From Gammaproteobacteria bacterium (GTDB lineage Bacteria; Pseudomonadota; Gammaproteobacteria; Eutrophobiales; Eutrophobiaceae): a stretch of 64,000 nucleotides of DNA. A program made the position numbers and the translations under genes. Position 1 is the stretch's first letter; each line of letters opens with the position of its first letter. The stretch covers positions 124,001 through 188,000 of the forward strand of contig JAJFKL010000030.1 of NCBI GenBank assembly GCA_021773235.1, in the 5' to 3' direction. Below the pieces are notes generated by a model that saw only the letters and a list, made by a program, of their open reading frames with translations, ran no database searches and was not told the DNA's origin. Below are positions 1-64,000 of the stretch, piece by piece.

Positions 1-242
1 ACTAGGTCTACCTTGTCTGCCAGATTGAGTAGATTAGCCGGATCGTCCCAATCGCCATATAAAATATCTGCGGCAAGACTGGAAGACGGTGTGTTTTCGG
101 TTTTTTCCAGGATGACGATCTCGCAACCCAGCTCCATCGCGGGTAGTGCGGTCATCTTTGCTAGCTGACCACCACCAACGATTCCAATGCGATGCCCGCT
201 CGCAATATGCTTATTACTGGTCTTGTTATGATTATCTACCAT
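1..242 (-). CDS. purK: N5-carboxyaminoimidazole ribonucleotide synthase, N-terminal part
   Basis: Only the first 80 codons are in the window; the gene runs off the left edge. PurK is an ATP-grasp enzyme that carboxylates aminoimidazole ribonucleotide in purine synthesis. Residues 20-30 read GIVGGGQLAKM, the glycine-rich nucleotide-binding start that typifies PurK, followed by a Rossmann-like strand (GCEIVILEKTENTPSSSLA). The ATG at 242 gives an 18-residue lead before the motif. No good ribosome binding site is visible close to it, so the exact start is uncertain. The family assignment is strong because the N-terminal motif is distinctive. Confidence 0.88.
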   Translation of the reverse strand, partial: MVDNHNKTSNKHIASGHRIGIVGGGQLAKMTALPAMELGCEIVILEKTENTPSSSLAADILYGDWDDPANLLNLADKVDL

Positions 243-389
243 GCGTTTTCTAAATACACACCCTTAAAAAAGTCGGCGAATTTAGCACAATCTGCGTAGT
301 AAATCTGTAGTTCTGTAGCTAGTAGCCAAGAAAGCGGCATTAATTATGGTGCAGATAGGGTGGTTGTGGTTATAAAAAAGGTTGTAATG

Positions 390-428
390 TGGTTATTTAA
401 AACCAGTATATTGGTTATTAACAACCAA
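390..428. promoter_or_regulatory. Two phased palindromes, candidate activator (enhancer) sites
   Basis: Two related palindromes lie side by side. The first is TGGTTATTTAAAACCA at 390-405 and the second TTGGTTATTAACAACCAA at 411-428. Both have the form TGGTT-n6-AACCA, and their centres are 22 bp apart, about two helical turns. They sit roughly 120-145 bp upstream of the transcription start predicted from the sigma-54 site at 515-530. That is where a bacterial enhancer-binding protein would bind. The binding protein is unknown; this role is inference from geometry. Confidence 0.5.
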
Positions 429-514
429 ATTAACCAATAATAAGGACTCAATCTAATCAGCGAAATAATTATAAAGCATTGATATATAAAGCATTAATTC
501 TTTTTTTGCGAAGC

Positions 515-530
515 TGGCACACGATCTGCT
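515..530 (+). promoter_or_regulatory. Sigma-54 (RpoN) promoter for the pqqA pair
   Basis: TGGCAC at 515-520 and CTGCT at 526-530 match the -24/-12 elements of the sigma-54 consensus (TGGCAC-N5-TTGCW). The invariant GG (516-517) and GC (528-529) are exactly 12 bases apart. The predicted transcript start is near 541, leaving a leader of about 50 nt before the first pqqA. No competing sigma-70 promoter is obvious between here and the gene. Confidence 0.7.
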
Positions 531-590
531 CTATATAAGATAAGAAAAAACTTTATAACCGAACTTATAACTTAATACGAGGATACAACA

Positions 591-665
591 ATGAATTGGC
601 AAACACCTGAATACAACGACATCCGTTTTGGCTTTGAAGTAACAATGTACATCAACAACAAATAA
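591..665 (+). CDS. pqqA: PQQ precursor peptide PqqA, copy 1
   Basis: This encodes a 24-residue peptide, MNWQTPEYNDIRFGFEVTMY followed by INNK. PqqA is the ribosomal precursor of pyrroloquinoline quinone; the radical-SAM enzyme PqqE joins a Glu and a Tyr in the motif E-x3-Y. Here these are Glu16 and Tyr20, inside the family-typical stretch FEVTMY. A GAGGA ribosome binding site lies at 579-583. The sequence shows a second copy 48 bases downstream with the same peptide. No pqqB, C, D or E is present in this window. The gene is too short for standard gene finders and is easily missed. Confidence 0.93.
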   Translation: MNWQTPEYNDIRFGFEVTMYINNK

Positions 666-713
666 GACTCCTCTTTAATCTTATTTAACACACTTAATAT
701 AAGGAATACGACT

Positions 714-788
714 ATGAATTGGCAAACACCTGAATATAACGACATCCGTTTTGGTTTTGAAGTAACAATGTACATCAACAACAAGTAA
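714..788 (+). CDS. pqqA: PQQ precursor peptide PqqA, copy 2
   Basis: This is a second pqqA with an identical 24-residue product. It differs from copy 1 at only three third-codon positions: Tyr8 TAC/TAT, Gly14 GGC/GGT and Lys24 AAA/AAG. It has its own ribosome binding site, AAGGAA at 701-706, in a spacer that does not resemble the copy 1 leader. A strong hairpin terminator follows at 809-836, so both copies probably share one short transcript. Identical peptide with only silent changes suggests purifying selection or recent duplication. Multiple pqqA genes are known in some methylotrophs, so duplication is uncommon but not unique. Confidence 0.93.
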   Translation: MNWQTPEYNDIRFGFEVTMYINNK

Positions 789-808
789 GATTTCCTTCTC
801 GGAATAAT

Positions 809-836
809 AAAAAAGGGACCGTAAGGTCCCTTTTTT
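809..836. terminator. Bidirectional intrinsic terminator
   Basis: AAAAAAGGGACC (809-820), loop GTAA, and GGTCCCTTTTTT (825-836) form a 12-bp stem with a tetraloop and a T run on either strand. It ends the pqqA transcript and also lies just past the stop of the convergent diguanylate cyclase gene. Confidence 0.9.
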
Positions 837-856
837 ATTGCCTGATTTTTAAGTAA

Positions 857-2614
857 TTAAATTAAACGCAGTTGGTCTTCACTAATACAGCAATTACGCC
901 CACTATTTTTTGCTTTATATAAGGCCTTATCTGCTCTCTTGAAAATGGTGTCCAGATTATCCTTACCCTTGAATTCAGCGAGGCCACAGGAAATGGTTAT
1001 TTTTACCGTTTTATCGCCGTACTGGAATGAACAGCCTTCTATACTTTCTCTTAATGATTCTGCGACAGTTATTGCAGAGGATAGATCTGTTTCAGGCAAG
1101 ATTAACGCGAATTCTTCACCACCATATCGGCAAAAAAAGTCACTGCCGCGTACTTTTGAATTGCATTTTCCCGCGACAGTTTGTAAAACAATATCACCTG
1201 CTTTGTGACCATATGTGTCGTTTACATTTTTAAACTTATCTATATCGATCAGGCATAGTGTTAATTTATTGTTGTATCGTTGCCAGCGACGGTATTCATG
1301 AGTAATGCGTTCATCAAACGACATACGATTTGGTATTTTTGTTAATGCATCGGTGTAGGCTTTGCTTCTTTCTTCCTCTACGCACTTTCTGAGTTTTTCA
1401 GTTTCTGACTCCATATTGCTTAGCCGTTCTGTCAGTTCCTTATGATTAATGTCAGATGTTTTTTTCCGGCCATGCTCAACAGTAATAAACTGATCCATAT
1501 TGTTTTGTATAACTTCAATTCGGCTATTGATTGTGTTTTTTATGTTTTCAATTGAGTCGGCTTCATCAACTCCTGTTTGAATCAAGTTAATTTGTTTTTC
1601 CATTTCTGTATTGAGTGATACTGAATTTGAAAATGATTCGTTCTCAAGGGTTTCTATATCAGCTACCTGTAAGGTGATTTCATTTAATTGCTGAGTTACT
1701 TTCTTCAAAAAGCCTTCAGTCTCTATTAGCTCAGCCTGCACCTCCATGTAGGCATTGCTTACCGTCAACGCTATGCGGCGTAGTAATTTGCCAATGTCCG
1801 CATCGTCGCTTCGTTGTTCAAGTTGTTGTTTTAGAGTGTCGAGCTTAGCTTGTGATTTGCCTGGGATTGTTATCCAGTCAAGCATAGTAACCAGGTGACC
1901 TATAGTAAATTCAGCTTCTTTCTCTGTTATAGCAGGCGTTGAAGTGTTGTTGTCTGATTGGGGAGACTGTAGATTTATTTTATCTATGCATTGATTAATT
2001 ACTTTTAATTTTTCTTGTTCGTTTTTTAAGGCTATGGATTTTTTACAAAGCTCAGCAAGTGAAGCTTCCGTATCCTGATGTTCAGCTAGTTTTCTTAAGA
2101 ACACCTTAAAGGCGTCAGGTTTTTGATTTTGTTTATCTTTTGCCGATGAATTATTTATAGTAGTAATGACATCATTGACTGGCTTTAATTGGCTGATGGG
2201 TTCGATGGCGTTGTCTTGTATGTCATTATTGATCTCATCGACTGTCTCTGAATATTGATCAAATTGCTTGTCGCTGGATAATAATTGAATTACGTTTGTG
2301 ACTAATTGATTCGTCCTTGATGTATCGGCATCCTTGTCCTTTTTCAGTGACAGGATGGACAGAACAATTTGTTCAATTTCTTTTTGTGGCAGGTTGTTGC
2401 CGGATTGTTTTAAAGCCTCTTTGAGGTCAAATAGTTTTTTATCGAGGATGTCATTTGAGCCTTGATAGGCAAAGGTTAACTTTAATACAGATTTTAGTAA
2501 TTCCTGCTGCTGCTGTTCCCATGCCTTTTCTTTTACATCCAGCTCTTTCAGAGTCTGAACGTATTGTTTTTTCCAATCTGTATCAGGGTCGGCAGCTTTT
2601 TCTTGTGACAGCAT
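857..2614 (-). CDS. Diguanylate cyclase (GGDEF domain, coiled-coil N-terminus)
   Basis: This 585-residue protein should make cyclic di-GMP from two GTP. The C-terminal GGDEF domain spans about residues 420-580. Its active-site motif is GGEEF at 498-502. An inhibitory RxxD site (Arg489 to Asp492) lies exactly five residues before it, so product feedback is likely. About 400 N-terminal residues are rich in Glu, Lys and Gln and predicted coiled coil, with no signal peptide or membrane segment, so it is probably cytosolic. No EAL domain is present. The N-terminal region matches no sensor domain I recognise. It is convergent with the pqqA pair across a shared terminator. Confidence 0.9.
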   Translation of the reverse strand: MLSQEKAADPDTDWKKQYVQTLKELDVKEKAWEQQQQELLKSVLKLTFAYQGSNDILDKKLFDLKEALKQSGNNLPQKEIEQIVLSILSLKKDKDADTSRTNQLVTNVIQLLSSDKQFDQYSETVDEINNDIQDNAIEPISQLKPVNDVITTINNSSAKDKQNQKPDAFKVFLRKLAEHQDTEASLAELCKKSIALKNEQEKLKVINQCIDKINLQSPQSDNNTSTPAITEKEAEFTIGHLVTMLDWITIPGKSQAKLDTLKQQLEQRSDDADIGKLLRRIALTVSNAYMEVQAELIETEGFLKKVTQQLNEITLQVADIETLENESFSNSVSLNTEMEKQINLIQTGVDEADSIENIKNTINSRIEVIQNNMDQFITVEHGRKKTSDINHKELTERLSNMESETEKLRKCVEEERSKAYTDALTKIPNRMSFDERITHEYRRWQRYNNKLTLCLIDIDKFKNVNDTYGHKAGDIVLQTVAGKCNSKVRGSDFFCRYGGEEFALILPETDLSSAITVAESLRESIEGCSFQYGDKTVKITISCGLAEFKGKDNLDTIFKRADKALYKAKNSGRNCCISEDQLRLI

Positions 2615-2671
2615 TGATTGTATCCGGCAATTAAATAAAACATGATGCGGGCGTTACAATCGGTGATATGA

Positions 2672-2700
2672 ATCATTCCTGCCATTCTGACAGGAATGAT
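2672..2700 (-). terminator. Hairpin downstream of dsbA
   Basis: ATCATTCCTG (2672-2681) and CAGGAATGAT (2691-2700) form a perfect 10-bp stem around a 9-base loop, 18 bases past the dsbA stop. There is no clear T run, so it may be an mRNA 3' end stabiliser rather than a strict terminator. Confidence 0.55.
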
Positions 2701-2717
2701 AGTTCTGAATCTATAGC

Positions 2718-3344
2718 TTACTCGTTTGCAGTGCTCGCCCTTTCTTTATCGACGAGTTGATCAATAACCTTTAGAACATTCTCAAAACTTCCAGCAGTGG
2801 AACCACTAACCATGTACTTGCCATTGACTATGACAGCCGGGACGCCGGTGAGTTTGTAACGTTGTCCCATGACGAAGGCCTGCTTAACCTTGGTTTGAAC
2901 CTCATCGGACTCATATGCTTTTGTGAATTCGCTTTTATCGACACCATGTTTCACAAAGAATTTTTTGATTGAATCATCGTCATGAATCTTTTTCTTATGT
3001 TTGTGTATGGCATCAAATAATGGTGCGTGGATGGAATCTAATGCACCCAATTTTTCCGCAGTAAAATATGCTTTGGCATGAGGGATCCAGTTTTTGCGAA
3101 AAATACCTGGCATGCGTCTAAATTCCACATCATCTGGCTTGGATGCTAACCATTTACTTATATGTGGCTCAAAATCGAAACAGTGTGGGCAGGCATACCA
3201 AAATACTTCTACTACCTCTATTTTGTTTCCTGACTGGGTTGGTTGTGCTGGAGAGATGCTTATATAGCCATCGCCATCAGCGTATGCCTGGTTGCTAATC
3301 AGAAGAATTAAAAAAAGCGAAAGAGTCGAAACTAATTTTTTCAT
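2718..3344 (-). CDS. dsbA: Periplasmic thiol:disulfide oxidoreductase DsbA
   Basis: This 208-residue protein introduces disulfide bonds into exported proteins. A Sec signal peptide covers residues 1-22 (hydrophobic core LSLFLILLIS, cut after AYA). The thioredoxin-fold active site is C52-P-H-C55, the classic DsbA CPHC. The cis-proline loop is TGVPAV with Pro169. Its neighbour upstream is cytochrome c4, and engB follows; the order dsbA-cc4-engB is shared with Pseudomonas. Length and motifs are normal for the family. Confidence 0.95.
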   Translation of the reverse strand: MKKLVSTLSLFLILLISNQAYADGDGYISISPAQPTQSGNKIEVVEVFWYACPHCFDFEPHISKWLASKPDDVEFRRMPGIFRKNWIPHAKAYFTAEKLGALDSIHAPLFDAIHKHKKKIHDDDSIKKFFVKHGVDKSEFTKAYESDEVQTKVKQAFVMGQRYKLTGVPAVIVNGKYMVSGSTAGSFENVLKVIDQLVDKERASTANE

Positions 3345-3442
3345 GGTAGTCCTTAAATTTATTATATTTCGGGCGTGTTTAACCCAGCCTTACAGGTATA
3401 GACAACTAAATTCAGGTTTTACTTCAGTAAAAGTATGAATTT

Positions 3443-4048
3443 TTAATGCAGGCCCTGAATATATTGAGACACAGCCTCAATTTGGAGGTTCGTCATTGGC
3501 CCGGTGATGGTGCGCATCATGTTATTAGGGTCATTGCTGCGTTCTTCAGCCTTGAACATTTTAAGCTGCATAGCAGTATATTCTGCATGCTGACCACGTA
3601 AGGCAGGGTACAGAGCAGTTGGGTTTCCAGCGCCATTAGGCCCATGACAAGCCATACAGGCAGGAACACCGGTTGTGTAGTCCCCAGCTCGATAGATAAG
3701 CTCCCCGGTTTCTATTAATTCAGGTTTAGCAGCACCTAAGGTTGTTTTTTGACTGGAAAAGTAAGCACCGAGATCTAACATGTCCTGATCGCTTAGTGGC
3801 GCTACCATCGCTGTCATCTGGGCATTGACACGGTTTCCTTTCTTGAAATCATTTAACTGTTTTACGATGTATGAAGCATGCTGCCCAGCCAGTTTTGGCC
3901 AAACAGGATTTACACTATTGCCATCGACACTATGGCACATAACACAGGTTTGTGAGAGAACCTTGCCGTTTGCAGGATCACCTCCTGCAGCATAGGTATT
4001 AGCAGAGGTAAGCGTTAACAGACAAACAACAATTAAATAATTTTTCAT
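3443..4048 (-). CDS. Dihaem cytochrome c4
   Basis: This 201-residue periplasmic electron carrier has a signal peptide at residues 1-20 (cut after TYA) and two haem c sites. They are CVMCH at 35-39 and CMACH at 131-135. The two halves are similar class I cytochrome domains, each carrying a GQHA-Y motif, as in cytochrome c4. These proteins usually pass electrons to terminal oxidases such as cbb3. It is transcribed toward dsbA, about 100 bases away, and divergently from engB. No oxidase gene is in the window. Confidence 0.94.
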   Translation of the reverse strand: MKNYLIVVCLLTLTSANTYAAGGDPANGKVLSQTCVMCHSVDGNSVNPVWPKLAGQHASYIVKQLNDFKKGNRVNAQMTAMVAPLSDQDMLDLGAYFSSQKTTLGAAKPELIETGELIYRAGDYTTGVPACMACHGPNGAGNPTALYPALRGQHAEYTAMQLKMFKAEERSNDPNNMMRTITGPMTNLQIEAVSQYIQGLH

Positions 4049-4221
4049 AATTCCAGATCCTTTAAGACAACATATATGCCGGGTAGTAACAATAAACTCA
4101 TAGTATGATTATTTTTCAGAACAATGTCCTGATTACGAAGGTTAATTCAAAACCTAATAATCTTCAAAAACATAAACAAACTATTTTAAAGTTTAAATAA
4201 AATTTAACAGTTCACTGAGAG

Positions 4222-4842
4222 ATGATAATAAAAACAGAACAAATAATACCAAATGGTTGGTACAGCCGCTTTGAATTTATTAAGGGTGTTGCGGCATTTG
4301 ATCAACTTCCTGAGGATATTGGTGCTGAGGTTGCCTTTGCAGGCCGCTCTAACGTTGGAAAATCGAGTGCTTTAAATAAGATAACCCACCGGCGTTCTCT
4401 GGCCAGAACCAGTAAATCGCCAGGCAGAACAAGAGAATTAAATTATTTTGCCTATGATGAATCCACACATATCGTTGATTTACCCGGCTACGGCTACGCG
4501 AAAGTAGACGAAACAATGAGAAATACCTGGGCGAAATTGCTCGAACGTTATTTGCGAGAGAGGAACTCCCTGAAAGGCGTGTTTTTGATCATGGATATCC
4601 GGCACCCAATGGGGAAATTTGATCAAATAATGCTGGATTACTGTAAGAGCTGTGATTTGCCATTGCATGTTCTATTGAACAAGTCAGATAAGTTATCCAA
4701 AAGTGCCGCAAACAAGACAACCATGGATATCAGTCGTGAGTTGGCAGATATCGATGGTAGTGTGCAGCAGTTCTCTGCTTTGAAGGGTGTGGGGCTAGAT
4801 GAGGCACGTCAAAAACTCGCTGATTGGTTGTTTGAGACGTGA
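4222..4842 (+). CDS. engB: Ribosome biogenesis GTPase EngB (YihA/YsxC)
   Basis: This 206-residue GTPase assists 50S subunit assembly. The G1 P-loop is GRSNVGKS (41-48), G3 is DLPG (86-89) and G4 is NKSD (153-156), all as expected for the family. The N-terminal segment FIKGVAAFDQLP is also typical. The ATG at 4222 gives a normal family length. It is divergent from cytochrome c4, and the next convergent unit is the sRNA candidate at 4854-4978. Confidence 0.96.
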   Translation: MIIKTEQIIPNGWYSRFEFIKGVAAFDQLPEDIGAEVAFAGRSNVGKSSALNKITHRRSLARTSKSPGRTRELNYFAYDESTHIVDLPGYGYAKVDETMRNTWAKLLERYLRERNSLKGVFLIMDIRHPMGKFDQIMLDYCKSCDLPLHVLLNKSDKLSKSAANKTTMDISRELADIDGSVQQFSALKGVGLDEARQKLADWLFET

Positions 4843-4853
4843 TTTTTTCAGTA

Positions 4854-4903
4854 TAAAAAAATGCCCCGGGCGATCTTTTTAGGGGAAAGTATGCATCCGG
4901 GGC
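4854..4903 (-). terminator. Terminator of the engB-linked sRNA
   Basis: Read on the minus strand, GCCCCGG (4903-4897) pairs with the CCGGGGC part of 4869-4863 around a long loop. Within the loop CTTT and AAAG can pair, leaving a C-rich apex (CCCCTAA). Seven or eight T residues follow (4861-4854). The T run is on the minus strand only, so it does not serve engB. Confidence 0.72.
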
Positions 4904-4978
4904 CAGAATGTCCCGGCTGGGGAGAACCGGGTTAATTTCTCCTTCTAAGGGAAGAAAAGAAGGAAAAATATGCTGTTA
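4854..4978 (-). ncRNA. Candidate ErsA/Spot 42-like small RNA
   Basis: A transcript of about 125 nt is predicted on the minus strand from a sigma-E-like promoter (4984-5012) to a GC-rich hairpin and T run (4854-4903). Between them lies a pyrimidine-rich stretch with the single-strand candidate TTCTCCCCAGCC. The position is telling: in Enterobacteria spf (Spot 42) and in Pseudomonas ersA lie beside engB/yihA and run toward it, as here. ErsA is known to depend on the envelope-stress sigma factor AlgU. Start, end and targets are inferred; homology would need a covariance search. polA, the usual other neighbour, is absent here. Confidence 0.62.
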
Positions 4979-4983
4979 AAAGC

Positions 4984-5012
4984 TTAGAGCATAGGTATAC
5001 CGTAGAGTTCCC
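4984..5012 (-). promoter_or_regulatory. Sigma-E/AlgU-type promoter
   Basis: On the minus strand GGGAACTC (5012-5005) and TCTAA (4988-4984) are separated by 16 bases. This matches the extracytoplasmic-function consensus GGAACTT-N16-TCnAA/TCTGA closely. The predicted start is near 4978. A TTGACA at 5031-5026 has no suitable -10 at 17 bases, so a sigma-70 reading is weaker. Confidence 0.6.
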
Positions 5013-5045
5013 AGCATTTAACTTTTGTCAACGAAAAATTTTCAT

Positions 5046-5260
5046 TTATGCACAGTTATTTTTTGTCGTCTATTAGTATCACCCAAAAGACGGCCGACAT
5101 CCTCTGAGGACAAATAGAACCGGTGTAAGTAATTGAAATATTTGAATAAATAGGGTGCCGGTTAGTTTTTAACAGTTTTGTCATAGATGAGTTAGCTATG
5201 CCCTTTTTGACGTTATTTTCGCACTGCATCCACAGAGTTATCCACAGAAAATGTGGATAA
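5046..5260. other. Cluster of three DnaA-box matches
   Basis: TTATGCACA at 5046-5054 and TTATCCACA at 5238-5246 fit the DnaA box TTWTNCACA. TGTGGATAA at 5252-5260 is a third, inverted, match. The last two form a perfect inverted pair separated by GAAAA, which could also fold as a 9-bp hairpin. The rest of the gap between engB and the M48 gene shows no coding frame. Three boxes without dnaA, gidA or an obvious AT-rich unwinding block are not enough to call an origin. Confidence 0.4.
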
Positions 5261-5280
5261 GAAATTAACCTTGAATAGTA

Positions 5281-5339
5281 GCAATTACTTAGCTGAACTA
5301 AGCTAGAAATGGTCTTAAGAGTTGTCGCTAAGAAATTGC
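5281..5339. repeat. Imperfect inverted repeat with competing inner hairpin
   Basis: GCAATTACTTAGC (5281-5293) and GCTAAGAAATTGC (5327-5339) pair at 12 of 13 positions. The first arm can instead form a local hairpin, CTTAG (5288-5292) with CTAAG (5298-5302). It lies about 20 bases past the stop of the M48 protease gene and may act at that transcript's 3' end. Confidence 0.45.
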
Positions 5340-5358
5340 AATAATTAAGCTGAAAACG

Positions 5359-6822
5359 CTATTTAAGGACCTTTATCAGCGATCCTTTATCAGGTTCACC
5401 TGTTGGATATTTCGCATTTAAAAGCCGCAGTTGTGATTCTGCATGGCTCTCTAGGGGAGATTGTTTAGCCAAGCGACTAAATTGCGATTTGCTATTCGCT
5501 TTTACAATGTTAATTCGTATTGGTTTTGCCAATACTTTTTCATCCGTTGTTAAAGCATGGAAGCTTTTCGCGGTTTCAAGTATTGCATTGTCATACGCTG
5601 CTAAATTATTGCCTTTAGCCATTCCGGCGATTATGTAGGCTCGTTGTTGAAAATAGATGACTGTGAACCGTGTCGGAATACTCCCTTGTTTATTGGTGAT
5701 AACCGAAATACCTGTATGTGCAGCGAGACCATTTATATTTAATGATGCTTCGTTTTCGAGATTATTTAATCCCATGCGCTGTATCATAAAGTTTCTGGGT
5801 GACAGTTTATTATCTGCATTTTCAGCACTGATTTGCATCAAGGCATTGCCATCAGCAGCAGTTAACAGGAGCCGATCTGGAAGATTGGTCATATTCCATT
5901 TTTGCGGGAAACGCATGGAGAATCCTAGGCCTTCATGATAGAAATTACGGCCACGTAAAATACCTTCTTGAGGACTATCGCCAAATACTAAATTATCAAT
6001 GAGTGAAATGTACTCATCTCGACCGACAAAATTGACTGTTCCGGATTCGTTAAGTCCTTTGGCCATATCGATGACTTCCTGTAGCCGCGTGTCACTATCT
6101 GGATGTGTAGAAAACACACCATGATAGGCCCTCGGTTCCCGTCCTTCGGCTTGTGCTAGCTCTCTATCAAATACTTCCTGATTTTTTAATACGCGGATGA
6201 CGTCTAGCATTGCTTCCGGGTTGTAGTTCGTTCGTGCGAGATATTCTGCCCCGAGGCGGTCAGCTTCTAGTTCATGAGTACGCCCATAGCCACTTAGCAA
6301 TGCTCCGCCAGCGAATTGCACTAACTGGTTAGACGCTTGAGTCATGCCTGGTACAAATATCGAAGTTAATGCTGCTCCGATGTTTGTTAGTTGAGTTGCG
6401 CTATGTTGTCGCACTGAGTGTCGGGCTGTGACATGTCCTATTTCATGGCCTAGTACCGCAGCTAGTTCCGCTTCAGAATTTAAATAGGCCATTAATCCAC
6501 GAGTGATGTATATGTATCCGCCCGGTAAGGCGAAGGCATTAACTTCCTTACTATCGAGTACAGTAAAACTATATGACAGGTTTGAACGGTGACTATTTGC
6601 GGCGAGTTTAGTACCTATATTTTGCACGTAATTCTGTAAAGCGGGATTATCGTATACGGTATATTGTTTAAGAACATCGGTATTAGTCTTACGACCCAGA
6701 GCCAGTTCGTCACTTTCACTCAGCAGCACCAGGTCTTGCTTTCCTGTAACTGGATTAACGGCACATGAACTTATAGTTAGTAAGGGTAAAAAATAAAAGA
6801 TGATTAGATATTTCATTTGCAT
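5359..6822 (-). CDS. M48 family zinc metalloprotease, lipoprotein
   Basis: This 487-residue protein has a signal peptide ending in a lipobox-like TISSC with Cys20, so it is probably anchored to the outer or inner membrane from the periplasmic side. The M48 zinc site is HEIGH at 126-130, with the second motif ELEAD (184-188) in HELEADRLGAEYL. The region resembles BepA/LoiP-type proteases that clear misassembled outer-membrane proteins. The C-terminal 200 residues are a separate domain and do not show clear TPR repeats, unlike BepA, so I do not use that name. The SNase-type nuclease gene ends just upstream. Confidence 0.85.
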   Translation of the reverse strand: MQMKYLIIFYFLPLLTISSCAVNPVTGKQDLVLLSESDELALGRKTNTDVLKQYTVYDNPALQNYVQNIGTKLAANSHRSNLSYSFTVLDSKEVNAFALPGGYIYITRGLMAYLNSEAELAAVLGHEIGHVTARHSVRQHSATQLTNIGAALTSIFVPGMTQASNQLVQFAGGALLSGYGRTHELEADRLGAEYLARTNYNPEAMLDVIRVLKNQEVFDRELAQAEGREPRAYHGVFSTHPDSDTRLQEVIDMAKGLNESGTVNFVGRDEYISLIDNLVFGDSPQEGILRGRNFYHEGLGFSMRFPQKWNMTNLPDRLLLTAADGNALMQISAENADNKLSPRNFMIQRMGLNNLENEASLNINGLAAHTGISVITNKQGSIPTRFTVIYFQQRAYIIAGMAKGNNLAAYDNAILETAKSFHALTTDEKVLAKPIRINIVKANSKSQFSRLAKQSPLESHAESQLRLLNAKYPTGEPDKGSLIKVLK

Positions 6823-6853
6823 GATTTTAGGATAGACGGCGAAATAATTCAGT

Positions 6854-7687
6854 TCAATGTTCAGTATTGACTATTTTTAAGTCCAGATTGTGACGTAGTC
6901 GCATGCGTATTTGACCTTTATGCTTATATAACCAGCCGTTAGCTTCAATGGTTTTGGTTTCCAAAGAAAGTAATTCCGATTTATTAAAATAAGCTAGGTC
7001 AGTATTTTTTATCCTAAGTGCGACATTATTTTCAAGGTTTATCCAAATAGATGACCTGCTGGTTGAAACTTGCCGTACCTTACCTGAGATAAAATGAAAT
7101 CCTTTTTCATTGCCGCTGAGTGATTTAGCACTGTGTGTTTTATATCGTGATAGAGCCCAGAGCCCCAATCGTTGATCTTTAGCAAATTGACTTGCTTTAC
7201 TATAGCAATCAGCAAAAGAGAGATTAGGTGGAATTCGTAGGGGCATAGCCAGACCAGCCTCAAGTAATTGGCTTTGAATGTTCATGCCATCAGCATATAT
7301 ATGTGCCAGAGTCCTTCCGTGCCTATCAAGGCGTTCTTTTCCATAAAGAAGGTGAATGACCCCTGAATTGCCAAGCATTTTTTTAAGCGCAATATGTGCG
7401 CTGACTGCACCCGCTTCAGAGGGATTATTATTGTGGCTTAACTCGGGTGTATTTATACCAATTAATCGGATGTGTCTTTTATCTTTTAAAACAACAGTAT
7501 CGCCATCAATGACATAATCAATTATTGCTTTTTCGTCAAAGTGGGTACTTACACAATCTTGATTAGGATTCTCTTTTGAGAAACATGCCGGGGTAAATAG
7601 GATTAAGAATGCAGGAATAAAAAAACGCCCTAGAAGGGCGTTTTTAGATATTTGGTAGTACTTCTTTAATACAACGTTACATGCCAT
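6854..7687 (-). CDS. Secreted thermonuclease-like (SNase) protein
   Basis: With the ATG at 7687 this is a 277-residue protein. It carries the SNase fold: [11 protein letters not shown] and [12 protein letters not shown] in the first strand pair, then [18 protein letters not shown] with the catalytic Arg/Glu region and DQRLGLW. A second OB-like stretch follows. The N-terminus is basic then hydrophobic ([11 protein letters not shown]), fitting export. The start overlaps the last codons of rpmE by 11 bases. No ATG, GTG or TTG lies between there and the nuclease domain that would avoid the rpmE terminator. A longer frame to 7852 lies fully inside rpmE and is rejected. Confidence 0.82.
7619..7645 (-). 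terminator. rpmE terminator inside the nuclease 5' coding region
   Basis: AAAAACGCCC (7621-7630) and GGGCGTTTTT (7636-7645) form a 10-bp stem with a 5-base loop. A seven-T run follows on the minus strand. It is placed 30 bases past the rpmE stop, yet codes for KNALLGRFF of the nuclease leader. Confidence 0.88.
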
Positions 7688-7877
7688 ACTTTTTGCGGAA
7701 TTTATCAACTCGACCTGCTGTATCCAGCATTTTCTGTTTTCCGGTGTAAAACGGGTGACATTCAGAGCAAACGTCAAGATGGAGCTCACTGGTGTGTGTT
7801 GAACGAGTCTTGAATGCGTTGCCACAACTGCATTTAACGTCAACTTCATCATATGTAGGGTGTATGTCTGTTTTCAT
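7677..7877 (-). CDS. rpmE: 50S ribosomal protein L31
   Basis: This 66-residue protein is a normal L31. It keeps the four zinc-binding cysteines (C16, C18, C37, C40), so it is the zinc-containing type rather than the YkgM-like replacement. The ending [11 protein letters not shown] is typical. It has its own promoter region (7878-7967) and a strong terminator 30 bases after the stop. Confidence 0.97.
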
Positions 7878-7967
7878 GTTGTTTTACTCAATTTGTCTAT
7901 ACGTCAATCAGGGGCGGGGAGTTTATGCGAAAGCTGAGCATTTCGCAATCCTGTGAAGTGCTGGATT

Positions 7968-8345
7968 TTAATCTTTTTCCTTATTTAAGCGGTCTGTTAA
8001 GTCCATTATTGTTGCTGATTGCCTAGGTTGCTCCAGGCTATCTCGAATATGGCCAGGCTCAGACAATATTTGTAAATGATCGACCAGACCATTTTCTCCA
8101 GTAGTCTTGTCCCACATCATTTGCGAGATTTTCAGGCAAGAGGCCATCGGGTTTGCTGAAGTAGCCCGAACCTGATCGATTTGCCATTGTAGACCCTGCA
8201 TGCGGCGTTTGATTTTTTGTGATGATTTATCAATGACGTCTTGTATGATTTGCTGGCGCTTATTTTCAAAAGCATCAGGGTCTTCCTTGGCGAGCTTTGC
8301 CCACTCATCAAAATCAAACTCTGTGTTGCTAATCATGTTTTGCAT
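7968..8345 (-). CDS. DUF3135 family protein
   Basis: This 125-residue protein of unknown function matches the DUF3135 pattern as I recall it: FDFDEWAKLAKEDPDAFE near the start, then IKRRMQGLQWQIDQVRA and NPMASCLKISQMMWD. It is small and charged, with no signal peptide or membrane segment. An alternative ATG at 8336 would drop three residues. It is downstream of xthA on the same strand, 65 bases away. Confidence 0.75.
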   Translation of the reverse strand: MQNMISNTEFDFDEWAKLAKEDPDAFENKRQQIIQDVIDKSSQKIKRRMQGLQWQIDQVRATSANPMASCLKISQMMWDKTTGENGLVDHLQILSEPGHIRDSLEQPRQSATIMDLTDRLNKEKD

Positions 8346-8409
8346 AAAATGATAGTCATCTGTAGCTGTTGTCGTTGAACTAGCTGATAATCTTTAGTCT
8401 TTTATAACG

Positions 8410-9180
8410 CTAAAGCTCAAATTCTGCAACCACTGGCGTGTGATCTGAGGGGCGTTCCAGTTTGCGAGGCTCTTTGTCGATATAAGACGCACGACAGCTT
8501 TTTGCTAAATTGTCTGAGGCAAGGATAAGATCAATCCTCAGGCCACGATCGCGTCTGAACCCGGCTGCGCGGTAATCCCACCAGGAAAAGCTTTTTTCTG
8601 CTTGATCAAATGAACGAAAACAATCGCTGAAACCACTCGCTAATATTTTATTTAATTCACCTCGCTCTGGCTGGCTCACCAGGTTACACCCTTCCCATTC
8701 GTCTGGTGCATGCACATCTCGATCATCAGGTGCAATATTAAAATCGCCTAAAATAATGACAGATTCGTTTTTTGATTTGAGTTGCGTAATAAAAGGATGC
8801 AGCTTTGAAAACCACTCCAGCTTATAGCGGTATTTGTCTGAATCGACTTCTGAGCCATTTGGCACATACAGATTTAACACGGTCACGCCCTGGGTTTTAA
8901 CCGCCAAGACTCGTTTTTGGACATCATCATAGTCAGGTAGTGCTGTTGCTATGGTTTCAAGAGGAGATTTACAGATGGTTGTAACACCGTTATAGGTTTT
9001 CTGACCAACAAAACTGACGTGATAACCGGCTTCTTTTATTGCCTCTTCGGGAAAGTTTTCATCGGTAGTTTTTGTCTCTTGTATAGCGAGAACATCAGGG
9101 CTTTCAGATTCTAACCATTGCAAAACATGGGGCAGTCTGACTTTAAGGGAATTGACATTCCAGGTCGCTATCTTGAACAC
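8410..9180 (-). CDS. xthA: Exodeoxyribonuclease III
   Basis: This 256-residue enzyme is an AP endonuclease and 3'-5' exonuclease of base-excision repair. Metal ligand Glu35 is in LAIQETK. The motifs ILGDFNIAPDDRDV and the C-terminal SDHTPVVAEF contain the Asp-Asn and Asp-His of the active site. WWDYRAAGFRRDRGLRIDLIL is the usual substrate loop. Length is standard for the ExoIII branch. Confidence 0.95.
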   Translation of the reverse strand: MFKIATWNVNSLKVRLPHVLQWLESESPDVLAIQETKTTDENFPEEAIKEAGYHVSFVGQKTYNGVTTICKSPLETIATALPDYDDVQKRVLAVKTQGVTVLNLYVPNGSEVDSDKYRYKLEWFSKLHPFITQLKSKNESVIILGDFNIAPDDRDVHAPDEWEGCNLVSQPERGELNKILASGFSDCFRSFDQAEKSFSWWDYRAAGFRRDRGLRIDLILASDNLAKSCRASYIDKEPRKLERPSDHTPVVAEFEL

Positions 9181-9232
9181 GATTTATAGAGAGAGTTTAA
9201 AGTTTATTAAAATTAGATCAGAAAAAATCGAA

Positions 9233-9952
9233 TCAAACGCGAAAGCCACCATGTCTGCGGCGATTATGGAAGTCCAGTATAAAAATACCGCCCGCTAAAC
9301 CGATGGCAAAAACAATAAGCAATGCCACTATCTTATGCTTCATGCTGCTTATAGAAAAAGAATCTTCACTCATGGATTCAGAATCAGCTTCTACTTCAAT
9401 TCCAGACGATTCGAGTTGTGAGATTAGCTGCCGGTTTTCCTGTTTCAGCGTTTCAATATCAGACAGTAATTTCCCTGAGTCATCTATATCTGCAACATTT
9501 GCTTTAAGTGCGGCAAGTTGAGCTTGCAGATCACCCGCTTTCAAGCGTTCCGAGTTTAATTGCTGTTCAAGCTCTTTTTGAGCTTCTGTCCCATTGTCAG
9601 ACGTTGGAATTGTAGTTGTTTTTAATTGCGCAATTTCTTGTTTCAAAGCTTCGTTGCTTTTTTCCAGTTCTGTGACGCGCGATTTCCCAGGTTTTTCCAC
9701 GACGACATACTTGCTATTTATCCAGCCCTTATTTCCGCCTGCTTCTTGAACATGAATCAAGTCATTCTCACGCTCGATGACAGATAATGATGTGCCACTT
9801 GGTATGAGTTTGGTAATCGGGCTGTCAATAGTGCGATCTTCATGTAAACCAATTTTTAATTCATCTATCACATAGACTGTCTCGGCATGTGCAATAGTCG
9901 TCATTAGACAAAATATGCCTAATATTGCGTGTTTAACTCTGAAGTTATGCAT
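9233..9952 (-). CDS. SH3-domain periplasmic/membrane protein (YgiM/TIGR04211 type)
   Basis: This 239-residue protein starts with a signal peptide (residues 1-23, cut after AHA). A bacterial SH3 domain follows at about 24-85, ending in GWINSKYV. A coiled coil runs over about 92-170, and one transmembrane helix near 205-228 (KIVALLIVFAIGLAGGIFIL) precedes a short basic tail. That architecture is the YgiM/TIGR04211 family; its function is not settled. It is 9 bases from the prlC stop and likely cotranscribed with it. Confidence 0.88.
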   Translation of the reverse strand: MHNFRVKHAILGIFCLMTTIAHAETVYVIDELKIGLHEDRTIDSPITKLIPSGTSLSVIERENDLIHVQEAGGNKGWINSKYVVVEKPGKSRVTELEKSNEALKQEIAQLKTTTIPTSDNGTEAQKELEQQLNSERLKAGDLQAQLAALKANVADIDDSGKLLSDIETLKQENRQLISQLESSGIEVEADSESMSEDSFSISSMKHKIVALLIVFAIGLAGGIFILDFHNRRRHGGFRV

Positions 9953-9961
9953 TATTTATCC

Positions 9962-12001
9962 TTAAGCTGTAATTCCCGAATGTCTCAATAAAGGCTCAAT
10001 ACTCGGTTTTCGTCCACGAAATTCAACAAATAAGTCCATTGGCTCTCGACTGCCACCTTGTTCAAGAATCGATTGAAGAAATTCTTTGCCGGTCGCTTTG
10101 TCAAAGATACCTCTTTCCTCGAACTTGGAAAAGGCATCTGCGGATAAAACTTCGGCCCATTTGTAGCTATAGTAACCGGCTGCATAACCGCCGGCAAAGA
10201 TATGAGCAAAACTATGTTGAAATCGATTGAAGTCAGGCGCTTCGACTACAGCGACTTTTTCTCGAACTTCATTGAGCAGGTCTTGTATATCTAGTGACTC
10301 ATCTGTTGCGAATTCCATGTGTAATCGATAATCAAACAGGGCAAATTCCAGCTGTCTGACCATTTGCATGCCTGCCTGGAATGTCCGCGCCCGCGTCATT
10401 TTTTCAAATAACGCATCATCAAGGAGCCCACCGCTATCAATATGACGAGCAAAAAGATCAAGGGCCTCTTTTTCCCAACACCAGTTTTCCATGAATTGAC
10501 TGGGTAACTCGACCGCATCCCAAGGCACTCCATTAATTCCAGAGACGCCACTATATTCAACCCGTGTCATCATATGGTGTAAGCCATGGCCAAATTCATG
10601 AAATAAAGTGGTAACTTCATCATGCGTTAGTAAAGCAGGCTTGTCGCCAACAGGCGGTGTGAAATTACAGGTTAAATAGGCCACCGGGTTCTGGATGCCA
10701 GCGCTGGATTTTTTTCTAACAATACATTCATCCATCCATGCCCCACCCCGTTTATGTTGACGGGCATATAGATCAAGATAAAAACTACTCTGTGTAGTGC
10801 CATGGGAATCTAGAATATCAAAGAACATGACATCCTTATGCCAGACCTGAACCCCTTCACGTTGTTTGATGGTGACGTCGTAGAGTTTTGCAGTGATTGC
10901 AAATAGACCTTCAATAACCTGATGCACGGGAAAATAAGGGCGTAATTCCTCTTGTGAGATATCGAATTTTTTCTGTCTTAATTTTTCTGAATAATAAGCA
11001 ACATCCCAAGCCTCAAGCTTGAAGACGCTTGCTGTATCATTGGCAAATTTTGTTAACTCAGCAAACTCCTGCTCTGCAAAAGATTTGGTTCGTTCTGCAA
11101 GGTCATTTAAAAAACCTAAGACTTCATCAGGGTTTTCTGCCATCTTTGTTGCGAGTGAATAATGTGCGTAACTTTCAAAGCCAAGTAGCTTGGCTTTTTC
11201 TGTTCGATACTTAAGGATCTCAGTCATGTTCTCGCTATTATCAAACTGATCGGCAATTGGCCCTTTATCAGAAGCGCGAGTTACATAGGCTTCGTATATT
11301 TCTTTTCTTAAGCTGGTGTTGTCAGCGTATTGCATGACTGGCATGTAGGACGGAAATTCAAGTGTAAATAACCACCCTTCTTTATCTTCATTGTTTGCAG
11401 TTTGAGCAGCGAGAGCAAGGCATGACTCAGGTAAACCCGTGAGTTCATCTTTATTAGTAATAAGTTTTTTCCAGGCCTGTGTAGCATCCAACAAGTTTTC
11501 TTCAAACTTGGTTTGCAGCTTTGATAGTTGTTGTTGGATTACTTTGTAGCGTTCTTTTGCTTCTGTATCGAGAGCAATTCCAGAAAGCTGAAAATCACGT
11601 AATGCATTGGTGATGATTTTTTGTTGCGCAGTTGTCAAAGAATTAAATGACTCGGCCTTCGCAATTTGCTCATATGCATGAAACAGCGCTTCATTTTGAC
11701 CCATCTCAGTAGAGTAGTCAGAGAGTTTGGCGATACAGGCATTATAAGCTTCTCTGAGTTGATCATTATCAGCGACCGAATGCAGATGACTGGCAGGTGA
11801 CCAGGCTCGATTTAACTGGTCATCCATGTCTTCTAATTTTTGCAGCAGGTTATCCCAACTATAATCTGTTGTGCTTGCTAATAACGATTGAACTGTGCTT
11901 CTGCCTTCGGACAGTAATTGATCGATTGCGGGTTCAATATACGATGCGTTGATATTTTCGAAGGCAGGAAGTCCTTCTGTCTGTATAAGTGGGTTTTTCA
12001 T
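9962..12001 (-). CDS. prlC: Oligopeptidase A
   Basis: This 679-residue cytosolic zinc peptidase of family M3 degrades short peptides, including signal peptides. The zinc motif is HEFGH at 468-472 within FHEFGHGLHHMM. The C-terminal segment FAGGYAAGYYSYKWAEVLSADAF is the M3 substrate-binding Tyr/Gly-rich region. Length matches E. coli PrlC. There is no signal peptide. Confidence 0.96.
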   Translation of the reverse strand: MKNPLIQTEGLPAFENINASYIEPAIDQLLSEGRSTVQSLLASTTDYSWDNLLQKLEDMDDQLNRAWSPASHLHSVADNDQLREAYNACIAKLSDYSTEMGQNEALFHAYEQIAKAESFNSLTTAQQKIITNALRDFQLSGIALDTEAKERYKVIQQQLSKLQTKFEENLLDATQAWKKLITNKDELTGLPESCLALAAQTANNEDKEGWLFTLEFPSYMPVMQYADNTSLRKEIYEAYVTRASDKGPIADQFDNSENMTEILKYRTEKAKLLGFESYAHYSLATKMAENPDEVLGFLNDLAERTKSFAEQEFAELTKFANDTASVFKLEAWDVAYYSEKLRQKKFDISQEELRPYFPVHQVIEGLFAITAKLYDVTIKQREGVQVWHKDVMFFDILDSHGTTQSSFYLDLYARQHKRGGAWMDECIVRKKSSAGIQNPVAYLTCNFTPPVGDKPALLTHDEVTTLFHEFGHGLHHMMTRVEYSGVSGINGVPWDAVELPSQFMENWCWEKEALDLFARHIDSGGLLDDALFEKMTRARTFQAGMQMVRQLEFALFDYRLHMEFATDESLDIQDLLNEVREKVAVVEAPDFNRFQHSFAHIFAGGYAAGYYSYKWAEVLSADAFSKFEERGIFDKATGKEFLQSILEQGGSREPMDLFVEFRGRKPSIEPLLRHSGITA

Positions 12002-12054
12002 ATAGATAGATATTGGTTTAATAATTATAATTTCAAGGTGTTAGTGATCAAGCG

Positions 12055-13014
12055 CTAAGCGGCCAGTCGCATGCTGATTAGCCAGGTAGATAAACTTCCG
12101 CATAGTATAAACAGGCTGAGTGATAAAACAGAATAAATATGCAGTCGATAGATCAGATCATTCTCTTCTATAGCAGATAGGATAAATGGTCGGCGACTAT
12201 CATTGGTTTTATTCATGATATTCACAGGTGGTAAGGTCTTTTGTTCGCCATGCATTTCAACGACGTGATCATAGGCCGCTTGCCTGACTTTTTGCCATTC
12301 TTGTAAATCAATCTCACCATTATTATCAGCATCATATTTTTTCATTAATGTCTCTGTATCAGCCTTCCATTCACGAATTAATTCACGGACATCTTCGTTT
12401 ATGTTGAACTTAACGCCAGCGCCGCCGACTGTTTTATAGAGTCCTATGGCATAAAGACTCTCATCAGTATGTAAACGTTCTTCGGTATATCGATAACGTC
12501 GATGACGACCAAGCCCAGATAAGAAAGGCCGTTTTTTATTAGCCGATAATGGGCCGCTTAGCGGGTTTGATTCAGCGCCATGCCAAATGTCTTTGTTTGT
12601 AGACGTCACATGAGCGCCTTCGGGATCGATGATGCATTGCCCGGTTTCATCTTTGATTAAGAACAGTTCGTCACTGGTGCCACTTCTGATGGTGACCCAT
12701 TTGCTATTTTTTCCTGATTGCTTGTGTTCATCAACGCTATATTTGTACCAGGTACAAATTGTCCCCGTCAGTGGAGCAACAATCGGTTGGCCTTCCATCA
12801 ACTGACCATAACCGATTAATTCAACATAACCTTGGGCAGCGGAGCGTATTTTTGATGTTGGTGTGTCTTCAATGATGCGTTTACGGTGCAGCGTTGTGAA
12901 TGAAATGAAAAAACCAATTAGAGCAGCGATTAGTAGACCAATCGCCCATAACCAGAAATCATCGGCAGGGCCAGTTTTTGCCCAATGCTTAAGAGCGAGA
13001 AACACGTCACTCAT
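12055..13014 (-). CDS. GIDE-domain membrane protein with an EF-hand
   Basis: This 319-residue protein has one membrane helix near residues 20-41 and another at the C-terminus (about 293-316). The domain between them resembles the GIDE region of MULAN-type proteins, which in bacteria is often paired with LemA, as here. There is no RING finger, so no ligase activity is claimed. A canonical 12-residue EF-hand loop lies at 228-239 (Asp228, Asp230, Asn232, Glu234, Asp236, Glu239), suggesting calcium binding. It is 9 bases downstream of lemA, so one operon is likely. Confidence 0.75.
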   Translation of the reverse strand: MSDVFLALKHWAKTGPADDFWLWAIGLLIAALIGFFISFTTLHRKRIIEDTPTSKIRSAAQGYVELIGYGQLMEGQPIVAPLTGTICTWYKYSVDEHKQSGKNSKWVTIRSGTSDELFLIKDETGQCIIDPEGAHVTSTNKDIWHGAESNPLSGPLSANKKRPFLSGLGRHRRYRYTEERLHTDESLYAIGLYKTVGGAGVKFNINEDVRELIREWKADTETLMKKYDADNNGEIDLQEWQKVRQAAYDHVVEMHGEQKTLPPVNIMNKTNDSRRPFILSAIEENDLIYRLHIYSVLSLSLFILCGSLSTWLISMRLAA

Positions 13015-13023
13015 AAACCGTTA

Positions 13024-13596
13024 CTAACTAAAAAGCGCTTTTACGTCGACGTCCTTTTTTTCTTCGTCACTAAAGATGAGCAAGTCACGTGCAGGAAAGC
13101 CCATCATACTGGCAATGATGACATCTGGGAATTGTTCTATGCGTACATTATTAGCGTTGACTGATTCATTATAAAATTCACGTCGATCGGCAATCGTGTC
13201 TTCCAATCCTGAAATTCGTTGTTGTAAATGCTTAAAGGTTTCATTGGCCTTCAGCTCAGGATAGGCCTCTGCTACTGCAAACAAGCTACCCAATCCCATT
13301 CTAAGTTGGCCTTCAGCAGGACCTAATGCTGCGACGTCGCCACTCTCTCTAGCGGAAGACACGGCAGAACGTGCCTGCATTACTTTTTCCAGTGTCTCTT
13401 GTTCAAACCCCATATATTGTTTACAGGTCTCAACTAGTTTGGGTAATTCGTCATGACGTTGTTTTAATAACACATCAATATTTGACCATGCCTTGGAGAC
13501 GGCATGTTTCAATGAAACCAAATTATTGTAAATAGTGACCAGGTACATAACTAATGCAGCGAGGATACCCAAAAAGATAATACTGGAAACGTCCAT
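13024..13596 (-). CDS. LemA family protein
   Basis: This 190-residue protein has an N-terminal membrane helix (about 4-22) and a helical LemA body. Family signatures are VSKAWSNIDVLLKQRHDELPKL and the later ISGLEDTIADRREFYNESVN, with NxRIEQFPDVIIA and GFPARDLL near the end. A GAAGGAGG ribosome binding site sits just before the ATG. LemA proteins have no agreed molecular function. The next gene in the operon is the GIDE/EF-hand protein. Confidence 0.92.
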   Translation of the reverse strand: MDVSSIIFLGILAALVMYLVTIYNNLVSLKHAVSKAWSNIDVLLKQRHDELPKLVETCKQYMGFEQETLEKVMQARSAVSSARESGDVAALGPAEGQLRMGLGSLFAVAEAYPELKANETFKHLQQRISGLEDTIADRREFYNESVNANNVRIEQFPDVIIASMMGFPARDLLIFSDEEKKDVDVKALFS

Positions 13597-13790
13597 ATCA
13601 CTCCTCCTTCGGTTGTTTGTGTTAAGCAGTGGGTGTCATTACATTAAGTAATGAGGTTGATATATAAAGTAATGTAAATAGTAATAATTATCAATTTAGA
13701 TCAATGATTTAAATATGTATTAGCGGGTTTTTCTGATGCAATATTGAGACTATAATCTTACAAAAATAACTTTTAAAAGGAAGCACATGC

Positions 13791-14255
13791 ATGCAAGGCG
13801 ATAAACAGGTCATTAATCATCTCAATAAAGTTTTACAAAATGAATTAACAGCGATTAATCAATATTTTCTGCATGCTCGCATGTATAAAAACTTTGGTTT
13901 AACGGAACTCGATGAATATGAATACAAAGAATCTCTCGATGAGATGAAGCATGCGGATCAGCTGATTGAACGCATACTATTTTTAGAAGGTCTGCCAAGC
14001 ATGCAGAGTTTGGGAAAACTGCGTATAGGTGAATCGCCGAAAGAGATGATTGAGGCCGATCTTGCATTAGAGATGGATGCGCTGCCAGATTTAAAAGAGG
14101 CTATTAATTATTGTGAATCGATAAAAGATTACATTTCCAGAGAAGTGTTTGAATCGATTTTGGAAAGCGAAGAGGAACATGTTGACTGGTTAGAAACACA
14201 ATTAGAGTTAATTTCTAAGGTTGGACTAGAAAACTACCTACAATCAAAAATGTAA
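13791..14255 (+). CDS. bfr: Bacterioferritin
   Basis: This 154-residue subunit of the haem-containing iron storage shell oxidises Fe(II) and stores it as mineral. All ferroxidase ligands are present: Glu18, Glu51, His54, Glu94, Glu127 and His130. The haem axial ligand Met52 is also kept. A TATAAT-like -10 occurs at 13751-13756 and AAAGGAAG precedes the ATG. An overlapping ATG four bases upstream is out of frame. The bfd gene follows, giving the store-and-release pair. Confidence 0.96.
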
Positions 14256-14262
14256 GTTACTG

Positions 14263-14294
14263 AAAACCCTGGGCATTAAGAAAAGCAGGGTTTT
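14263..14294 (+). terminator. bfr terminator
   Basis: AAAACCCTG (14263-14271) pairs with CAGGGTTTT (14286-14294), with the T run extending to 14296. It separates bfr from the Fur-like site of bfd, so the two genes are probably transcribed independently. Confidence 0.85.
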
Positions 14295-14310
14295 TTAATT
14301 ATTTCTAATT

Positions 14311-14329
14311 GATAATAATTCTCATTACT
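14311..14329. promoter_or_regulatory. Fur-box-like site upstream of bfd
   Basis: GATAATAATTCTCATTACT matches the 19-bp Fur consensus at 14 of 19 positions by hand alignment, with the outer hexamers well kept. It is about 50 bases before the bfd start. Iron-repressed bfd is usual in gammaproteobacteria. Confidence 0.65.
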
Positions 14330-14377
14330 ACTACAATTACTATTAATGTTTAGACGAGAATTAATAATATTTAACTT

Positions 14378-14575
14378 ATGTACGTCTGTATTTGTAACGC
14401 AGTAACCGAAACCGATATCAAAAAAGCTGTCAAAGCTGGCGCAAATTGCTTGCACCAACTTGAAAGTAAGCTTGGTGTTGGAAATCAATGCGGTTCATGT
14501 GCCTGTGATGCCTCTGCGTGTTTAGATCGCGCACTCGAATCACAAATGAATTCTGCAGATCTGTTTAGTTTATAA
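14378..14575 (+). CDS. bfd: Bacterioferritin-associated ferredoxin
   Basis: This 65-residue [2Fe-2S] ferredoxin delivers electrons to bacterioferritin to release stored iron. The cluster ligands are Cys4 and Cys6 (CIC) and Cys38 and Cys41 (CGSC), the Bfd spacing. Under iron starvation it would be induced through the Fur-like site just upstream. It is immediately downstream of bfr, supporting partnership. Confidence 0.95.
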   Translation: MYVCICNAVTETDIKKAVKAGANCLHQLESKLGVGNQCGSCACDASACLDRALESQMNSADLFSL

Positions 14576-14636
14576 AACACATTTAGATCCCTTCTTTATT
14601 TTAAATTTATTTTTTGAATAGATTTGGATTATAAAT

Positions 14637-14655
14637 GGTAATGATTCTCATTACA
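14637..14655. promoter_or_regulatory. Fur-box-like site upstream of the porin
   Basis: GGTAATGATTCTCATTACA matches the Fur consensus at 14 of 19 positions and is itself nearly palindromic (GTAATGA/TCATTAC). It is about 50 bases before the porin ATG, in a good place to block RNA polymerase. Confidence 0.7.
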
Positions 14656-14704
14656 TTTCGATGGTGAGTGAAGATTATATTTTATTTCTATGGGGAATTA
14701 GAAA

Positions 14705-15940
14705 ATGAAGCGCAACATGTTTTTAAAAAATAGCTTGATGACAATAATATCAAGCACATTATTTGTAACGTTAGTTCAGGCAGAAACACCTGATGCTGAT
14801 GAAATGTGGAAGATCATTCAGCAGCAGCAAAAGATCATTGAACAATTGCAGCAAAAACTTGATAAGACAGAGAAGAAAGTCGAAATTGCCGAGAAAAAAG
14901 TTGAAGCAACAGCACAGGAAGTAGAAGCAGCAGCAGATGCAATAGAAACAGCGCAAACATCAAGCAGCGGGCCAGGTTGGTTTGATAAAACTAGCGTCGG
15001 TGGTTATGGCGAGCTTCATTACAATAGTAAAGAGGGTAATGATGAAATTGATTTTCATCGCTTTGTTTTATATTTCGGACATGAATTCACAGAGAGTATT
15101 CGTTTTTTCTCTGAATTAGAATTAGAGCATGCATTGTCGGGAGAAGGTAAGAATGGGGAAGTTGAGTTAGAGCAAGCCTGGATAGAAATGGATCTTACAG
15201 ATAACCATCGGTTACGTGCCGGTTTGGATATTTTACCGATTGGCATTATAAATGTGACTCACGAACCAAATACGTTTTATGGTGTTGAGCGCTCAGAAGT
15301 AGAGAAAAGAATTATCCCTGCGACATGGTGGGAAGCAGGTATAGGCTTTAACGGCGAGTTAGCGCCAGGTTGGAATTACGATGTTGTTTTACATTCTGGC
15401 TTGAGTACAACAACGAACATTAGAAGTGGTCGTCAAAAAGTGTCTAATGCAAATGCAGATCATCCTGCTACAACGGCACGTCTACGATATACAGGTGTTC
15501 CCGGTTTAGAAGTCAGCGGTTCATTTCAATATCAAAGTGATATAACTGCCGGTGCGACTACGCAGTCGAATTCTGCAACGTTGTTTGAAGGTCATGTTGA
15601 CTATAAACATAGTTCCGGTCTAGGTTTGCGAGCGCTTTACGCGCAATGGGACTTGGATAATGAATTACAAGCAGGTAGAGATGATGATCAACAATATGGT
15701 TACTATATAGAACCTGCATATAGATTCCCGATTGGTTTTATTCCAGGTGAAGCTGGCGTGTTTTTCAGATGGAGTGAATTAGATTATGCCAATAACAAGG
15801 AAGAAGAGCGTATAGGTTTTGGTTTTAATTATTGGCCGACACAACAAGTGGCATTTAAATTTGACTGGACCAACATCGACGATGTTGATGCCAATACATC
15901 AAGTGATACATTGAATCTTGGATTAGGCTATCAATTTTAG
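14705..15940 (+). CDS. Outer-membrane porin, probably iron-regulated
   Basis: This 411-residue beta-barrel protein has a signal peptide (about 1-27, cut after VQA). A periplasmic coiled coil rich in Gln, Lys and Glu follows (about 30-90). The barrel starts at VGGYGELHYNSK and ends in the C-terminal Phe of GLGYQF, the usual outer-membrane signature. The coiled-coil-plus-barrel arrangement resembles OprO/P-like and trimeric carbohydrate porins. The substrate is not readable from sequence. The upstream Fur-like site and the downstream ferric transporter make an iron-related cargo plausible, but that is inference. Confidence 0.8.
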   Translation: MKRNMFLKNSLMTIISSTLFVTLVQAETPDADEMWKIIQQQQKIIEQLQQKLDKTEKKVEIAEKKVEATAQEVEAAADAIETAQTSSSGPGWFDKTSVGGYGELHYNSKEGNDEIDFHRFVLYFGHEFTESIRFFSELELEHALSGEGKNGEVELEQAWIEMDLTDNHRLRAGLDILPIGIINVTHEPNTFYGVERSEVEKRIIPATWWEAGIGFNGELAPGWNYDVVLHSGLSTTTNIRSGRQKVSNANADHPATTARLRYTGVPGLEVSGSFQYQSDITAGATTQSNSATLFEGHVDYKHSSGLGLRALYAQWDLDNELQAGRDDDQQYGYYIEPAYRFPIGFIPGEAGVFFRWSELDYANNKEEERIGFGFNYWPTQQVAFKFDWTNIDDVDANTSSDTLNLGLGYQF

Positions 15941-15990
15941 ATATTCTATAAAATGCTATCTTCAAAGGAAAATTGATGTTGTTGATTTTT

Positions 15991-16015
15991 AAAGGGCGCG
16001 AATAAGCGCCCTTTT
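15991..16015 (+). terminator. Porin terminator
   Basis: AAAGGGCGC (15991-15999) and GCGCCCTTT (16006-16014) form a 9-bp stem with a 6-base loop, followed by further T. It may be leaky, since no strong separate promoter is obvious before the next gene 25 bases away. Confidence 0.87.
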
Positions 16016-16040
16016 ATATTTTTAATTTCTTAAATACGAT

Positions 16041-16565
16041 ATGAGAAAAATTATATTTAGTTTTGTTTTAGCAATTTATGTCTTGCAGTGGAGCATGCTG
16101 TCTGTTGCAAAAGGGGTTTTTCTGGAGCCAGAAAAGTTTCTTGGGCAGGTCTTTGATAACGATCCACCGAAGCCAGAAAAAATATGGATTACAAAAGAGT
16201 TAAAATCAGAGATTAAATCTATTCTTGGGCATGATTTAAATGTTATTCGCTTACGTTATTGGGATGATGAAAGTAAGTCCGTTTGGATTTTAGAAGAGAT
16301 AGGACGAGATAAACCTATAACTGTTGGTTTGGTTGTTAAGGAAAACAAGATTGACCAACTTAATGTTTTAATCTTCAGGGAATCTCGCGGCTGGGAAGTG
16401 AAATACCCTTTTTTTACGGATCAATTTAAACAGACTGCTTTGACTATAGATAAAGAATTAGACCGAAAAATAGATGGGATATCTGGTGCGACTTTATCCG
16501 TTAATGCATTAACTAAATTGGCCCGTTTAGCGTTGTATTTAGATTCACAAGTTAAAAATAAATAA
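16041..16565 (+). CDS. Periplasmic FMN-binding (flavinylated) protein
   Basis: This 174-residue protein has an N-terminal signal peptide (about 1-23, cut after SVA). An FMN-binding domain follows, with the motif DGISGAT at 145-151. That motif fits the consensus at which ApbE attaches FMN through a Thr, here Thr151. Such proteins are periplasmic redox carriers. The gene is followed 11 bases later by a PepSY membrane protein and then the ferric ABC transporter. A role in reducing Fe(III) is inferred from context. No apbE gene lies in the window. Confidence 0.82.
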   Translation: MRKIIFSFVLAIYVLQWSMLSVAKGVFLEPEKFLGQVFDNDPPKPEKIWITKELKSEIKSILGHDLNVIRLRYWDDESKSVWILEEIGRDKPITVGLVVKENKIDQLNVLIFRESRGWEVKYPFFTDQFKQTALTIDKELDRKIDGISGATLSVNALTKLARLALYLDSQVKNK

Positions 16566-16576
16566 CACAAAACAAT

Positions 16577-17296
16577 ATGTTCGCAATAATTCATAAATGG
16601 CATAAAAAATTTGGTGTGTTTGTGGCACTGTTCGTAATCTTTTTAGTGATGAGTGGTATAGCTTTAAACCATAGCCAACAAATGCAGCTCAACAACAATT
16701 ATATCCAAACACAGTGGTTACTTGATCTTTATCAAATCAATCCTGCTAATGAACCAGTAAGCTTTGAAGCTGATGGGATTAGAGTTAGCCAACTTGGCGA
16801 GCGTATCTATTTTGATAAACGAGAGATTGCAAAAGATGTTCAGCAATTGATTGGGCTTGTTAGTACCAACGATGTTGTGACAGTTGCATTTGATGGGCAG
16901 TTATTGTTGCTCACGAAAGATGGCGAGACTATAGAACATCTTACTGGCGTTGAGGGAGTTCCCGCTGGTATGAAAGAGATAGGTTCAGACAGTCGCGGTG
17001 ATATTGTTATAAAAGCAGCGCATGGTTACTACCATGTCAATCTCGATGCGCTTGAATGGAAAGAATACGATTATCTTGAAGCGAGTTGGTTGCTTGCGTC
17101 AGCGATACCTGATGCATTAAACGAAGATCTTTTACATCAATATAGAGGCAGTGGCTTAACCATCGAAAGGGTGTTACTCGATCTTCATAGTGGACGTATC
17201 GTTGGTTCCTGGGGCGTTTATTTTGTCGATTTAATCGCATTATTATTGTTGGTGCTGTCTTGTACCGGCGTATGGATGTGGTGGAAGAGGGTTTAG
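16577..17296 (+). CDS. PepSY-type membrane protein
   Basis: This 239-residue protein has two membrane helices, at about residues 10-30 (after HKWHKKFG) and at 213-235 before a WWKRV end. The periplasmic part between them is about 180 residues. The HxWH start and the ending GVWMWWKR are typical of PepSY-associated membrane proteins, some of which act in ferric-siderophore reduction. It is translationally close to the FMN-binding protein, so the two probably work as an electron-transfer pair across the inner membrane. Confidence 0.78.
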   Translation: MFAIIHKWHKKFGVFVALFVIFLVMSGIALNHSQQMQLNNNYIQTQWLLDLYQINPANEPVSFEADGIRVSQLGERIYFDKREIAKDVQQLIGLVSTNDVVTVAFDGQLLLLTKDGETIEHLTGVEGVPAGMKEIGSDSRGDIVIKAAHGYYHVNLDALEWKEYDYLEASWLLASAIPDALNEDLLHQYRGSGLTIERVLLDLHSGRIVGSWGVYFVDLIALLLLVLSCTGVWMWWKRV

Positions 17297-17318
17297 ATAG
17301 CGTCATTAAAATGTAATT

Positions 17319-17337
17319 CGGAATCATTATCATTTAT
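17319..17337. promoter_or_regulatory. Weak Fur-box-like site upstream of the ferric transporter
   Basis: CGGAATCATTATCATTTAT matches 11 of 19 Fur consensus positions, with a good central ATCATTATCATT. It is about 30 bases before the binding-protein gene. The match is weaker than the two other sites. Confidence 0.45.
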
Positions 17338-17367
17338 ACTTCCAGAATAAATAATATTAATACTAAA

Positions 17368-18375
17368 ATGAAAAAACTATTCATCTTCTTACTCATATTG
17401 ATTCAATATCAGCTAGTTACCGCTGCTGAGGTCAATATCTATTCCGCACGTAAAGAAGCCTTAATAAAACCATTACTGGACAAATTCAAAAAAGAAACAG
17501 GAATTTCGGTAAATATCGTTTCCGGCAAGGCTGATACATTACTTAAACGTCTGGAGGTTGAAGGTAGAAATACCCCGGCGGATCTTTTATTAACTGTAGA
17601 TGTTGCACGTTTGATAAGAGCAAAAGAGAAGGGGCTTTTTCAACAGGTCGATTCTGAATTATTGAATAAAATAATCCCTGAAAATTATCGTGATGATGAT
17701 AAACAGTGGTTTGGCTTGTCATTACGTTCACGAGTGATTATTTATGCGCCAGATCGTGTTAATGAAAGCGACCTGGATAGTTATATAGATCTCGCAGATA
17801 AAAAATGGGCTAATCGTATCTGTGTGCGCTCATCATCAAATGTTTACAATCAGTCTTTAGTCGCTGCGATGATAGCTAATTATGGTCTTGAGAAAGCAGA
17901 ACGCTGGGCGACTGGATTGGTGAATAATTTTGCTAGACCACCTAAAGGTGGTGACCGTGATCAAATTAAAGCCGTCGCTGCTGGCGTATGTGATGCTGCC
18001 TTAGTAAATAATTATTATTTGGCAGGCATGCTTGAGTCGAGCCAAAAGAGTGAAGTCGTAGCAGCTAATAAGATCAAATTATTCTGGCCTAATCAGGATG
18101 GTCGCGGTGCACATATGAATGTTAGTGGTGCGGGTGTACTGAAACCGGCAAAGCATAAAAAAGAAGCCATACAATTGCTGGAATTTCTTGTTAGCGATTA
18201 TGCGCAACAATGGTATGCCGATATCAATCATGAATATTCAATAAACCCTGGCATTGAAAGTAGTTCGGTTTTGAAAAGTTGGGGGAAATTTAAGGCAGAC
18301 GATCTTAACCTTGGCTTATTAGGACAACATAATACCGATGCGGTACTGTTAATGGACCGAGTAGGCTGGAAGTAA
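17368..18375 (+). CDS. Fe(III) ABC transporter substrate-binding protein
   Basis: This 335-residue periplasmic binding protein has a signal peptide (1-19, cut after VTA). The mature start EVNIYSARKEALIKPLLDKF is that of the FutA/IdiA/FbpA group. The conserved adjacent tyrosines of the iron site are seen in LVNNYYLAGML, and NVYNQSLVAAMI fits the lobe hinge. The permease follows 13 bases later and the ATPase overlaps that, forming a complete importer. The Fur-like site upstream supports iron. Confidence 0.92.
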   Translation: MKKLFIFLLILIQYQLVTAAEVNIYSARKEALIKPLLDKFKKETGISVNIVSGKADTLLKRLEVEGRNTPADLLLTVDVARLIRAKEKGLFQQVDSELLNKIIPENYRDDDKQWFGLSLRSRVIIYAPDRVNESDLDSYIDLADKKWANRICVRSSSNVYNQSLVAAMIANYGLEKAERWATGLVNNFARPPKGGDRDQIKAVAAGVCDAALVNNYYLAGMLESSQKSEVVAANKIKLFWPNQDGRGAHMNVSGAGVLKPAKHKKEAIQLLEFLVSDYAQQWYADINHEYSINPGIESSSVLKSWGKFKADDLNLGLLGQHNTDAVLLMDRVGWK

Positions 18376-18388
18376 TATAGAGACCCCG

Positions 18389-20080
18389 ATGCTTGCTACT
18401 CGTGCTGCTCAAGCATTACCCAACGCCTTAGCTTTTAAAACAAGCTTACTCAAGCTAACGAAATGGAACTCAGTTTTAGTTTTTCTCTCATTACTGTTTA
18501 GTATTCCACTTGCTGTCGTATTTGGTTCTCTTTTTTTCCCTGAGTATGAAGTATGGGAGCATCTAAGAGCGACCGTTTTAACGGACTATATTGGAAACTC
18601 ATTAGCGTTGTTGGTCGGTGTTGGCTTCTTTAGTTTATTGCTCGGCGTTATTCCCGCATGGATGGTAACCATGTACCGATTTCCCTTCAGCCGCCAGCTT
18701 GAGTGGGCATTGTTATTACCTATGTCCATGCCAGCCTACATTATCGCCTATAGTTATACCGGTGCGTTGGATGTGGCTGGTCCATTACAAACTATGATTC
18801 GAGAATTTACCGGTTGGCAGTATCGTGATTATTGGTTTCCGGAAGTTCGTTCCTTGGGTGGCGCAATAGCGATGTTGTCGTTGGTTCTATACCCATATAT
18901 CTATTTATTAGCGCGCTCTGCATTTATAGAACAATCGGTTTGTGTATTGGAAGTGTCGCGTACATTGGGATGTAATGCTGTCGATGCCTTCAGACGTGTC
19001 GCCTTGCCATTAGCGCGCCCCGCCATCATGGTCGGTCTTTCACTCGTCGTGATGGAGACCTTGGCTGATTACGGCACAGTTCAATATTTTGGTGTGTCGG
19101 CATTTACGACGGGGATCTTCAGGACATGGTTTGGATTGGGTAATAGTCTCGCTGCTGCACAACTATCTGCATTATTGTTAATGTTTGTCGCAGTATTCTT
19201 GTATCTTGAAAAGCGATCTCGAAAACAAGCGCGATATCACCATACCAGTAATCGTTACAGTTCATTGATGCAGCAACGATTGACAAAAGGGCATGGCTTA
19301 ATTGCTTTAACTATTTGCGCGGCGCCATTAGTGTTTGGTTTCATTATTCCGGTCTCTCTTTTAATCAACTGGGCCATAGATACCTACGCTGAAGTCCTCG
19401 GTAAAGATTTTTATTTATTATTGTTTCATAGTTTGCTGTTGGCTTTTGTCACCTCTATATTAGCCTTGCTTATCGCTTTGTTCATGGCGTATTCAAATAG
19501 AAACAACCAGTCACTACTCAATCGTATCTTGGTACGGTTTGTCAGTATGGGTTATGCGATACCCGGTACTGTTATTGCCGTGGGTGTTTTAATCCCGTTC
19601 GCCTGGTTCGATAATTCATTAGATTCTTTGTTAATTGAAAATTTAAATATCAGCAGTGGTCTATTGATCAGTGGCACGGTATTTACACTTGTCTTCGCCT
19701 ACTTAGTTCGTTTTTTAGCGGTGTCTATTAATACTGTTGAGGCAGCATTGGGTAAAATAAAGCCGGTCATGGATGAGGTTGCAAAGACAACCGGTATGCG
19801 AGCGGGGACAATTGTTAAACGTATTCACATACCAATGATGCGCGGTAGTTTATTGACAGCGCTATTATTAGTCTTTGTTGATGTACTTAAAGAATTACCT
19901 GCGACGCTTATATTAAGACCTTTTAATTTTAATACACTTGCGGTGCGAACTTATGAACTTGCCAATGAAGAGTTGTTGGCAGAAGCTGCAGTACCTGCGC
20001 TAGCAATAGTTATTGCTGGTATCATTCCGGTAATTATTATTAGTAACTCAATTTCACGATCACGTCCTGGCCATGAATAA
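18389..20080 (+). CDS. Fe(III) ABC transporter permease (fused two-domain)
   Basis: This 563-residue inner-membrane protein has about twelve predicted helices in two homologous halves. Each half has the binding-protein-dependent EAA loop (EVSRTLGCNAVDAFRRVALPLARP in the first, EVAKTTGMRAGTIVKRIHIPMMRG in the second). This is the FbpB/FutB arrangement. It begins 13 bases after the binding-protein gene and ends by overlapping the ATPase gene by 8 bases. Confidence 0.92.
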   Translation: MLATRAAQALPNALAFKTSLLKLTKWNSVLVFLSLLFSIPLAVVFGSLFFPEYEVWEHLRATVLTDYIGNSLALLVGVGFFSLLLGVIPAWMVTMYRFPFSRQLEWALLLPMSMPAYIIAYSYTGALDVAGPLQTMIREFTGWQYRDYWFPEVRSLGGAIAMLSLVLYPYIYLLARSAFIEQSVCVLEVSRTLGCNAVDAFRRVALPLARPAIMVGLSLVVMETLADYGTVQYFGVSAFTTGIFRTWFGLGNSLAAAQLSALLLMFVAVFLYLEKRSRKQARYHHTSNRYSSLMQQRLTKGHGLIALTICAAPLVFGFIIPVSLLINWAIDTYAEVLGKDFYLLLFHSLLLAFVTSILALLIALFMAYSNRNNQSLLNRILVRFVSMGYAIPGTVIAVGVLIPFAWFDNSLDSLLIENLNISSGLLISGTVFTLVFAYLVRFLAVSINTVEAALGKIKPVMDEVAKTTGMRAGTIVKRIHIPMMRGSLLTALLLVFVDVLKELPATLILRPFNFNTLAVRTYELANEELLAEAAVPALAIVIAGIIPVIIISNSISRSRPGHE

Positions 20081-21119
20081 AGCAATCGAATTAAAAGATA
20101 TTTCATTATCAATAGATGGTCGACCTATATTGGAAGATGTTTCATTTGGTGTTCCCGAGGCCGGGATCGCCTGTCTACTTGGGCCTAGCGGTTGTGGTAA
20201 GACGACCTTGTTACGTTGTATCGCAGGTTTTGAAAGACAACATAAAGGTGAAGTATGGATCAAAGGTGTCAGGGCGAGTAATCCGGCGCACCATCTTCCG
20301 GTAGAGCAGCGGCACATTGGCATGGTATTTCAAGACTATGCTTTATTTCCGCATATGAGTGTCAAAGACAATATTGTTTTTGGTCTGAAAAATCAGAAGC
20401 CAAAGATGATGAGACAACGCTTGGATGAATTAGTGGAATTACTTTCTTTAGAGAAGCACATCAATAAATATCCGCATAGTTTGTCTGGTGGCCAACAGCA
20501 ACGTGCTGCCTTGGCGCGTGCAATGGCACCGCGTCCAGGTGTGTTGTTATTAGACGAACCATTCGCGAGTCTTGATGTAGAGCTGCGCGAACAAATAGCA
20601 CGAGAACTTCGGCAGATATTAAAACACGATGGCATAACCACAATAATGGTCAGTCACAATCAACTTGAAGCATTTGCCATGGCGGATGTTGTTGGTGTAA
20701 TGGATGAGGGACAGTTACTTCAATGGGATACTGCATTTGATCTTTATCATGAACCGAAATCAGCAATGGTAGCTGATTTTGTCGGTGAAGGTGTCTTTAT
20801 TAGCGGCGAAGTTATCAATGATAAAGAGGTCAAAACAGAGATTGGCATTATTCAAAGCGCTGTTGCTCATGATACAGGGATAGGTAATAAAGTACGTGTT
20901 TTAATTAGACCGGATGATATTTTGCATGATGACGATAGCAGCATGACAGCGCGAGTCACAGACAAGGCATTCAGGGGTGCCGAGTTTTTATACACGCTTG
21001 AACTAGAGAGTGGGTTACGAGTATTGAGTCTTGTGCCGAGTCATCATGATCACCCAATGAATGAACCTATCGGTATACGCTTGGAAATAGATCACCTGGT
21101 TATTTTTCCTGAGAAATAG
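20073..21119 (+). CDS. Fe(III) ABC transporter ATP-binding protein
   Basis: This 348-residue ATPase has Walker A GPSGCGKTT (37-45), a Q-loop (MVFQDYALFPHM), signature LSGGQQQR and Walker B LLLDEP. The C-terminal domain after about residue 240 is the TOBE-like regulatory region of the FbpC/PotA class. It overlaps the permease gene by 8 bases, indicating translational coupling. It completes the Fur-associated iron importer. Confidence 0.93.
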   Translation: MNKAIELKDISLSIDGRPILEDVSFGVPEAGIACLLGPSGCGKTTLLRCIAGFERQHKGEVWIKGVRASNPAHHLPVEQRHIGMVFQDYALFPHMSVKDNIVFGLKNQKPKMMRQRLDELVELLSLEKHINKYPHSLSGGQQQRAALARAMAPRPGVLLLDEPFASLDVELREQIARELRQILKHDGITTIMVSHNQLEAFAMADVVGVMDEGQLLQWDTAFDLYHEPKSAMVADFVGEGVFISGEVINDKEVKTEIGIIQSAVAHDTGIGNKVRVLIRPDDILHDDDSSMTARVTDKAFRGAEFLYTLELESGLRVLSLVPSHHDHPMNEPIGIRLEIDHLVIFPEK

Positions 21120-21220
21120 AAGTGTACTCAGGGTGGCGGTAAGTCTTTTCCTGTCTTAAACTACGTAGACAAAGCAGTTTATTTAATATTAATCATAATA
21201 AAAATGAGTGGTCAAAGCTG

Positions 21221-21613
21221 ATGCATAGTGTTCCTTCCGATTTAAAATATACGAGTACACACACCTGGGTAGAAGACATGGGCGAAAATACCTATCGGGT
21301 TGGAATAACAGATTTTGCTCAAGACGAACTAGGAGATGTTGTTTTTGTTGAGATGCCAGAAATAGATCGTGAGTATGGCCAGACTGATGAATGTGCTGTT
21401 GTTGAGTCAGTTAAATCGACATCTGATATCTATTGTCCATTAAGCGGTATTATTCTGGAGGTTAATCCGGCACTGGAAGACGCCCCTGAAATAATTAATT
21501 CAGAGCCCTATAGTGACGGATGGATATTTGTAATTAAAACAAACGACGAGTCCGAGCTGGATGAATTAATTGATGCGGATAGTTATACAGAACTAACAGA
21601 AGAGGGTTTATAA
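21221..21613 (+). CDS. gcvH: Glycine cleavage system H protein
   Basis: This 130-residue lipoyl carrier shuttles the aminomethyl group between the P and T proteins. Lipoyl Lys65 is in VESVKSTSD, the family pattern, and the glycine-rich DFAQDELGDVVFVE strand is typical. gcvT and gcvP are not adjacent, although a GcvR-like protein is encoded at 58120-58647. It is separated from tpx by one base. Isolated gcvH can also serve as a lipoate relay. Confidence 0.95.
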   Translation: MHSVPSDLKYTSTHTWVEDMGENTYRVGITDFAQDELGDVVFVEMPEIDREYGQTDECAVVESVKSTSDIYCPLSGIILEVNPALEDAPEIINSEPYSDGWIFVIKTNDESELDELIDADSYTELTEEGL

Positions 21614-21614
21614 A

Positions 21615-22112
21615 ATGGCAACAATAACTTTACAAGGTAATGAAATTCATACGAACGGTGATTTGCCAAAAGTAGGTGACGATGCACCAGATTTTTCTTT
21701 GGTTAATGCAGAGCTTGGAGATGTCTCGCTTGCGACATATAAGGGTAAGAAAAAATTACTCAGCATAGTGCCAAGTTTAGATACACCCGTTTGCGCTACC
21801 TCGACAAAAAAGTTTAATGAAACAGCAAAGGAAAAAACAGATGCTGTTTTTCTAATGATTGCTGCTGATCTACCTTTTGCAATGTCACGGTTTTGTGCGG
21901 CTGAAAGCACAGATAATGTTATTGCCTTATCTATGATGCGTTCGCGAAAGTTTGCCAAAGACTATGGTGTCTTGATTGAAGACGGTCCATTAGCGGGCAT
22001 AACGGCAAGAGCACTTGTAGTTATCGATGAGAATGACAAGGTTATTCATTCAGAGTTAGTGCCAGAGATTGCACAAGAACCAAATTACGATGCGGCACTC
22101 GCAACAATATAA
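21615..22112 (+). CDS. tpx: Thiol peroxidase
   Basis: This 165-residue peroxiredoxin of the Tpx group reduces hydroperoxides in the periplasm or cytosol. The peroxidatic Cys60 is in SLDTPVCATST and the resolving Cys94 in RFCAAES, as in E. coli Tpx. It follows gcvH by one base and precedes dgkA by about 45. Confidence 0.95.
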   Translation: MATITLQGNEIHTNGDLPKVGDDAPDFSLVNAELGDVSLATYKGKKKLLSIVPSLDTPVCATSTKKFNETAKEKTDAVFLMIAADLPFAMSRFCAAESTDNVIALSMMRSRKFAKDYGVLIEDGPLAGITARALVVIDENDKVIHSELVPEIAQEPNYDAALATI

Positions 22113-22155
22113 TTCAAAGAATATTCTAAAATAAGACAAGGATGTAACTAAGACT

Positions 22156-22518
22156 ATGGCCTCGCAAGGAACAAGCGGTTTAGCGAGGCTAGTAAAGGCA
22201 ACGCAATTTTCCTGTAAAGGGCTCAAGGCTGCTTTTGCTAATGAACAAGCCTTTAGACAAGAAGTTTATCTAAGCATTGTCTTAATTCCTCTGGCTTTAT
22301 ATCTTGGTGAAAACGGACTTGAGCGCGCACTACTTATCAGTGTTGTCCTATTAATATTGGTCATTGAATTAATAAACTCAGGTATAGAAGCGATTGTCGA
22401 TCGGGTAAGCACAGATCATCATGAATTATCTGGCCGAGCAAAAGATATTGGTTCAGCAGCAGTTTTACTTTCTTTAATTAATGCTGCCATAGTTTGGGCC
22501 TTAGTTCTGATTAAGTAA
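22156..22518 (+). CDS. dgkA: Diacylglycerol kinase
   Basis: This 120-residue inner-membrane enzyme phosphorylates diacylglycerol for lipid recycling. The amphipathic start (KATQFSCKGLKAAFANEQAFRQE), then three helices and the motif ELINSGIEAIVDRVS are the DgkA hallmarks. Its stop codon overlaps the start of the next gene, the LpxR-like protein, which also works on envelope lipid. Confidence 0.95.
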   Translation: MASQGTSGLARLVKATQFSCKGLKAAFANEQAFRQEVYLSIVLIPLALYLGENGLERALLISVVLLILVIELINSGIEAIVDRVSTDHHELSGRAKDIGSAAVLLSLINAAIVWALVLIK

Positions 22519-23606
22519 TGTGTATTAGGAAAGCTCTTCTAGTATTAATCGCATTTTGTTTTTCAAGCTCGACTATCGCAGATAATTCCCAGGCAAATAG
22601 TTCCTTGCCTGATAAACCACCACACGAATCCTGGACCTTTAGCTTTGGTTATGAAAACGATCTGTTTGCAGATACTGATCGTTTTTATACTAACGGTATT
22701 CAACTCAACTGGATCTCACCAGAGCTAAAATGGTTTGAAGATTTGGAATGGTTCAAGCAAGACACTTTTCTAAGTCGCCAGGCCAGAAATTTTATCAACA
22801 TATTGCCGTTTAGTAGTGATCCTGATCGACAACGACATTTGTCATTTTCCTTGGGACAAAAAATGTTTACCCCACAAGATATTGTCAGCAGTGGATTAGT
22901 GGTCAATGAGCGACCCTATGCTGGCTGGTTATATGGAGACATAGCGTTTCATAGTAAAAATCAACGGCGACTCGATACCTTCGAAATACAATTAGGCATC
23001 ATTGGTGATATTTCTTTGGCAGAAGAGGCGCAGGATCTGGTTCATTCACTTCGTGGGATCGATAAAGCCAATGGTTGGGACAATCAACTCGAGAACGAAG
23101 TCGGTATTGCGCTTATTTATGATCGTAAACAACGATTGATAAGACGTACAGACATGGTGGGTTTATTAGGCTTTGATACGATCATGCACGGTGGTGTTGC
23201 ATTGGGTAATGTGTTTACTCATTTCAATACAGGTGCCGAATTTCGTTTTGGTTGGAATATACCAACGGATTTTGGTTCTGCCTTAATACGCCCAGCTGGT
23301 AATACAAACGCGCCAACAGATGCAACCGATCCACGCTATCAACACGGCAAAAATGCAATAAGTTTCTATCTCTTTGCCGCCGCGAATGGGCGGTGGGTGT
23401 TACGTGATATATTTCTCGATGGAAATACATTTGAAGATAGCCATAGTATCGACAAGAAATCCTTGGTTGGAGAATTTGTTCTTGGCTCTAGCGTGGTTAT
23501 AAAGAATTTTAAAGTTTCTTATGCTCAGGTTTTTCGTGCCAAGGAATTTAAAGGACAAGCAAACGGACAGAGTTTTGGATCGATATCACTGTCTTATACG
23601 TACTAA
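22518..23606 (+). CDS. LpxR-like outer-membrane lipid A deacylase
   Basis: This 362-residue protein has a signal peptide (about 1-21) and a barrel ending in SLSYTY. The start of the mature part, FSFGYENDLFADTDRFYTNG, carries the Asn-Asp pair of the LpxR/DUF2219 family, whose characterised member removes the 3' acyloxyacyl group from lipid A. The motif NERPYAGWLYGD is also typical. Substrate here is inferred by family. It starts at the dgkA stop, so both are likely cotranscribed. Confidence 0.82.
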   Translation: MCIRKALLVLIAFCFSSSTIADNSQANSSLPDKPPHESWTFSFGYENDLFADTDRFYTNGIQLNWISPELKWFEDLEWFKQDTFLSRQARNFINILPFSSDPDRQRHLSFSLGQKMFTPQDIVSSGLVVNERPYAGWLYGDIAFHSKNQRRLDTFEIQLGIIGDISLAEEAQDLVHSLRGIDKANGWDNQLENEVGIALIYDRKQRLIRRTDMVGLLGFDTIMHGGVALGNVFTHFNTGAEFRFGWNIPTDFGSALIRPAGNTNAPTDATDPRYQHGKNAISFYLFAAANGRWVLRDIFLDGNTFEDSHSIDKKSLVGEFVLGSSVVIKNFKVSYAQVFRAKEFKGQANGQSFGSISLSYTY

Positions 23607-23751
23607 ATTAAATGTAAGAATCTGTATCAAATAATTGATAAGCTTGAGTGATTAGGGTTTATTCTTTTAAATAACAATATACGATAATGGAAGTAGGGCG
23701 TGTTTTCGTACAAACTGCAACCGAAAGCTACTTTAATTCTGGAGGAAGAGT

Positions 23752-24786
23752 ATGACGGCGAATAGTTACTATGGTCAGGAAGGACATGGCCCGTATGAAC
23801 TTATGGACATCGGTACATTAGAGTTGGAAGAGGGTGGTTCAATCTCAAACTGCCAACTCGCCGTTGCCACGCATGGCACGCTTAGCGCTGAAAAGGATAA
23901 TGCGATCCTTGTCACTACCTGGTATTCAGGCACTAGTAAGATTATGGAGGATGTATACATCGGTCCTGGTCGTGCACTTGATCCAGATAAGTATTTTATT
24001 GTTGTGGTTAACCAGATCGGTGACGGCTTGTCGACCTCACCACACAATTCTGATGGGCCATCATTTCCCAAGGTACGTATCGGTGATGACGTACGTGCTC
24101 AACACAAACTGTTGACTGAAACATTTGGTATAACAAGTCTCGCGCTTGTTGTAGGTGGTTCAATGGGTGCACAGCAAACTTATGAATGGGCAGTGCGTTA
24201 CCCTGATATGGTAAAACGTGCTGCACCGATCGCTGGAACTGCAAAAAATACCGAGCATGATTTTCAATACACTGAGACGCTCATCGAGGCCATTACCACT
24301 GATCCAAAATTCAATAATGGTGATTATGCAGATTCAACAGAAGTGGCTGCTGGGTTGAGAAGACACGCGAAGTTGTGGACTGTGATGGGTTGGAGTACTG
24401 AGTTTTTTCGTCAGAATCGTCATCAAGCTCTCGGTTTCGAATCAATGCAAGCGTTTGTTGATGAATTCATGACGGGCTACTTTGCCCCTATGGATCCGAA
24501 TAATCTGTTATGCCTAGCCTGGAAATGGCAACGCGGTGATGTAAGCCGACATACCGATGGCGATTTGGCTGCAGCGCTAGGTCGAATTACAGCGAAGACG
24601 TATGTCATGCCGATCAGTCATGATATGTTTTTTCCACCTACAGACTGTGAAATTGAGCAACAACTCATACCAAATAGTGAGTTCAAAGTCATAGACAGTA
24701 TAGATGGTCATCTTGCCTTGTTTGGAACCGACCCTGATTGTCAGGCGCAGATCGATACTGTGTTAAAGGAACTGTTGGCGTCGTAA
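23752..24786 (+). CDS. MetX-like alpha/beta hydrolase
   Basis: This 344-residue protein belongs to the homoserine O-acetyltransferase-like group. The nucleophile elbow is GGSMGAQQ with Ser137, an Asp candidate lies in SHDMFFPPTD and the His in DGHLALFG. A GGAGGA ribosome binding site precedes the ATG. It is followed by an enoyl-CoA hydratase and an acyl-CoA ligase, so a true methionine role is doubtful. Acyl transfer or hydrolysis in a catabolic path is as likely. Confidence 0.75.
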   Translation: MTANSYYGQEGHGPYELMDIGTLELEEGGSISNCQLAVATHGTLSAEKDNAILVTTWYSGTSKIMEDVYIGPGRALDPDKYFIVVVNQIGDGLSTSPHNSDGPSFPKVRIGDDVRAQHKLLTETFGITSLALVVGGSMGAQQTYEWAVRYPDMVKRAAPIAGTAKNTEHDFQYTETLIEAITTDPKFNNGDYADSTEVAAGLRRHAKLWTVMGWSTEFFRQNRHQALGFESMQAFVDEFMTGYFAPMDPNNLLCLAWKWQRGDVSRHTDGDLAAALGRITAKTYVMPISHDMFFPPTDCEIEQQLIPNSEFKVIDSIDGHLALFGTDPDCQAQIDTVLKELLAS

Positions 24787-24866
24787 GCTTAACTTAGGAT
24801 TGAAATCTTATTGCTAAAGGGTTTTTACACGGATAAAGTTAATTATTCTTTAGTCGTAATATCCTT

Positions 24867-25679
24867 TTGGAGAAAATCATGTCAGTCAATGCGAATGAAA
24901 TTATCAATGATGAAATATTATTGATCGATATTGAAGCCGGTATTGCCAAACTCACATTGAATCGGCCGTTGCAATACAATGCCTTGTCGGGCGCTATGTT
25001 GTCGGCATTACAAAACGCTATCGATAACATTTCACAAGACAAATCAGTACGTGTGGTTATCATTGCTGCGAATGGCAAGGCCTTTTGTGCTGGACATGAT
25101 TTAAAAGAGGTGCGTTCCAGTGACGATCCTGAATTTCATAAAGTCTTATTCACTCAATGCAGTAGCTTTATGCAATCGATTAGCGAACTCCCACAGCCGG
25201 TTATCGCTGAAGTTAAAGGCATAGCAACAGCCGCGGGTTGCCAACTGGTAGCAGCATGTGATCTTGCCATTGCAGAAGAGGGTGCGCGTTTTGCGGTCTC
25301 TGGAATCAATGTTGGCCTATTTTGTTCAACTCCTGCAGTGGCACTTAGTCGTAATATGCACCGCAAGCAGGCGATGAAGATGTTGCTCACTGGCGAATTT
25401 ATAGATGCAACAACGGCACAGCAATTTGGATTGATCAATGAAGTGGTCTCTGCTGATGATCTAACCGCAAAGACAAGAGAGCTTGCTGAGATTATTTCCA
25501 ATAAGTCTGCATTGGCTATTGGACTTGGTAAAAAATTGTTTTACCAACAATTAAACATGGATCTTAGTGCTGCGTATGGTGCTGCCAATGAAACTATAGT
25601 TTGTAATATAGATAGTCATGATGCCAGGGAAGGAATAGATGCATTCATAGAAAAGCGCAAACCAAAATGGAATCAGTAA
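24867..25679 (+). CDS. Enoyl-CoA hydratase/isomerase family protein
   Basis: This 270-residue crotonase-fold protein has the oxyanion-hole segments FCAGHDLKEV and IATAAGCQLVAACD. Of the two acidic residues common in classic hydratases, the match is not complete, so the exact reaction is open. The start may be 24879 (MSVNANEII), which has a GGAGA before it. It sits between the MetX-like protein and an acyl-CoA ligase on the same strand, suggesting acyl-CoA catabolism. Confidence 0.82.
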   Translation: MEKIMSVNANEIINDEILLIDIEAGIAKLTLNRPLQYNALSGAMLSALQNAIDNISQDKSVRVVIIAANGKAFCAGHDLKEVRSSDDPEFHKVLFTQCSSFMQSISELPQPVIAEVKGIATAAGCQLVAACDLAIAEEGARFAVSGINVGLFCSTPAVALSRNMHRKQAMKMLLTGEFIDATTAQQFGLINEVVSADDLTAKTRELAEIISNKSALAIGLGKKLFYQQLNMDLSAAYGAANETIVCNIDSHDAREGIDAFIEKRKPKWNQ

Positions 25680-25705
25680 AAATTAAATAAACAGGTCGTT
25701 TTTAA

Positions 25706-27340
25706 ATGAACCCTGATCATATTTATGAAGCGGGACTTAATAAGAATCGCGCAAACTATACACCTCTCTCACCATTAAGCTTTCTGGAGAGAGCAGCTTT
25801 TATATACCCAAATCATGACTCTATTGTTTATGGTGATACCCGTTACCAATGGTCAGAGACCTATCGTCGTTGCCGTCAATTAGCTTCCTCCTTGCAGAAT
25901 AGGGGAATAACAAAGGGTGATACGGTTGCCGTTATGTTGCCGAATGTGCCTGCGATGTATGAAGTGAATTTTGGTGTTGCCATGGCTGGCGGTGTACTCA
26001 ATTCACTTAATATTCGTCTCAATGCGGAAACCATAGCCTTTATGCTTGATCATGCTGAGGCAAAAATTATTTTAACAGACCGTGAATTTTCTGGTGTTAT
26101 AAGCGAAGCACTAGCAAAGCTGGACAGTAATCCGCTGGTTGTTGATGTCGACGATCCACTGTTTGAAGGTGGTAAATATTTAGGTGAACTTGAGTATGAA
26201 GAATTACTTAAAGAAGGTTCGCCAGACTTTGAATGGCAACTCCCCGATGATGAATGGGATGCAATCAGTCTGAACTACACGTCTGGTACCACGGGTGATC
26301 CAAAAGGCGTGGTCTACCATCATCGAGGTGCTTATCTGAATGCTGTTTCTAACAGTATGTTTTGGGAAATGTCTCAACATCCTGTTTATCTCTGGACCTT
26401 ACCTATGTTCCATTGCAACGGCTGGTGTTTCCCTTGGACAATGGCGGCGAAGGCAGGAACGAATGTTTGTCTACGGAAGGTACAAGTAGAACCAATATAT
26501 GACCTTATAAAGAAGGAAAAGGTAGATCATCTTTGTGGCGCACCTATAGTGTTAAACATGATGGCGAACGCTGGAGATAAATTAACTCAAGGTATCGATC
26601 ATAAGATACATGTAATGACGGCCGGGGCTGCACCACCGGCTGCTGTGTTAGAGGCTATGCAAAAAATCGGTTTTGACGTCACCCATACTTATGGTTTGAC
26701 GGAAACTTATGGGCCTGCAGCGGGATGTGTGTGGAAAAGTGAATGGGACGAACTAAGTATCCTTGAGCAATCTGCATACAAATCCAGGCAAGGTGTGCGT
26801 TACCCGATGTTAGAAGGTTTAATGGTCGCCAATCCAGAGACGATGGAGCCAGTGGTAAAAGACGGTAATACCATGGGCGAAATAATGTTTCAGGGTAACA
26901 TCGTCATGAAAGGCTATTTAAAAAATTCACCTACCACTGATAAAGCATTAAACGGTGGTTGGTTCCATAGCGGTGATCTGGCGGTTTGGCATTCAGATGG
27001 CTATATCGAGATTAAAGATCGTTCAAAGGATATTATTATTTCAGGTGGAGAGAATATCTCTAGTATTGAAGTTGAAGGTATATTATATCGACATCCTAAA
27101 GTCCTTGAAGCAGCAGTAGTAGCTCGTGAAGATAAAAAATGGGGAGAAACACCATGTGCCTTCGTCACGATAAAAGAAGGGCAAGAATTAAGTGTTGAAG
27201 ATCTACTCGAATATTGTCGAGATAATATGGAACATTTCAAAACACCAAAGACGATAGTCTTTGGATCATTACCAAAAACCTCTACTGGCAAGATCCAAAA
27301 ATTTAAATTAAGAAAACAAGCTAATGAAATTACGGATTAA
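25706..27340 (+). CDS. Acyl-CoA synthetase (AMP-forming)
   Basis: This 544-residue adenylate-forming enzyme activates a carboxylic acid to its CoA thioester. The P-loop-like A3 motif is YTSGTTGDPKG, A5 is THTYGLTETYGP, A8 is GWFHSGDLAVWHSDGYIEIKDRSKD and the catalytic Lys is in PKTSTGKIQKF. The type is medium/short chain or branched acids by resemblance. It is 26 bases after the hydratase gene and convergent with moeB. Confidence 0.88.
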   Translation: MNPDHIYEAGLNKNRANYTPLSPLSFLERAAFIYPNHDSIVYGDTRYQWSETYRRCRQLASSLQNRGITKGDTVAVMLPNVPAMYEVNFGVAMAGGVLNSLNIRLNAETIAFMLDHAEAKIILTDREFSGVISEALAKLDSNPLVVDVDDPLFEGGKYLGELEYEELLKEGSPDFEWQLPDDEWDAISLNYTSGTTGDPKGVVYHHRGAYLNAVSNSMFWEMSQHPVYLWTLPMFHCNGWCFPWTMAAKAGTNVCLRKVQVEPIYDLIKKEKVDHLCGAPIVLNMMANAGDKLTQGIDHKIHVMTAGAAPPAAVLEAMQKIGFDVTHTYGLTETYGPAAGCVWKSEWDELSILEQSAYKSRQGVRYPMLEGLMVANPETMEPVVKDGNTMGEIMFQGNIVMKGYLKNSPTTDKALNGGWFHSGDLAVWHSDGYIEIKDRSKDIIISGGENISSIEVEGILYRHPKVLEAAVVAREDKKWGETPCAFVTIKEGQELSVEDLLEYCRDNMEHFKTPKTIVFGSLPKTSTGKIQKFKLRKQANEITD

Positions 27341-27341
27341 T

Positions 27342-28082
27342 TTAATTACAAACAGGGCAAGCCGGATCCTTTTTCAAGGTGGCTTGGTTTAAATCCATAT
27401 ATAATGAATCGAGTAATAATAATTTACCCTGTAAAGTTTCTCCAATCCCCATTAATAACTTAAGTGTTTCGTTAGCCTGGATACTACCAATTATGCCTAG
27501 TAAGGGTGCAATAACACCATTTGCTGTACAAGTCTCCGAGGTAGCAACATCTTCGCCGTATAAACATCGATAGCAGGGTGATGAGTCATCTTTAGGATTA
27601 AACACGGTAACTTGACCTTCGAATCGAATAGCAGCACCAGAAACGAGAGGAGTTTTAGTTTTTACAGATACTTCGTTTAAAGCGAATCTTGTTTGAAAAT
27701 TATCAGAGGCATCGACGATGACATCTGCTTTAGTGGCTTCATCTAATAGCTCGACACCTTCCAAGGCATGATCAATACATTCAATATTTATTTCTGGATT
27801 GATTGCCTGAAGATGTTCTTTTGCAGATTCAATTTTTAATCGATCAATGTCCTGGGTTGAATGAACGATCTGACGTTGTAGGTTGCTGATGTCAACTTTA
27901 TCAAAATCAACCAGTACTAATTCACCGACACCGGCGCTGGCTAAATAAATTGATACAGGTGAACCAAGGCCACCAAGCCCTATGATCAATACGCGCGATT
28001 CATTTAGTTTTTCCTGACCTGCCGCATCGATCTCAGGCAACATCATTTGTCTGCTGTAGCGTAGTAGTTGTTCGTCGTTCAT
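27342..28082 (-). CDS. moeB: Molybdopterin-synthase adenylyltransferase (MoeB/ThiF family)
   Basis: This 246-residue E1-like enzyme adenylates the C-terminus of a small sulfur carrier protein. The nucleotide-binding GLGGLGSPV lies near residues 34-42. Zinc cysteines are in CYRCLYG and the C-terminal CPVCN. The lack of a rhodanese tail fits MoeB rather than MoeZ. Some genomes use the same protein with ThiS. It is downstream of prmC and the small ORF, as is usual in this class. Confidence 0.88.
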   Translation of the reverse strand: MNDEQLLRYSRQMMLPEIDAAGQEKLNESRVLIIGLGGLGSPVSIYLASAGVGELVLVDFDKVDISNLQRQIVHSTQDIDRLKIESAKEHLQAINPEINIECIDHALEGVELLDEATKADVIVDASDNFQTRFALNEVSVKTKTPLVSGAAIRFEGQVTVFNPKDDSSPCYRCLYGEDVATSETCTANGVIAPLLGIIGSIQANETLKLLMGIGETLQGKLLLLDSLYMDLNQATLKKDPACPVCN

Positions 28083-28092
28083 ATTACTAAAT

Positions 28093-28260
28093 TTATTGTT
28101 GTAAACTCAGGTAAAGGTTTTGAACATAATAACCCCAACCGGTGGATTGTTCATTGTGATCGCGTTGGTTTTTTTTACAATAACTTTTCAATGAAGATAT
28201 TAATTGACCTTTTACCGCTGTAGTTACAAGACCTTGTTCATCCGGTTTCGATTTGTTCAT
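28093..28260 (-). CDS. Small hypothetical protein, 55 residues
   Basis: The frame starts at the ATG overlapping the prmC stop (ATGA), which is a translational-coupling layout. It runs 55 codons to TAA, 10 bases before moeB begins. The product is MNKSKPDEQGLVTTAVKGQL at the start and ends in GWGYYVQNLYLSLQQ. It is charged, with no signal peptide. I do not recognise a family. The layout in a tight operon argues that it is real. Confidence 0.6.
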   Translation of the reverse strand: MNKSKPDEQGLVTTAVKGQLISSLKSYCKKNQRDHNEQSTGWGYYVQNLYLSLQQ

Positions 28261-29093
28261 GATATCCATTGCCCGATACTGACTCTATCTAAATTACTAT
28301 AGTCTTTTAATGTTGAAATAGTACTAAAATTATTTTCTTTCAGTAACTGTCTAACCGCATTTCCTTGTTGGTAACCATGCTCAAGTAGCAACCAACCATT
28401 TGTATTAAGGTGTTTTATTGCCCCAACAATAATTATGCCTAAATCATCTAGCCCTTCTTTTCCTGAGACCAAGGCCGATTCTGGCTCGAAACGAACATCT
28501 CCTTGTCTTAGATGTGGGTCATTAATACTAATATAGGGTGGGTTGCTGACGATTAAGTCGTATGTGTTGATGTTTTTAATATCAAACCAATCGGCCTTTT
28601 CAAAAGTTATATTATTTAACTGGTGTGATTTAGCATTTAATTGAGCAACTTGCAGTGCACTTTCTTTAATATCCGTTGCGGTAATATTTGCTAGTTGGCG
28701 ATCAGATGCAATTGCGATACTAATAGCGCCCGTACCAGTTCCTAATTCAAGTACAGAATATGAGGATTCTTTGGGGATGTAATTTAACGCAGCTTCAACA
28801 AGCACTTCTGTTTCGGGACGTGGAATTAGTGTATCAGTAGTAACTTTTAAACCCAGTGACCAGAATTCCTTTTCTTGTATCAAATGCGCAATAGGATGCC
28901 CTTCATTGCGCTGTCCAATTAATTCGTTGAATGAATTTATCTCTGCACTTGATAAGTTTTGTTCAGGGCATGTATAAAGATGGGTGCGTTCACATTTTAA
29001 AACGGAACAAAGCAAAATCTCTGTATCTAGTCTTGCGCTGTCAGATTCTACAAGCTGCAGTTGTGCATTTTTTATGGCATCAACTATTTGCAT
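28257..29093 (-). CDS. prmC: Release-factor glutamine methyltransferase
   Basis: This 278-residue SAM-dependent enzyme methylates the GGQ glutamine of peptide release factors. The SAM motif is VLELGTGTGAISIA and the active-site motif is NPPY in LIVSNPPYIS. It is directly downstream of prfA, its substrate, with an 10-base gap. The stop overlaps the start of the 55-residue ORF. Confidence 0.96.
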   Translation of the reverse strand: MQIVDAIKNAQLQLVESDSARLDTEILLCSVLKCERTHLYTCPEQNLSSAEINSFNELIGQRNEGHPIAHLIQEKEFWSLGLKVTTDTLIPRPETEVLVEAALNYIPKESSYSVLELGTGTGAISIAIASDRQLANITATDIKESALQVAQLNAKSHQLNNITFEKADWFDIKNINTYDLIVSNPPYISINDPHLRQGDVRFEPESALVSGKEGLDDLGIIIVGAIKHLNTNGWLLLEHGYQQGNAVRQLLKENNFSTISTLKDYSNLDRVSIGQWIS

Positions 29094-29103
29094 AGGATTT
29101 TAA

Positions 29104-30186
29104 TTAATCATTAATCGATGCGAGTAGATCGGCCTGATATTCACTAATCAAAGGATCAATGACCATGTCGACACTGCCCTGTAGGAATTCATCGAGTTGA
29201 TAAAGTGTTAAATTAATTCGATGATCAGTAACACGACCTTGCGGGAAATTATAAGTACGAATACGTTCGGACCGATCGCCGCTGCCTACCAGGTTGCGTC
29301 TGTTTTCAGCTTCTTCACTTTGTTGCTTATCACGTTCGCTACTAAGTAGCTTAGCTTGCAATAAGGACATCGCACGCGCTTTGTTTTTATGTTGTGAGCG
29401 TTCATCCTGGCATTCAATAACTGTGTTAGTAGGTATATGCGTAATACGGATTGCTGAATCCGTCTTGTTGACGTGTTGTCCACCAGCGCCAGACGCACGA
29501 AAGGTATCAATACGCAGATCCGCAGTGTTAATGTTAATTTCGCTAACTTCATCCGCTTCAGGTAACACAGCAACCGTACATGCTGAAGTATGGATACGAC
29601 CTTGTGATTCAGTTTCAGGCACACGTTGTACACGATGTGCGCCAGATTCAAATTTCAATCTTGAATAAGCGCCATCACCAATAATACGCATGATGACTTC
29701 TCTATAACCTTCCAGATCGCTTTCAGTTGCGCTGATATGTTCTATTTTCCAACCTCTTGATTCAGCATAACGCGAGTACATACGCATTAAATCGCCAGCA
29801 AACAAAGCTGCTTCTTCACCACCGGTACCTGCGCGTATTTCAAGAAATATATTACTGTTGTCGGCAGGATCTTTTGGTAGTAGTAGTACTTGAAGTTCAG
29901 CTTCAAGTCGTTCATGGGTTACTTCGGCTTCTTTAAGTTCTTCTGCCGCTAGTTCCTGCATTTCCTTGTCACTATCTTTTAACATCTCTTTCGCGTTGTC
30001 GATTTCTTCAATTGTCTTTCGGTAATTGTTAAAACAACTGACAATAGGACGCACCTCAGCATACTCTTGTGATAATTCACGGAATTTATTCTGGTTATTT
30101 ATGACATCGGGATCAGATAGTAAACCGTCCAGCTCTTCCTGGCGTTCTAGTAGTTTTTCAAGTTTAAAATGTAATGATTCTTTCAT
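29104..30186 (-). CDS. prfA: Peptide chain release factor 1
   Basis: This 360-residue factor terminates translation at UAA and UAG. The catalytic GGQ is at 235-237 in [13 protein letters not shown], and the C-terminal segment [18 protein letters not shown] is typical. It lies in the order hemA-prfA-prmC found in many gammaproteobacteria. Length is standard. Confidence 0.97.
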
Positions 30187-30256
30187 GATATTTTCTAATA
30201 AAAATATTTTTGGGTAGTGCCTGAATAGGCGATTAACTAATCAATAGCCGCAACAG

Positions 30257-31537
30257 CTACTGTTTTTTGTCTTTATGTTCGGAGCGTTCTCTCAGACTGT
30301 ATAACTCTTCGGCAGCTTGTAGCAAATCATCTCTGTTTTGGGCGCTTGCGTTTCTCAATTTTGAACTGGGGACATGAATTAATTTCTTGGTAAGGTTACG
30401 TGCCGTTTCCAACAAGATAGTTTCTGGATCAGCACCATTGCGCAACTTAGATAATCCTTTTTGAATAACGTCTTCCTGAATCTGTTCAGCTTGTCCACGT
30501 AATGCCCGGATTGTTGAAACAGCATCAAGTGAACTTAGCCAATCCATAAACTCTTGTGCCTGAGTATCAATAATTTTTTCTGCTTGTTTGGCGGCCTCTT
30601 GACGATTCTTTAAGTTTTCCTGAACCATGTCTTTTAGATCGTCGACGCTATATAAATAAATATCGTCCATGTCGCCAACTTCAACCTCTATATCACGCGG
30701 AACGGCGATATCAACCATAAACATAGGTTTATGCTTTCTGGTTTTTATTGCGCTTTCAACTGCGCCTTTACCAAGGATCGGCAATGGACTAGCCGTCGAG
30801 GAGATGACGATATCAGCTTCCGACAGATGTGTCGGTATATCACCTATCTGAATAGCGTAGCCAGAGAATTCACTTGCCAAGCGTTGAGAGCGTTCTAATG
30901 TTCTGTTGGCAATAATCATGCGGCTTAAACCATTGTCGTGTAGATGTTTTGCTGCGAGTTCTATGGTTTCGCCTGCACCAATCAATAATGCTGTTTGATC
31001 TTTTAAGTCACCAAAGATTTGCTGTGCCAGTCGAACGGCCGCGTACGCCACGGAGACAGGGTGGTTTCCGATAGAAGTATTACTTCTAACCTCTTTGGCA
31101 ACATGAAACGAATGTTGAAACAGTCGATTTAACTGGTGACCTATGCTGCCAGCACTAATGGCTTGATGATAGGCGTCTTTCAGTTGCCCTAAAACCTGTG
31201 GCTCACCCAGTATCATTGAATCGAGGCCACTGGCAACACGGAGTACATGACGCACAGCATTGTGATCCGGGTGTTTATACAGAAAAGGCTGTAGCTGATC
31301 CTGTTTCATTCCATGGAAATTGTGTAACCACTCTACCGGGTTGTGATTATTTTGTTGGTCTACACTGCAGTAAATCTCAGTACGATTACAGGTGGAGAGG
31401 ATAGCCGCTTCATGCACACCGTTCTGGTGTTTTAACTCATTCAGGGCGTCGGTGACGATATCATTACCAAAACTGACCTTCTCCCGAACTTCGATCGGTG
31501 CTGTCGAATGGTTAATCCCGTAGGCAATAAGTGTCAT
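30257..31537 (-). CDS. hemA: Glutamyl-tRNA reductase
   Basis: This 426-residue enzyme makes glutamate-1-semialdehyde, the first committed step of C5 tetrapyrrole synthesis. The active-site Cys50 is in ILSTCNRTEIYC. The NADPH-binding segment is around LIGAGETIELAAKHL. It is divergent from the TPR lipoprotein gene; the 256-base gap holds their promoters but I could not place either with confidence. Confidence 0.96.
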   Translation of the reverse strand: MTLIAYGINHSTAPIEVREKVSFGNDIVTDALNELKHQNGVHEAAILSTCNRTEIYCSVDQQNNHNPVEWLHNFHGMKQDQLQPFLYKHPDHNAVRHVLRVASGLDSMILGEPQVLGQLKDAYHQAISAGSIGHQLNRLFQHSFHVAKEVRSNTSIGNHPVSVAYAAVRLAQQIFGDLKDQTALLIGAGETIELAAKHLHDNGLSRMIIANRTLERSQRLASEFSGYAIQIGDIPTHLSEADIVISSTASPLPILGKGAVESAIKTRKHKPMFMVDIAVPRDIEVEVGDMDDIYLYSVDDLKDMVQENLKNRQEAAKQAEKIIDTQAQEFMDWLSSLDAVSTIRALRGQAEQIQEDVIQKGLSKLRNGADPETILLETARNLTKKLIHVPSSKLRNASAQNRDDLLQAAEELYSLRERSEHKDKKQ

Positions 31538-31793
31538 GGTATTGGTAATTAAATGATATCTATATGAAAATTCTGTGCCATGATGTGGCTGAATACAAGG
31601 AAAATCAGACTAATTATTGTTTTTGTGGCTTAAATATTGAATATAAATCATATGACCGAACTGAACAAATAACCCAGTATCGAATCAATTATAATATGTT
31701 TATCTTTTCAATATTGGATAAACCAGACGCAGTATTATTTTTAGCCCCGATCTGACAAAATGATCTAACAAAATAGAATTATAAATAGTAAAT

Positions 31794-33575
31794 ATGTCTC
31801 GATACTCAATATATAAGGGTTTATTCAAATTGCCGGTATTTCTACTGGTTTTCTTAGTGGTTGCCTGTACTACAGTGCCTCAAGAAGAGTCCACAATCGA
31901 AAATGTAGAGCCCACAAAAGAAGTGGCGGCAGTTGCCACTAAGCCAGAACCTGAGCCAATACCCGAACGAGTACAACCAGAACGTCCTAAGGTTGAGCTC
32001 ACCGAAGAGATTCTTTTTAAAATACTGCTTGCTGAAATAGCCGGACAACGTGGAAGAATAGATATTGCCGTTGATAATTACCTTGATTTAGCCAAATCGA
32101 CCCGTGATCCGGTAGTCATTGAGCGAGCGACCCGGATATCAGTTTATGCACGTAATAATGAGTCTGCTTACGAAGCGGCCAGTCTTTGGGTTGAGGTTGA
32201 TCCAAAGAATCCTGACGCTCATCAGGTTTTGACAGTAATGACCTTGCGTGAAGGTAATATTGATCAGGCCTTGCATCATCTTGAGATTATTCTGGAGAAC
32301 TCACAAGGCCAGTTTGACCAAAAATTATGGATGATTGCCAATTTCCTTGGTCGTGAAGATGATCAAGCTGCGGTTTTACAATTGATGGAACGCGTGATGG
32401 AAAATCACATGGATGATGCTGAAGCACTGTTTGCCTTTGCTCATGTGACTGCGCGAATGGGTGATATGGAACGTTCACAGGATTTACTGGAGCGTGTGCT
32501 TGAATTGAAACCGGATAATAACGCAGCAGCGATGACATACCTCGCTTTGTTGCAAAAGAAAGGCGAGTCAAATAAAGCGCTGGAGTGGATAGAGTCTGCC
32601 CTTAAGGACAAGGAAGATGATTTTAATATGCGCATGGCCTATGCGCGGTTACTGACAGAGGCAAAGCGGTTTGATGATGCCCGGCGTCAGTTTGAAATAC
32701 TTTCTGAACAAGCACCAAATAATGTCGATGTAATTTACGCGCTTGGTTTACTTTATCTACAGACTAATCGCCTTGATGAGGCAGAGAAGCACTTTCTACG
32801 ATTAACGGAATTAAAAAAACGGGTTTTTGATGCTAATTATTATTTAGCGCGCATAGCAGAAGAAAAAGATCAGTTAGATAAAGCGAGTGATTTATATCAA
32901 GGCGTTCATGGCGGTGAAAACTATCTTGATGCACGGATTCGCTTAAGTTTAATTCTTGCCAAGCAAGGTGACGTTGATAAAGCATTAAGTAATATTCGTT
33001 CCATACAAAAATCTAAAGGCTCGAGTCGACTAATATTGGTGCAAGCCGAAGGTGAGATACTTATCAACGCCAAGCGTTATCAGGAAGCAATGGATTTTTT
33101 TAATGAGGCTATAGAAGAAAAAAGTCATGCAGACATACTCTATTCTCGCGCAATGCTTGCAGAAAAAATGGGACGCATGGATTTATTGGAATCCGATCTC
33201 AAAACTATTCTTGAAGAAGATGCGAATAACGCCACAGCATTAAATGCCTTAGGTTACACACTTGCAGATCGCACTGATCGTTATGAAGAAGCCTATGGTT
33301 ATATACAACGTGCTTATGAACTAAGTCCAAGCGACTTTTATATACTAGATAGCATGGGCTGGGTTTTATATCGCCTTGGACGCTTGGATGAAGCGGTTGA
33401 ATATTTACAAAAGGCGCTTGAATTGAGAAACGATCCTGAAATCGCTGCGCATCTTGGTGAAGTTCTCTGGGTCAGGGGTGATAGACAAGCAGCAAAAGAT
33501 ATTTGGGATACCGCACTCAAAGATACGCCGACAGACGATCGTTTGTTAGACGTCATAAAACGATTTAAACCGTGA
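31794..33575 (+). CDS. TPR-repeat lipoprotein
   Basis: This 593-residue protein has a lipobox LVVAC with Cys25. After a Pro/Glu-rich linker it consists of tandem tetratricopeptide repeats (for example near 200-300, 320-400 and 490-560, the last with DSMGWVLYRLGRLDEAVEYLQKAL, broken here by ellipsis of flanks). It is exported and membrane anchored, probably as a scaffold. The same gene precedes lolB in Pseudomonas and relatives. It overlaps lolB by 4 bases. Confidence 0.88.
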   Translation: MSRYSIYKGLFKLPVFLLVFLVVACTTVPQEESTIENVEPTKEVAAVATKPEPEPIPERVQPERPKVELTEEILFKILLAEIAGQRGRIDIAVDNYLDLAKSTRDPVVIERATRISVYARNNESAYEAASLWVEVDPKNPDAHQVLTVMTLREGNIDQALHHLEIILENSQGQFDQKLWMIANFLGREDDQAAVLQLMERVMENHMDDAEALFAFAHVTARMGDMERSQDLLERVLELKPDNNAAAMTYLALLQKKGESNKALEWIESALKDKEDDFNMRMAYARLLTEAKRFDDARRQFEILSEQAPNNVDVIYALGLLYLQTNRLDEAEKHFLRLTELKKRVFDANYYLARIAEEKDQLDKASDLYQGVHGGENYLDARIRLSLILAKQGDVDKALSNIRSIQKSKGSSRLILVQAEGEILINAKRYQEAMDFFNEAIEEKSHADILYSRAMLAEKMGRMDLLESDLKTILEEDANNATALNALGYTLADRTDRYEEAYGYIQRAYELSPSDFYILDSMGWVLYRLGRLDEAVEYLQKALELRNDPEIAAHLGEVLWVRGDRQAAKDIWDTALKDTPTDDRLLDVIKRFKP

Positions 33576-34165
33576 TTCGGATATTACCTCTTTTACTGGC
33601 AGTCTCTCTGCTAGCGGCATGTAGTGCTGCACCAAAAATCGATAAAGACTTAAAGCCGCAATTATGGCTTGAGCATCAAATTGCTATCAATGGTATTACT
33701 GCCTGGAATATCAATGGACGTTTGGGAGTAAAAAACGAAAAAGACAGTGGCTCCGCCACTTTGCTGTGGGAACAATCTTATGCAGATTATGAATTACGCG
33801 TTATCGCACCACTAGGGCAAGGTACATACATCTTAAAAGGTACTCGAGATGGTGTTGTAATGCATGGGCCTAAAAATAAAATAACCATGGCCAAGACTGC
33901 AGAACAATTACTCTATCAGGCGCTGGGCTGGAAGATACATATCAATGGATTAAAGTATTGGGTACGTGGGGTTCCTGAACCCTATATGACCTACAGTGAG
34001 CTTTTACTTGATGATAAAGGCCGACTCACAAATCTGAAGCAGTCTGGTTTCGACGTTAGTGTTTTACGCTATACAGAGCAGAATGGTATTTCCCTACCAG
34101 AAAAATTATCCATTAAGAGTGATGATATTCAAATTAAGTTAGTCATTAAAGACTGGAAGACATAA
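33572..34165 (+). CDS. lolB: Outer-membrane lipoprotein receptor LolB
   Basis: This 197-residue lipoprotein receives lipoproteins from LolA and inserts them in the outer membrane. The lipobox LLAAC has Cys17. The segments WNINGRLGVKNEKDSGSATLLW and YWVRGVP are typical. It starts with GTG overlapping the stop of the TPR gene. It is 2 bases from ispE, the usual partner. Confidence 0.94.
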   Translation: MIRILPLLLAVSLLAACSAAPKIDKDLKPQLWLEHQIAINGITAWNINGRLGVKNEKDSGSATLLWEQSYADYELRVIAPLGQGTYILKGTRDGVVMHGPKNKITMAKTAEQLLYQALGWKIHINGLKYWVRGVPEPYMTYSELLLDDKGRLTNLKQSGFDVSVLRYTEQNGISLPEKLSIKSDDIQIKLVIKDWKT

Positions 34166-34167
34166 TC

Positions 34168-35022
34168 ATGCTTAGTCCCGCATGGCCGGCACCGGCAAAA
34201 TTAAATCTTTTTTTACATATTACGGGTCAACGGCCGGATGGTTATCATCTGTTACAAACCGTTTTTCAGTTTATTGAGCTGGCCGATGAGATTGATTTTA
34301 CTATTTTGGACTCGGATAAGGTTGAGCGTAGTTCAATTCTAGAGGATGTCGCCGCTGCGGATGATTTAGTTGTTAAGGCAGCTCATGCCTTGAAGGAGAA
34401 AACAGGCTGTAAGCTCGGCGTTGATATAAAGGTAGATAAAAAAATCCCCACCGGCGGTGGTCTGGGTGGCGGTAGTTCCGATGCAGCAACGACGCTGGTT
34501 GCTTTAAATGAATTATGGCGCTGCGGATTATCGACCGAGGAACTGGCCACCATTGGATTATCGCTCGGAGCTGATGTGCCCGTATTCATTCATTCTCATG
34601 CGGCTTGGGCCGAAGGTGTAGGCGAGGATCTGACGCCAATTGAGCCTGAAGAAAGCGTTTATCTTGTTGTGCACCCGGGTTGTGGTGTCGCTACCGCGAC
34701 AGTATTTAACGCAGAAGATTTGACACGGAATACATCGACAATCACAATACGCGACTTCCTCGAAAGAGGGGGAATAAATGACTGTGAATCTGTAGTGCGA
34801 AAACACTACAAAGAGGTGGCAAAAGCGCTGGATTGGTTAGGTGAATTTGCCCCTACAAAGCTTACGGGCACAGGCGCTTGTCTATTTGCTCCATTTTCAG
34901 ATGAGCAAGAGGCGGCTGCAGTAAAACAGCAATTGCCAGAGCGCTGGCAGGGCTATGTAGTAAAAGGGATGAATACATCTCCCTTATTAGAACGATTGGC
35001 GATTGAACGAGGTAAGACTTAA
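34168..35022 (+). CDS. ispE: 4-diphosphocytidyl-2-C-methylerythritol kinase
   Basis: This 284-residue GHMP kinase acts in the methylerythritol phosphate path to isoprenoids. The ATP loop is PTGGGLGGGSSDAATTL and the N-terminal WPAPAKLNLFLHITGQRPDGYH is the family signature. It follows lolB closely and is upstream of tRNA-Gln and prs, a conserved gammaproteobacterial order. Confidence 0.97.
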   Translation: MLSPAWPAPAKLNLFLHITGQRPDGYHLLQTVFQFIELADEIDFTILDSDKVERSSILEDVAAADDLVVKAAHALKEKTGCKLGVDIKVDKKIPTGGGLGGGSSDAATTLVALNELWRCGLSTEELATIGLSLGADVPVFIHSHAAWAEGVGEDLTPIEPEESVYLVVHPGCGVATATVFNAEDLTRNTSTITIRDFLERGGINDCESVVRKHYKEVAKALDWLGEFAPTKLTGTGACLFAPFSDEQEAAAVKQQLPERWQGYVVKGMNTSPLLERLAIERGKT

Positions 35023-35044
35023 TCGCGTAGTAGTAAAGATTTAT

Positions 35045-35121
35045 TGGGGTATGGCCAAGTTGGTTAAGGCACATGGTTTTGATCCATGCATTCCGAGGTT
35101 CGAGTCCTCGTACCCCAGCCA
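35045..35121 (+). tRNA. tRNA-Gln (anticodon TTG)
   Basis: The acceptor stem TGGGGTA (35045-35051) pairs with TACCCCA (35111-35117) and the encoded GCCA end follows. The anticodon loop reads TTTTGAT with TTG, and the T arm contains GGTTCGAGTCC. A U-A first base pair is usual for glutamine tRNA. It lies between ispE and prs. Confidence 0.96.
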
Positions 35122-35152
35122 TATTTTTAAATAGTCTGGAGAACGCAAGTTC

Positions 35153-36106
35153 ATGACCACCTCCAATATGATGTTGTTCAGTGGTAATGCAAACCCAAAA
35201 TTAGCACTCGAGGCAGCGGAATACCTGAATATTCCATTGGGAAAGATCTCGGTAGGCCGATTCAGCGATGGCGAAGTCATGGTTGAGATCAATGAGAATG
35301 TCCGTGGTCGAGATGTTTATATCATGCAGCCTGTTTGTGCGCCGACAAACGATAATTTGATGGAATTGCTGGTCATGGCCGATGCCTTCCGTCGTGCTTC
35401 AGCAGCTCGGGTTAACGCCGTTATTCCTTATCTGGGTTATGCGCGACAAGATCGACGTTCACGCTCATCACGTGTACCAATAACTGCAAAAGTCGTTGCC
35501 AATATGATCGCTGGGGCAGGGATAGACAGGGTTTTGACCGTCGATTTGCACGCGGACCAGATTCAGGGCTTTTTTGATATCCCATTGGATAATGTCTATG
35601 GCTCGCCAGTCCTGTTGGGAGATGTTTGGAAGCATAAATACCCTAATTTGATGGTGGTTTCGCCCGATGTCGGTGGTGTGGTGCGTGCTCGAGCACTCGC
35701 AAAACGTTTGGATGACACCGATTTAGCGATTATTGATAAAAGACGCCCAAATCCGAACGAATCAGAGATTATGAACATAATCGGCGATGTGGATGGTCGT
35801 ACCTGCGTGATTATTGACGATTTGGTCGATACAGCAGGCACATTATGCAATGCAGCTGGTGCTTTGAAGGATTTTGGAGCGGTAAAAGTGGTCGCTTACT
35901 GTACTCATCCCGTACTTTCTGGCAATGCAATTAAAAATATAGAGAATTCAAGACTTGATGAATTGGTAGTAACAGATACAATCCCGCTTCGCTCAGAGGC
36001 AGCTACCTGTGATCGTATCCGACAACTCAGCGTTGCCGCAAAGCTGGCTGAGAGTATGCGTCGTATTGCAGAAGGTGAATCCCTAAGCTCCATGTTTTTA
36101 GATTAG
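35153..36106 (+). CDS. prs: Ribose-phosphate pyrophosphokinase
   Basis: This 317-residue enzyme makes PRPP from ribose-5-phosphate and ATP. The flexible loop [16 protein letters not shown] and the PRPP motif [13 protein letters not shown] are clear. Length matches E. coli Prs. It feeds purine, pyrimidine, histidine and tryptophan synthesis, the last encoded at 44228-48165. Confidence 0.97.
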
Positions 36107-36139
36107 GGTTTCTGGATTAGCCTCTGTTTTGTAAAAATT

Positions 36140-36163
36140 CTCCTGATTGGTCGCGCTCAGGAG
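36140..36163 (+). other. Hairpin between prs and rplY
   Basis: CTCCTGA (36140-36146) and TCAGGAG (36157-36163) form a 7-bp stem with a 10-base loop. No T run follows. It may be a weak terminator or a leader structure for rplY. Confidence 0.4.
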
Positions 36164-36202
36164 GTAATCAATAACCCTTAAATATTAAGGAGTAGTAATA
36201 AA

Positions 36203-36877
36203 ATGAATGAATTCGAACTCGTCGCCGAAGCACGGACAGATGTAGGGAAAGGTGCGAGCCGCCGCCTACGCCGTGACGGCAAATTACCCGGTATTGTTTA
36301 CGGTACCGGAAAAGAAGCTAGCATGATTACGCTGCAACATAATGCAGTGATGCATAATCTTGAACATGAAGCTTTTTATTCGCACATTCTGTCTTTAAAG
36401 ATTGGTAGCGAAACTGAAAGTGTTGTTTTGAAAGATCTGCAACGCCATCCTTATAAGCGTTCACTGTTGCATATAGATTTGCTACGTGTAGATGCTAATG
36501 AAACCCTGACCATGCGTATTCCACTACATTATATTAATGAAGACAAGTGTGACGGTGTTAAAAATGACGGTGGTGTCGTAAGCCATCTCATGACAGATAT
36601 CGATATTGTCTGTTTACCAAGGGATCTGCCCGAGTTTATCGAAGTTGATATGTTGGAAGTCAAACTCAACGATACTTTGCATTTATCTGATCTGAAGTTA
36701 CCAGAAGGCGTAGATATTCATAGTCTCTTACATGGTGGTGATGCAGCTCAACCTGTCGCCTCTGTACATGCACCGAAAATCGTTGTTGAAGAAGAAGAGA
36801 CAACAGCAGTTGAAGGTGAGGAAGGTGAAGTTGCCGATGGAGATGACGAAGAAGGCTCAAAAGACAGCGAGAGCTGA
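36203..36877 (+). CDS. rplY: 50S ribosomal protein L25/CTC
   Basis: This 224-residue long-form L25 (CTC type) binds 5S rRNA through its N-terminal domain (LVAEARTDVGKGASRRLRRDGK). A TL5-like C-terminal domain and a very acidic tail, from about residue 195, follow. AAGGAG precedes the ATG by a usable distance. It sits between prs and pth as in relatives. Confidence 0.96.
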   Translation: MNEFELVAEARTDVGKGASRRLRRDGKLPGIVYGTGKEASMITLQHNAVMHNLEHEAFYSHILSLKIGSETESVVLKDLQRHPYKRSLLHIDLLRVDANETLTMRIPLHYINEDKCDGVKNDGGVVSHLMTDIDIVCLPRDLPEFIEVDMLEVKLNDTLHLSDLKLPEGVDIHSLLHGGDAAQPVASVHAPKIVVEEEETTAVEGEEGEVADGDDEEGSKDSES

Positions 36878-36883
36878 GCCTGA

Positions 36884-37489
36884 GTGGCGACACCTTTAAA
36901 ATTGATTGTGGGCCTGGGAAATCCAGGCCCAGAATATTTAATGACCCGGCATAACGCGGGTTTTTGGTTTGTTGATGCATTAGCAAATAAACTCGCTCTA
37001 TCTTTCTCCCCCGATAAAAAATTTCAAGCTGAAGTATCTCGATACCAAAGTGGTTCTATAGATTGTTGGCTGTGTAAACCTCAGACCTATATGAATGATA
37101 GCGGTGCTGCTGTGCAAGCATTGATGAGTTATTACAAGCTATCAATCGATCAAGTCATGGTGGTTCATGATGAGATAGATTTGATGCCTGGCACGACACG
37201 GCTGAAGAAAGGCGGTGGTCATGGTGGACATAATGGCTTGCGCGATATCATTCAACGCACAGGTAGCAGTGATTTTTTACGACTAAGGATTGGTGTTGGT
37301 CATCCTGGCAGTAAAGATAAGGTTGTTCCTTATGTCCTTGGTCGAGCAAGTGCAGATGAGGAAAATAAAATAATAGACTCTTTTTCATTGGCGCTTGAAC
37401 AAAGTGAACAATTCTTTCAGGATAATCTCAACAAATTGATGACAGAATTGAATAAGAAGAATAAGCCTGAACCCGATTCATCATCTTAA
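36884..37489 (+). CDS. pth: Peptidyl-tRNA hydrolase
   Basis: This 201-residue enzyme frees tRNA from drop-off peptides. The catalytic His is in TRHNAGFWFVD, with GNPGPEY before it and GGGHGGHNGLRDI later. The start is GTG at 36884, six bases past the rplY stop. It is followed by ychF, the common pair. Confidence 0.96.
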   Translation: MATPLKLIVGLGNPGPEYLMTRHNAGFWFVDALANKLALSFSPDKKFQAEVSRYQSGSIDCWLCKPQTYMNDSGAAVQALMSYYKLSIDQVMVVHDEIDLMPGTTRLKKGGGHGGHNGLRDIIQRTGSSDFLRLRIGVGHPGSKDKVVPYVLGRASADEENKIIDSFSLALEQSEQFFQDNLNKLMTELNKKNKPEPDSSS

Positions 37490-37507
37490 AATTACGGAAT
37501 ACACGCT

Positions 37508-38599
37508 ATGGGATTTAAGTGCGGTATCGTTGGCTTGCCGAACGTAGGTAAATCAACATTATTTAATGCTTTAACCAATTCAGCGATTGATGCAGAGAAC
37601 TATCCTTTCTGTACTATCGATCCACACGTCGGTGTTGTTGCCATGCCTGATGCACGACTAGATCAATTAGCATCTATTGTTAAGCCACAAAAGATTGTAC
37701 CAACAACGATGGAGTTTGTTGATATTGCTGGCTTAGTTGAAGGTGCATCTAAAGGTGAAGGTTTGGGAAATAAATTTCTTGCCAACATCCGTGAAACTCA
37801 TGCTATTGCCCAGGTAGTACGCTGTTTTGATGACGATAATATTGTACATGTCGCGGGCAAAGTTGACCCGATATCAGATATTGACGTGATTAATACAGAA
37901 CTGTGTCTGGCTGATCAAGAATCAGTTAGTAAGGCTTTGCAAAAGGCAACGAAGTTAGGTCGAAGCGGCGATAAAACAGCTAAGCAAGAACAAGAACTAC
38001 TCGAAGCATTGAATGCACATCTTGATCAAGGTTTGCCTATACGTTCAATGGGGTTATCTGAAGATGACTTAGAAGCAATTAAACACTTACAACTGCTTAC
38101 ACTAAAACCGAACTTGTACATTGCCAATGTTGAAGAGGAAGGTTTGGATTCGAATCCTTGGTTAGAAAAGCTACAAGCCCTTGCGGATAAAGAAGGTGCA
38201 CAATTAATTTCTGTTTGTGCTGCAATTGAAGCGGAAGTTTCTCAACTAGAGGATGATGAAAAACAGGAGTTTCTGGAAGCACTGGGGATGGAAGAGCCAG
38301 GACTTAATAGAATCATTCGTGCAGGATATAAATTACTTAGTTTACAAACTTATTTTACGGCGGGACCGAAAGAAGTGCGCGCATGGACTGTCTCTATAGG
38401 CGCGACTGCGCCTAAGGCCGCGGCTGTTATACATACCGATTTTGAACGCGGTTTTATTCGTGCTGAAATAAGTGCCTTTGATGATTATATTGAATTTAAG
38501 GGCGAACAAGGTGCCAAGGATGCAGGAAAATGGCGTTCAGAAGGTAAAGAATATATTGTTAATGATGGTGACGTAATCTTATTCAGGTTTAACGTGTAA
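37508..38599 (+). CDS. ychF: Redox-regulated ATPase/GTPase YchF
   Basis: This 363-residue Obg-related NTPase has G1 [10 protein letters not shown]3 [17 protein letters not shown] and a C-terminal TGS-like domain ([24 protein letters not shown]). YchF prefers ATP over GTP because its G4 motif is altered, here NVEE. Length is standard. Confidence 0.97.
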
Positions 38600-38692
38600 G
38601 GAATAATGGTTCGGTAGCAAATTATAGCTACGGCACGAAATTCCAAATCATCAAGAGATAGCAATCAATTGTTTTCTTCAATCTACAATACA

Positions 38693-38863
38693 ATGGATAA
38701 ACAAATTTCATTAAAGTTTCCGGACAAACCAGATAAGCCCAACCCATCTGAATGTTGTGATAGTGGATGTGAAAATTGTGTATTTGTTTATTACGAAAAG
38801 GCAATTAAGCGTTGGGAAGCTGAAGTTGAGATAATAAAAGGGAAGGCGGGAATAAGCAGCTGA
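38693..38863 (+). CDS. Small Cys-rich oxidoreductase-like domain protein
   Basis: Using the ATG at 38693 the product is 56 residues; a TTG at 38669 would add eight. The core PDKPNPSECCDSGCENCVF followed by YYEKAIKRWE matches the short oxidoreductase-like N-terminal family (PF09791 pattern), with four cysteines in CC-x3-C-x2-C. Function is unknown. It stands alone between ychF and a DUF2946 gene. Confidence 0.72.
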   Translation: MDKQISLKFPDKPDKPNPSECCDSGCENCVFVYYEKAIKRWEAEVEIIKGKAGISS

Positions 38864-38971
38864 CCGCTAAATATTGATTCAATCACTAAGCAGCCAATCT
38901 TTTAATTTAGAATAAAATCCTATAGCATAGCCCGCCTTTTATAAACCAATCTAAGCAGATTAACTAACACA

Positions 38972-39427
38972 GTGCGCCTTAAAGCCTTAAATAAACAAAT
39001 ACTTCCCAGGTATATTGCCGCGTTTTTAGCAATGGCCTTTGTCTTGCGTTCACTGGTTGCCCCCGGTTTTATGTTGGTGGCAGCGGAACATGGCTCAGGC
39101 ACATCACTACCGAGTATCGTACTGTGTCCCACTCAAAACCCTGATATTCCACTTGATAAATGGAATGCTGGATCGTCACACCAGCATCATCATAACCATG
39201 ATGAATATTCAAGTAATGATCAGCCAAGTGAAACAGTTCATGTTGAGGGCTTGAATACAGATTGCGCACTTTGGGCAGCTACAGCAGACCTTGTTGAGCT
39301 AGACAGTTTTAATCACCCTTTCGATAATATAAAAATACCTGAAAATGATGAAATACCAGGTATTCTGTTATTACCACAAAAATTAAACTTCAAACGCGCA
39401 CCTCGCGCACCACCTGCTTATTCCTGA
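38972..39427 (+). CDS. DUF2946-like His-rich protein
   Basis: This 151-residue protein starts with a hydrophobic segment (about 11-35) that should anchor or export it. The central His cluster HQHHHNHD and the ending KRAPRAPPAYS resemble DUF2946 proteins, often found beside TonB-dependent receptors. Histidines suggest metal binding. The GTG start at 38972 is not supported by a clear ribosome binding site. A TonB-dependent receptor follows after a terminator-like hairpin. Confidence 0.7.
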   Translation: MRLKALNKQILPRYIAAFLAMAFVLRSLVAPGFMLVAAEHGSGTSLPSIVLCPTQNPDIPLDKWNAGSSHQHHHNHDEYSSNDQPSETVHVEGLNTDCALWAATADLVELDSFNHPFDNIKIPENDEIPGILLLPQKLNFKRAPRAPPAYS

Positions 39428-39448
39428 AAACAAAATAATTTAATTAAG

Positions 39449-39473
39449 CCTTGTGTTTTTAACACGAGGTTTT
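39449..39473 (+). terminator. Terminator-like hairpin before the TonB receptor
   Basis: CCTTGTGTT (39449-39457) and AACACGAGG (39461-39469) pair with one G-T wobble and a 3-base loop, followed by TTTT. It may end the DUF2946 transcript or attenuate entry into the receptor gene. Confidence 0.65.
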
Positions 39474-39518
39474 AATACGCGTGCGCGCGGATAATTTTTA
39501 AGTGTTTAGGAGTAATTT

Positions 39519-41705
39519 ATGTTGTATTTAAAAAATCACTGGCATTTTGCTACTGGTTTATCAAGATTCTGTATTGTTGTTTTAATAAGTTTGTGTAGTT
39601 CACTTGCTGTGGCAGAACACAAATTAGAAGAGATGGTTGTTTTGGGTGAATCAAAAGCTGTAAGGCTGGCACCAGATTTTTACTCAACTAAGGATGATTT
39701 TAATCATGCGATAGGCGGTCAATCATTACTTGATGATAGTGAATTTCGTAAAGGTTCGCTTTCAGGTCAGGAAGATATTTTTAAATTAACGCCGGGTGTC
39801 TGGGTATCTACTAACAACGGCGCAGACGATGCTTTTATTTCAATTAGAGGTTCCGGTTTATCAACGCAATCTTTTGGAAATGGATTAAGGTCATTACAAG
39901 ATGGGTTGCCCCTAGGTCGAATTGATAATGGCACATCGGCTCAAATTATTGATGTTCTTGCATATGATTTTGTCGAAGTCTATCGAGGTTCTAATGCTAT
40001 GAAACTCGGCGCGGCTCAATTAGGCGGTGCAGTTAACTATGTCTCTAATACAGGATATACGTCTAAGCCACTACAAGCTCGGTTTGAACATGGTGCTTTT
40101 GATTATGCTCGAGGGCAGATTAGTTCGGGACAAGTAATAGGTGATCTGGATTATTATGTTTCGGGCAATATATTAACCAAGCGCGGGTATCGGGATCATC
40201 AAACGACACAGAATAACCGCTTAAGTAGTAATCTGGGATATGTAATCAATAAAAATATTGAGACGCGTTTTTACTATTCATTCAATTCAGCAAATGCTGA
40301 CCTTGCAGGTAGTCTTAGGAAAGCAACATTTAGAAATGATCCCAAAGCAGACGGTTTTTTTGTTAACTCGGCTTTGACCAATGCTTCTTTTGATACTGAT
40401 CGAAATTGGGACGATCATCGTTTGGCAAACAAGACTAGTTTTTCAGGAGATGACTGGCAACTAGATGTTGGTGTCTATGCCAACTACACACTGTTTGACC
40501 ATTTGCCCGTTCCCTTTACAGGAATAATTGATAATACCTATCGTCAAGTAGGTACAACGACTAATTTTAGCTGGGATCGACCGATTGGTGGTTTTGAAAA
40601 TAACTTAAAGTTGGGAGTAACGACTGGTTTTAGTAATGACATATTAACCCGGTTTCAGCATCAAAATAATGGCAAGACAAAAGGTGCTCAGGTTCTTGAT
40701 GCAAGAGGAAAGGCAAATCAAGTCGAGGTGTTTTTTGAAGATATACTAAGTGTTACTGATAAGTTCGATGTTGTCGCAGGGTTACAGTATATATATGCAC
40801 AAAGAATTTATGAAGACCGTACCCTTGCTGGTCCGGCTGAGGTCAGAACATTTTTTGGTCCATTCGCAAATATACAACCGGGTGCTGTAACGGGAGATCA
40901 GAGTTTTGATCAAAGTCATGAAGGTTTAAATCCTCGCTTAGGTGTGTCGTATGAGGCAGCAACGGGTAAGTTTCTGTTTGCCAATGTTGCACGTAGTATG
41001 GGTATTGCCTCGATTACCGAGTTAAATAATGCGGTTAATCAAGGGTTGACCCCTGCCGATGTGCAAACGGCGTGGACAACAGAGATTGGAACACGTGGAG
41101 AAACAGAACATTCGTTTTGGGATGTCACACTATTTCGCTCCTGGATTGATGGTGAGTTGCTGGCGTTTTCTCCACCTAAGTTTGGAGGGACATTCAGTGT
41201 TATTAGCAATGTTGAAAGTACTGTTCATCAGGGACTAGAGTTTGGCGCAGGTTATTCACCGTTTAATAATATTTTATTCAAAGACGATCATTTGCAACTC
41301 GACTTGATTTATAACTGGTCTGATTTTTCCTTCGATGGTGATGCGGTGTTTAAGGATGCGCGTTTGCCAAAAATACCCCAACACGCCGCTTATTTACAGC
41401 TTGAGTATCAAGGTCCACATGGTTTTTATATTGGACCAAATTTTCGTTATGTTGGTGAGCGCAAGTCAACACTCGATGGAACAGGCGGTGATGATTGGGT
41501 TATAGAATCTCATGTGCTAATGAATCTGCGAGGGGGATTCAAACATGAAAATGGGTTTTCCGCTTTTGTCGAAGTTAAAAACCTTCTAGATAAAACCTAT
41601 GTTCAGGATGTTTCAGTTGTTGAGACAGCAAGCGCCACATCCAGTGCAGCCGTTACGACCGGAGACGGGCGTGGTGTTTTCATTGGCTTAGAGTTTCAAT
41701 ACTAA
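39519..41705 (+). CDS. TonB-dependent outer-membrane receptor
   Basis: This 728-residue receptor has a signal peptide (1-32), a TonB-box-like EEMVVLG, and a plug domain with SIRGSGLS and YRGSNAMKLGAAQLGGAVNYVSN. The barrel ends in GLEFQY with a C-terminal aromatic residue. The substrate cannot be read; siderophore or metal chelate is likely. A 'GNGLRSLQDGLPLGRIDN' plug segment is typical for this group. It is followed by a PepSY membrane protein 12 bases later. Confidence 0.92.
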   Translation: MLYLKNHWHFATGLSRFCIVVLISLCSSLAVAEHKLEEMVVLGESKAVRLAPDFYSTKDDFNHAIGGQSLLDDSEFRKGSLSGQEDIFKLTPGVWVSTNNGADDAFISIRGSGLSTQSFGNGLRSLQDGLPLGRIDNGTSAQIIDVLAYDFVEVYRGSNAMKLGAAQLGGAVNYVSNTGYTSKPLQARFEHGAFDYARGQISSGQVIGDLDYYVSGNILTKRGYRDHQTTQNNRLSSNLGYVINKNIETRFYYSFNSANADLAGSLRKATFRNDPKADGFFVNSALTNASFDTDRNWDDHRLANKTSFSGDDWQLDVGVYANYTLFDHLPVPFTGIIDNTYRQVGTTTNFSWDRPIGGFENNLKLGVTTGFSNDILTRFQHQNNGKTKGAQVLDARGKANQVEVFFEDILSVTDKFDVVAGLQYIYAQRIYEDRTLAGPAEVRTFFGPFANIQPGAVTGDQSFDQSHEGLNPRLGVSYEAATGKFLFANVARSMGIASITELNNAVNQGLTPADVQTAWTTEIGTRGETEHSFWDVTLFRSWIDGELLAFSPPKFGGTFSVISNVESTVHQGLEFGAGYSPFNNILFKDDHLQLDLIYNWSDFSFDGDAVFKDARLPKIPQHAAYLQLEYQGPHGFYIGPNFRYVGERKSTLDGTGGDDWVIESHVLMNLRGGFKHENGFSAFVEVKNLLDKTYVQDVSVVETASATSSAAVTTGDGRGVFIGLEFQY

Positions 41706-41717
41706 GGAGAAGCTGAA

Positions 41718-43238
41718 ATGTATTCTTTACTTTACAAATTACATCGATGGGCAGGATTGATAGTTGTTCTGCCGATGATTGCCTGGTGTTTGAGCGGATT
41801 AACGCACCCATTAATGGCGCATGTGTTTAAACCCATTGCTAGCAAAGAGCTACCTTATCGTTTTCCTACTATTCCGAATAATTATATTCCGGTTCAGCAG
41901 GTCTTGAAAAATAAAGGTATTGGTATTGTTGATCAGATTCGCCTGATTGAGTTTGAAGATAAATATTATTACCAGACACAGATCATAGGCAAAGAGAATA
42001 TTCTTGATGCAGGCGAAGAAGCGCATCCAAATCCAAACGTTGATGTACGTTACTTCGCTATCGAATCGGGTGAAGAATTGGTAAATGGAGATATTAGTTA
42101 TGCAAAATATCTTGCTCGCCAATTTATAAACGAAGACAAGGCTCCGATTCTTGGTACAGAAAGAATTACTCAATTTAATCCTTATTACGCATCAATTAAT
42201 CGTTTAATACCTGTGCATCAAGTTGAATTTGATCGTAATGATGGAATAGGAGTTTATGTCGATACTTTAATGAGCCGTTTAGCTTATGTGAGTGATACGG
42301 GGAGAAATATCTGTCATTGGGTCTTCCGTATGTTTCATAACTGGGATTTTCTAGGCGATCGACATTCTCCGTTACGAGTTACTTTGGTTCTGTTATTAAT
42401 ATCAGTAAGTTTGTTCTCAGGCTTATCCGGGCTTGTTGTATATGGTTTTTTGTGGCCTCGTTTAAAAAAAATGTCCCCCGGCGCTGCTTTACGTAGCAAT
42501 ACCAGTATGAAATGGCATCGACGGATAGGCATCATCATGAGTTTATCGCTGATTGGTTTTTCTACCAGTGGTGTTCACATAGCAACAGACAAATATAAGC
42601 AGCAGGAATTTTTTGCAGCAGAACTGGAAAGAAAGTTTGATGTAAATGATTTGACAGTTGACCCATTACCATTAATGCAAACTTATGAAGCATCGGCTAT
42701 TTCATTAGCGAAGGTTGGTGCGGATGTGTACTGGCAACTACATAGTCGAGATAGAACGGGTATTAAAGAAATGAGTTATATTTCTGCAAACATCGATTCT
42801 AACGAAGCGTTAAGCGACGAAGATTATGCGCGCTATCTGGTTTCAGAATATTCAGGGCGACCAGTCGATGAAATTGTGAAGACAGAATATCGAACAAGTT
42901 TTGGTCGTGATTACCCGGTGATATTTAAACGACTACCTGTACACAAAGTCGTTTTTAGCAAGGGTGGCCTAGAGGTTTATTTTGTTGAAACACAGACGGG
43001 GTTACTTGCTAATCGTGCAACCAAACCTGATATATTCCGAACGATTCATTTCTTATCGTTGCATAAATATCATCTGTTTGATCGGTTTGGTGTCTTTGTT
43101 AGAGACATGATTATGACAGCAGCAGCGTTATTGGTTCTGCTGGTCAGTTTATTTGGTTTATGGATTTGGTTAAGAAATAATTCTTTAACAGGCTTATTGT
43201 TTAAATCAGGTGGGAAAGCGACAGAAAATATTATGTGA
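41718..43238 (+). CDS. PepSY-associated membrane protein
   Basis: This 506-residue inner-membrane protein has four predicted helices: about 13-34, 217-245, 266-285 and 459-482. HRWAG and KWHRRIG precede the first and third helices, a pattern of PiuB/FoxB-like PepSY proteins. Those proteins reduce ferric siderophores or act in haem uptake. The two halves look duplicated. Position right after a TonB receptor supports a reductive role in the same uptake path, which is inference. Confidence 0.82.
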   Translation: MYSLLYKLHRWAGLIVVLPMIAWCLSGLTHPLMAHVFKPIASKELPYRFPTIPNNYIPVQQVLKNKGIGIVDQIRLIEFEDKYYYQTQIIGKENILDAGEEAHPNPNVDVRYFAIESGEELVNGDISYAKYLARQFINEDKAPILGTERITQFNPYYASINRLIPVHQVEFDRNDGIGVYVDTLMSRLAYVSDTGRNICHWVFRMFHNWDFLGDRHSPLRVTLVLLLISVSLFSGLSGLVVYGFLWPRLKKMSPGAALRSNTSMKWHRRIGIIMSLSLIGFSTSGVHIATDKYKQQEFFAAELERKFDVNDLTVDPLPLMQTYEASAISLAKVGADVYWQLHSRDRTGIKEMSYISANIDSNEALSDEDYARYLVSEYSGRPVDEIVKTEYRTSFGRDYPVIFKRLPVHKVVFSKGGLEVYFVETQTGLLANRATKPDIFRTIHFLSLHKYHLFDRFGVFVRDMIMTAAALLVLLVSLFGLWIWLRNNSLTGLLFKSGGKATENIM

Positions 43239-43253
43239 TCTTTGTGTTAGATG

Positions 43254-43281
43254 CAGGGCGCCGATAGCTATCGGCGCCCTG
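43254..43281. terminator. Perfect 28-bp palindrome between convergent genes
   Basis: CAGGGCGCCGATAG (43254-43267) is followed directly by its reverse complement (43268-43281). It lies between the PepSY gene and the convergent beta-propeller gene. It has a GC-rich stem but little T run on either side, so termination is probable but not certain. Confidence 0.65.
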
Positions 43282-43289
43282 ATTGTTTA

Positions 43290-44177
43290 TCAGTGCTTAA
43301 TTTTATAAGCGTACATAATATTGTCATTCATCATCGGTATAATGATAAGGTCTTTTTTGATAATAAATTCATGATCGGCACTGCCTTGTTTGAGTGAGAG
43401 TATTTCTTTCGCTTCCCCCGCACTTGAGATATGAAACAGTTTGCCGTTCATCCAATCTGTAACATAAAAACCAACATCATCATTACCTTCCACACCATCA
43501 AGATTCCCAACAGATGAGCCATCGCCAATGCTTGAAATATTTTTGGTCTTTATTGAAATACGTTTTAAATGCCCGGGAACAGCTGTAGCGAAACCATCGG
43601 TCATTACTCCCCAAGAACCGAGAATGATGTCATCTTCAGTGAAATGTAAGCCATTTGGAGCTTCGAGTTCATCGGACTCGATCCAGATAGAAAAATCATT
43701 GCCAGACAGAACATGAATACGATTCATGAGCATATCTGATAGGTAGATGTCTCCGTTATCAGCCGCAGTGACATCATTAAAAAATTTTGCATCATCTACT
43801 TTATACTTATCAGTGATACGACCATGATCGACATCTATCGCAACAAGCTCATCAATATCGGCGGTGTAAAGTGTTGTGCCAGAAAGGGCGAGTCCCTTTG
43901 GTCCGTTAAGACCGGTTACCCATTTTTCATTGATAATTCTACCGTCCAAAGAAACCAGAGAAATATAGCCATTACCGTCTTTGTCATTTGGGCCGCCATT
44001 CACATTAGAGACGTAAAGCAGATTTAGTCTTGGGTCATAAACAACTGATTCCGGATTACCTAGACCAGTTACTTCCCATGCTAGTTCAAGCTCATGTTCA
44101 TCAGCAACCGAAGTATTAATAAAAGTAAATGATAAGGCTAGAGTTAATACGCTTAATTTTAAATTATGAGTAAACAT
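43290..44177 (-). CDS. Secreted SMP-30/NHL-like beta-propeller protein
   Basis: This 295-residue protein has a signal peptide (about 1-25, cut after SVA). Repeated blocks such as YDPRLNLLYVSNVNGGPNDKDG and DNGDIYLSDMLMNRI fit a six-bladed SMP-30/gluconolactonase-type propeller. The metal ligands of true lactonases are not all evident, so enzyme activity is uncertain. It lies 50 bases downstream of trpC on the same strand but is probably unrelated in function. Confidence 0.75.
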   Translation of the reverse strand: MFTHNLKLSVLTLALSFTFINTSVADEHELELAWEVTGLGNPESVVYDPRLNLLYVSNVNGGPNDKDGNGYISLVSLDGRIINEKWVTGLNGPKGLALSGTTLYTADIDELVAIDVDHGRITDKYKVDDAKFFNDVTAADNGDIYLSDMLMNRIHVLSGNDFSIWIESDELEAPNGLHFTEDDIILGSWGVMTDGFATAVPGHLKRISIKTKNISSIGDGSSVGNLDGVEGNDDVGFYVTDWMNGKLFHISSAGEAKEILSLKQGSADHEFIIKKDLIIIPMMNDNIMYAYKIKH

Positions 44178-44227
44178 TACATAAGTGCTCCATTGTGAAA
44201 TGATGGTTTCCCATCTGGTTAGATAAA

Positions 44228-45034
44228 TTAATTAGTAAAAAATAATTTCTTGAGTTCCTCTCCAGGTTTTTCTGCTTTCATAAATGCCTCACCAACAAGA
44301 AAGGCATTTACATTGTTCTTTCGCATTAAGCTCACATCATCTTGTGTATGAATTCCACTTTCTGTAACAACAGTGCGATCATGAAAGACATCTGTTAAAA
44401 GACCCAATGTTGTATCAAGATCCGTTTCGAATGTATGTAAGTTTCGGTTATTAATACCAATGAGTGGTGTACGTAACATCATACCGCGTTCAAGTTCTTC
44501 ACGATCGTGTACTTCAACCAGCACATCTAGACCAACCTCATTAGCAGTGCCGACAAGATCTTGCATCTGCATATCTGATAAGGCAGAAACAATAATCAAG
44601 ATAGCATCAGCACCAATCACTCTTGCCTCGTATATCTGATAAGGGTCAATCATAAAGTCTTTACGTATGATCGGTAATTCACAAGCAGCATGGGCTTGTT
44701 TTAAATAATCATCCGAGCCTTGAAAATACTGGATATCAGTCAATACTGATAAACAACTAGCGCCGGCATCAGCAAAACTTTTGGCAATGGCATCGGGGTG
44801 AAAATCTTCACGTATAATACCGCGACTGGGAGAAGCCTTTTTTATTTCAGCAATAACACCTGGCTTTCCTTCTGCAATGGTTCTAAGCAGACTGTCGGTG
44901 AAAGCACGTGTAGCTTCGCAATCGGCAGCACGATGTTTTTGGTCTTGTAATGAGGCCGTTCTTTTAACGTGCTCTACATACTCAGTTTTATAATTGAGTA
45001 TGTCTTTTAATATATCAGGTGTTTCAGCATGCAT
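44228..45034 (-). CDS. trpC: Indole-3-glycerol phosphate synthase
   Basis: This 268-residue TIM-barrel enzyme closes the indole ring in tryptophan synthesis. [18 protein letters not shown] is the substrate-binding start, and [15 protein letters not shown] is characteristic. It is a stand-alone TrpC without a fused TrpF. It is 5 bases downstream of trpD. Confidence 0.97.
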
Positions 45035-45039
45035 AATAT

Positions 45040-46062
45040 TTATTGTTTAAACAATTGGCTGTGTTGTATGAGTTGTTCGAGTTTCTGTTGTGCAGCACCG
45101 GATTCTATATTTGAAGAAGCTTTTGATACACCATCTTGTATTGAATCGGCTAGACCTGCTGCATAAATAGCTGCACCAGCATTAAGACAAACAATATCTT
45201 TTGCTGCACCATCATTATTATCCAATACGGATTGCATTCTATTTAAACTATCATCGACACCATTGACGGCTAATGCTGAGATGTCTTGTCTATCCATACC
45301 GAAATCTTCCGGACTAATTTCGTAGTTTTCTATTTTACCGTTTTTCAATTCTGCAATGTATGTTTTAGCGGCAATACTGATTTCATCAAGGCCATCTTCT
45401 GCATGTACAACCAGTACATGTTCACTACCGAGTTGCTTCAAAGTTTCAGCAAGCGGGTTGAGCCAATCATTACTAAACACACCAATTACCTGGTTAGGTG
45501 CACCGGCGGGATTAGTAAGCGGTCCGAGTACATTAAATAAAGTACGAATACCGAGTTCACGACGTGGGCCAATTGCATGTTTCATTGCGCTGTGATGCAT
45601 CGGTGCAAACATAAAACCAATACCGATATTATCGACACAACTTACAACTTGCTCAGCATTCAACTCAAGATTTACACCTGCAGCTTCGAGTACATCGGCA
45701 CTTCCGGACTTACTGGAAACAGAACGATTGCCATGTTTGGCAACCTTGGCGCCACTAGCAGCAACAACAAATGCAGAGGTTGTTGAGATATTAAAGGTAT
45801 TGGCGCCATCTCCACCTGTACCGCAGGTATCAACCAAATTTGTTTTATCAATATTTACTTTTTCAGCAAGCTCGCGCATAACTTCAGCTGCCGCAGTGAT
45901 CTCATCGACAGTTTCGCCTTTTAAACGCAGCGCAACCAATAAACCACCAATTTGTGCAGGTGTTGCTTTGCCTTGCATAATGGTTTTCATAACCACATGC
46001 ATATCATCGCGACTTAAATTATTGCCGCTGATAACTTCATTGATTGCTGTTTGAATATCCAT
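45040..46062 (-). CDS. trpD: Anthranilate phosphoribosyltransferase
   Basis: This 340-residue enzyme joins anthranilate and PRPP. The PRPP loop is [18 protein letters not shown] and the metal motif is [10 protein letters not shown]. It is a stand-alone form, since glutamine amidotransferase is encoded by the separate upstream trpG. Confidence 0.97.
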
Positions 46063-46083
46063 CTCTTATTCCATTAGATAATT

Positions 46084-46665
46084 CTAAGAATTGTTAAGGA
46101 AGTTTGACAACAGTTCATGACCATATGATGTCAAAATTGATTCGGGATGAAACTGTACACCGGATACTGGTAGTTCTTTATGGCGAAGTCCCATGATTTC
46201 ATCTATTGCACCATCCTTGTTTTGTGTCCACGCAGTGACTTCAAAACAATCGGGCAGAGAATCTTTTTCAACGACCAGAGAATGGTAACGGGTGGCGGTA
46301 AAGGGGTTTTCAAAACCTTTAAATACATCGGTATTGTTGTGATATATATCAGAAGTTTTGCCATGCATAATATCATGTGCATGGATGATCTTGCCGCCAA
46401 ATGCCTGCCCAATACTCTGGTGACCTAGACAAACACCTAGTAATGGAATTTGTCCTTTGAAATGATTAATTACATCAATGGATATGCCGGCTTCATTCGG
46501 CGTGCATGGACCTGGTGAGATAACAATATGTTCCGGTGCCAGTTTTTCTATTTCGGCTATTGAAATTTTATCATTACGGTAAACCTGCACGTCCTGTCCC
46601 AGCTCACCAAAATACTGAACCAGGTTATAGGTAAAGGAATCGTAATTGTCGATCATTAATAACAT
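46084..46665 (-). CDS. trpG: Anthranilate synthase glutamine amidotransferase component
   Basis: This 193-residue class I amidotransferase supplies ammonia to TrpE. The catalytic triad parts are Cys in LGVCLGHQ and His-Glu in GVQFHPESI. The same protein may also serve aminodeoxychorismate synthase. It begins 12 bases after trpE ends. Confidence 0.95.
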
Positions 46666-46677
46666 GGTCTTACCTTA

Positions 46678-48165
46678 TTATGTCAGGCCTTTTTCTGCCA
46701 GACTCACGGCCCTGAAAATAGCACGGCCTTTGTTCATTGTTTCGTCCCATTCATTTCTGGGCACTGAATCGGCGACAATGCCTGCGCCTGCTTGTATATG
46801 CAAGGTCTTATCTTTAATAACGGCGGTACGTATCGCAATTGCCGTATCCATATTGCCATTCCAGGATAAGTATCCTACCGCACCCGAATAAACTCCACGC
46901 TTTACCGGTTCCAGTTCATCGATAATTTCCATAGCGCGAATCTTTGGTGCGCCTGAGACAGTGCCAGCAGGGAAGGTGGCACGCAATACATCAATCGCGC
47001 TCATGCCATCCATTAATTTACCGGTAACATTTGAGACGATATGCATGACATGAGAGTAACGCTCAATGATCATTTTGTCGGTCAATGTCACGCTACCCAT
47101 TTCGGCAACACGACCAGCATCATTACGACCTAAATCGATTAACATTAAATGTTCAGCCAATTCTTTTGGATCGGCTAACAGATCTTTTTCAAGCGCTGTA
47201 TCTTCTTCTTCCGTCTTTCCACGTGGACGTGTTCCCGCTATTGGTCTAACGGTTACCATATCATCTTCAAGTCGCACTAATATTTCTGGAGACGAGCCCA
47301 CGATCTGAAAATCATCTAAATCAAGAAAATACATATACGGTGATGGGTTGAGACAACGCAAAGCGCGATACAAATCTATTGGTTCTGATTTAAAAGGAAT
47401 AGAAAGACGTTGCGACAAGACAACCTGCATGCAATCGCCATCAACAATATATTCTTTTATTCTATCAACAGCAGTCTCATAATTTTCTTGAGTGAAGCCG
47501 GAAACAAAATCATTTTCATTGACGGTGCGAGAGCCTTTCGACTTTGTTTTATCGATATGCTTATTGGCTAGTGTATCGACGAGTTCGTCCAGGCGTTGGT
47601 GTGCGATTGAAAAAGCGTCAGGGATACTCGGGTCTGCATGAACAATAATAAAAAGTTTGCCACCAAGATTATCGAATACAACAACTTCATCCGATACCAT
47701 TAGTAAAACATCTGGAGAGCCGATTGGATCGTCTTTATCAACTTTATTTAAACGCGGCTCAATGTATCGAATTGTTTCATAACCAAAGTAACCGACAAGG
47801 CCACCATTAAATCGCGGCATACCGTCAATTTCAGCAACCTTATACGTTTTCTGAATGCGTTCGATTTCTGCTAATGGGTCATCGACATTGTATTCTTCAA
47901 TAATATTGTTATTTTCTTCAATCGTTATTTGATTGCCATTTGCAGTAATAAGTTTTTTCGCGGGCAAGCCTATAATGGAATAGCGGCCCCATTTCTCTCC
48001 GCCTTGCACCGATTCAAATAAGTAGGAATAGGGTGCGTCACATAACTTCATGTAAGTGCTAAGAGGTGTGTCGAGATCTGCCAATACTTCTCGCATTAAA
48101 GGGATACGGTTATATCCTTTTGTTGCGAGCTGATTGTATTCAGTTTCGTTGACCATCGTACTCAA
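46678..48165 (-). CDS. trpE: Anthranilate synthase component I
   Basis: This 495-residue enzyme converts chorismate to anthranilate and commits carbon to tryptophan. The feedback-site sequence LFES lies in [11 protein letters not shown]. Catalytic motifs PIAGTRPRG and [12 protein letters not shown] are present. It overlaps gph by 4 bases, so they are translationally coupled. Confidence 0.96.
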
Positions 48166-48833
48166 TGAAACAGTTGTGGCAAGTCTGCTAATGAATCAAC
48201 AACGGCATCAGGGTTTGTGTCACGAATATCATTGCCATGGTTATAACCATAACTGACACAAACGATTTGGAAATCAGCTGCACGTGCTGCTTTAACATCA
48301 CTGACTGAATCTCCTATCATTAGAGAACTTTTTGGGTCAGTTTCGAAATACGAAGCTGCATGCAATAACGGCAAAGGATCCGGTTTCTTTTTAGGAAGTG
48401 TATCGCCGGCAATAATAATACTCATGTCATCCATCAATCCGAGTTTTTCCAGAATTGGTCCGACAAATTGGCCACTCTTGTTTGTGACGCAACCGAGTGT
48501 AATGTCTCTTTCTTTTAGATAATCGATACCTTCACGAACACCAGGATAACAGACACTCATTACGCACATGTTTTTACGGTAGGTATCCATAAAACTGGTA
48601 AAAACGTTATCAAAAAGTTCGGGCTCTGCCTTACCATCAATGTCATTGGTGATTGCACGTTGCAAGAGTTTCTCAACGCCATTGCCTACCCAATTGCGGA
48701 TACTATTAATTTCTCTCTCTGCTATTGAAAATTCTACTAGCGTTTTATTAACTGAATTGGCGAGATCAGGTATTGAATCGACCAAAGTGCCGTCAAGGTC
48801 AAGTAAAACTAATTCAGGTGTATTGATAGACAT
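48162..48833 (-). CDS. gph: Phosphoglycolate phosphatase
   Basis: This 223-residue HAD enzyme removes phosphate from 2-phosphoglycolate. HAD motif I is DLDGTLVDS, motif II is in GCVTNKSG and motif IV is [12 protein letters not shown]. It lies between rpe and trpE as in many Pseudomonas-like genomes. Confidence 0.93.
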
Positions 48834-48876
48834 AATGTAATTGGCGCTAGGTAAAAATGAATAAATCGGTTTTAGA

Positions 48877-49551
48877 CTAGCTATTTGTTTGGGCTAGTTG
48901 TTCTCGCATTGCTGTTATTGTTTTCTGGTAATCATCACTGCCAAATATAGCTGAGCCAGCAACAAAGGTATCGGCGCCTGCTTCGGCGATTTCACGGATA
49001 TTATCAACTTTGACGCCACCATCTATTTCGAGTCGGATATCTCGACCAGAATCATCAATCAGTTTTCTTGCGCTTCTCAGTTTATCCAAGGCAGAGCTGA
49101 TGAAAGATTGTCCACCAAATCCAGGGTTTACCGACATCAATAGAATCATATCTACCTTATCCAGGGCATGCTCCAGTACATCAAGTGGTGTTGCGGGGTT
49201 AAATACCAGGCCTGACTTACAGCCATTATCGCGGATTAACTGTAAGCTGCGGTCTACATGTTCCGAAGCTTCAGGATGAAATGTAATATAACTGGCGCCC
49301 GCAGCAGCAAAATCCGGGATGATACGGTCGACAGGTTTGATCATTAAATGTACGTCTAGCGTAGCCTTGATACCAAAATCACGTAAGGCCTTGACGACAA
49401 CGGGGCCGAAAGTCAGATTAGGTACATAATGGTTATCCATGACATCAATATGGACAAAATCAGCGCCCGCAGCTAATACTGTTTCGGTCTCTTCGCCGAG
49501 TCGCGCCATGTCAGCTGACAGGATTGAAGGTGCTATTACAAAATTAGTCAT
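48877..49551 (-). CDS. rpe: Ribulose-phosphate 3-epimerase
   Basis: This 224-residue TIM-barrel enzyme interconverts ribulose- and xylulose-5-phosphate. [16 protein letters not shown] is the family start, [17 protein letters not shown] holds metal ligands, and [13 protein letters not shown] is invariant. It is the first gene of rpe-gph-trpEGDC. Confidence 0.97.
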
Positions 49552-49676
49552 GAATTTATAGTTAGCTATGATTAAAACGCTATTTAAAGTGGGGGCAACT
49601 TTACCTGATCAGCCCACGCATCGCCACTATCTGGCCTACTTGTTGCTAAATAGTTGCTAAGGTTTAAGAGGTGATT

Positions 49677-50543
49677 ATGAGAAATATAGCGACATTGAGT
49701 ATTGTTTGTTTTTTGACCCTGGGGCATGCATTGTCAGTTGTCGCCGACAGTGTCGATAGGGATTGGGAGAAACAGACTACTGAGAAGTTGGCGGAGAATG
49801 TAAAAGGGTCGGAAGTCATATGGCTTGATGCTAAAGGTGAAGATTTTCTAGCGCTATTTACCAGTCAAACCAACGAAACTGCGCATGGTGCAGTGATTCT
49901 TTTGCATGCAATGGGCGGACATGCGGATTGGCCACAAACGATATCACCCCTGCGTACCCGATTGCCCGAGCATGGCTGGACTACCTTGTCGATCCAGATG
50001 CCGGTTATTGCACCGGAGAATCAAATTGAAGATTATGGCAGTACACTGCAACAGGCTGAGGCGCGGATTAAGGCCGCCGTGCGTAGTTTACGCGAACGTA
50101 AATTTCTAAATATCGTTGTTATTGGGCATAGTTTTGGTGCGGCCACCACGCTTGCGTATCTAGCAAAAGAAGAAAAACAAAAGGTTGTCGCATTAGTAGC
50201 GCTTGGTTTACAAGAGTACCCTTTTGTAAAGCCAGCCATCGATATCCTGGGCTTGATCGAAAAATCTAAAATTCCAGTATTAGACATATACGGCAGTCGT
50301 GATTTTAGAAATGTCATTAATCAGGCGCCAGATAGACGACTTGCGGCAAAAAAAGGTAATAATCGGCAGTATGCCCAGCTAGAGATAGAAGGGGCCGATC
50401 ATTACTATAATCGGATGGAAGATGTCCTAGTCAAGCGTATTCGTGGTTGGCTCGATAAAGCAGCCCCAGGCATGTCTATCATGGTTGATGAGGATTTTGA
50501 TGGTAATCTGGAAAATAATGACGATAAGCCCTCCGCGCCGTAA
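49677..50543 (+). CDS. Exported alpha/beta hydrolase, DUF3530-like
   Basis: Starting at the ATG 49677 the product is 288 residues. A GTG six bases upstream is part of the AGAGGTG ribosome binding site and is not chosen. It has a signal peptide (about 1-23) and the elbow GHSFGAAT. LHAMGGHADWPQTISPL is the oxyanion segment. This fits the DUF3530 hydrolase-like group of unknown substrate. The C-terminus is acidic (DEDFDGNLENNDDK). Confidence 0.78.
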   Translation: MRNIATLSIVCFLTLGHALSVVADSVDRDWEKQTTEKLAENVKGSEVIWLDAKGEDFLALFTSQTNETAHGAVILLHAMGGHADWPQTISPLRTRLPEHGWTTLSIQMPVIAPENQIEDYGSTLQQAEARIKAAVRSLRERKFLNIVVIGHSFGAATTLAYLAKEEKQKVVALVALGLQEYPFVKPAIDILGLIEKSKIPVLDIYGSRDFRNVINQAPDRRLAAKKGNNRQYAQLEIEGADHYYNRMEDVLVKRIRGWLDKAAPGMSIMVDEDFDGNLENNDDKPSAP

Positions 50544-50636
50544 TTCTCTGAGACAAATCACCTCTGGAATGATACTGTTTCCAGCAAGCAAAAAAACAAT
50601 AACACGCTAAGCGAACTGTTCATGCAGGAGGCCGGT

Positions 50637-51005
50637 ATGACTCAGGATATGGAAGATGTGAACTCATCTGATAAAGATGAGCGTTTATGGGGTATGTTGT
50701 GTCACCTTATTTCTTTTTCTGGCTATATAATCCCATTTGGCAGTGTGCTTGGCCCGCTGATTATTTGGCTGATTAAGAAAGATGAGATGCCATTTGTAAA
50801 TGATCAAGGGAAAGAGTCACTAAATTTTCAATTGACGATGCTTATTGCCGTTATTGTTTCAGCAATATTAATGTTTGTTGTTATCGGATTTTTATTGCTT
50901 GGTGTGTTAATCATCTATCAAATTATTGTTGTTATTATGGCCTCCATCAAAGCGAATGAAGGTGTGCGTTATCGTTATCCATATACGATACGGTTTATAA
51001 AATAA
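50637..51005 (+). CDS. DUF4870 membrane protein
   Basis: This 122-residue protein has about three predicted helices. The segments LCHLISFSGYIIPFGSVLGPLIIWL and FVNDQGKESLNFQ are typical of DUF4870 (Tic20-like). The ATG at 50637 follows an AGGAGG by five bases; an earlier ATG at 50622 overlaps the ribosome binding site. It precedes qmcA and nfeD, possibly in one operon. Confidence 0.85.
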   Translation: MTQDMEDVNSSDKDERLWGMLCHLISFSGYIIPFGSVLGPLIIWLIKKDEMPFVNDQGKESLNFQLTMLIAVIVSAILMFVVIGFLLLGVLIIYQIIVVIMASIKANEGVRYRYPYTIRFIK

Positions 51006-51045
51006 TCGATTTATTTACATTACTAATTTTTAAGGGAACAAGACT

Positions 51046-51987
51046 ATGAGTGGATTAGCATTTTTTATATTTTGTTTATCACTATTTATTTTTGTCGTCA
51101 TAACCAAAGCGGTAACGATTGTTACTCAGGGTAATGAATATACGGTTGAACGATTCGGTGAGTACACGCGAACATTGGCACCCGGGCTACATATCATAAT
51201 CCCTTTCTTTGATAGAATCGGCGCCAAGATGAATATGATGGAGACGGTTGTAGATGTCCCCTCCCAAGAAGTCATCACTAGAGATAATGCCATGGTAAGA
51301 GTCGATGGCGTCGTTTTTTTTCAAGTATTAAATGCTGCACAGGCAGCCTATGAAGTTAATAACCTTACTCGGGCGATATTGAACCTGACCATGACCAATA
51401 TTCGTACAGTAATGGGATCGCTGGATTTGGACCAATTATTATCACAACGTGACACCATTAATGCACAGCTTTTACAAGTTGTTGATGAAGCGACTAGTCC
51501 GTGGGGTATCAAAGTGACTCGAATTGAGATTAAGGATATCTCTCCTCCCAAGGATCTGGTTGATTCTATGGCGAGACAAATGAAGGCAGAGCGTGAAAAA
51601 CGTGCAAATATTCTTGAGGCAGAAGGTTTTAAACAGGCTGAGATCCTGAAAGCAGATGGCGAAAAGAAAGCCGCTATTCTCGAGGCAGAAGGACGTAAGG
51701 AATCAGCCTTTCGTGATGCGGAGGCAAGAGAAAGGTTAGCAGAGGCAGAAGCCAAGGCAACGACAGATGTTTCCAATGCTATCGCAACAGGCGATATACA
51801 AGCCGTTAACTATTTCGTGGCAACCAAATATGTCGATGCATTAAAAGATATCGCAGCCGCACCGAATACAAAAGTAGTACTAATGCCTCTGGAAGCTAGT
51901 AGCGTAATTGGCTCAATAGCGGGTATTACGGAGATTGCTAAAGAGACCTTTGGTAAAGATAAAGACACATCAAGCGGCCAAATGTAA
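51046..51987 (+). CDS. qmcA: SPFH/band 7 membrane protein QmcA
   Basis: This 313-residue protein has one N-terminal helix, an SPFH domain (about 25-190), and a coiled coil with repeated EAEG/ILEAEG units. It matches stomatin-like QmcA/paraslipin. The next gene encodes a NfeD protein, the usual operon partner. Such pairs organise membrane proteases or lipid domains. Confidence 0.94.
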
Positions 51988-51997
51988 GGAGTAACTC

Positions 51998-52456
51998 ATG
52001 GAATGGTTAGATCAGATTGAATTTTGGCATTGGCTTATTGCCGCGGTAGTGATGATTATTATTGAAATGATCCTTCCCGCCGCATATTTTCTCTGGATGG
52101 GTATCTCAGCGTTTGTTGTTGGTTTGTTAATTTATGCGGTTCCTAGCATGCCCGTATTAATTCAGGTCATTATCTTTGGCGTGTTATCAGTCGTATCTTT
52201 AATTATGTATAAACGACATAAAAAGGCGAATCCAAATGTGAATGATCAACCTAATCTCAATCGACGTGGCGAACAATATGTCGGTCGTAGTTTTACACTT
52301 GAAGAAGCAATAGTGAATGGTATCGGCAAAATCAAGGTTGATGATTCTACTTGGAGAGTTAAAGGTTCAGATATGCCTGCGGGGATGAAAGTGCGTGTGA
52401 TGAGTGTCGAAGGTACGATATTTAATGTAGAAACAGAAACAATGTTTTCTGAATAG
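51998..52456 (+). CDS. NfeD family protein
   Basis: This 152-residue protein has two or three membrane helices and a C-terminal OB-fold domain (about 85-150, RRGEQYVGRSFTLEEAIVNG). It is the short NfeD form lacking a ClpP-like protease. Pairing with qmcA 11 bases upstream is diagnostic. Confidence 0.93.
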   Translation: MEWLDQIEFWHWLIAAVVMIIIEMILPAAYFLWMGISAFVVGLLIYAVPSMPVLIQVIIFGVLSVVSLIMYKRHKKANPNVNDQPNLNRRGEQYVGRSFTLEEAIVNGIGKIKVDDSTWRVKGSDMPAGMKVRVMSVEGTIFNVETETMFSE

Positions 52457-52472
52457 TTAATTAATACTAACT

Positions 52473-53525
52473 TTAAATACATTCATGTTGGGCAAGCGCC
52501 CACGAAACATGTTCACGTACCATTGCCGAGGGATCATTTTCTCTTGCTCTTAAAGCCGTTACAGTTTCATCTGTTGTAGCTGCGTTTCCTAAACCAACCG
52601 CTATATTTCTAGACCAACTTTCATAGCCTATACGCCGAATGGCAGAACCTTCGGTGTTTTTTAAAAATTCTGTCTCTGTCCAGGCAAATAATTCAATTAG
52701 TGTCGGTGCATCCAAACCATTGCGGACGCGGAAATCATCTTCTTCGGTGTTTTTTGCGAATTTATTCCATGGGCATATTAGTTGGCAGTCATCGCAACCA
52801 TAAACACGATTACCAATCATCTTGCGAAATTCCTCGGGGATCGAGCTGCGTAATTCTATCGTTAAATAAGAAATACAACGACGCGCATCGACTTGCATCG
52901 GGCCAACAATCGCTTGAGTTGGGCATATGTCGATACAGGCATTACAGCTTCCGCAATGATGCTCTGTAAAGGGCTTGTCAATTTCGAGCGGTAAATCAGT
53001 ATAAATCTCACCCAGAAAAAACCATGAGCCTGCTTTAGGGTTAATGAGGTTGCTGTGCTTTCCAATCCATCCCAGGCCCGCATTTCGTGCTAATGCTTTT
53101 TCCAGTATTGGTGCGCTATCGACAAAGCAGCGATAACCAAACTGTCCGTATTGTGTCTCTATTTTAGTGGCTAGTTTCTGGATACGCTGACGCATAAGTT
53201 TATGGTAATCACGGCCCATCGCATATCGGGAAACATAAGCCAGTTCCTTATTATTTAATACCTGTGCGGGATGCTTACTAGAGGGTGGCAAGTAATCCAT
53301 TCGCAGTGAAATAACACTGATTGTTCCCGGCACTAGATCGCTTGGACGACTACGCTTGGTGCCATGTCTTTGCATGTACGACATCTCACCGTGACGGCCT
53401 TCTTTTAACCAATTTAAAAGATACGCCTCATCCTCTTCCAGATCAGTCGTTGTGATACCGACTTGTTGGAAGCCAAATTCAGCTCCCCAGGATTTAATAT
53501 GGCCAGATAACTGTGATTTATCCAT
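52473..53525 (-). CDS. queG: Epoxyqueuosine reductase
   Basis: This 350-residue cobalamin- and Fe-S-dependent enzyme makes queuosine in tRNA. Two [4Fe-4S] motifs are CGSCNACIDICPTQ and CDDCQLICPWN. The N-terminal LGWIGKHSNLI and the GYRCFVDSAPILEKALA block match QueG. Length is normal. Confidence 0.96.
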   Translation of the reverse strand: MDKSQLSGHIKSWGAEFGFQQVGITTTDLEEDEAYLLNWLKEGRHGEMSYMQRHGTKRSRPSDLVPGTISVISLRMDYLPPSSKHPAQVLNNKELAYVSRYAMGRDYHKLMRQRIQKLATKIETQYGQFGYRCFVDSAPILEKALARNAGLGWIGKHSNLINPKAGSWFFLGEIYTDLPLEIDKPFTEHHCGSCNACIDICPTQAIVGPMQVDARRCISYLTIELRSSIPEEFRKMIGNRVYGCDDCQLICPWNKFAKNTEEDDFRVRNGLDAPTLIELFAWTETEFLKNTEGSAIRRIGYESWSRNIAVGLGNAATTDETVTALRARENDPSAMVREHVSWALAQHECI

Positions 53526-53667
53526 TGGATATGTAAATAGTATTCAGATTCATAAAAAGATATTGCAATGCATTATATGCGTCCTAAAAGTCACCACCGT
53601 AGTGCAATTCTTAAACATATATAGATTGTTTGCAGGCTAAGTCATTGAATTATATTAAAAACAAATA

Positions 53668-53684
53668 TTGGCACAACACCTGCA
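53668..53684 (+). promoter_or_regulatory. Sigma-54 (RpoN) promoter for a small RNA
   Basis: TTGGCAC at 53668-53674 and CCTGCA at 53679-53684 fit the -24/-12 consensus. GG (53670-53671) and GC (53682-53683) are exactly 12 bases apart. The predicted start is near 53695. The next downstream terminator is only 55 bases from there, so the product is a short RNA. Confidence 0.72.
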
Positions 53685-53694
53685 CTATAGATAG

Positions 53695-53781
53695 TCATAG
53701 AATTTTATATTAGCTTCATCCTCCTCAACAGTTTTGTTGTATTTTTATAGGGCGCCACCCCCTCCGGCGCCCTTTTTTTTT
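53695..53781 (+). ncRNA. Candidate sigma-54-dependent small RNA, about 87 nt
   Basis: This span begins at the predicted RpoN start and ends in a strong terminator; it has no usable open frame. It contains TCCTCCTC (53719-53726), complementary to Shine-Dalgarno sequences, next to a small hairpin CAACA-gttt-TGTTG (53726-53739). The terminator loop ACCCCCTCC is also anti-Shine-Dalgarno-like. Upstream of it to queG and downstream to the permease I see no other gene. I cannot assign it to a known family. Function as an mRNA-pairing RNA is inference. Confidence 0.62.
53750..53781 (+). terminator. Terminator of the sigma-54 sRNA
   Basis: GGGCGCC (53750-53756) and GGCGCCC (53766-53772) form a 7-bp GC stem around ACCCCCTCC, followed by nine T residues on the plus strand. 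No coding gene on this strand lies upstream for over a kilobase (nfeD ends at 52456), so it must serve an RNA. Confidence 0.9.
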
Positions 53782-53890
53782 ACACCATGCATTTTTGTCA
53801 GTAACTTAGATATACGACGCTAGGTAAACTCGCTGTCTAGCGAAGATATCGTTATCATGAATATAATTATCATAAGACTATATTGAAAAG

Positions 53891-54970
53891 ATGTTTGAGT
53901 TTATTAATTCATGGTATCGACGTTACTTTACTGATCCGCAAGCTGCATTACTGGTAGTTTTGCTGGTTATCAGTGCCATCGTCTTGCTGACCATGGGTAA
54001 AATGTTGGCACCGTTGTTGGCAGCCCTGATCATTGCTTATTTACTTGAAGGCGGCGTAGCTAAATTACAAAGAAAAATATCCTCAAGGTTTTTGGCAGTT
54101 AACCTGGTTTATCTTTTATTCGTCGCCTTCATGGTGTTTATTCTATTCGGGCTGTTGCCTCTATTATCAAAGCAGGTCAGTCAATTTTTCCAGGAAGTGC
54201 CGGATATGATCAATAATGGACAAGCTTTGTTATTACAGCTGCCCGGACAATATCCCGAGTTCATATCAGAAGATTATATTAGCCAACTGATCATCACGAT
54301 ACGCCAGGGCTTTAGCGAGCTTGGCGGGAGTGTGCTTTCTATTTCTGTTGCATCTATACCCGCCATTATTACAGTGCTCGTTTATCTGGTACTGGTGCCG
54401 TTGATGATTTTCTTTTTTTTAAAAGACAAGGAGCTCATCATCGATTGGCTAGGTCGTTTCTTGCCGAAAGAGAGACGACTAATAAACGAAATCTGGACGG
54501 AGATGGATGCGCAAATAGGTAATTATGTGCGAGGTAAATTCAACGAGATTATTATTGTTGGCAGTGCTTCGTATATTACCTTTGTTTTATTTGGTCTTAA
54601 TTATGCGCCGCTGTTAGGCTTGATAGTAGGCTTGTCTGTTTTGATTCCATACATTGGCGCGGCAGTAGTGACGTTACCGATCGCTTTTGTTGCCTATTTC
54701 CAATGGGGTTTATCACCAGATTTTGTCTGGTTAATGGTTGCCTATGGTGTTATTCAGTTTCTGGATGGCAATGTTCTAGTGCCGATTCTTTTTTCAGAAG
54801 CCGTTAACTTGCATCCGGTTGCAATCATTGTTGCGATCCTTGTCTTTGGTGGTCTATGGGGTTTCTTGGGTGTGTTCTTTGCTATTCCATTAGCAACGCT
54901 GGTGAAGGCTTTGATCAATGTGTGGCCGACATATGAAAGTGATGATACTACTTTGCAGGGGCAGGTTTAG
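53891..54970 (+). CDS. AI-2E family transporter (PerM-like)
   Basis: This 359-residue inner-membrane protein has about eight helices. The block FVLFGLNYAPLLGLIVGLSVLIPYIGA and the late VAIIVAILVFGGLWGFLGVFFAIPLA are typical of the AI-2E/PerM family. Cargo is unknown. Before the gene a direct repeat TTATCAT occurs twice, at 53852-53858 and 53867-53873, of unknown meaning. Confidence 0.88.
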   Translation: MFEFINSWYRRYFTDPQAALLVVLLVISAIVLLTMGKMLAPLLAALIIAYLLEGGVAKLQRKISSRFLAVNLVYLLFVAFMVFILFGLLPLLSKQVSQFFQEVPDMINNGQALLLQLPGQYPEFISEDYISQLIITIRQGFSELGGSVLSISVASIPAIITVLVYLVLVPLMIFFFLKDKELIIDWLGRFLPKERRLINEIWTEMDAQIGNYVRGKFNEIIIVGSASYITFVLFGLNYAPLLGLIVGLSVLIPYIGAAVVTLPIAFVAYFQWGLSPDFVWLMVAYGVIQFLDGNVLVPILFSEAVNLHPVAIIVAILVFGGLWGFLGVFFAIPLATLVKALINVWPTYESDDTTLQGQV

Positions 54971-55010
54971 TTTATTTAGTCATTCCCTTTTCGGGAATGA
55001 CTAAATAAAC
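54970..55010. terminator. Bidirectional terminator joining two stop codons
   Basis: A perfect 18-bp stem (54970-54987 with 54993-55010) closes on a TTTTC loop. It starts at the last base of the PerM-like stop codon and ends at the last base of the phosphatase stop codon on the other strand. A/T-rich outer stem gives T-rich ends for both strands. Confidence 0.87.
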
Positions 55011-55783
55011 TAACTATACTCTGCAACCAACAAAGTTAAATCATCATTAATCTCTTCATGGTAGGCAAACGATTTAACATCGTTATAGATCATTTGTTTT
55101 AATGATTCAAAATCCAATTGTCGATGAGCATTTATAAAATTTAGTAATCGGTTGTGACCATAGATCTCTCTAAATGGGTTGCGCCATTCTATAAGGCCAT
55201 CGGTATATGCAATGATTTTATCGCCCGGTTTTAAGTGATATGACTCTTCAATATATTTAACCGGTTCTTCAATAAATAAACCCAGTGCACATCCCGCTTC
55301 AGAAAACATAACAAGTTCAGAGTTATCTTCGGGAACTACAATGACCGATGGGTGTCCCGCGTGTGTTACGTTCATTGTTCCATCAGGAGCGATTCGCATT
55401 AATACGCTGCTGACTGAACGGCCGGTGTGACGCGAGGCAATTAATCGATTAAGTTTGCGAATGGACTCATCTGTAGGCAGGTTTGGAGTAAGGCTATCGA
55501 TGGCGATGTGCACCATCATGGTCATTAGTGCTGCTGAGATACCATGGCCTGTTGCATCACCTACGAAGATCGCTAATTCTCTTTCGCGATTTAAGATAAA
55601 GTCATAAACATCTCCCGATACTGAATCGAAAGGTTCGTACGTTAGAGAAATACCCAGATAATCGACGTCAATAATCTTGGGCAATACGGCGCGTTGAAAA
55701 TCTGCGGCGAGCACCAAGTCATTTTGATATGACTGTTCTTTAGGGAGTACGCAATAAGATTGTTGTTGTATAGCTTGCTGCAT
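55010..55783 (-). CDS. SpoIIE-type PP2C serine phosphatase
   Basis: This 257-residue protein consists of one phosphatase domain. Metal-binding aspartates are in SGDVYDF, GDATGHGISAALM and AYTDGLIEW. There is no receiver or sensor domain in the frame, unlike many RsbU relatives, so its input must come from a partner. A partner anti-sigma system was not seen nearby. Confidence 0.85.
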   Translation of the reverse strand: MQQAIQQQSYCVLPKEQSYQNDLVLAADFQRAVLPKIIDVDYLGISLTYEPFDSVSGDVYDFILNRERELAIFVGDATGHGISAALMTMMVHIAIDSLTPNLPTDESIRKLNRLIASRHTGRSVSSVLMRIAPDGTMNVTHAGHPSVIVVPEDNSELVMFSEAGCALGLFIEEPVKYIEESYHLKPGDKIIAYTDGLIEWRNPFREIYGHNRLLNFINAHRQLDFESLKQMIYNDVKSFAYHEEINDDLTLLVAEYS

Positions 55784-55912
55784 GGCCTGTTTTAATCATA
55801 GATATTGATGTATTAAATGAGTCAATATTTATATCGGCACTATTTCTAAAATCTATAGCCAATTTAATCCAAGTTTAGACAGGTTCTAGCTGTAGTGAAG
55901 CGTTCAGTTTTA

Positions 55913-57319
55913 TCAGAGAACTTCGCTGGCAAAATCAGCTAAACGTGAGCGTTCACCACGCATCAAGGTTATATGGCCACTGTGTTCCCAGTTTTTAAAT
56001 CGGTCTACAACATAGGTAAGACCCGAGGTGGTTTCGGTGAGATAAGGTGTGTCAATTTGCGAAATATTCCCAAGGACAATTAATTTACTGTCGGGGCCAG
56101 CACGCGTTATCAGTGTTTTCATTTGTTTGGCGGTCAGGTTCTGGGCCTCATCTACAATAATAAAGCGATTCAGAAAGGTGCGCCCGCGCATAAAGTTGAG
56201 TGAACGGATCTTAATACGTTTGCTTAGTATGTCTGCGGTAGCGCCGCGTTCCCATTCGTCACTTTCTTCCGAGCTTGTTAAAACTTCGAGGTTATCCAGT
56301 AATGCACCCATCCACGGCGCCATCTTTTCCTCTTCGGTGCCAGGCAAGAAGCCGATGTCTTCTCCGACTGGAATAGTCACGCGGGTTATGATGATGTCGC
56401 GATAGAGTTTCTTTTCCATGACCTGATCCAAACCGGCTGCTAGTGTTAGCAAGGTTTTACCGGTACCAGCAGCACCAAGAATAGTCACCATATCGACATC
56501 GGGATCCATTAACAGGTTTAATGCAAAGTTCTGTTCTCGATTTCTAGCATTTACACCCCATACCGCATGACTGTCTTTTCTATAATCAATGGCATGTACT
56601 AATGTTGTTTTTTCTTTGTTTGTCTTTTTAACCAGTGCTTCGAAACCAGAGCCTTCATCTGTATAGAGGCTTTGGTGCGGATAGCACTCTTCAAGTGGTT
56701 GCCCCTTTATTTCATACAAGGTGCGCATATCTTCTTGCCACGATGTGAGTGCTTCAGATTTCGTATCCCAAAAGTTGGCAGGTAACTCATTAATGCCGGT
56801 GTAAAGTAAATCAGCATCATCCAGTACTTGATCACTGGTGTAGTCTTCCGTCTTGATACCCAGGATATGTGCTTTAATCCGTAGATTAATGTCCTTAGAG
56901 ATCAAGGTAACGACTTTATCTGGATATTTTTTTTGTAAGGATAATGTTGTTCCTAAAATAGTATTATCTGCGTTTTTGCCAGGTAACGAATCCGGTAAAC
57001 TGTCAGGTAATATCTGTGTTTGTAAATACAATCTCCCACAAGGTTCAGTATTGCCATTCAATGTTCTTGCTGAATTAAGTTCCAGGCCGTTATTAATGTC
57101 ATTAGTCTCGGCATCATTAATTATTTCATCAATGAAACGACTTACTTGACGGACATTTCGGGCAACTTCAGAGACCCCTTTCTTGGCATGATCAAGTTCT
57201 TCCAGCACGACCATCGGAATAAAAACATCATGTTCTTGAAAACGAAACAGTGAAGCAGGGTCATGCATGAGTACATTTGTATCAAGTACAAAAAGGCGAG
57301 CGTTATTATTTGCTGACAT
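55913..57319 (-). CDS. PhoH-family ATPase with PIN domain
   Basis: This 468-residue protein joins an N-terminal PIN ribonuclease-like domain (LFVLDTNVLMHDPASLF, about 8-150) to a C-terminal PhoH NTPase. Walker A is GAAGTGKTLL and Walker B is FIIVDEAQN. This PIN-PhoH (YlaK type) form is linked with RNA processing. It is 19 bases downstream of bcp on the same strand. Confidence 0.92.
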   Translation of the reverse strand: MSANNNARLFVLDTNVLMHDPASLFRFQEHDVFIPMVVLEELDHAKKGVSEVARNVRQVSRFIDEIINDAETNDINNGLELNSARTLNGNTEPCGRLYLQTQILPDSLPDSLPGKNADNTILGTTLSLQKKYPDKVVTLISKDINLRIKAHILGIKTEDYTSDQVLDDADLLYTGINELPANFWDTKSEALTSWQEDMRTLYEIKGQPLEECYPHQSLYTDEGSGFEALVKKTNKEKTTLVHAIDYRKDSHAVWGVNARNREQNFALNLLMDPDVDMVTILGAAGTGKTLLTLAAGLDQVMEKKLYRDIIITRVTIPVGEDIGFLPGTEEEKMAPWMGALLDNLEVLTSSEESDEWERGATADILSKRIKIRSLNFMRGRTFLNRFIIVDEAQNLTAKQMKTLITRAGPDSKLIVLGNISQIDTPYLTETTSGLTYVVDRFKNWEHSGHITLMRGERSRLADFASEVL

Positions 57320-57337
57320 AGTGGTATAAAAATTAAT

Positions 57338-57805
57338 TTAAAGTGCTTTTAAGGCTTCAAGAACCTCGTTGACATGTTCCTTTACTTTTACCTTGCGCCA
57401 TTCCTTACGCAAGATTCCTTTTTCGTCAATCAAGAAAGTTGAGCGCTCAATGCCCATATGTTTTTTCCCGTACATATTTTTTTCTTTAATGACATCGAAT
57501 AGATTACAGAGCGTCTCGTCTTCGTCAGATAATAAATCGAAAGGGAAGCATTGTTTCTCTTTAAATCTTTCGTGGGAAGTTATCTTGTCCCGAGAAACTC
57601 CAAGAATGACGGTATTGCGGGAGCTGAACTTACGAATGTTGTCACGAAAGTCTTGACCTTCCAGCGTGCATCCCGGGGTACTGTCTTTAGGGTAAAAATA
57701 TAAAACAATATTTTTACCTTTTAGCGCTGAGAGTTTAATGGTTTGATCGCCGGTTGCTGGCAAGGTGAATGCGGGAACTTTTTTCCCAATACTGATTTTA
57801 CTCAT
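57338..57805 (-). CDS. bcp: Peroxiredoxin, Bcp/PrxQ type
   Basis: The ATG at 57805 gives a 155-residue protein starting MSKISIGKKVPAF; an ATG 18 bases upstream would add six atypical residues. The peroxidatic Cys46 is in DSTPGCTLEGQDFRD. The residue five positions later, Cys in E. coli Bcp, is Gln51, so this is not the common 2-Cys form. Other cysteines (in KQCFPF and TLCNLF) could act instead. gcvR is upstream, separated by the MITE-like element. Confidence 0.9.
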   Translation of the reverse strand: MSKISIGKKVPAFTLPATGDQTIKLSALKGKNIVLYFYPKDSTPGCTLEGQDFRDNIRKFSSRNTVILGVSRDKITSHERFKEKQCFPFDLLSDEDETLCNLFDVIKEKNMYGKKHMGIERSTFLIDEKGILRKEWRKVKVKEHVNEVLEALKAL

Positions 57806-57883
57806 AATTAAATTGTTACACACATTTTAAAAATTTATGTTTTTTGATCACAAAATTACATTCTAGCAATTACTATTCTTTAG

Positions 57884-58118
57884 GGTGCTTCTAAAAATAG
57901 TGATTTTTTTGTGACTGGTTTTTGCTCCTGCAAAACCAGCATACAGCACATCCCTGTACATAAGTGTCAACAATTCCGTACGCACGACTGCATGGATGCA
58001 GGAGGTAGAGCGACGCAGGATGCCAAAGCCGAGAACCGCAGTGTATACGAGATACATTAGGATTCGAGCACAGGGTTGACGACGCAATCGCAGAAAAAGT
58101 GCATTTTTAGAAGTACCC
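57884..58118. mobile_element. MITE-like element, 235 bp
   Basis: The ends are imperfect inverted repeats: GGGTGCTTCTAAAAAT at 57884-57899 and ATTTTTAGAAGTACCC at 58103-58118, matching at 15 of 16 positions. The inside has base composition unlike its neighbours (more GC, with a GCATGGATGCAGGAGG stretch) and no convincing gene. It lies between gcvR, whose stop codon is one base away, and bcp. A target-site duplication is not clear. No transposase is in the window. Confidence 0.62.
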
Positions 58119-58119
58119 G

Positions 58120-58647
58120 TTATTTTACAGGTTCCATTATGGCATCCAGATTAAGACGATCACAAAACTCAATGAAATCGCCACGGATAGATGCAATAGA
58201 CGAATCTGATGGGATATTGACCATCATATGCAAGGAAAACATCTTGGCGCCAGTCATCGAGGCCTCGTAGGTATTTGATGCCATTTCATGAATAATTAGG
58301 TTATTGCTCGACATGAAATCAGTGATATCAAAAATGATGCCGGATTGATCAAGACCGACAACATCAACCGCATAGGGCATGGAGTCGCCTTGTAATTTGT
58401 CTACAGTCGTTCGATTCGTGAGGATCTTGACTTGGTGCTCCTGCGCGAGAATCGCTAGCATGTCCTCAATTTTGGCAATGGCATCCCAGGTCCCTGTTAG
58501 GAAAATCATCAGGGAAAGCTCGTGCCCGAGGACTTTAAATCGACTATCGACGATATTGCAGCCGCTGGATTTAGACAGTTTGGAGAATTTACGTATGATT
58601 TCACTGGAATTTTCGACCAGAGCACTGACAACGAGATAGTTTTGCAT
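58120..58647 (-). CDS. gcvR: Glycine cleavage system transcriptional repressor-like ACT protein
   Basis: This 175-residue protein has two ACT domains (about 5-75 and 90-170), as GcvR, which senses glycine and blocks GcvA. NYLVVSALVENSSEIIRKFSKL and DVVGLDQSGIIFDITDFMSSNNL are the two starts. It is divergent from dapA, as in E. coli. It has no DNA-binding domain. A gcvH gene is present at 21221. Confidence 0.88.
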   Translation of the reverse strand: MQNYLVVSALVENSSEIIRKFSKLSKSSGCNIVDSRFKVLGHELSLMIFLTGTWDAIAKIEDMLAILAQEHQVKILTNRTTVDKLQGDSMPYAVDVVGLDQSGIIFDITDFMSSNNLIIHEMASNTYEASMTGAKMFSLHMMVNIPSDSSIASIRGDFIEFCDRLNLDAIMEPVK

Positions 58648-58816
58648 CTTAAACTTGGGGAATATTTAGGTAATTACTATGTAAATGGTCTGATATTAGC
58701 GTGATTGTCGTTATCCATCTGCAATACACATTATATAAAGTCTAATGTCCTTGTCATAGGGTTACTTCATTAAGTACCATACACGTTTTTGTCAATTACT
58801 CATAATTACTATTCAT

Positions 58817-59704
58817 ATGTTTACCGGAAGTATGGTTGCCATTGTCACCCCGATGTTAGCGGGGGTGCACCCAGATACAGCAGTTGATAGCCAAGCATTG
58901 GAGAATTTGCTCGAATTCCATATTGAGCAGGGCACTGATGCGATTGTTGCTGTGGGTACTACAGGCGAATCTGCCACATTAACTGAAAAAGAGCATTGTG
59001 CTGTGATCAAGCAGATGGTTGATATCGTTAATGGTCGTGTTCCAGTCATTGCTGGGACTGGTGCAAACTCAACGATTGAGGCTATTTCATTAACGAAGTG
59101 TGCCAAAGAAGTGGGTGCAGATGCCTGTCTATTGGTCACGCCATACTATAATAAGCCGACTCAGGAAGGTTTGTATCTGCACTATAAGGCCGTGGCAGAG
59201 GCGGTTGATATCCCACAGATTCTCTATAATGTACCCGGCAGAACGGCTTGTGATATGTTGCCTGAGACGATTGTTCGATTGGCGTCGGTAAAAAATATAA
59301 TCGGCGTTAAAGAAGCGACTGCAGACCTGACAAGGATCAAGCCAATACGTGATGGTGCGGGCGCTGATTTTCTTCTGTTGACAGGGGACGATGAGACGAC
59401 CAAAGACTTTATTCTTCAAGGTGGAGATGGGGTGATTTCGGTTACCGCAAATGTTGCGCCCAAGGCGATGCATGACATGTGTCAGTTAGCCTTGAGTGGT
59501 GACGCTGAAGGTGCAACCGCGATAGACAATACGCTTAACGGTCTGCATAAAGAATTATTTATTGAATCAAATCCAATACCTGTGAAATGGGCCGTACATA
59601 AATTAGGCTTTATTCAAGCAGGTATACGACTGCCAATGACTTGGATGTCTGAATCAGCAGAACCCAAATTACTAGACGCCATGAAACAGGCAGGAGTTAT
59701 ATAA
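58817..59704 (+). CDS. dapA: 4-hydroxy-tetrahydrodipicolinate synthase
   Basis: This 295-residue enzyme condenses pyruvate with aspartate semialdehyde in lysine synthesis. The Schiff-base Lys165 is in GVKEATAD. Tyr137 and Thr48/Thr49 (VGTTGES) are the usual catalytic partners. It is 7 bases from bamC, a conserved pair. Confidence 0.97.
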
Positions 59705-59711
59705 ATACACA

Positions 59712-60773
59712 ATGATGATTTTACGTAATCTTGTATTAATACTTAGTTTTCTATCTATTGTTAGTTGTTCTTATCTTCCAGGCGTTGAAGATTTGGAAAA
59801 AGTATTGCCAGACAAGCGAACTGCTTATCAAAAAAGCAAGGGTATGGCTACGCTCGAAGTCCCTCCTGACCTGACAGTGACGGAAGGTGAGTACTCTGCA
59901 GATATTCCGGGTGAAGAGTCGACTTCATTGAGCGAGTTTGAACGACAACGTTCTCAAAATAAACGACAGGGATCGGTACTAGGTTCCGGTGAGGAAAATG
60001 GTGAACAATGGTTAGCCTTGAGAGGTTCGTCTTTTGATATCTGGCCTAAGCTGAAAGAGTTTTGGAGAGAAAAAGAGTATGCCATCGATTTAGATGATGC
60101 AGAATTAGGCGTGCTTGAAACAGACTGGAAAGAAGACGGTGGCAGCAGGCATAGATTCAAGATCTTTACTGAATCTGATGAATCAGGCGGTACGATTCTA
60201 TTCATGTCGAGTGAAAAACAAGATCTATCCGAGGGTGCATGGCTAGATGCGTTGGCTGACACGGATATGGAAAAGAAAGTTATTCGGAAATTGAATCTGC
60301 ATTTTTACGGTACCGAAGTTTCTAATGTTGCAAGCACTTCTACTAACACGAGCAGAAGTACTTCTTCTGCACCTGCGGCTACTCCAAAACCAGTAAAGCC
60401 CAAGGCAGAGATACTTAATGTTGGTGATGGCAAGAGTTATCTGGCGATTCCACAAGAGTTCACACGCGCTTGGCGTGAAGCACAAATGATATTAGAGCGC
60501 TCAGGGTATTTGATCGAAGGAAGCGATCAAGCAAAAGGGACTTATGATTTTCGTTACTTTATGCCAGAAGGTGAGGAAGAAGAAAAGGGGCTTTTATCAA
60601 AATTAAAATTCTGGGGTGAAGATGAAGACGAAGGCACACCTTATCAGCTAAGCTTGACAGGCGTTGGTGATAAGACAGAAGTCATTATCATGAATGAAGA
60701 TGGTGAATGGTCAACAGGAGCAGACGCTAACCTTATTCTTGATACGCTAAAAGAAAATTATAATAAAATATAG
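59712..60773 (+). CDS. bamC: Outer-membrane protein assembly factor BamC
   Basis: This 353-residue lipoprotein of the BAM complex has a lipobox SIVSC with Cys19. The N-terminal YLPGVEDLEKVLPDKRTAYQ region binds BamD in relatives. Two helix-grip domains lie at about 95-200 and 230-350, separated by a Ser/Thr/Pro linker. Its place after dapA is conserved in gammaproteobacteria. Confidence 0.92.
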   Translation: MMILRNLVLILSFLSIVSCSYLPGVEDLEKVLPDKRTAYQKSKGMATLEVPPDLTVTEGEYSADIPGEESTSLSEFERQRSQNKRQGSVLGSGEENGEQWLALRGSSFDIWPKLKEFWREKEYAIDLDDAELGVLETDWKEDGGSRHRFKIFTESDESGGTILFMSSEKQDLSEGAWLDALADTDMEKKVIRKLNLHFYGTEVSNVASTSTNTSRSTSSAPAATPKPVKPKAEILNVGDGKSYLAIPQEFTRAWREAQMILERSGYLIEGSDQAKGTYDFRYFMPEGEEEEKGLLSKLKFWGEDEDEGTPYQLSLTGVGDKTEVIIMNEDGEWSTGADANLILDTLKENYNKI

Positions 60774-60878
60774 TCGTAGCTTAATTCTTCATTATTATTT
60801 TTAAATGTTGTTTTAAAAATAATCTGACTATTTAAGCCTAAATATAGTTAGCTTGCCTTTCTTGGTTTAAAGTAAGCT

Positions 60879-60894
60879 TAGTCTCGAGAGACTA
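60879..60894. promoter_or_regulatory. Palindrome upstream of the porin pair
   Basis: TAGTCTC-GA-GAGACTA is a perfect palindrome with 7-bp arms, 78 bases before the first porin gene. It could be an operator. The 198-base gap after bamC shows no other feature. Confidence 0.4.
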
Positions 60895-60971
60895 GAAATA
60901 GAGATACAAAAATATTAGCGAATTGCTTACTAAGTTGTGGGGGGTAGCAAACTAATAATAAGGGCAAGCAT

Positions 60972-62132
60972 ATGTTTAAGGTGCAATACCAACACCTTCG
61001 TAATACACACGTTCGTAATATCACCAGTCTTATAATTTTAAGTGCCCTTTCATTGGCCGCCATGCCAGTTATGAGTGGTGTTAAGTTTGAACACAGTGAT
61101 ACGGTCTGGTTAAGCATAGGTGGCGGCGCGCGTATGCAGCTTGATTCCAGAAAAAGTGACTCCGATAATAATTCAGAGATTTCATTCGATAGCATACGTG
61201 TTTATATCGCGGGGCAGTTGCATAAATACCTGAAGTTCAGCATCAATACTGATAAACAAAATCATGACTCTACCGATCTAATTGATGCCATGATTCGTTT
61301 TGAATTACATCCCAGTTTTAATCTTTGGTTAGGCCGCCTGGTCGTTCCCGGGAATCGTATTGGCATGAGCGGGCCTTTCTATGGGATGAATTGGATCCAG
61401 TATCGCCAGCCCTTATATCCAACAGAATTAGGTGGTGCTGCAGGTAGTTTGGGACGTGGCGAAGGTGGTGTTTTTTGGGGAACAACAGGTAAGTTTCATT
61501 ATGCAATGGGTATCGTCGATGGATTGAAAGGTTTCAGTAATCAATCAAATAACAAACTCTATGCTGCACGATTAACCTATAATTTTCTAAATGTAGAATC
61601 CAACTTTGGTTATTACACCAGCTCTACATACTTTGGCGAACAGGGTAATTTGTTTACTGTTGCTCTAACCTTGCAGAATCAAGATGGTGGAAGCGGTAGT
61701 GCTGTTGAACAAGGTGACTATTTTGGTTATTCCATCGATCTATTATCCGAGAACGTTCTCCCTGGAATAGGTGTTGTCACTCTTGAGGCAGAATACAAAG
61801 ACTTTGATGCGGACTATAGTAGCGCATCACCTCCCGCCGCTGGTTTAGTAGATTGTTTTTGTTTGTTTGATGGCAATTCAGTTTTCGCTACATTAAGTTA
61901 TTTATATCCGAAGAAAATTGGTTTCGGTAAATTTCAACCTTATTTTCGCTACGTAGAAAATAATCCGACTAACGCTTCTTCAAGTGACTCTATCGAGTTT
62001 GGCACGAACTATATAATTTCAGGTCATAAAGCTAAATTGAATTTGAGTTATGTCAGTGGTGATACCAATGCCAGTGGTTATGCCGGTAGAGACGTAGATA
62101 AAATTACTTTTGGTATTCAGGTTCAATATTAA
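60972..62132 (+). CDS. OprO/OprP-like porin, copy 1
   Basis: This 386-residue outer-membrane barrel has a signal peptide (about 1-37) and ends in IQVQY. Motifs such as VWLSIGGGARMQLD and KYLKFSINTD are OprO/P-like. It is closely similar to the next gene: in a 70-residue stretch from VKFEHSD to LIDA, 61 residues are identical. A CFCLF segment with a CxC pair is shared by both. Ion specificity cannot be stated. No phosphate genes are near. Confidence 0.82.
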   Translation: MFKVQYQHLRNTHVRNITSLIILSALSLAAMPVMSGVKFEHSDTVWLSIGGGARMQLDSRKSDSDNNSEISFDSIRVYIAGQLHKYLKFSINTDKQNHDSTDLIDAMIRFELHPSFNLWLGRLVVPGNRIGMSGPFYGMNWIQYRQPLYPTELGGAAGSLGRGEGGVFWGTTGKFHYAMGIVDGLKGFSNQSNNKLYAARLTYNFLNVESNFGYYTSSTYFGEQGNLFTVALTLQNQDGGSGSAVEQGDYFGYSIDLLSENVLPGIGVVTLEAEYKDFDADYSSASPPAAGLVDCFCLFDGNSVFATLSYLYPKKIGFGKFQPYFRYVENNPTNASSSDSIEFGTNYIISGHKAKLNLSYVSGDTNASGYAGRDVDKITFGIQVQY

Positions 62133-62178
62133 AAAGTGAACCCAAATTGCCACCGGTGTCCAAACATAAGGACGACTA

Positions 62179-63336
62179 ATGATTGAAGTACAATCGCTTA
62201 ATATAGGTAGTCTCTTTCGACGTGCTATATGTTTTTTAATCGCTAGTCTTTCATTTACTTTTACTATGCCAGTAATTGCCGGAGTAAAGTTTGAGCATAG
62301 TGATACTGTCTGGCTAAGTGTTGGCGGCGGCATCCGTATGCAGTTGGATTCCAGAAAAAGTGACGCCGATAATAATTCGGATTTTTCATTTGATAGTATT
62401 CGTTTGTATGTTGCCGCTCAAGTTCACAAATATCTAAAGTTTAGTATCAATACAGATAAACAGAACCACGATTCAACCGATCTTATCGATGCGATTGCTC
62501 GAGTAGAAATTAATCCAAGTGTTAATTTTTGGTTTGGGCGTACGTTAGTTCCCGGCGACCGTGTCGAGCTTAATGGTCCTTTTTATGGGCTTACCTGGAA
62601 TCAATATCGACAACCGTTATTTCCGGCTGATCAAGGTGGCGCTGCGGGTAGTTTAGGACGTAATGAAGGCGGTGTGTTTTGGGGGACTACTGGCAAGGTG
62701 CATTATGCATTAGGTATCTTTGATGGCTTAAAAGGTTCTAGCAATCAGGATAACAATAAACTTTACGCTGTTCGCTTGGCTTATCATTTATTAAATGTTG
62801 AATCTAATTTTGGTTATTACACAAGCTCAACTTACTTTGGAGAGCAGGGTAACATACTAACGCTAGGCTTCTCATTGCAAAATCAGATAGACGGTACAGG
62901 CAGCGCTGTTGAGTCTGGTGATTTTTATAGTTACACCTTTGATGTTCTATCCGAGACGGTAATGTCCAATGGTGGCGTTATCACTATAGAAGCAGATTAC
63001 AAAAAATTTGATTCAGATTTTACGCCTGCTTCTCCACCTGTTGGAGGATCAAGTAGCTGTTTCTGCCTGTTTGATGGTTATTCTGTTTTTGGCACAGTGG
63101 CTTATTTATTTCCCAAGGAAATTGCATGGGGCAAGTTTCAACCTTATGCGCGTTATGTAGAAAATAGTCCTAGCGATGCGCGGTCGAGTGATTCCATTGA
63201 GCTGGGTTTGAATTATGTTATCGATGGTCAAAATACCAAGCTGAGTTTTAATTATGTTCAGGGCGATGCTAACGCCAGCGGTTTTGCCGGAAGGGATGTG
63301 GGCAGGGCTACATTTGGATTACAGCTACAGTTCTAG
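62179..63336 (+). CDS. OprO/OprP-like porin, copy 2
   Basis: This 385-residue paralogue follows copy 1 by 46 bases with its own AAGGA ribosome binding site. Signal peptide is at about 1-34 and the C-terminus is LQLQF. It keeps the CFCLF segment and nearly all strand motifs, while loops differ, which fits divergence in selectivity. Both were probably made by tandem duplication. Confidence 0.82.
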   Translation: MIEVQSLNIGSLFRRAICFLIASLSFTFTMPVIAGVKFEHSDTVWLSVGGGIRMQLDSRKSDADNNSDFSFDSIRLYVAAQVHKYLKFSINTDKQNHDSTDLIDAIARVEINPSVNFWFGRTLVPGDRVELNGPFYGLTWNQYRQPLFPADQGGAAGSLGRNEGGVFWGTTGKVHYALGIFDGLKGSSNQDNNKLYAVRLAYHLLNVESNFGYYTSSTYFGEQGNILTLGFSLQNQIDGTGSAVESGDFYSYTFDVLSETVMSNGGVITIEADYKKFDSDFTPASPPVGGSSSCFCLFDGYSVFGTVAYLFPKEIAWGKFQPYARYVENSPSDARSSDSIELGLNYVIDGQNTKLSFNYVQGDANASGFAGRDVGRATFGLQLQF

Positions 63337-63357
63337 TATTAATAGTAAAGCTATTAA

Positions 63358-64000
63358 TTAAATATTCTTCTTACCCATCTGTTCAGCAATATAGTCAGCT
63401 TGTCTAATGGCGAGCGTGACGATTGTTAAAGTTGGATTTTCCGCAGCCCCAGTTGTGAATTGACTGCCATCCGAAATAAACAAGTTTTTGATATCGTGCG
63501 TTTGACCAAAGCCATTGCAGACACCATCAGCCGTTTTTGTGCTCATGCGGTTAGTTCCCAGATTATGGGTTGATGGATACGGCGGTGTTTCCCAAACTGT
63601 TTTTGCGCCGGCTGCTTCGTATACCATAGTGCCTTGTTTATAAGCATGATTACGCATCGCAATATCATTTTTGTGATCATCGAAATGAACATTAGGTACG
63701 GGTTGTCCATGCTGGTCTTTTTCTGTCGCGTGTAATGTGACGCGATTCTTTTCTTGCGGCATATCTTCACCAACGATCCACATCCCTGCCATGTGATCAT
63801 AATCTTCTAATGCATCACTAAACTTCTTACCTGAAGCACCGGGGTCTAAAAATGCGGCCATGAATGGAAGGCCAAGTGATAGAGTTTCTAATTCATAACC
63901 ACCCGCGAACCCTCTACTAGTATCATGTATATTTTCATCAGCAATTATTCCTGCCATTGTTGTACCGCGATACATCTTCACAGGTTTTTCAAACGTTGCG
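63358..64000 (-). CDS. GMC-family oxidoreductase, C-terminal part
   Basis: The gene runs off the right edge, so about 214 C-terminal residues are visible. The GMC C-terminal domain shows the catalytic His in STHNLGTNRMS and the flavin-contact segment FTTGAAENPTLTIVTLAIRQADYI. Relatives oxidise alcohols or sugar acids using FAD. The N-terminal FAD fold and any partner subunits are outside the window. It is convergent with the porin pair. Confidence 0.85.
   Translation of the reverse strand, partial: ATFEKPVKMYRGTTMAGIIADENIHDTSRGFAGGYELETLSLGLPFMAAFLDPGASGKKFSDALEDYDHMAGMWIVGEDMPQEKNRVTLHATEKDQHGQPVPNVHFDDHKNDIAMRNHAYKQGTMVYEAAGAKTVWETPPYPSTHNLGTNRMSTKTADGVCNGFGQTHDIKNLFISDGSQFTTGAAENPTLTIVTLAIRQADYIAEQMGKKNI

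Follow-up and report, generated by a model that had tools for sequence, protein, structure and literature searches.

The stretch at positions 53668-53781 of the window (the whole 64,000-nucleotide stretch of DNA that was analysed) probably encodes a trans-acting small RNA (sRNA) that would be activated by NtrC, IHF and sigma-54, would probably bind Hfq and would repress mRNAs at their Shine-Dalgarno (SD) regions. This combined reading, drawn from sequence comparison, is held with fair confidence, slightly reduced by the failure to find NtrC in two of the genomes that carry an intact copy. Its best-supported steps are the existence of the putative sRNA gene and its predicted sigma-54 control, both of which are well supported; NtrC is the likely activator, and repression of mRNAs by the predicted RNA is probable.

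The predicted transcription unit divergent from queG

The near-consensus sigma-54 promoter of the original prediction was recovered at full score with correct spacing of its GG and GC elements, and the distance from the putative start to the end of the textbook terminator came to 87 nt, as had been estimated (Table 1). The generic terminator scan did not list this terminator, because its loop of 9 nt exceeds the loop limit of 8 used in that scan. The window contained a single pair of a sigma-54 site scoring at least 0.95 and a terminator within 150 nt, and 60 shuffles produced no such pair. A looser promoter and terminator pattern was found at three places in the source genome, namely at the sRNA gene, at a promoter preceding a gene start and at an sRNA-like gene beside folE2, while the reversed control pattern was found at none.

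Table 1. Positions of the predicted features and neighbouring genes, given in window coordinates except for the folE2-side candidate, which lies on another contig of the source genome.
Feature	Position	Strand	Remarks
Enhancer site I, NtrC-box-like, TGCATTATATGCGTCCT	53569..53585	+	score 8 of 12 in the window
Enhancer site II, NtrC-box-like, GTCACCACCGTAGTGCA	53590..53606	+	score 10 of 12
IHF-like site ATTCAATGACTTA	53638..53650	-	called with the IHF consensus
Predicted sigma-54 promoter TTGGCACAACACCTGCA	53668..53684	+	full score; GG at 53670-71, GC at 53682-83
Predicted small RNA, 87 nt	53695..53781	+	putative start, 12 nt past the promoter GC
C-rich anti-SD segment TCCTCCTC	53719..53726	+	unpaired in the predicted fold except for its last base
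Weak 5-bp hairpin CAACAGTTTTGTTG	53726..53739	+	predicted fold; no covariation support
U-rich run before the terminator, GTTGTATTTTTAT	53736..53748	+	12 of 13 columns invariant among the seven close copies
Predicted intrinsic terminator GGGCGCC-ACCCCCTCC-GGCGCCC-T9	53750..53781	+	7-bp GC stem, 9-nt loop ACCCCCTCC at 53757-53765, nine T
queG	52473..53525	-	TIGR00276; divergent neighbour of the sRNA gene
AI-2E family transporter gene	53891..54970	+	PF01594; downstream neighbour of the sRNA gene
folE2-side sRNA candidate, source genome (L102)	G000:C50:56236-56322	-	promoter and terminator pattern

No credible coding frame was present, in agreement with the original prediction. The two longest frames found in the sRNA copy of the window start with TTG, comprise 16 and 15 codons and continue past the terminator with no stop codon. 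The longer of them was also seen in G003, G009 and G006, where the DNA is nearly identical, and was absent from distant copies; when the two longest frames of each copy were compared, the longest frame in any sRNA copy had 28 codons. The predicted fold of positions 53694-53781 had an energy of -19.2 kcal/mol (z -4.3), to which the terminator contributes much, and folding outside the terminator was predicted to be weak. The two C-rich segments that had been described as single-stranded, TCCTCCTC and the terminator loop, were unpaired in this fold apart from the one base noted in Table 1. The U-rich run before the terminator is a possible candidate for contact with Hfq.

The claim that no upstream plus-strand gene could make use of the terminator also held, as the nearest such gene, an NfeD-like ORF, ends at 52456 and the minus-strand queG lies in between. 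The region had, however, been referred to as downstream of queG, whereas the sRNA gene actually lies 5' of queG and is divergent from it. On its other side, the gene of the AI-2E family transporter follows the terminator after 109 nt in the window and after approximately 265 nt in G009.

Distribution and divergence among relatives

A DNA search of 58 relatives yielded strong matches in seven of the 12 genus genomes, the source genome included, and a degenerate match in G010. The covariance model built from the seven close copies additionally found the copies of G004 and G001, and gave weak matches in other genera that share the neighbours of the sRNA gene. The gene queG was present in 49 of 53 family genomes. 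Its 5' flank was readable at 46 loci, and at least 15 of these, representing six of 18 genera, contained an intact unit of promoter, RNA and terminator (G000, G003, G009, G006, G008, G011, G007, G004, G001, G016, G017, G022, G024, G035 and G034). This number is a lower bound, since the script can miss imperfect terminator stems and 17 of the 46 flanks were judged by script alone; the intact copy of G024 was missed in this way, and it was recognised by eye, as was the decayed copy of G030. The 46 flanks derive from 29 and 17 loci, with G015 left out for its 5' flank of 171 nt and with G023 and G068 lacking a usable flank. Within the genus, nine genomes carried an intact copy and one a decayed copy (G010), and the sRNA was not found in genus genomes G002 and G005; outside the genus, intact copies were present in six genomes of five other genera. 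Lack of conservation in close relatives had been named as evidence that would speak against the original prediction. The promoter, the C-rich motifs and the terminator were kept in nine of the 12 genus genomes, and likewise in the six genomes from the other genera.

Two copies were visibly decaying. In G010 (L015, G010:C171) the promoter, the CCUCC segment and the terminator were damaged and the U-rich run was retained, and in G030 (L082) TTTGCAT replaced TTGGCAT and the terminator was lost. Both genomes retain NtrC, which indicates that the sRNA is dispensable. Of 18 further queG slots that were inspected, G024 had the RNA, G030 a decayed copy and G015 too short a flank. None of the remaining 15 slots contained a unit of sigma-54 promoter and terminator, and three of them (G071, G033 and G060) showed an isolated NtrC-like match with a score of at least 9, indicating that the two-site control arrangement accompanies the RNA and not queG. 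One exact terminator pattern was also searched for in a genome collection of named species; it was found in six contigs, all metagenome-assembled and matching in length the contigs of loci already found, two of which were labelled Thiotrichaceae (UBA973 and UBA7357). Phage records gave no match.

Among the seven close copies, mean pairwise identity was 89.9% for the promoter, 96.0% for GUUGUAUUUUUAU and 93.9% for the terminator; it was 61.5% for the first 24 nt of the RNA and 60.3% for the spacer to the next gene. The CCUCC segment was 63.7% identical, shifted in position and was present as UCUCCC in G008. No compensatory change was observed in the hairpin pairs of these copies. Between genera the body of the RNA was largely rewritten, while the control region kept its layout. 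G001, G016 and G017 carry a GAUAGUC...GACUAUC-type 5' hairpin, and a CUCA(G/C)CAUC segment before the terminator was common to G022, G024, G034 and G035. Six C-rich anti-SD 5-mers occurred 40 times in the seven close transcripts, with 3.6 expected from dinucleotide shuffles, and 29 times in the eight other transcripts, with 11.4 expected. Neither count was reached by any of 1000 dinucleotide shuffles, and the count of 29 was reached by one of 1000 single-base shuffles. CCUCC and CUCCU taken alone gave a count in the eight distant transcripts that was reached by 33 of 1000 shuffles, and both were absent from the transcripts of G016, G017 and G022. As judged from these predicted transcripts, the trait that persists across genera is C/U-rich sequence complementary to SD regions.

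Control region and alternative readings

The layout of the upstream region was kept across copies, with NtrC-box-like sites at approximately -99 and -78, an IHF-like site at approximately -30 and the sigma-54 promoter. The start of site I precedes the promoter element by 97-101 nt. The right half of this site is decayed in the seven close copies, the window included, and in the source genome it begins with GCAT. Site II retains GTGC (-65 to -68) in 14 of 15 copies and has ATGC in G024, and a score of at least 9 of 12 was reached in only nine of the 15. The NtrC box test in the window gave one good site (II) and one weak site (I). All 15 intact copies contained at least one NtrC-box-like site, I or II, scoring at least 9 of 12, with varying strength. 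A match as good as the best site of the source genome (II) arose, at any position, in 0.8% of the shuffled upstream sequences; for the 12 sRNA copies tested, the best upstream site was equalled in 0.6-8.2% of shuffles, and for nine folE2-linked promoters the same test gave 29-99.8%. P-II genes served as the positive control: of their 30 loci, 12 combined a sigma-54 promoter with a pair of NtrC-like boxes spaced 30-31 bp (counted without shuffles). When the sRNA upstream regions were tested for pairs 29-33 bp apart, the values were mixed (0-30% of shuffles), and in most cases the pairs picked were not sites I and II. The IHF-like site, called against the IHF consensus, was found at -29/-30 with at least seven of nine consensus positions in all 16 aligned copies, i.e. 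the 15 intact ones and the decayed copy of G030 (a raw count without shuffles).

Of the 53 family genomes, 45 yielded NtrC, the source genome among them, as did 32 of the 33 good genomes (completeness of at least 90%), so that co-occurrence of the sRNA with NtrC carries little weight. The two genomes with an intact sRNA in which NtrC was not found were G011 (87% complete) and G034 (79%). In the source genome an NtrC gene above the cut-off lies on contig C11 and the sRNA locus with queG and the AI-2E gene on C23. RpoN was found in 10 of the 12 genus genomes, the exceptions being the source assembly (80.9% complete) and G011. For Hfq the figure was 18 of 19 genomes, the source genome included, and the exception was G009 (91% complete). 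In seven genomes, a gene near ntrC (L229-L234, L236) was preceded by a CTGGAACACATATTGCT-type sigma-54 site together with an NtrC-like box 167-179 nt upstream. This gene presumably resembles glutamine synthetase (MKSKLEYIWLDGY...); a Pfam search with 40 of its residues gave no match.

Another NtrC-like activator in place of NtrC is possible, because site I is half-decayed in the close group and sites I and II are spaced 20-22 bp apart, unlike the P-II boxes; this gap in spacing is a real difference. The family genomes moreover encode several NtrC-like activators that score below the cut-off for NtrC. Control of the sigma-54 sRNA by such an enhancer-binding protein, of the carbon, flagellar or quorum type, nevertheless appears rather unlikely. 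Site I is a full GCAC-N7-GTGC in eight of the 15 intact copies, and this is the core of the published E. coli NtrC box TGCACCAnnnTGGTGCA (PMC8743547). Furthermore, G002 (99% complete), the only good genome in which no NtrC above the family cut-off was found, also lacks the sRNA and has no sigma-54 or NtrC sites at its P-II locus (L134, G002:C2:569806-570123), although this is a single case and seven other P-II loci were also empty.

The stretch might also be a leader or attenuator of the AI-2E transporter gene, the terminator stopping sigma-54 transcription unless a signal permits read-through. That gene lies on the same strand directly downstream in 14 of the 15 intact copies, and also in both decayed copies; it was not seen for G034, where 0.9 kb of the locus was covered. 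It is, however, likewise in place at the equivalent locus of G002 and G005, which lack the sRNA with its promoter and terminator and have similar sequence just before the gene, so that the gene seems to have a start of its own. Since the predicted fold also contains no anti-terminator and the RNA body is unconserved between genera, this reading is very improbable. A-rich repeats and GGA repeats are motifs of known decoy RNAs, and neither was seen on reading the sequence. A decoy that titrates a protein without pairing to mRNAs, in the manner of CrcZ for Hfq or the Rsm RNAs for CsrA, would fit a body that is fluid in sequence and keeps its C/U-rich composition, and CrcZ, which is driven by RpoN and IHF, is itself a decoy (PMC8395346); the enriched motif is, however, the complement of the SD sequence, and we consider a decoy improbable. 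A chance arrangement or a dead relic without a transcript would be in line with the decay in G010 and G030, but is extremely improbable in view of the shuffles, none of which joined promoter and terminator, and of a unit that is retained in six genera and whose promoter, U-run and terminator were selectively conserved among close copies.

Proposed mode of action, known systems and companion loci

The preferred reading, an sRNA activated by NtrC, would operate as follows. Under nitrogen limitation, phosphorylated NtrC would bind the two boxes at 53569-53606, IHF would bend the DNA at 53638-53650, and NtrC would activate the sigma-54 polymerase at 53668-53684. The stand-alone gene would yield an untranslated RNA of 87 nt ending at the terminator (53781), with a U-rich stretch and a U tail of the kind typical for Hfq binding. 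Its exposed C-rich segments would then pair with GGAGG in SD regions and shut down translation of the mRNAs. Where the original prediction had offered nitrogen, carbon or another RpoN signal, the enhancer sites favour nitrogen and NtrC.

Start-region searches, by pattern and by duplex energy, named no mRNA targets. A search of the 12 genus genomes for the pattern TTGAGGAGG-N(2-10)-ATG returned 18 matches, spread over nine of them. Two of these were rejected as antisense to the sRNA gene itself, and a match common to four genomes was rejected as it opens merely a 6-codon frame. A groES-like gene, recognised by eye, was likewise discarded, since its match in G003 has a counterpart in G002, a genome without the sRNA. 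Screening the start regions of the collected loci by duplex energy revealed no consistent target, and the strongest match in the window, GTTGAGGGAG at 16969, was set aside as a doubtful internal start.

At the gathering threshold no Rfam family matched the sRNA in the window, the sole match in the window being a tRNA gene at 35045-35118 on the plus strand. At a permissive threshold, positions 53500-53900 gave eight weak matches, the best with an E of 0.24 on the minus strand; alpha-r14 (E 0.36), mmgR (E 0.86) and CcsR1 (E 2.8) were judged to be motif look-alikes. Weak matches only were obtained with the loci of five relatives. A description of this queG-linked RNA was not found in the open literature searched.

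CcsR1, listed in Rfam as conserved CCUCCUCCC motif stress-induced RNA 1, has the same type of C-rich motif by its family name, but membership was rejected at 12.2 bits (cut-off 65.3). Its control in Rhodobacter differs from that of the queG-linked sRNA. In alpha-r14/NfeR1 of rhizobia, which is tied to nitrogen stress, CCUCCUCCC anti-SD motifs are unpaired and the remaining sequence is variable (PMC10746234). The queG-linked sRNA shares the unpaired anti-SD motifs and would work in a similar way without being a member of that family: the alpha-r14 match reached 17.6 bits (cut-off 58.8), and NfeR1 has three hairpins and a sigma-70 promoter, is activated by LsrB and is repressed by NtrC, whereas the queG-linked sRNA has a predicted sigma-54 promoter. 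In type of control, which for the queG-linked sRNA would be NtrC with RpoN, it resembles NrsZ of Pseudomonas aeruginosa, a nitrogen-responsive sRNA made by NtrB/C and RpoN, which appears to act on a 5' UTR structure containing the ribosome-binding site (PMC8395346). NrsZ, however, activates rhlA and lies at an ntrC-linked locus, which was not the case for the 87-nt sRNA between queG and the AI-2E gene; no NrsZ model was among the weak Rfam matches, and Rfam may hold none. CrcZ of Pseudomonas is similar in having an RpoN promoter with a response regulator and IHF (PMC8395346), but is a CbrB-driven, A-rich Hfq decoy of 407 nt. The Qrr RNAs of Vibrio are likewise sigma-54-dependent regulatory RNAs with activators of the NtrC family; they differ in their quorum-sensing input (LuxO), and no Rfam family matched the queG-linked sRNA.

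Downstream of folE2, a second sRNA-like family, composed of sigma-54 promoter, C-rich stretch and terminator, was observed in nine of 28 readable loci and in G019. Its members are those of the source genome, G003, G009, G011, G016, G004, G001, G031, G073 and G019; 28 of 30 folE2 loci were counted, as G010 and G018 lack the downstream flank. The C-rich run formed a hairpin loop in eight of ten predicted folds. Nine upstream regions of this family contained 14 GGCAA repeats, compared with 1.5 in single-base shuffles, and those of the queG-linked family contained one, compared with 1.9. CGGCAA was present in five of the nine regions and absent from G073, and the repeats were approximately 30 bp apart in G004 and G001. 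The enrichment of GGCAA repeats at the folE2-side family and not at the queG-linked one makes a different activator likely for the former. At L244 of G001 (G001:C2, ~557369), two divergent sigma-54 promoters were each followed, within approximately 110 nt, by a near-identical long inverted repeat and a T run. The terminators and an NtrC-like sequence at this locus were judged by eye, and the script found no terminator there; a third sRNA family, arranged as a divergent pair, is possible.

These loci tentatively suggest, though with considerable doubt, that several sigma-54 anti-SD sRNAs may exist in parallel, each with its own enhancer-binding protein: NtrC for the queG-linked family (A), an activator of paired GGCAA repeats for the folE2 family (B) and a divergent NtrC-type pair sharing one terminator in G001 (C). 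Together they would act as quickly evolving global dampers of translation, with control regions conserved and bodies rewritten between genera.

The queG-linked sRNA represents an unlisted, multi-genus family of nitrogen-type sigma-54 sRNAs. The kind is known, and NrsZ, CrcZ, Qrr and alpha-r14/NfeR1 are comparable. Its hosts are a gammaproteobacterial group of which the named members found were all metagenome-assembled, and the covariance model and coordinates are supplied for RNA-seq data from relatives. It offers a clear case in which the enhancer, the IHF-like site and the promoter are kept and the predicted regulated RNA is almost entirely rewritten, so that it becomes testable how sRNA seeds evolve when their regulation stays constant.
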